Source: Actinomycetota bacterium (GTDB taxonomy: Bacteria > Acidobacteriota > Blastocatellia > Chloracidobacteriales > Chloracidobacteriaceae). From it: DNA of 19,143 nt. A program made the position numbers and the translations under genes. Positions 1 to 19,143 of the stretch are shown here, piece by piece. The stretch lies in assembly GCA_013298335.1 (NCBI GenBank), contig JAAFHI010000007.1, positions 1-19,143 on the forward strand, given 5' to 3'. The notes under the pieces are model-generated. The model was not told where the DNA came from and ran no database searches. It saw nothing but the letters and a program-made list of their open reading frames with translations. Numbering within the stretch: the stretch's first letter is position 1; every line of letters starts with the position of its first letter.

Positions 1-2136
1 ACGGCGACGATGCAATACAGCCTGACTTTCAAGGAAAGCAGCAACTTCGCGGCCATCACGCCGGGTGACTGCGTGTTGCTGCCGGAAGCGAACTGGACGC
101 CGTTCATCCACCCGATTCAAACCGCGCACGGGCCCGACACCGCGCCCTACACACTGACCATCGCGGGCGTGGATGCCAGCGAGGCGCAGTCCGACGGCGC
201 ACGGAGCGTGACCGGCGGGGCGGTGACATTCACGCAAACCCTTTCCGGACAGCCGTGGTTCGTGGTGAATTCGTTCGACAAGCCGGTGACGCGACAATTC
301 ACACCGACGGGCGGCAAGGCAGTGACGATTACGGTCGTCACGCAGGCGGGGCTTTCGGCTGGCACGGCGAAGCAGGCCGAGCGGGTGGCCGAGGAAGTCG
401 AAAAGGCGCTTGCCTTTTACGCGACCATTTTCGGGAGCGTCCCGACGCAGACCTACACGGTGCTTTCGACGCCGCGGAAAATCATCGGCGACCGGCGCAG
501 CCCGGAACTGCGGGGCCGCGAATTCGACACGGTGCGCGCGATGCGTCACGTCGGCGCAAGCGGACTGCTGGTCGAGGAAGGACTGTTCCGGCGCGACCTG
601 CTCGACGCCGACATGATCGAATTCATCATCGCGGGCGCGGCCCGACCGTGGCTCGGCGGCACGGTGAAACTGCGCGGCAAGGGCCTCGGCATCGTCGGCG
701 ACGCGCTGCCGACCTGGCTCGCGTCCCTGTATTTCGAATCGCGCTTCAGCGCCGACGCCGCGCGCGAATTCTGGATGCGCCGGACGCTGAACTATGCACG
801 GATGTCCACCGTGCGCGACGCGAGCCTCGGATTCGACCGGGGAATCGACGCGCCGCTCGCCATTCAGACCCGCGACGATCCGGATTACTTCGTCAGCACG
901 CCGAACAAGGGCGCGCTCGTCTTTCGGCTGCTCGAACGCCGCATCGGTCGCGACAAACTTCTGGCCACGATCAAGAAACTGGCCGCCGAGCCGGGCGATG
1001 TCGCGATCTATGAAGCGTTGCGCGCGGCGGTCGTCGGAACGCCCGCCGACGCGACCCTCGCAACCTTTTTCAAACAGTGGTTCGACGACCTGTCCGAACC
1101 CGATTTCGTCATCGGCGTCCCGCAGAAAAACGACGCGGGCACGGGCTGGATCTGCGCGCTGCGCAATTTCGGCACCGGCGACGCGGTGCTTCCGGTGATC
1201 GCCGTGACCGACAAGGGCGAAACGCTGACGGCGACGGCCACGATTCCGACGAAGGGCTACGGCACGGTCGAATTCAAGACGGCGGCCACCATCGTCCGGG
1301 TGGAACTCGACCCGGAGAAAATCTATCCGCAGGTGCGGTTCGGCTACGATAAAAACTCGAAGCAGTTCGACAATGATGCGCGCCCGGAACGCACCTCGGC
1401 CTACTCGCTCTTTTTCGAGGCCGATCAAATCCTGCGCCGCCGCCTGAAGGTCGGGGAAAGCGAAACGCAGCGTTTCGTCGAAGCCGAACCGAAACTCGCC
1501 GCCGCGCTGGAGCAGATGCCGAACTTCACGCTCGCGCGGGCCTACTACGCGCGGGCGCTCACCGCGCAGGGCAAGTTCGATGCAGCCGTGGCCGAAGCCG
1601 CGAAGATTACGAAAAGCGTTCCGACCCCGCTCTACGCGGCCACGGTCGCGGCACTGGTCGAAGGCGATGCCGCCGCGGCCAAAAAGAACGACGCGGCGGC
1701 GCGGGACGCCTACCGGCGGGCGGTCATCCATGACGCGGGGGCCGACCTCGACGAGCTCGCCCGGCGCGGAATGATTGCCGCCGAGGCCGCGACGAACCAG
1801 TCCTTCCCCGCCGACGCCGACATCAAAACCTTCATCGGGCAGATGGATCAGGCCGTCCGCACCGGAACGGCGACGGCGATGGAACCGTTTTTCATCCGGC
1901 CCGACACGCCGAAGTTCGTGCTCGGCATCGTGGTTTCGAAACCCGACAACTGGACGACGCAGATCGTCCGGCAGGAAAAGATTGACGCCACGCGCGTGAT
2001 GCTCGACGTACGGGTGGAAGTCGTCACGGCCACCAAGGAAGTCCAGTCCGGAAACGGCGTCATCTACCTGCGCCGCACCGGATCGGGCTGGCTCATCGAG
2101 CGGCTGGACCAATTCACCTTGAAAAAGAAGTCTTGA
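1..2136 (+). CDS. Peptidase M1-like protein with degenerate zinc site, 5'-truncated
   Basis: The reading frame is open from base 1, and no ribosome binding site precedes the ATG at 10, so the gene probably starts upstream of the window. Residues here are numbered from that ATG. Residues about 95-365 look like the catalytic region of a gluzincin (M1 aminopeptidase) protein. The place where HEXXH should stand, before the conserved W-x-G, reads AGAAR (208-212, bases 631-645). The WLNE segment that supplies the third zinc ligand reads WLAS (236-239). All three metal ligands and the catalytic Glu are therefore missing, so a working peptidase is unlikely. Residues about 495-595 are Ala-rich and helical like TPR repeats. 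The last about 100 residues (from DIKTFIGQMDQAV) look like an NTF2-type domain. Its role is unknown; a binding or scaffold function is an inference. The stop codon lies inside a 9-bp tandem repeat. Confidence 0.8.
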   Translation, partial: TATMQYSLTFKESSNFAAITPGDCVLLPEANWTPFIHPIQTAHGPDTAPYTLTIAGVDASEAQSDGARSVTGGAVTFTQTLSGQPWFVVNSFDKPVTRQFTPTGGKAVTITVVTQAGLSAGTAKQAERVAEEVEKALAFYATIFGSVPTQTYTVLSTPRKIIGDRRSPELRGREFDTVRAMRHVGASGLLVEEGLFRRDLLDADMIEFIIAGAARPWLGGTVKLRGKGLGIVGDALPTWLASLYFESRFSADAAREFWMRRTLNYARMSTVRDASLGFDRGIDAPLAIQTRDDPDYFVSTPNKGALVFRLLERRIGRDKLLATIKKLAAEPGDVAIYEALRAAVVGTPADATLATFFKQWFDDLSEPDFVIGVPQKNDAGTGWICALRNFGTGDAVLPVIAVTDKGETLTATATIPTKGYGTVEFKTAATIVRVELDPEKIYPQVRFGYDKNSKQFDNDARPERTSAYSLFFEADQILRRRLKVGESETQRFVEAEPKLAAALEQMPNFTLARAYYARALTAQGKFDAAVAEAAKITKSVPTPLYAATVAALVEGDAAAAKKNDAAARDAYRRAVIHDAGADLDELARRGMIAAEAATNQSFPADADIKTFIGQMDQAVRTGTATAMEPFFIRPDTPKFVLGIVVSKPDNWTTQIVRQEKIDATRVMLDVRVEVVTATKEVQSGNGVIYLRRTGSGWLIERLDQFTLKKKS

Positions 2137-2165
2137 GAGTCTTGAGAGTCTTGGGAGTCGAAGAC
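2131..2165. repeat. Three copies of a 9-bp repeat (CTTGAGAGT) over a stop codon
   Basis: Units at 2132-2140, 2141-2149 and 2150-2158 read CTTGAGAGT, CTTGAGAGT and CTTGGGAGT. They are the reverse complement of the ACTCTCAAG units found at 2701-2777. The TGA stop of the upstream gene is part of the first unit. The two blocks therefore bracket the 2315-2677 gene in opposite orientation. Confidence 0.8.
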
Positions 2166-2314
2166 TGTTTATCCCATCGGATTTTGTGGGGTGAATGTGT
2201 CGAACCGGCTTTGAAACCCGCGAGGTGGGTGACCGCATATAGCCCCCGATGATGCGAGTCTTCGAGCGAATCGGGGAGAAGAGCGTCCCGGAGTCGAAGA
2301 CGGAGGAGTCGTCG

Positions 2315-2677
2315 ATGGTCATTGACCGGGCGTTTGCCGAACGGTTCGCCGCCGAATGGATTGCGGCGTGGAACAGTCACGATCTCGACCGGATTCTTTC
2401 GCACTATGCGGACGATTTCGAATTCGCCTCGCCGTTCATCATCGAACGGGTCGGCGAGCCGAGCGGTCGGCTCACAGGAAAGGCCGCCATCGGCGAGTAC
2501 TGGGCGAAAGGTCTCGCGAGGCGGCCCGATCTGCGTTTTGAACTGAAAACGGTGCTGGTCGGCGTCGGGAGCGTGACGCTGTACTACTTCGGGCTCGACG
2601 GACGCGCGGCGGCGGAATACTTCGAATTCGACGAAAACGGAATCGTTCGCCGCTCCGCCGCCCACTACGCCGCCTGA
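2315..2677 (+). CDS. NTF2-like / SnoaL-like small protein
   Basis: A 120-residue protein of the NTF2-like superfamily. The opening FAERFAAEWIAAWNSHDLDRILSHYADDFEFASPF is the usual first helix plus 'W-x-x-x-D-x-D-x-I-x-x-x-Y-x-x-D' pattern. It is followed by a G-K-A-A-I-G-E-Y helix and three to four beta strands, ending in RRSAAHYAA. Members include polyketide cyclases, ketosteroid isomerases and many small enzymes or binding proteins of unknown substrate, so no reaction can be assigned. The start at 2315 is chosen because GGAGGAG (2302-2308) sits 6 bases before it; an in-frame ATG at 2249 has no such site. It is probably monocistronic, convergent with the OsmC gene, and bracketed by the 9-bp repeats. 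Confidence 0.8.
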   Translation: MVIDRAFAERFAAEWIAAWNSHDLDRILSHYADDFEFASPFIIERVGEPSGRLTGKAAIGEYWAKGLARRPDLRFELKTVLVGVGSVTLYYFGLDGRAAAEYFEFDENGIVRRSAAHYAA

Positions 2678-2700
2678 GTCCGTAAGTCAGGACGCCCCGG

Positions 2701-2777
2701 ACTCTCCAGACTCTCCAGACTCTCCAGACTCCCCAGACCCTCAAGACTCTCAAGACTCCCCAGACTCCCCAGACTCA
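2701..2777. repeat. 9-bp tandem repeat array (ACTCTCCAG), about 8 units
   Basis: Eight contiguous 9-bp units run from 2701 to 2772 with consensus ACTCYCMAG, for example ACTCTCCAG three times, then ACTCCCCAG, ACCCTCAAG and ACTCTCAAG. A partial ninth unit ends at the stop codon of the minus-strand OsmC gene (2779-2781). The array fills the gap between two convergent genes. It has no spacers, so it is not a CRISPR array. Confidence 0.9.
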
Positions 2778-2778
2778 T

Positions 2779-3192
2779 TTACATGGACTCATATTTGAAC
2801 TCGACCTTGACCTCGATGTCCGGATGGAGGCTGTGATGGACCGGGCAGGTGAGGGCGGCGCGTTCGAGTTTGGCGCGCTGCTCGGGAAGAATGTCGGCGG
2901 GAAGCGAAAACGAGATGGGGAGCGAACCGATGCGCCGCGGCGTTGCGCTCATGTGCTTTTCGACGCGGAACGAGGCTTTGGAAAGGTCGATGCCGTCGCG
3001 TTCGGCGACGATTCCCATGATGGTCAGCATGCAGGCGCCGAGCGCCGCGGCGACGAGATCGGTCGGCGAAAACGAACTGCCGTCGCCGTTGTTGTCCACC
3101 GGAGCGGCGGTGGTGAGAATCGCGCCCGACGGGCCGTGGTTGAGTTGAACCTTGAGTTTTCCGAGGTAGTTGCCGGTGATTTCGACTGACAT
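2779..3192 (-). CDS. OsmC family protein (peroxide/thiol redox)
   Basis: A 137-residue OsmC/Ohr-type protein, usual length for the family. It has the diagnostic segment FSPTDLVAAALGACMLTIMG with the first reactive cysteine C54, and the second cysteine C116 in LTCPVHHSLHPD. In characterised members these cysteines reduce organic or inorganic peroxides in the cytoplasm. The spacing and the VHHSLHP ending fit the OsmC/YhfA-like branch better than classical Ohr, but the substrate cannot be read from sequence. AAAGGA precedes the ATG at a usable distance. A promoter with a palindrome at its start site lies just upstream (3227-3264). The gene is divergent from atpC and convergent with the NTF2-like gene. 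Confidence 0.88.
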   Translation of the reverse strand: MSVEITGNYLGKLKVQLNHGPSGAILTTAAPVDNNGDGSSFSPTDLVAAALGACMLTIMGIVAERDGIDLSKASFRVEKHMSATPRRIGSLPISFSLPADILPEQRAKLERAALTCPVHHSLHPDIEVKVEFKYESM

Positions 3193-3226
3193 AAGAACGT
3201 CCTTTGAGGGGAAAATGATGAAAACG

Positions 3227-3264
3227 GATCGCGATCATTGTCCGCTTTCGACGTGCCCCGTCAA
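3227..3264 (-). promoter_or_regulatory. Candidate osmC promoter with palindromic operator
   Basis: On the minus strand TTGACG (3259-3264), a 16-bp gap and GACAAT (3237-3242) resemble a sigma-70 promoter. The perfect palindrome GATCGCGATC occupies 3227-3236, where transcription would begin, a usual place for a repressor site. Which regulator binds is not visible. Confidence 0.45.
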
Positions 3265-3330
3265 CAACCCGACGCCGTTCGGTTCGGGCCGTTTCCGGCA
3301 CGGTCGCCCCGCGGAAACAACGCATGGTAC

Positions 3331-3360
3331 TTGATGGTCCGAAAGACGGGCTGCTATTGT
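3331..3360 (+). promoter_or_regulatory. Weak candidate promoter for atpC
   Basis: TTGATG (3331-3336) and TATTGT (3355-3360) are separated by 18 bp, each matching four of six consensus bases. It would give a 5' leader of about 105 bases containing the 3373-3432 inverted repeat. Only a suggestion. Confidence 0.25.
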
Positions 3361-3372
3361 GAAATCCGATTT

Positions 3373-3432
3373 TTGATTTTCGATTGACGATTTCGACATC
3401 ACTCGTGCCGAGGTCCTCACGTCGAAAATCAA
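3373..3432. repeat. Interrupted inverted repeat in the atpC leader
   Basis: TTGATTTTCGA (3373-3383) is matched perfectly by its reverse complement TCGAAAATCAA (3422-3432), 38 bases apart. The surrounding A/T-rich wording (variants of GATTTTCGATT) is repeated several times and differs in composition from the neighbouring coding DNA. It could fold as an RNA stem in the atpC leader or be a dispersed intergenic repeat. Confidence 0.5.
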
Positions 3433-3471
3433 GAAATCGAATATTCCTCTTTCATACCGAACCTCATTTCT

Positions 3472-3885
3472 ATGCCTCTTACACTCGAAATCGTCACTCC
3501 CGAACGTCCCCTGCTCGCAACCGAAGCGGACGAAGTGGTCCTGCCCGCGCTCGACGGCGAAATCGGCGTTCTGCCGGGACACGCCCCGCTGATGTCGCAG
3601 ATGAGCGTCGGCGGCATTCTCAGTTACAAAAATGCCGGCCAGGAAACCCTGGCTTTCGTCAGTCAGGGTTTCGTCGAAATCGCCGCCGACCGCGTGACGA
3701 TCCTCGCGGAACGCGCCGAACTCGCCACCGAAATCAACCTCGAAGACGCCCGCGCGGCACTGCGTGAAGCCGAACTCGCGGTCCAGAAAGCCGAAAAGGA
3801 AAACTCGAACGACGTCGGCGTGTTGCAGGCCGACCTCGAAGGCGCGCTCGCCCGCGTCAAGGCCGCCGAACGCACACAACGATAA
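3472..3885 (+). CDS. atpC: ATP synthase F1 epsilon subunit
   Basis: A 137-residue epsilon subunit of F-type ATP synthase, which joins the gamma stalk to the c-ring and restrains ATP hydrolysis. The N-terminal beta sandwich is clear: LTLEIVTPERPLL, then LPALDGEIGVLPGHAPL (about 24-40) and FVSQGFVEIAADRVTILAERAE. The C-terminal pair of helices (about 90-137) is EDARAALREAELAVQKAEKE plus LQADLEGALARVKAAER. No Shine-Dalgarno sequence is evident before the ATG. The gene stands alone, with divergent osmC upstream and a strong terminator directly behind it, whereas atpC normally follows atpD. Confidence 0.95.
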   Translation: MPLTLEIVTPERPLLATEADEVVLPALDGEIGVLPGHAPLMSQMSVGGILSYKNAGQETLAFVSQGFVEIAADRVTILAERAELATEINLEDARAALREAELAVQKAEKENSNDVGVLQADLEGALARVKAAERTQR

Positions 3886-3905
3886 AAACCGTTTTTCGCG
3901 CAGTC

Positions 3906-3947
3906 GAACGGCCCGCCCTCCGGAATGGAAGGCGGGCCGTTCTTTTT
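3906..3947 (+). terminator. Rho-independent terminator of atpC
   Basis: GAACGGCCCGCC (3906-3917) pairs perfectly with GGCGGGCCGTTC (3931-3942) around a 13-base loop, followed by five T (3943-3947). It lies 20 bases after the atpC stop. Confidence 0.9.
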
Positions 3948-3949
3948 GA

Positions 3950-4007
3950 GTGGTTAGCCGTTAGTAGTGAGCGGTTAGTCAAAAAACGAACTGGTAACCA
4001 CTATTTG
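3950..4007. repeat. Degenerate GTTAG-type repeat between convergent genes
   Basis: The stretch contains GGTTAGCC, GTTAGTAG and GGTTAGTC units like those at 15397-15474. GTGGTTA (3950-3956) is inverted as TAACCAC (3995-4001). It runs from the atpC terminator to the stop of the minus-strand gene at 4008. Confidence 0.6.
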
Positions 4008-4892
4008 CTACACCTCGGCCATCGCGCGCTCGACCATGCGGCGGGCGAGCGTCTGGATACCGGTGTGTTCGTAGTAGTTGGTGGTCATGTCGAGGAAGGC
4101 CCCGACGTAGTCGAGTTTGTCGTCGGTGATGTCAATGTAGTTGCGGACGCTGCCGACGATACCCTCGCGGGTGAGGCCGCGCGACTGCACGAAGTTGTCC
4201 ATCCAGTCGCGGACGCTGCCGAACGCCTGTCCGATGAAGCCGACCTTGCTCGCCGAATCGCCGCCGGGAATGTAGGAAGCGATCTTCGTGAAAATCGGAT
4301 TCGATTCGAAATCGGCAATCCGGCTGACGGCGGCGTCCCCCATCTTGAGGAAATCGGGACCGAGCGGCAGGAGACCGTCCACGCAGACGATCGCGGCCAC
4401 GCGCATGAGCGCGTCTCCGCCGTATTCGCCGAGCGCGGCCACGAAATCGCCGATGCTGTCGCCGGGAATCCCGTTGATCTGGCAGAAGCAGAGCAGTTCG
4501 ATGACCGTCTTGAGCGTGAAGTCGATGGACTGGGAGGTATCGGCTTTCGGCGTAATCTTGTCGAGGAAGCCGAGGAAAGACACGCTTTCACCGAGTTTGC
4601 TGGCCATGGCGGCGGTGCCGAGCATGCCGCCCGCGCTGTTGGCGGTCTGATAGAGCCAGAGCGCGCGCTGATATCCCTGGGAGGAATCGTTGTACAGATG
4701 GACCACCCGGTCGCCGACGGCCTGAATGTAGGCTTCGTCGTCGGTGCCGGTGTAGACGCGAATCGTATTTTCGAAGCCGACCACGTTCTGCCACTGTCCG
4801 GGCACGACGAAGTCGAGCGACTTGAGCAGCATGACGGTCATCCCGCTAGAGGGAATTTCGTCCACAATCTCGATGATCGATTTATCGCTCAT
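4008..4892 (-). CDS. Protein of unknown function, second gene of lipoprotein operon
   Basis: A 294-residue protein that I do not recognise. It has no signal peptide and no clear membrane segment. It is acidic and apparently mostly helical, with an N-terminal beta-rich segment (MTVMLLKSLDFVVPGQWQNVVGFENTIRVYTG) that may be a separate subdomain. Residues about 55-295 look like a helical bundle; C-C pairs such as LLCFCQ are seen but no metal motif. AAGGAG lies about 8 bases before the ATG. The gene starts 30 bases after the lipoprotein stop, so the two are probably co-transcribed and may work together. A large antisense frame on the plus strand over the same bases (4005-4913) is a codon-bias shadow. 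Confidence 0.75.
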   Translation of the reverse strand: MSDKSIIEIVDEIPSSGMTVMLLKSLDFVVPGQWQNVVGFENTIRVYTGTDDEAYIQAVGDRVVHLYNDSSQGYQRALWLYQTANSAGGMLGTAAMASKLGESVSFLGFLDKITPKADTSQSIDFTLKTVIELLCFCQINGIPGDSIGDFVAALGEYGGDALMRVAAIVCVDGLLPLGPDFLKMGDAAVSRIADFESNPIFTKIASYIPGGDSASKVGFIGQAFGSVRDWMDNFVQSRGLTREGIVGSVRNYIDITDDKLDYVGAFLDMTTNYYEHTGIQTLARRMVERAMAEV

Positions 4893-4922
4893 TGGAATGT
4901 CTCCTTGAAATAATGAAGGCGG

Positions 4923-5444
4923 TTACGGAATGGAGGCGATGCCCGCGAGGTCGAATTTCTGAAGCCATTTCTCGGCGTCGGGCTTGGCGAAACCGGGCTT
5001 GGCGGCGACCGTCACCTGATAGCGTCCCTTGACCAGCACCGAGGTATTCGGGCCGAACTGGACCGACGGGTGTCCGCCGATCTTGGTCGTGGACGCTTTG
5101 TACTTATCGAGCGACGTCGGATTGGCGGTCGTGTCGGTCACCGACAGAAGCGCGACTTCCTTGCCGTCCTTCTTCAGTGAAGCCTGCGAGACACCCTTCT
5201 TTTCCTGGGCGAAGGTCACGGTATAGCCCGCTTCGGCTTTCGGGAAAAATTTATTGAATGTGCCGCCGGCAATCGGATTCTGATTGACCGGGGCCTGTTT
5301 ATCCTTTGGCTGGGTGCTTTCCTGCTGCGCCTTGTCGAAACGGGAAGGTGGCTTGCTGGAGCAGGATGAGCAGGCGGCGGTCAGCGCCAGCGCCGCGAAA
5401 ACGACGGTCGCCAGAACGAACTGCGTGGGTCGTCGAAAAGTCAT
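4923..5444 (-). CDS. Putative lipoprotein of unknown function
   Basis: A 173-residue protein with a classical lipoprotein signal: MTFRRP, hydrophobic residues 9-24, then LTAAC with C25 as the expected lipidated cysteine, followed by a flexible Ser/Lys/Gln-rich linker to about residue 55. The remaining about 115 residues look like one small alpha/beta domain (AGYTVTFAQEKKGVSQASLKKDGKEVALLSVTD ... KYQ-type strands). I do not recognise its family. The start at 5444 is preceded by AAGGAGG with a 6-base gap; a frame extending to 5510 lacks this. The product would sit in the inner or outer membrane facing the periplasm. It is followed after 30 bases by the unknown gene at 4008-4892. Confidence 0.82.
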   Translation of the reverse strand: MTFRRPTQFVLATVVFAALALTAACSSCSSKPPSRFDKAQQESTQPKDKQAPVNQNPIAGGTFNKFFPKAEAGYTVTFAQEKKGVSQASLKKDGKEVALLSVTDTTANPTSLDKYKASTTKIGGHPSVQFGPNTSVLVKGRYQVTVAAKPGFAKPDAEKWLQKFDLAGIASIP

Positions 5445-5680
5445 TGAGTTCCTCCTTATTGGTCGGACGGGGAAAGATTCAGCGAACGGAATGCGGCGGT
5501 CCGGAAGCACACGGGCGCAACCGGATGGCAGGTGGGCAGAAACGAACGCGCGTATGGATGCAGGTAAGTATCACGGGCACGAAACGTCGGCAAGACGGTT
5601 CTCGGAGTGCCCGAAAAAAACACGACGGGTCTGAAAAAAGAAGGAGGACGGGGCGCTGGCCGGAAGGCGTCGCCGCTGAC

Positions 5681-5712
5681 GCGCATCACCCGGCCGGGGC
5701 CGGGTGATGCGC
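5681..5712 (-). terminator. Strong GC-rich hairpin downstream of the NYN gene
   Basis: A perfect 15-bp inverted repeat, GCGCATCACCCGGCC (5681-5695) and its complement (5698-5712), with only two bases between the arms. It begins 24 bases after the NYN gene stop on the minus strand. There is no following T run, so it is a factor-dependent or weak terminator at best, or an mRNA 3'-end stabiliser. Confidence 0.5.
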
Positions 5713-5736
5713 GGGTTTCGGATTTGAATGCGGCGG

Positions 5737-6486
5737 TTACAGCGCTCCGGCGTCGGAGATGGGCGACGGATCTGCGGGAAGCGTGGGGCCGTCCACCGTG
5801 ACCGCCTCGTTGGCGGGATTGGATGTCCCGAGCCCACCGCGGTCGGAATGGACCACGGACCAGTCGCCGCTGCTGCGCAACCCCTGCTGGCCGTTTTCCC
5901 GCCGGTGCGTGCCGGAGGCGGCATGCAGGCTGCCGGTTGCCCGGTCGGCCTTGCAGATGTCGCCGATGAGGGCATCAAGTTCCATGAAGCGGTCGGCCAC
6001 GTCGATCAGACGCGGCGAGGTGTTGCTGCGGAAACCGGCGACCTCGACGCGGACGCCCTTGTAGGCGATGGCGTTCACGGCGTAGGCGAAATCCTCGTCG
6101 CCGCTGACGAGAATCGCGGTGTCGTACTTGTCGGCCAGCGACAGCATGTCGACGGCGATTTCGACGTCGAGATTGGCTTTCTTGGTGCCGTCGGGGAACA
6201 TTTTCAGTTCCTTTTCGACGACCCGGTAGCCGTTGCGGCGCATCCAGAGCAGAAAGCCCTGCTGCCGCTCCGCCTGCTGATCGACCCCCGTGTAAAAGAA
6301 GGCCCGGAGCAGCATGTCCTCGCCCCGCAAAACGTTGAGCAGCTTGGCGTAATCAATTTCGACGCCGACCGAGCGGGCTGCATGAAAAAGGTTGTTTCCG
6401 TCAATGAAAATCGCGATCCGACCGCGACTTGAAGTGGAATGCGGCGAAAAGGAACCGGAGGAACGTCCGCTATCGATGGCTGACAT
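5737..6486 (-). CDS. NYN (PIN-like, LabA/DUF88) domain protein
   Basis: A 249-residue protein. Residues about 22-178 are a NYN domain, a PIN-like fold usually associated with RNA cleavage. IAIFIDGNNLF holds the first acidic residue D29. KKANLDVEIAVDML gives D107 and D113, and ILVSGDEDFAYAV gives D130 and D132. All expected acidic active-site positions are present, so it may be an active metal-dependent ribonuclease; some relatives such as LabA have regulatory roles. The tail from about 180 to 249 is low-complexity and looks disordered. AGGAG lies 9 bases before the ATG, and a good promoter is found at 6551-6580. It appears monocistronic. Confidence 0.88.
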   Translation of the reverse strand: MSAIDSGRSSGSFSPHSTSSRGRIAIFIDGNNLFHAARSVGVEIDYAKLLNVLRGEDMLLRAFFYTGVDQQAERQQGFLLWMRRNGYRVVEKELKMFPDGTKKANLDVEIAVDMLSLADKYDTAILVSGDEDFAYAVNAIAYKGVRVEVAGFRSNTSPRLIDVADRFMELDALIGDICKADRATGSLHAASGTHRRENGQQGLRSSGDWSVVHSDRGGLGTSNPANEAVTVDGPTLPADPSPISDAGAL

Positions 6487-6550
6487 ATTAAAAGTCTCCT
6501 GATATGTGCGGTCGGCAGGGAGGGAAAAAGAGCGCTGGAAAAGTCCAGTG

Positions 6551-6580
6551 ATTGTAGAGCCCGGTTGGAAACGAAGTCAA
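6551..6580 (-). promoter_or_regulatory. Sigma-70-type promoter of the NYN gene
   Basis: On the minus strand TTGACT (6575-6580), an 18-bp spacer and TACAAT (6551-6556) match five of six bases each. The predicted start near 6543 leaves a leader of about 57 bases before the ATG. Confidence 0.6.
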
Positions 6581-6623
6581 ACCGAATGGACCGTTATCCC
6601 CTCCCTCCGCCATGCGGGAGACG

Positions 6624-6926
6624 TCAGGCGAATTTTCCGCCCCTCAACACCTCGATGTTCGAGATATAGGCCACAACGGCAAAATGCGGAAAATACCGTT
6701 CGGCCAAGTGGGCCATGATTTGATCGGCGACGGTATCCGGTACGATGGTTTCGATCCGAATGTTCTCGCCTTCCCACTCGCTCAGGCGCGCGCCGTGCAT
6801 CCCTTCCCCGCGAACCTTGCCCACGGAGTAGCCGTGGGCGCCGAGTTTTTTCACGTCATCCGTGAGCCGCGGTTCCAATTCATCTTCCGCGATAATCGTA
6901 ACCAGTTTCATTGGCATGGTTTGCAT
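6624..6926 (-). CDS. sbtB: SbtB-type PII-like regulatory protein
   Basis: A PII-superfamily protein of about 100 residues (ferredoxin-like trimer subunit): MKLVTIIAEDELEPRLTDDVKKLGAHGYSVGKVRGEG, a T-loop region, then RIETIVPDTVADQIMAHLAERYFPHFAVVAYISNIEVLRGGKF. It matches SbtB, which binds adenine nucleotides (including cAMP and AMP) and controls the bicarbonate transporter SbtA, encoded directly upstream. The C-terminal Cys-containing R-loop of cyanobacterial SbtB (C-G-P-x-G-C) is absent; the protein stops at GGKFA. The start at 6926 is chosen since GGAGG at the end of sbtA is 9 bases away. An ATG at 6935 overlapping the sbtA stop (ATGA) and ones at 6917 and 6911 are alternatives. Confidence 0.88.
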   Translation of the reverse strand: MQTMPMKLVTIIAEDELEPRLTDDVKKLGAHGYSVGKVRGEGMHGARLSEWEGENIRIETIVPDTVADQIMAHLAERYFPHFAVVAYISNIEVLRGGKFA

Positions 6927-6931
6927 ATGAG

Positions 6932-7996
6932 TCATCCTCCGTAGATGAGTTTCGCGAAGTAGTGATAGAGCGGCAGTCCCACAACGATGTTGAAAGGAAA
7001 GGTGATCGCCAGCGAAGCGGTGAGAAACAGCGTTGGACTCGCCTTTGGAAGCGCCACCCGACAGGCCGCCGGAGCGGCGATGTAGGATGCGCTCGCGGCC
7101 AGAACGCCGAGAATCGTCGCGCCACCAGGCGACATGCCGCACCACTTTCCGAGCAGGATGCCGATCAGGGCATGCAGAATCGGCATGATGATGCCGAATC
7201 CGACCAGAAACGGTCCGACTTTTTTGAGATCGCCCAGGCGACGCCCGGTGACCAGGCCCGCCTCAAGCAGGAAGATGGTCAGCACGCCGCGAAACGGGAC
7301 ATCGAAGAGGGGCGAAACCTGTTCCCAGCCCCGTTTGCCGCTGACGAATCCGATCGCCAGAAAACCGAGCAGGAGCAACGTGCTTTTCCCGGCGAAGAGT
7401 TCGCGAAGCACTTCCGAAAAGGGAGCATTGTCGCTGGAAACAGAGCGCTCCTCGTGGCTTATCCGGGCAATGATGATCGCGACCAGAATCGCCGGCACTT
7501 CCATGATGGTCAGCAGACTCGGCATGAATCCTTCATACCACCCGCCTGCCACGCCGGCGGCCTTCAGGAAAGGAATCGCCTCGGGGGCATCGAATTTCAT
7601 TCCTGCCGGAAGCGTGACCGCTGCCCGCAGGGTATCGTGAAACGCGAGGGCTTCGCTGAAAGTCACCGCCGATACCGATCCGAAGTGGGCGGCAATGGCG
7701 GCGGCGTTCACGACGTCGAATTTCCCGAATTTTCGCAAAAGGAAATAGCACCAGACCGGGATGCAGACCCCGAGACCGATGGCGGCCAGACCGGGACGCC
7801 AGAACTCGGCGAAGGTACTGATGGAAAGTTTGTAACCGCCCTTCATTCCGATGGCGACCAGCAGGTAGATGGTGAGCGTGGTGTAGAGTTCTTCGGGGAA
7901 TTTCAAATCGCTTTTCACCCGGGTCGCGACTACCCCGAGAATGAAGGCAAGGCACATTGGCGCGAGCAGACTCGCAAAGAGGGCGTGGTTGTCCAT
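6932..7996 (-). CDS. sbtA: SbtA-type sodium-dependent bicarbonate transporter
   Basis: A 354-residue polytopic inner-membrane protein of the SbtA family, whose characterised members import bicarbonate with sodium. Alternating hydrophobic helices run through the whole length in two similar halves. Family features include FPEELYTTLTIYLLVAIGMKGG (about 33-54) and, near the end, GGATILGVLAASASYIAAPAACRVALP and NIVVGLPLYHYFA. The start at 7996 is the first ATG. A TTG at 8020 would add eight residues, and neither has a clear ribosome binding site, so the exact start is uncertain. It lies 93 bases after the carbonic anhydrase gene and its stop overlaps the sbtB start region, indicating one operon and translational coupling to sbtB. 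Confidence 0.92.
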   Translation of the reverse strand: MDNHALFASLLAPMCLAFILGVVATRVKSDLKFPEELYTTLTIYLLVAIGMKGGYKLSISTFAEFWRPGLAAIGLGVCIPVWCYFLLRKFGKFDVVNAAAIAAHFGSVSAVTFSEALAFHDTLRAAVTLPAGMKFDAPEAIPFLKAAGVAGGWYEGFMPSLLTIMEVPAILVAIIIARISHEERSVSSDNAPFSEVLRELFAGKSTLLLLGFLAIGFVSGKRGWEQVSPLFDVPFRGVLTIFLLEAGLVTGRRLGDLKKVGPFLVGFGIIMPILHALIGILLGKWCGMSPGGATILGVLAASASYIAAPAACRVALPKASPTLFLTASLAITFPFNIVVGLPLYHYFAKLIYGG

Positions 7997-8089
7997 GGCG
8001 AATTTCGTGTCGTTCCTCAATCAAAAAGTGATGGTGGAGAACGTTCCGGAATCGCGGCGAAAACATTTCCGCCACAATTCCGGGAACGG

Positions 8090-8824
8090 CTACTCAATCA
8101 GGTTGACCTTGCCGGTTTCGAGATCGTAAACCGCACCGACGATTTTCAGTTTCCCGTCGCGAACCCGTTCCGCGAGCACGGGTTCGAGGCCCTTGAGCTT
8201 CTCGACCTGCATGCGGACGTTTTCCCGGACCGCGTTCTCGACCGGGTCGCCGGGCATGCTTTTGGCCCTCTGCGCGGCGGGTTTGATCTCGTTGATGAGC
8301 GTGACGATGTGGCCGGGGACTTTGGGCAGTTCGACGGCGGCCTTCACCGCCCCGCACTTGGTGTGGCCGAGAACCACAATGAGGTGCGCGCCGAGCACTT
8401 CCTCGGCGAATTCCATGCTGCCCCACGAGGCGTAGGTCGAAACCTGGCCGGCGGTGCGGACGATGAACAGGTCGCCGAGGCCCTGATCGAAGATGATTTC
8501 ATTCGGCACCCGCGAATCGGAGCAGCCGACGATGATGGCGAAGGGCTTCTGCCCCTTGGCGGTTTCCTTGATCCGTTCGATGTCCTGGCGTGGATGCACC
8601 GTTTTACCCGCGACGAACCGGGCGTTGCCATCGACCAGCGCTTTGAGGGCGGCGGCCGGGTCGGCCTGGAGCGCCTCGTTGCTCGGCTGGTGGGGCGGGG
8701 GGGGAGTTTGATCCGCGGCGCGGCCAGGCTGCCCCGCGAGGGGGAGGCACAACAGACCGATCAGACCGAGAAAGATGAGGGGGCGGACACACGTCCGGCG
8801 AACGCTGGCAATCGAAAAGGCCAT
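8090..8824 (-). CDS. Exported beta-class carbonic anhydrase
   Basis: A 244-residue beta-carbonic anhydrase, which interconverts carbon dioxide and bicarbonate. Zinc ligands C101, H154 and C157 are in VGCSDSRVPNEIIFDQ and VLGHTKCGAVKAA. The D103-R105 pair of the active site is intact, and RTAGQVSTYASWGSMEFAEEVLGAHLIVVLGH is typical. Residues 1-37 form an export signal: basic VRRTCVRP, hydrophobic LIFLGLIGLLCLPLAG, then GRA before a Pro-rich linker. The enzyme is therefore predicted to be periplasmic. It is first in an operon with sbtA and sbtB, so it probably makes bicarbonate for SbtA or balances pools at the membrane. GGAG lies about 10 bases before the ATG. Confidence 0.93.
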   Translation of the reverse strand: MAFSIASVRRTCVRPLIFLGLIGLLCLPLAGQPGRAADQTPPPPHQPSNEALQADPAAALKALVDGNARFVAGKTVHPRQDIERIKETAKGQKPFAIIVGCSDSRVPNEIIFDQGLGDLFIVRTAGQVSTYASWGSMEFAEEVLGAHLIVVLGHTKCGAVKAAVELPKVPGHIVTLINEIKPAAQRAKSMPGDPVENAVRENVRMQVEKLKGLEPVLAERVRDGKLKIVGAVYDLETGKVNLIE

Positions 8825-8913
8825 CGCTTAGATTCTCCGAAGTTGTAGGATTGAAGGACGCCGCCGGGACACACCTCGTCCGGGTTTCGCCGCTTGAGGC
8901 CACAATGGCACAA

Positions 8914-8942
8914 AGTAAAAATATGGTTCTGTGGTTTGTCGA
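8914..8942 (-). promoter_or_regulatory. Candidate promoter of the carbonic anhydrase-sbtAB operon
   Basis: On the minus strand TCGACA (8937-8942) and TTTACT (8914-8919) are 17 bp apart, matching five and four of six consensus bases. The local A/T-rich patch supports it. The leader would be about 80 bases. Confidence 0.35.
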
Positions 8943-9070
8943 ACCGCGCCGCACGTGCTAGCCTCGCCAGTTATAAGCGGATACGTTCCGGTCGGCCTCG
9001 ATTCCCGTAAGCTCTTTCCCTACAGTGCTTTTCGATAGTCACCCCACACCGACCGCCTGAGACTCAATTC

Positions 9071-10702
9071 GTGTCTGGAAAAACCAAAGCTCCCGCATCG
9101 CGTCGCATCGCCGCCATCGACATCGGGTCGAACTCGCTTCACCTGATCGTCGCCGAGGCGCGCCCAGGCCAACGCTTCCACATCGTCGAGCGCGAAAAGG
9201 AAATGGTTCGCCTCGCTGCCGGAACGCTCCACACCCACCACATCTCGCCCTCCCGGATGGACGCCGCCATCGCCACCCTGCGCCGGTTCGCCGCGCTCGC
9301 ACAGGCGCTCGACGCGTCGCCGATCATCGTGACCGCCACGAGCGCGGTCCGCGAAGCCTGGAATCGCGAGGTGTTTCTGCGCCGGGTGGAACGCGAGACC
9401 GGACTCCAGATCGAAATCCTGCCCGGCGTCGAGGAAGCCCGCCTGATTGCCCTGGCGGTCAACGAAGTAACCGATTTCAAGGGGGAGCGGGCGCTCATCA
9501 TCGACATCGGCGGCGGCAGCACCGAGTTCATCCTGACGCGGGGCGAAACGCCCGACTATCTCACTTCGGTCAAGCTCGGGGCGGTCCGGCTGCACGAACA
9601 GTTCCTGAAGAAAAACGATCCGCCGACCAAATCCGACGCTGAGGCGCTGACGACCTACGTCCGGAGCGGTCTGGTGCGGACGGTCCGTGAAATCAAGGCC
9701 TCCGGAAAGTTCCGCCGGGTCATCGGAACGTCAGGGTCCATCCTCGGGCTGGCCGCCGCTTTACAGCCGTTTTCAGGGGATTCCGACGGCAAAACGCCTC
9801 CCAGGGCGGTTTACGGAGAAAAACTCTCCCTGAAGGCTTTGGAACCACTCAACCGCCAGCTCCAGCGGATGTCGCTCAAGGAAAGACGCAAGGCCCCCGG
9901 CGTGGACGGCCGCCGGGCCGACATCATCGTCGCGGGCGGCCTGCTGCTCGAAACGATCCTGCGGGAACTCGACATCGCCGAGCTGACGACCTGCGACTGG
10001 TCGCTGCGGGAGGGAATGATCCTGAACTACCTGCACGAGCACGCCCCGGAGATGCTCGCGGCCAAGGCGACCGAGGATGCCGCGGCGGGCGTCCGGATGC
10101 GAAGCATTCTGTCGGTCGCCCGGCGGTACGACTACGAGGCGGTCCATTCCCACCACACGGCCAAACTCGCGGGCCGCATCTTCGACGGGACGAAAGCGCT
10201 CCACGGCCTCGGGGCGGTCGAGCGCGAGTGGCTGGAATACGCCGCGCTGCTCCACGACATCGGGTACCACATCTCGCACGGCAGCCACCACAAACACGGG
10301 ATGTACCTCATCCGCCACGCCGATCTGCCCGGCTTCCACACCGAGGAAGTCGCGGTCATCGCCAACCTCGTCCGCTACCACCGGGGATCGCTGCCGAAAC
10401 GCAAGCACGAGGATTTCGTCCGGCTCTCGCCTTCCCGCCAGGCAACGGTCCTGAAGCTCACCGCCATCCTGCGCCTCGCCGATGCCTTCGACCGGCGGCA
10501 TCAGGGGGTCGTGGACGATCTCGACGTCCGGCTGCGCGGCAAGCGGATGACGGTCACGCCGCTGACCGCGAAACCCTGCGACCTCGAAGTCTGGTGCGCG
10601 GCGCGGGCGGCGGAAACGTTCCAGGGCATTTTTCCGAATGTCGAAGTCGAACTCCGCAAACCGTCCGCCGGAGGCGCGTCAGCCACCGCCACCGGGCGCT
10701 GA
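9071..10702 (+). CDS. Ppx/GppA phosphatase with C-terminal HD domain
   Basis: A 543-residue exopolyphosphatase / pppGpp phosphatase of the ASKHA fold. The first phosphate loop is AAIDIGSNSLHLIVAE (D17, S20, N21), followed by TATSAVREAWN (88-98). The catalytic glutamate region is LPGVEEARLIALAV (E121 or E122), and the second glycine loop is LIIDIGGGSTEF (D145). Residues about 345-510 are an HD-type metal phosphohydrolase domain with H362, H395-D396, H406-H409 and H437, as in the long Ppx/GppA form. The family removes terminal phosphates from polyphosphate or pppGpp in the cytoplasm; which one is preferred cannot be told. The start is GTG at 9071, the first codon before the conserved strand, with only a weak ribosome binding site. 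The gene is divergent from the carbonic anhydrase operon and convergent with dnaA across the origin-like region. Confidence 0.93.
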   Translation: MSGKTKAPASRRIAAIDIGSNSLHLIVAEARPGQRFHIVEREKEMVRLAAGTLHTHHISPSRMDAAIATLRRFAALAQALDASPIIVTATSAVREAWNREVFLRRVERETGLQIEILPGVEEARLIALAVNEVTDFKGERALIIDIGGGSTEFILTRGETPDYLTSVKLGAVRLHEQFLKKNDPPTKSDAEALTTYVRSGLVRTVREIKASGKFRRVIGTSGSILGLAAALQPFSGDSDGKTPPRAVYGEKLSLKALEPLNRQLQRMSLKERRKAPGVDGRRADIIVAGGLLLETILRELDIAELTTCDWSLREGMILNYLHEHAPEMLAAKATEDAAAGVRMRSILSVARRYDYEAVHSHHTAKLAGRIFDGTKALHGLGAVEREWLEYAALLHDIGYHISHGSHHKHGMYLIRHADLPGFHTEEVAVIANLVRYHRGSLPKRKHEDFVRLSPSRQATVLKLTAILRLADAFDRRHQGVVDDLDVRLRGKRMTVTPLTAKPCDLEVWCAARAAETFQGIFPNVEVELRKPSAGGASATATGR

Positions 10703-10789
10703 AAAGCGGTCCCTCAAGCAGTTTCTCAACTTCACCGAAAACGCCCTTTTACTATTGTTTCTAGAACAGAAATTTTCATTCATGGGTCC

Positions 10790-10825
10790 TAGTAGTAGTA
10801 ATAGGGCCTGTGGAAATGTGGAAAA
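10790..10825 (-). promoter_or_regulatory. Basal origin unwinding element: DnaA boxes, GC cluster, DnaA-trios
   Basis: Read on the minus strand: TTTTCCACA (10817-10825) abuts ATTTCCACA (10809-10817, sharing one base), then GGCC (10805-10808), then CTATTACTACTACTA (10790-10804), i.e. five DnaA-trios. In Bacillus subtilis this order (box, GC-rich spacer, trios 3'-GAT-5') loads DnaA onto one strand and opens the duplex. Opening here would proceed toward lower coordinates, into the A/T-richer stretch near 10745-10785. Confidence 0.8.
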
Positions 10826-10900
10826 CTTTTTGCAAGTTACTGCTTCCAAAAGGTTTATGCCTGAGAAAATCCTGTGCAAAAAGCTGTGGAAAAAAACTGG

Positions 10901-10965
10901 CCCGCTGTGGAACCTGTGGAACCTTTGACACATGGCCGAAAGGGTTCCACAGGTTCCACAGCGGG
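10901..10965. repeat. Long perfect inverted repeat inside the origin region
   Basis: The 23-base arm 10901-10923 (CCCGCTGTGG...GGAACC) is perfectly complementary to 10943-10965. Three more pairs (TTT 10924-10926 with AAA 10939-10941) continue past a single bulged G, leaving a 12-base loop. Each arm is two CTGTGGAAC units, i.e. eroded DnaA boxes. It separates the convergent ppx/gppA and dnaA genes and could also act as a two-way transcription barrier, though no T run follows. Confidence 0.85.
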
Positions 10966-11009
10966 TCCACAGGGAGTTTTCCACAGATCTGTGGAAAACC
11001 TGTGTAAAT

Positions 11010-12392
11010 CTATTTTAATGAACTAATTAGGTTATTGATGAGCCTGTGGAAATCGCCCTGGGTGCCGTAGAGCCCGGCGATCTTCTCGCAACTGTGCATG
11101 ACGGTCGTGTGGTGCTTGTTTCCGAAGTTCCGACCGATCTCGGGAAGGCTGTGCGGGGTCAGTTGCTTGCACAGATACATGGCCACCTGGCGGGGGACGG
11201 CGATGTTGCGCGAGTTGTTTTTCGACTTGAGGTCGTTCGGGCGCAGGCCGTAGTGGTCGGCCACGACGCGCTGGATCATCTCGATCGTGATGGCCCGTTC
11301 CTCTTCCTCGATATTGAGGACTTCCTTGCAGAGTTCGATGTCGATCGGGCGCTTCTTGAGCGAGGCGTAGGCCACCAGCCGGATCAGCGAGCCTTCCAGT
11401 TCGCGGATGTTCGACTTGATCTTTCCGGCGATGAACAGCGCGACGTTGTCGTTGAGGTCGATCTTTTCGATGTCGGCCTTGCGCTTGAGAATCGCGACCT
11501 TGGTTTCGAGGTCGGGCGGCTGGAGGTCGGCGATGAGGCCCCATTCGAACCGCGAGTGGAGGCGTTCTTCCAGGGTCGGAATCTCGCGCGGCGGGCAGTC
11601 GCTCGAAATGACGATCTGCTTCTGGGCGTCGTAGAGCGCGTTGAACGTGTGGAAGAACTCTTCCTGCGTCCGTTCCTTCCCGGCGATGAACTGGATGTCG
11701 TCGATCATCAGCACGTCGATTCCGCGGTACTTTTCGCGAAAGGCCTGGGCCTTGTCGTACCGGATCGCGTTGATGAGTTCATTCATGAACTTTTCCGACG
11801 AAATGTAGACGAGCCGCGTATGCCGGTCGCGCCCGCGCACGGCGTGTCCGATGGCGTGCATGAGGTGCGTCTTGCCGAGTCCCACCCCGCCGTAGACGAA
11901 GAGCGGGTTGTAGGTGCGCGACGGCGATTCCGCGACCGCGAGCGAGGCGGCGTGGGCAAACTGGTTGCACGAGCCGACGACGAAGGTATCGAAGGTGTAT
12001 TTCGGGTTGAGCGGCAGTTCGAGGGGTTCGATATCGACGATCCGGGCCGCCGGAATGTTTTCCGTTTCGGCCAGCGAGAGCGAAAGCTGTCCGTTGCCGA
12101 TGAATGCCGCGCCCTTTTCGGGCGGCATGGAGTGTTCGTCAGCCGCTTCGCCGCCGGTCACGACAAAATCAACCCGGTGGCCGTCGAGACCGACCGCGCC
12201 GAGGGATTCTTCGAGAATGTCGCCGTAACTTTCCGAAATCCAGTTTTTGTAACTGACCGTCGGAACGCCGAAAAAAATCGTGCCGTCGTGCGCGGAGTGA
12301 AGCGTGACCGGCCTGAACCACGTGTTGAAGCTCTCGTGGTTGAGCCGTTTTTCGATCTCCTGCATCAGGGCTGACCACTTGTCTGCATCCAT
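11010..12392 (-). CDS. dnaA: Chromosomal replication initiator DnaA
   Basis: A 460-residue DnaA, normal length. Domain I (about 1-80) carries [23 protein letters not shown]. Domain II is a short linker (about 80-125). Domain III is the AAA+ ATPase: Walker [10 protein letters not shown] (168-176), Walker B VLMIDD (227-232) and the arginine-finger segment HSRFEWG (R281). Domain IV (about 376-460) binds DnaA boxes, with [14 protein letters not shown] and the signature [11 protein letters not shown] (424-434). The start at 12392 is chosen because AAGGGG lies just upstream and domain I begins there. The open frame continues to 12479, but that stretch translates DnaA boxes and the promoter. No dnaN, recF or gyrB follows; the 3' neighbour is the origin region. 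Confidence 0.97.
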
Positions 12393-12439
12393 ATCGAACC
12401 CCTTGAACCCGTTGCTCGAAAAATGGTTTCGAATTACTG

Positions 12440-12536
12440 ATTCTAAAGCGGAAAATAAGTTTTTCCACAACTTTTCCACAGGAATCGGGAAGGGTTGTGG
12501 AAATCTTGAGCAGTATCTCTAAGTGACTGTGAATAA
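12440..12536 (-). promoter_or_regulatory. dnaA promoter region with DnaA boxes
   Basis: Forward TTTTCCACA boxes lie at 12461-12469 and 12472-12480. Reverse boxes lie at 12496-12504 (TGTGGAAAT) and 12528-12536 (TGTGAATAA, consensus TTATTCACA). A good minus-strand -10 sequence TAGAAT is at 12440-12445, and its -35 area falls on the paired boxes, suggesting that DnaA represses its own gene. This also forms an upstream half of a bipartite origin. The remaining DNA to the VWFA start at 12730 holds an isolated AAGGAG-ATG (12597) opening a frame that continues into the VWFA gene out of phase. I see no second gene there. Confidence 0.65.
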
Positions 12537-12729
12537 AAGGCTTACAGAAGAAAATTGCTCATGTGGCAGGCGGGCAGACTACCATAAGGAGCAATTATGG
12601 ACAAGAGAAATCCACAGCTTCGGAACTTTCCCGGCGGGTCGGGCGTGGACAACCCGTACCCCCTTTGCGACAATCAATCGGCGGACGATTTTCAGAAAAA
12701 ATCCCTTTATCCCACGAGGAACGACGACG

Positions 12730-13761
12730 ATGGCCACCGCTTTCTTTCGGAAGACGCTCCGGACCGCGACCATTTTGACCCTTTCCGGCCTCGTCGCCGG
12801 CGCGACGGCGACCACGCACCCGGCTTTCGCCGCCGCCGCCGCCCGCGGCCAGGAACGTCCCGGGAAAAAGCCGCCCCGGCCCGATGCCCCGACCTCGGGA
12901 CAGGACCCGAACGACACCATCAAGGTCGGTACCGACCTGATCGTGATGGACGTCTCGGTTTTCGATGCCGGAAACCGCTTCGTCGCCGACCTCAAGCAGG
13001 ACCAGTTCAAGATTTTCGAAAACCAGATCGAGCAGAAGATTGAATACTTTAGCCGCGATGAAGCCCCGGTCAGCCTCGGGTTCGTCATCGACACGAGCGG
13101 CTCGATGCGGTCGCGCCGGAACGAAGTCGTCGAGGCGGTCAAGATTCTCACCCGCTCGGCGAAGCGTGGCGACGAGTACTTCATGGTGGATTTCAAGAAC
13201 AAGCCGGAACTGGTTGAGGAATTCACGCCGCGCGCCGCCGATATTGACGACGCGGTCGATAACATCGTCTGGAGCGGCGGCACCGCAATGGTCGATGCCA
13301 TTCAGGTTTCGGCGGAATACGCCAACAAGGAAGGGAAGAACCGACGCAAGGCGATCATCGTGATTTCCGACGGCGATGATCGCGACAGCTACTTCAGCCA
13401 CGGCCAGATCGTGAAACTGATGCAGGAATACGACGTCCAGGTCTACATCATCGGCATTACCGACGACCTCGACGGCGACGGGGGCATCTTCAAGAAGTCC
13501 AGCAAGGCCAAGGCAACCGGACTCATCAACCAGATTGCGACCGAAACCGGCGGTCGGTCGTTTTTCCCCCGGACGAACACCGAAATCACCGAAATCGCCC
13601 GCCAGATCAACGCTGATCTTCGCACCCAGTACTCGATCGGGTTCGTCTCGACCAACGACAAGAAGGACGGGACGTTCCGGAAAATCGTCATCCGGGTGGA
13701 CGACGGCAAGCGGAAGCTCGTTCCGCGGTCCCGCAACGGCTACACGGCCCCGAAGGGATAG
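12730..13761 (+). CDS. Exported VWFA-related protein (acidobacterial type)
   Basis: A 343-residue secreted protein with a von Willebrand factor A domain. Residues 1-36 are an export signal (FFRKTLRTATILTLSGLVAGATA ... AFA), followed by a Pro/Gly-rich linker. Residues about 64-110 form the short N-terminal strand unit DLIVMDVSVFDAGNRFVADLKQDQFKIFENQ typical of 'VWFA-related Acidobacterial domain' proteins. The VWA domain (about 115-325) has an intact metal-binding MIDAS: DTSGS (121-125), T185 in SGGTAM and D214 in ISDGDD. Such domains bind protein partners through a divalent metal; the partner is unknown. GAGGA lies 9 bases before the ATG; an in-frame ATG at 12523 lies among DnaA boxes and is not used. 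DnaA-box clusters lie at both ends of the gene. Confidence 0.92.
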   Translation: MATAFFRKTLRTATILTLSGLVAGATATTHPAFAAAAARGQERPGKKPPRPDAPTSGQDPNDTIKVGTDLIVMDVSVFDAGNRFVADLKQDQFKIFENQIEQKIEYFSRDEAPVSLGFVIDTSGSMRSRRNEVVEAVKILTRSAKRGDEYFMVDFKNKPELVEEFTPRAADIDDAVDNIVWSGGTAMVDAIQVSAEYANKEGKNRRKAIIVISDGDDRDSYFSHGQIVKLMQEYDVQVYIIGITDDLDGDGGIFKKSSKAKATGLINQIATETGGRSFFPRTNTEITEIARQINADLRTQYSIGFVSTNDKKDGTFRKIVIRVDDGKRKLVPRSRNGYTAPKG

Positions 13762-13786
13762 AAAGACATTCGGGAGGCCGAGGGCC

Positions 13787-13984
13787 TGTGAATAATCCCG
13801 AATCAGGGTTGTGGAAAACTTGTGGAAAACTTGTGGAAAATGAAAACGGAGACATCCAGGCCGATGTCTCCGTTTTTGTTGGAAAGCAAGAACAGGCTTC
13901 AAAAACCGTATGATTCACCGATTTCCTCAAGTAGTTTCAAGGAGAGGAAAATTTCCACAAGGGCTGTGGATAACTTGTGGAAAA
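13787..13984. promoter_or_regulatory. Second DnaA-box cluster, downstream of the VWFA gene
   Basis: Seven boxes lie within 198 bases: 13787-13795 (TGTGAATAA), three TGTGGAAAA at 13810-13818, 13821-13829 and 13832-13840, ATTTCCACA at 13951-13959, TGTGGATAA at 13965-13973 (exact TTATCCACA) and TGTGGAAAA at 13976-13984. A terminator sits in the middle. The three middle boxes are spaced exactly 11 bp, one helical turn. No DnaA-trio is seen. It may be an extra origin part or a DnaA-titrating site. Confidence 0.8.
13843..13877. terminator. Bidirectional rho-independent terminator
   Basis: AAAACGGAGACATC (13843-13856) and GATGTCTCCGTTTT (13863-13876) form a perfect 14-bp stem with a 6-base loop, flanked by A and T runs so it works in both directions. 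It serves the VWFA gene and possibly the convergent TetR gene. Confidence 0.92.
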
Positions 13985-14002
13985 CTCGGATAAACCCCGG
14001 AA

Positions 14003-14027
14003 GTAACATAGTTTGCCGGAATGTTAC
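14003..14027. repeat. GTAACAT/ATGTTAC inverted repeat at the tetR-type gene end
   Basis: GTAACAT (14003-14009) and ATGTTAC (14021-14027) are perfect complements 11 bases apart, and the second arm overlaps the stop codon of the regulator gene. The motif ATGTTAC occurs again at 14771-14777, upstream of the same gene. It could be a small hairpin or a binding site. Confidence 0.4.
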
Positions 14028-14716
14028 ATCGTCGGTTCTTCGTTCGGGGCAGGCTTGAAGGCGTAGGCCTGAATCATATCGGTCAGGCCGTCGAGGTAGG
14101 GATCCCACTGCGAGCGGTCGAGATGATCGAGCAGGACGCACTGCATCGCGATGGCGTCCACCGCGTGAATGATGATCGCCGCCGCGACCGAGACTTCCAC
14201 CGGCTGCAAGCGGTCCGCTTCCCGGGCCTTGGTCAGCAAATCTCCGAGATGCTGCACCGACCGCTGGATGAAATCCTTGCGGATGCCGTTGATGTCCGGG
14301 TCCTTTTCGGCCATCTCGTGCAGGATGCGGTTCAGTCCGGGCGTCATCGACTTGTTCTGAAACACCCGTTCGATCGAGTCGCGAATGCACCGCCGCCCCT
14401 CGCACCCGAGCAGATCCTCTTCCCGAAAATTGCTGAACACGGCGTCGAGCCGTTCACTGATGAGCTGTTCGAAAATGAGCAGCAGCAATTTCCGCTTGTC
14501 GGTGAAATAGGCATAGAACGAACCGATGCTCACCCCGGCCGCGGCGGCGATGTCGTTCGAAGTCGTCTTTTCAAAACCGCGCTCCTCAAAAAGCTGAATC
14601 GCGGCTTCGATAATCTTTTCGCGGGTTCGCCGGCTGCGTTCCTGTTTGGGCATCGGAATGCCGGTCGGCTCCGCCACCGCACCGTCGGTCATCGGGGTAG
14701 ACATAGGGCACAACAT
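14024..14716 (-). CDS. TetR/AcrR family transcriptional regulator
   Basis: A 230-residue one-component repressor-type regulator. The DNA-binding domain is at about 29-75: RRTREKIIEAAIQLFEERGFEKTTSNDIAAAAGVSIGSFYAYFTDKRKLL, with the helix-turn-helix formed by TTSNDIAAAAGVSIGSFYAYF. The ligand-binding part (about 80-220) is helical and ends in a tail, KPAPNEEPTM. The ligand cannot be predicted; the sequence resembles fatty-acid or efflux-type regulators only in general. The start may be 14716, 14704 or 14692, as no clear ribosome binding site is seen. The gene is divergent from the small exported protein at 14973, and paired TGAAC/GTTCA sites in that promoter are the likely operator. Confidence 0.9.
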   Translation of the reverse strand: MLCPMSTPMTDGAVAEPTGIPMPKQERSRRTREKIIEAAIQLFEERGFEKTTSNDIAAAAGVSIGSFYAYFTDKRKLLLLIFEQLISERLDAVFSNFREEDLLGCEGRRCIRDSIERVFQNKSMTPGLNRILHEMAEKDPDINGIRKDFIQRSVQHLGDLLTKAREADRLQPVEVSVAAAIIIHAVDAIAMQCVLLDHLDRSQWDPYLDGLTDMIQAYAFKPAPNEEPTM

Positions 14717-14844
14717 CGCAATTTTCGGATTTTCGTTTCGGGGGCCGCATCGTAGCAGACCGCCCGGACGATGTTACAAGAACTTTTTCACCCCCGAACC
14801 GTTGCCGCGGACCGGAATTTTTCCGGAAGTCCCGGAAGATTTGT

Positions 14845-14873
14845 TTGACAATCTGAACCTGAGTTCATATTTT
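14845..14873 (+). promoter_or_regulatory. Promoter of the small exported protein gene
   Basis: A perfect TTGACA (14845-14850), a 17-bp spacer and TATTTT (14868-14873) give one of the clearest sigma-70 promoters in the window. The leader of about 90 bases runs to the ATG at 14973. Confidence 0.7.
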
Positions 14874-14923
14874 GGGTTTATCGAAACTGAATAGAAGTTC
14901 AGATTCACGAAATACGAACTTCT
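14850..14923. promoter_or_regulatory. Candidate operator: repeated TGAAC/GTTCA half-sites
   Basis: TGAAC-CTGA-GTTCA (14854-14867) lies exactly between the -35 and -10 boxes. The arm AATCTGAAC (14850-14858) is repeated inverted as GTTCAGATT (14897-14905). AGAAGTTC (14893-14900) pairs with GAACTTCT (14916-14923). Such dyads suit a dimeric TetR-type repressor, and the divergent TetR gene is next door. The link is an inference. Confidence 0.5.
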
Positions 14924-14972
14924 CACTTTGGACGACATTTTTCCTCGGCACAGCCGACAGGGGGTTCACGCG

Positions 14973-15311
14973 ATGAAACGAGTTATTCTGGGTGTTGTTT
15001 TTGCGGCGTTGATGGTGGTTCCGGTGCTGGCGGCCAAGAAAATGAAGCGCGACATGATGATTCCGCGCGATTGCCAGGTGCAGGGACGCGACCTGAAGGC
15101 CGGCAACTACACGGTCGAATTCAACGACGCCGAACCCGGCGAACTGGTCGTCTCCGAAGGCAAAAAGGAAGTTGCCCGGACGTCCTACAAAATCGTCGAA
15201 CTCCCCAAGGCGGCTTCTTCCGACATCGTGGTCTTCAATACCAAGGACGGTATCCGCAAGATCGCCCGCATCGAAATGAAAGGTTCCAAGTCGGCGCTCT
15301 CGCTCGACTAA
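14973..15311 (+). CDS. Small exported protein of unknown function
   Basis: A 112-residue protein with a clear signal peptide (MKRVILGVVFAALMVVPVLA, probably cut after AA at about 20-21). A beta-rich domain follows: DCQVQGRDLKAGNYTVEFNDAEPGELVVSEGKKEVARTSYKIVELPKAASSDIVVFNTKDGIRKIARIEMKGSKSALSLD. The 'L-x-A-G-x-Y-x-V' pattern followed by strand pairs is common in short secreted proteins of Acidobacteria; no function is known to me. Mature length is about 91. The start at 14973 is chosen because the signal peptide begins there and a G-rich ribosome site (AGGGGG) lies about 9 bases upstream. It has its own promoter and terminator, so it is a single-gene unit. Confidence 0.82.
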   Translation: MKRVILGVVFAALMVVPVLAAKKMKRDMMIPRDCQVQGRDLKAGNYTVEFNDAEPGELVVSEGKKEVARTSYKIVELPKAASSDIVVFNTKDGIRKIARIEMKGSKSALSLD

Positions 15312-15362
15312 ACGGCTTTCCTCAGTGGTGGGGAAATTTGGTAGTACGTGTGGAAATGAAAA

Positions 15363-15396
15363 AGGCGTTCGCTCCCGTGGCGAACGCCTCTTTTTT
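15363..15396 (+). terminator. Rho-independent terminator of the small exported protein gene
   Basis: AGGCGTTCGC (15363-15372) and GCGAACGCCT (15380-15389) form a 10-bp perfect stem with a 7-base loop, followed by six T (15391-15396). Confidence 0.93.
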
Positions 15397-15474
15397 AGTT
15401 GTTAGTGGCCAGTGGTTAGTAGAAAGCAGTTAGTAGAAAGCAGTTAGTAGATAGTAGTTAGCAGTTAGTGAAAA
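15397..15474. repeat. Degenerate GCAGTTAGTAG repeat block
   Basis: Several GTTAGTAG / AGCAGTTAGT units follow directly after the terminator. They are the reverse complement of the TAACTGC array at 15541-15631, so the two blocks face each other across about 66 bases of unique DNA (15475-15540). That unique stretch shows no reading frame of note. Confidence 0.75.
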
Positions 15475-15540
15475 CCTTTGGAAAGAACTGTTTACGGGAG
15501 ATTTCTCGATCTGTGCCAACTTCCCGTCGCTACAACCCAC

Positions 15541-15638
15541 TAACTGCTAACTGCTAACTGCTAACTGCTAACTGCTAACTGCTAACTGCTAACTGCTAAC
15601 TGCTAACTGCTAACTGCTAACTGCTAACTGCTAACCAC
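15541..15638. repeat. Heptamer tandem array, 13 perfect TAACTGC copies
   Basis: Thirteen identical 7-bp units run from 15541 to 15631, followed by one variant unit (TAACCAC, 15632-15638). Its last base is already the first base of the stop codon (15638-15640) of the minus-strand M28 gene. There are no spacers, which excludes CRISPR. The perfect identity suggests recent expansion by slippage. Confidence 0.95.
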
Positions 15639-17245
15639 TAGCCCTGCTTCTTCCACCGGTCGATCTTCAGCCGCTGGTCGCGGTTTGCCACCCGCCAGGC
15701 CGTGGCGTAGACGAACTGCCCGATGCGGGCCATCTTCTCGAAGTCGATTTTGTCCACCGTGTCGGTCGCCTGGTGGTAGTCCACGTGTAAACCCGTGAAA
15801 TAGAAAATGATCGGGATGCCCTTTTTGGCGAAATTCCAGTGGTCGCTCCGGTAAAAGAGCCGGTCCCGATGGTTTTCGTCGTTGTAGGTGTAATCCAGAT
15901 TCAGCTTCGACACGTCCTTGTTGGTCTGTTCGTTCAATTCCATAAGTTCGGAACTGTGCTTGTCGGGACCAATGACAAACACGCCGTCGCGGTCGGAAAG
16001 CTTGGCGTTGCCCGGCGTTGTGTCGTCCGCCGCGCGCGTCCGGCCAATCATGTCGATGTTGAAATCAGTCACGATGGATTCCAGCGGAACGAGCGGTTCC
16101 TGATCCGTGAAGTAGGCCGAACCGACCAGACCCAGTTCCTCGCCCGTATTAAAGAGGACGAGAATCGAGCGCCGCGGCTTGCTCTTCGAAAAGGCCCGCG
16201 CCAGTTCGAGCACCGTCACCGTTCCCGAACCGTCATCGTCCGCGCCGGGATAAATCTTTTCGCCTTCGGCCTTGAGGTGGTCGTAGTGGGCGCTGATGAC
16301 CACAAACTCTTTCTTCAGAACGGGATCGGAGCCTTCGAGAATGCCGACGACATTCTGGCCGTACTCGGTGGCTTCCTTCACCGTCGAGCGAATGCCACAA
16401 ATCTCGGCGCTTTTCACCGAGGCGGGAGCATTGCCAGCTTTCCCCATCGTCTGCACGTCTTCAAGTTTCAGCTTGAACGTTTCGAGAAGCCGGGCGGCGA
16501 GGGCCGGACCGGCCAGAAATGACGGAATCGGGGTCGTCGCGCCGTCTGGGCGCTTCCCGCTGGGACGTGACCCGCGCCGCCCGAAGGCTTTCACCTGATC
16601 CCATCCCCCGACGGCATTTTCGTCCGGCAGCAGCAGAATCGCCGCCGCGCCGGCTTTGGTGGCCGCTTCCCGGCGCAGGTCGCCGGTGGGCTTTTTCTCG
16701 CCGACTTCCTTCGGCCAGTAGCCCTGCGGCAGACAGACCACGATTTTTCCGCGCGCGTCCACGTCCTTGTAACTGTCGATTCCCGGCAGCGACACGCCGA
16801 AGCCGACGAAAACCAGTTCGGCTTTCGTATCGAAATCAGCCGGGGGCGGGGCGGGGCTGATGAAATCTTCGCCGAACTTGAAGGTCCGGTCGCCAATCGT
16901 GACCGTCGCGGGCACTTCCCCGGACGTCCGAGTGGTAAAGGGCACTTTCTGGAAAAAACTGCCGTCCTTCGCCGCGCCGCGATAACCGAAGGATTCGAGT
17001 TCCGACGCGAGATACCGGGCGGCGATGCGGTTGCCCTGGCTCAGGGTGTAGCGTCCACCGAGTTCCTGCGAGGCCAGAAACGACAGGTGGCGCTTGAGTT
17101 CGGAAGGCTGGATGTCGGCCAGGTTGGCGGGCAGCGGGAGCGGCCCCGTTCCGGCGAAACCGACCGACGACAGCAGCATGGGAAGGACGAGAAGGGCGAC
17201 CGCCAGCCTTCGGCGGACGGAAAATGGACGGAGGAAGTTCGTCAT
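15638..17245 (-). CDS. Secreted M28 family zinc metallopeptidase
   Basis: A 535-residue exported peptidase. Residues 1-32 are a signal peptide (FSVRRRLAVALLVLPMLLSSVGFAG). Residues about 120-300 contain a PA-type insert. The M28 catalytic domain follows with all co-catalytic zinc residues: H320 in ISAHYDHLK, D337 in GADDDGSG, catalytic E369 and ligand E370 in NTGEELG, D398 in FNIDMIGR and H491 in VDYHQATDT. Family members are aminopeptidases or carboxypeptidases acting in the periplasm or outside the cell; the exact specificity is not visible. The start at 17245 is chosen since the signal peptide begins there; the frame continues open to 17515 without a signal. AAAGGA lies about 11 bases upstream. 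Confidence 0.93.
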   Translation of the reverse strand: MTNFLRPFSVRRRLAVALLVLPMLLSSVGFAGTGPLPLPANLADIQPSELKRHLSFLASQELGGRYTLSQGNRIAARYLASELESFGYRGAAKDGSFFQKVPFTTRTSGEVPATVTIGDRTFKFGEDFISPAPPPADFDTKAELVFVGFGVSLPGIDSYKDVDARGKIVVCLPQGYWPKEVGEKKPTGDLRREAATKAGAAAILLLPDENAVGGWDQVKAFGRRGSRPSGKRPDGATTPIPSFLAGPALAARLLETFKLKLEDVQTMGKAGNAPASVKSAEICGIRSTVKEATEYGQNVVGILEGSDPVLKKEFVVISAHYDHLKAEGEKIYPGADDDGSGTVTVLELARAFSKSKPRRSILVLFNTGEELGLVGSAYFTDQEPLVPLESIVTDFNIDMIGRTRAADDTTPGNAKLSDRDGVFVIGPDKHSSELMELNEQTNKDVSKLNLDYTYNDENHRDRLFYRSDHWNFAKKGIPIIFYFTGLHVDYHQATDTVDKIDFEKMARIGQFVYATAWRVANRDQRLKIDRWKKQG

Positions 17246-17344
17246 GCGCGGGAAAATCCTTTGAAAATGTTCGGATTGCGTGAGTATGCGGCGGAAACGC
17301 CACTCATTCAACGCGCAACGCCCCGGTCGGGTTTCACCGGGTTC

Positions 17345-17367
17345 AAGTTTTCCGATTTTGAAAACTT
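17345..17367 (-). other. Small hairpin in the leader of the M28 gene
   Basis: AAGTTTTC (17345-17352) pairs with GAAAACTT (17360-17367) around a 7-base loop, with three more pairs beyond a bulge. It lies about 100 bases upstream of the peptidase start. An A/T-rich TATATATT patch at 17401-17408 could be a -10 element further upstream, but no convincing -35 is seen. Confidence 0.35.
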
Positions 17368-17480
17368 TGAAGAGGCGTTCATCGTACGCGCGCGATCCTA
17401 AATATATAGGGGACCGCTTCCGACATTTTTTCAAATGGGACGGCTGATGAATGAAAGGCTTTTGAGAAAGCAGGGGAGAG

Positions 17481-18086
17481 TCACGCGACCCGGCAGGGAA
17501 ACAGCAGTTCGACATGTTCGCGTTTCAGATTCTTCGTCCGATAAACCTCCCATCGGCCATCCTTTTTATAAAAGGACGCAAACCAGGTGGTGACCGCCCG
17601 GTTTTCCGAAACGTAGACCATCAGGCTGGCCCGCTCGGTCACGGCGGTGTTCGAGGCGTACCACAGAAAAACGCCCGAAGGCGCGAAATCGACGACCCTC
17701 CGGTGGAGATAATCGCTGCTGTAGGTCAAAACCAATGGGTGGACCAAAAACTTTGCATTCCCAATAAATTTATAGCCGTCTTCGTTCTTTATGGCATGAA
17801 ACTCGTCCAGCACCCGTTTGGGCGTAAACGGCGGGAAAACCGGCTGATCCTGATGAAATACATCGAGTGACGTTTCATGTTCGAAGATGGGAAAGCTGTT
17901 CGGAAAATGAACCCGCCCTCTGCCGGAAAAGTTCAACCACTTGGTATCGAACCAGTTTTTGACCCGAATCAGGAACAGGCGTTCCGGCGCGTGAAGTTCA
18001 ATCAGGCCGGAAATGACGTTATTGAGGACCTCGATGAACTCCGGGTCGTCGCTCTCAAGTGTCGGAATCGGTAAGATGGTTTCCAT
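17481..18086 (-). CDS. Protein of unknown function
   Basis: A 201-residue cytoplasmic-looking protein that I do not recognise. There is no signal peptide or membrane segment. It is rich in aromatic residues and appears to be a mixed alpha/beta single domain: an N-terminal helix (DPEFIEVLNNVISGLIELHAPERLFLIRVKNWFDTKWL), then strands such as GRGRVHFPNSFPIFEHETSLDVF, VVDFAPSGVFLWYAS and RAVTTWFASFYKKDGRWEVYR. The closing part resembles NTF2-like or SMI1-like strand layouts only loosely. AGAGGAAA is about 12 bases before the ATG. It starts 44 bases from the divergent gene at 18131, so they may share control. Confidence 0.7.
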   Translation of the reverse strand: METILPIPTLESDDPEFIEVLNNVISGLIELHAPERLFLIRVKNWFDTKWLNFSGRGRVHFPNSFPIFEHETSLDVFHQDQPVFPPFTPKRVLDEFHAIKNEDGYKFIGNAKFLVHPLVLTYSSDYLHRRVVDFAPSGVFLWYASNTAVTERASLMVYVSENRAVTTWFASFYKKDGRWEVYRTKNLKREHVELLFPCRVA

Positions 18087-18130
18087 CCGGTTTGAATTTC
18101 CTCTTTGAATTTCCTCGGAGGCAAAACGTG

Positions 18131-18607
18131 ATGCGCGAAACGGCGACGAAAACCACTGAATCGACCGAGCCGATCTTTTCCGACGCCGAGCCGAGATTCC
18201 TGGTCCGGCGGGAAACGAACGCCGTCCGCTGCGAAATCTGCCATCAGGTGGATCTGTTCAATCCGGCGACCGGCCATTGCATTCGCTGCGCCGGCGTTGA
18301 ACTTCCGACACCGGCAACAATCCCGCACGTCATTGAAAATGAAGGCAGATTACCGGAAATGTCGTCGCTTTCACTTTGGCGACATGGTTTTCCCGTCGCG
18401 TTTGCCGTGATGATCTGCCTGTGGGCGGTCCGGTTTCTGGCTTCATCGCTATTTGATGATAACCCGGAACAGTGGTTTGAATCGGTGGCGCGTTTTCTTT
18501 TGAACCCGCAGTGGATGGTCATCGCCGGACTGCTCATCCTGCTCGTCCTGACGGCCAAAAAGAACGCCCGCCGGTCACGGCAACTCCTTGAGGATGAAGA
18601 AGATTGA
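18131..18607 (+). CDS. Membrane protein with N-terminal zinc ribbon, unknown function
   Basis: A 158-residue protein. Residues about 34-55 form a zinc-ribbon-like C-x2-C ... C-x2-C unit (CEICHQVDLFNPATGHCIRC). Two hydrophobic helices follow: FPVAFAVMICLWAVRFLASSLF (about 86-107) and PQWMVIAGLLILLVLTA (about 124-140), then a basic then acidic tail (KKNARRSRQLLEDEED). It is probably an inner-membrane protein with the ribbon in the cytoplasm. GGAGG lies 9 bases before the ATG at 18131, which decides against the earlier in-frame ATG at 18059 (that one overlaps the divergent gene). Confidence 0.78.
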   Translation: MRETATKTTESTEPIFSDAEPRFLVRRETNAVRCEICHQVDLFNPATGHCIRCAGVELPTPATIPHVIENEGRLPEMSSLSLWRHGFPVAFAVMICLWAVRFLASSLFDDNPEQWFESVARFLLNPQWMVIAGLLILLVLTAKKNARRSRQLLEDEED

Positions 18608-18664
18608 GGGAATTTCGACCACCCCGCCGTCCAATGAATTCCAGAATCCAATCCCCACCTTAAA

Positions 18665-18874
18665 CCCGACACCCGATACCCGAAACCTTTTCCTGATCCC
18701 TGATTCCCGACCCCTGATCCCTTTTTCAGAACCTGAAACCCGCCACCAGATACCCGAAACCTTTTCCTGATCCCTGATTCCCGACCCCTGATCCCTTTTT
18801 CAGAACCTGAAACCCGACACCCGATACCCGAAACCTTTTCCTGATCCCTGGTCCCCGACCCCTGATCCCTTTTC
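18665..18874. repeat. 74-bp tandem repeat, nearly three copies
   Basis: Copies begin at 18682, 18756 and 18830, exactly 74 bp apart, each opening with GAAACCTTTTCCTGATCCCT. The first two are nearly identical and the third is partial; a short fragment precedes the first. Inside each copy are smaller CCTGATCCC and ACCCGATACCC type units. The array ends at the stop codon of the minus-strand gene at 18873. Confidence 0.9.
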
Positions 18875-19143
18875 AAGTAAACCGCTTCACCGTCCGGTGG
18901 CCGAAGAACCGCTTGAGTTCGTTCATCGCGGTGCCGAGCAGGCCGTCCTGTTTGAGTTTGGTCTTGATGTAGTGGGGCGCGAGGGCGTCCTTCATGGGTT
19001 CGAGGCCGTGTTCGTGCAGATTCCAGCCCGGTTCGAGTTTCGCGGCCATGCCTTCGAGCAGCGAGAGGCTTCGAAAAACGTAGACGAGTTCCGGCGGCAG
19101 GTTCAGGCCGAGGTCGCGGGCGGTGCGCTCGATGGCGAGCCCG
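18873..19143 (-). CDS. ABC1/AarF/UbiB family kinase-like protein, C-terminal end only
   Basis: The frame is open from the window edge to the TGA at 18873-18875, giving the last about 89 residues: it includes LNLPPELVYVFRSLSLLEGMAAKLEPGWN and ends GHRTVKRFT. The segment 'L-P-x-E-L-x-x-x-x-R-S-L-x-x-L-E-G-x-A-x-x-L-x-P-x-W-N' is the characteristic C-terminal part of UbiB/AarF (ABC1) proteins, kinase-fold proteins tied to ubiquinone biosynthesis or lipid handling at the membrane. The catalytic part is outside the window. The 74-bp repeat overlaps the stop codon. Confidence 0.82.
   Translation of the reverse strand, partial: GLAIERTARDLGLNLPPELVYVFRSLSLLEGMAAKLEPGWNLHEHGLEPMKDALAPHYIKTKLKQDGLLGTAMNELKRFFGHRTVKRFT

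Follow-up and report, generated by a model that had tools for sequence, protein, structure and literature searches.

A basal unwinding system past dnaA very probably marks the chromosome origin of an uncultured acidobacterium and is faced by a conserved, mirrored trio array

Where does an uncultured acidobacterium begin to copy its chromosome, and how might both DNA strands at that place be made ready for a helicase? For Bacillus subtilis, the portion of PMC10201434 cited here ascribes the placement of one helicase to the DnaA filament on the trio strand of the origin and has DnaD mark the opposite strand, where it sits on the sequence complementary to the trios. According to the same portion, protein contacts alone do not account for a second helicase reaching a given strand in the right geometry, and placement of the second helicase on the complementary strand is named there, and in a passage of PMC10721633, as a question still to be answered. 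We analyzed a stretch of 19,143 nucleotides, referred to below as the window, in which a first-pass annotation had reported a textbook DnaA-trio element of the B. subtilis type, the basal unwinding system (BUS), and had taken it to locate oriC. The features of the window that bear on these questions are collected in Table 1.

Read along the minus strand from 10825 to 10790, the site consists of TTTTCCACA, TTTCCACA, GGCC and CTA TTA CTA CTA CTA, which is 9 + 8 + 4 + 15 = 36 bases. The order that had been claimed, two abutting DnaA boxes followed by GGCC and five trios, is present with no extra bases, although the description of the boxes can be refined: the second box abuts the first as an 8-mer, and as the 9-mer ATTTCCACA it has one A (base 10817) in common with it. 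The placement past the dnaA stop codon (11010-11012) likewise stands, at a counted distance of 184 bases from the first box instead of the 185 that had been given. When the window's draft assembly (5,114,314 bases in 1093 contigs) was searched for the 36-mer at up to three mismatches, this was the only site found, and the backwards control was found nowhere.

We compared the site with the published description of a BUS, which in the part of PMC8287927 used here places a box with at most two mismatches to TTATCCACA at 0-16 bp from the trios and allows a second box up to four mismatches. At this locus TTTTCCACA has one mismatch and ATTTCCACA has two, and four bases separate the second box from the trios. 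By the BUS rule the plus strand would be the trio strand bound by DnaA; it reads 3'-GAT AAT GAT GAT GAT-5', five trios of permitted type where the rule asks for at least three NAN trios. The initiator encoded in the window matches the B. subtilis DnaA chain 8btg with 456 bits, and in the alignment the B. subtilis residues I190, I193 and R264 correspond to its I207, I210 and R281, so that both the I190 associated with ssDNA and the arginine finger R264 are retained. DnaA boxes of the form TNTCCACA occur 16 times in the window, compared with 1.15 ± 1.18 times in shuffled sequence (none of 200 shuffles reaches 16), and they include the cluster beside dnaA by which an oriC is recognized. All but one of the 16 fall into three clusters, at 10809-11052, 12462-12503 and 13810-13983, the last of these being a putative part of the origin.

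Table 1. Positions of origin-related features in the window
Feature	Position	Strand	Basis or remark
ppx/gppA-like gene, convergent with dnaA	9071..10702	+	at dnaN's place in relatives L007, L010, L011
Mirrored trio array CTT TTA CTA TTG TTT CTA	10746..10763	+	trio-run score; 0/300 own shuffles as good
Gap between arrays, 26 bases, presumed unwinding element	10764..10789		about 63% AT; window 40.5% AT
Five forward trios CTA TTA CTA CTA CTA	10790..10804	-	sequence, uniqueness, conservation
GC-rich spacer GGCC	10805..10808	-	same place in most class members
Second, abutting DnaA box TTTCCACA (8-mer)	10809..10816	-	sequence and box count
First DnaA box TTTTCCACA	10817..10825	-	sequence and box count
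More DnaA boxes, both orientations, between dnaA and BUS	10877..11007		includes the 26-nt inverted repeat
26-nt inverted repeat	10901-10926 / 10940-10965		lies among boxes 10877..11007
dnaA, initiator, 460 aa	11010..12392	-	Pfam, NCBIfam TIGR00362, 8btg match
Three DnaA boxes upstream of dnaA	12462..12503		box scan
Third cluster, six DnaA boxes, several spaced 11 bp	13810..13983		box scan

Evidence from GC skew comes from a sampled member of the window's family, G123, a near-complete genome whose 2.68-Mb contig begins at dnaA; the window's own assembly is divided among the contigs counted above. We sampled 21 pieces of 20 kb from the G123 contig. Skew lies between 0.002 and 0.088 in all 11 pieces as far as 1.36 Mb; of the ten pieces from 1.47 Mb on, nine have a negative skew, the exception being at 1.88 Mb. 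Judged by these per-piece signs, the sampled skew switches sign at dnaA and near 1.4 Mb.

The comparison with related genomes that the first-pass annotation had proposed found the order kept. A 24-mer probe made of the proximal box, the spacer and four trios, with S and Y allowed and up to three mismatches, matched 48 of 396 genomes of the phylum, and its backwards control matched 11. By table count, 30 of the matching genomes are among the 47 of the window's class and 18 among the 349 others, and some of the matches lie away from dnaA (for example seven places in G283 and one in G173). For a search anchored on dnaA, 118 class genomes were examined, of which 111 gave a dnaA match and 105 were read past the gene. 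A combined score for box, spacer and trios reached at least 18 past dnaA in 97 of the 105 and at least 19.5 in 89, compared with 1.9% and none, respectively, of 525 shuffled regions. We also scanned genome contigs across phyla for exact 24-mer matches and obtained 59 loci, belonging to Acidobacteriota, Bacillota, Cyanobacteria, Streptomyces and Kitasatospora, with one each from Saccharibacteria, Bacteriovorax and Eisenbacteria. The stretches fetched around 48 of these loci contain dnaA and the other 11 gave no dnaA match; in every one of the 48, site and dnaA share a strand and the site follows the 3' end of the gene at a distance of 101-790 bases. This placement agrees with a published survey which, in the portion cited, reports BUS-like elements in 1755 of 2070 origins (PMC8287927).

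The order of the elements, their position past dnaA and their conservation in relatives all agree with a B. subtilis-type BUS, and together with the sampled skew of G123 they support the proposal that it lies at oriC. We therefore hold with high confidence that the 36-bp site is the known BUS at oriC; the forward site is supported as a further example of that system, and copying of the chromosome of this uncultured acidobacterium very probably starts there. The direction of strand opening would follow from the known polarity of the BUS. The site places oriC in a phylum for which our literature search found no dedicated origin study.

A second element lies past the forward trios, at 10746-10763; the first-pass annotation had ended at 10790. 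When 80 BUS-anchored loci were printed, many Acidobacteriota showed a TAGTA-like sequence at about 20-40 bases beyond the trios. For 88 class genomes from 37 genera (the 105 less 16 with a low BUS score and one dropped for length), we counted every 5- and 6-mer within 60 bases beyond the fifth trio, using a genus weighting that lessens shared ancestry without removing it, and compared the counts with 200 dinucleotide shuffles. The words that rank highest include TAGTA, TAGTAA, GTAAAA and AAAAGG, whose counts no shuffle reaches, and CCATG and ATATAT are likewise high. On the opposite strand the TAGTA-type words read GC followed by CTT TTA CTA, that is, as trios in phase, and the DnaA-type trio strand of such a mirrored array would be the minus strand.

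A trio-run score for the mirrored orientation gave 8.44 over the 88 genomes, compared with 4.92 (sd 0.21) in shuffles, of which the largest of 300 gave 5.55. The same score was 3.63 in the orientation of the forward trios (3.34 in shuffles, sd 0.15), and 3.1 and 3.8 on reversed and complemented sequence. Since the score weights had been set after examples were seen, we also used the NAN rule as published and a set of held-out genomes, and since the mirrored pattern had first been noticed by eye, the test was repeated on those held-out genomes. With only the NAN rule applied, the mirrored run has a value of 5.43, compared with 3.79 in shuffles (0/300 as high), and the same-orientation run is 3.41, compared with 3.10 (4/300); the complement is unusable as a control here because the rule is symmetric. 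The held-out set comprised 49 genomes from 21 genera, whose stretches were first fetched after the pattern had been noticed, and it gave a mirrored score of 8.19 against 5.12 (sd 0.27; 0/300) and a same-orientation score of 3.59 against 3.45 (75/300). In-phase NAN triplets beyond chance are thus found in the mirrored array both class-wide and in the held-out genomes, with no shuffle of 300 equaling them. When the BUS score cut was omitted (104 genomes), the mirrored score was 8.26 against 4.90 (0/300), and the same-orientation score was also raised (0/300), partly because true forward trios enter the tested stretch where the site is misplaced. At the level of sequence, the existence, conservation, phase and orientation of the mirrored array are established, and we are confident that it is a real conserved element.

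The phase of the array could be examined by anchoring on TTACTA, which occurs in 41 of the 88 genomes (18 of 37 genera). At the non-anchor triplets the frequency of a middle T is 0.87 ahead of the anchor; behind it the values are 0.73, 0.83, 0.72 and 0.67 and then drop to 0.05, indicating that the mirrored array is about seven triplets long. Among the 45 genomes that score at least 6.5, the gap between the two arrays has a median of 25 bases (10-90%: 19-29), and in the window the mirrored array sits 26 bases from the last forward trio. The 25 bases past the fifth trio have a mean AT content of 80% in the class genomes, compared with 57% further on.

Tested genome by genome at p ≤ 0.05, the mirrored array is detected in 43 of 88 class genomes and a same-orientation array in 12 of 88. 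By family the mirrored count is 6/10 in f1, 1/3 in f2, 4/7 in f3, 29/52 in f4 and 3/6 in f7, with none in f5 (0/3), f6 (0/1) or f81 (0/6), and 26 of the 37 genera have at least one genome with a mirrored score of at least 6.5. The array is rare outside the class: of 39 genomes from other classes in which the region beyond dnaA was read, six reach a BUS score of 19.5 (L254, L256, L263, L265, L271 and L278), and a mirrored score above 6.5 is found in two of these six (L263 and L271) and, at lower BUS scores, in L258 and L268. A group test on the 59 cross-phylum loci, one of which was too short, used 500 shuffles per group. The mirrored score exceeded all 500 in Acidobacteriota (n = 14), in Cyanobacteria (n = 10, mainly through L074 and L083) and in Selenomonas ruminantium (n = 9), a single species whose run resembles a purine-rich leader. 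The result was unclear or negative in Bacilli (54/500 shuffles as good), other Bacillota (477/500) and Streptomyces with Kitasatospora (31/500); the three single records gave 17/500, and in the other Bacillota it is the same orientation that is raised (1/500). In the cyanobacterial loci L074 and L083, a run of four CTA trios in forward orientation is separated by 13-17 bases from the five or six mirrored trios that face it, an arrangement more symmetric than the Acidobacteriota form.

We propose that DnaA at the boxes 10809-10825 would be passed onto the plus-strand trios at 10790-10804 and would open the DNA toward lower coordinates, as in B. subtilis. This first filament would open the gap and expose the mirrored array 10746-10763 on the minus strand, which DnaA could then engage with opposite polarity. 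With DnaA on both strands, each strand would be able to receive one helicase. We infer DnaA binding to either array at this locus, the direction of opening and the helicase-loading role of the mirrored array; the overall explanation, a BUS plus a second array read by DnaA, seems to us reasonably probable. Against it count the detection of the mirrored array in fewer than half of the class genomes when each is taken singly, its rarity outside the class, the slight rise of the same-orientation run in places and the scarcity of a mirrored box hexamer that could seed DnaA there. Of its parts, we lean slightly toward the view that the mirrored array is read by DnaA, and we suggest only tentatively that it may guide the second helicase.

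Alternatively, DnaA might use the BUS only, and the downstream TAGTAAAAGG element might be bound in single-stranded form by DciA, SSB or another protein, in a DnaD-like manner. A T at every third base also produces TnnT repeats, which are read by DnaD in B. subtilis (PMC10201434, in the part cited). DciA is encoded in the window's genome (57.6 bits), and 86 of the 88 class genomes are without a mirrored DnaA box: no box of matching orientation lies beside the array in the window, and among the 88 the hexamer is found near it in two (G418 and G346). The array nevertheless keeps DnaA-trio phase over about seven triplets, and one genome, G280, carries a complete mirrored box with trios, both of which count against another protein as the reader, as does the fact that we know of no sequence preference of DciA. 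We consider this alternative unlikely.

Reading of the mirrored array by DnaA raises the possibility, which we put forward with reserve, that Blastocatellia and perhaps some Cyanobacteria have a two-sided opener, in which the unwinding region lies between two DnaA-trio arrays that face each other, one on each strand. In that case DnaA itself would mark both strands and set the geometry for two opposed helicases without DnaD, and the full form would be that of G280, where a complete BUS stands on either side and faces the other. Between dnaA and dnaN, this member of family f31 carries a pair of boxes with four TTA trios, then 22 AT-rich bases and then a mirrored BUS of four mirrored trios and a mirrored TTTTCCACA box, giving two facing BUS units. 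Facing units as a trait of family f31 were rejected, as one of its ten genomes has them and one other is cut by a contig end.

It is improbable, in our judgment, that the mirrored element has no trio role and has been kept by descent as AT-rich DNA for unwinding, or as a promoter or leader of dnaN. Such a history would fit the relatedness of the class members, the resemblance of AAAAGG to a purine-rich leader and the AT-rich DNA ahead of dnaN in L007, L010 and L011, class members in which dnaN (TIGR00663) follows the BUS. In the window's family, however, a convergent ppx follows the BUS in nine of ten genomes (the window and eight by tblastn), and TAGTA is kept in eight of the ten. This persistence where ppx replaces dnaN indicates that the element is unlikely to belong to dnaN, and the reading as a dnaN promoter or leader is unlikely for the same reason, the element remaining where dnaN is no neighbor. 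A scan for a sigma-70-like promoter found none within 10650-11050, and dinucleotide shuffles, which preserve composition, yet reach the mirrored score in 0 of 300 cases.

The forward and mirrored arrays are of complementary types, (CTA)n and (TAG)n, and might be conserved as the arms of a hairpin or cruciform. We regard this as very improbable and rejected it on the pairing data, in which a genome's own arms pair no better than re-dealt ones: own arms form 9.97 of 15 pairs, compared with 9.99 for arms taken from other genera (305/500 dealings as good), and in the 20 genera whose forward array is other than five CTA, 358 of 500 dealings are as good. That the 36-bp match itself is a chance assembly of common words and no origin element has next to no probability, since, short and simple as box and trio motifs are, the 36-mer is unique in the draft, the boxes far exceed expectation and the conservation past dnaA in the class contradicts it.

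How does a BUS faced by a DnaA-read array compare with known systems? The box pair, the short GC-rich spacer, the trios running in one direction and the place past dnaA are all shared with the BUS of B. subtilis, as described in parts of PMC6669920, PMC8287927 and PMC10721633; the B. subtilis trio stretch is given as CTACTATTACTTCTACTA (PMC10201434, in the part cited). The present locus and those of many relatives differ in having a second trio array that faces the first on the other strand across about 25 bases, and the window's family differs in having ppx, not dnaN, next. The DnaD recognition element (DRE) of B. subtilis is also a three-base repeat for the strand left free of the first DnaA filament and, as far as the cited part of PMC10201434 describes it, has been proposed to place the second helicase. 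DnaD reads the DRE, which is there complementary to the forward trios, whereas the mirrored array occupies different DNA, located further on. The window's genome, which is 90.5% complete, has no match to the DnaB_2/DnaD domain PF07261, for which the B. subtilis and Lactococcus lactis controls do match. The eTrio of Thermotoga maritima is similar in consisting of extra TAG triplets away from the box-adjacent trios, and it is needed for opening; in the cited part of PMC10316083, however, it appears to be on the same strand as the T. maritima trios and not mirrored. We found no description of mirrored trios in the open-access literature searched.

DnaD and the DRE answer the second-helicase question for Firmicutes-type bacteria only. 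A conserved mirrored array in a lineage with DciA provides a concrete sequence with which to ask whether DnaA marks both strands, and it may reveal how the second copying machine is placed.

The family member G123 has a second contig of 1.01 Mb, along which the sampled skew (L146, L163) switches close to the ends and near 0.35 Mb. In the outermost 6 kb at either end of this contig we found no DnaA-box-like site, no T[TG][ATG]TCCACA and no run of four trios. A second DnaA for this chromosome was considered and dismissed, the extra dnaA matches in G123, G165 and G096 being weak AAA+ matches on contig 1. In the Chloracidobacterium-like G123 and G165 (L002 and L003), the third forward trio is GGA (CTA CTA GGA CTA CTA), a natural break in the array.

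Several further observations concern the surroundings of dnaA. The inverted repeat at 10901-10965 is 96% complementary, contains four DnaA boxes and is followed by a T run on the minus strand, just past dnaA; relatives keep facing box pairs where the window has this repeat. It might terminate dnaA transcription besides binding DnaA, and terminator prediction there returned one short terminator-like site, with 0.7 expected. The third box cluster (13810-13983) sits between a vWA-domain gene and a tetR-like gene, and clusters of three boxes lie at a comparable distance upstream of dnaA in L102 and L076. Inside the window's third cluster, at 13843-13876, is an inverted repeat whose 14-nt arms match perfectly around a 6-nt loop and which ends in TTTT, perhaps the terminator of the vWA gene. 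Also near the origin, on the minus strand, a gene for an Sbt_1-type sodium-dependent bicarbonate transporter (6932-8020) lies beside a carbonic anhydrase gene (8090-8824).
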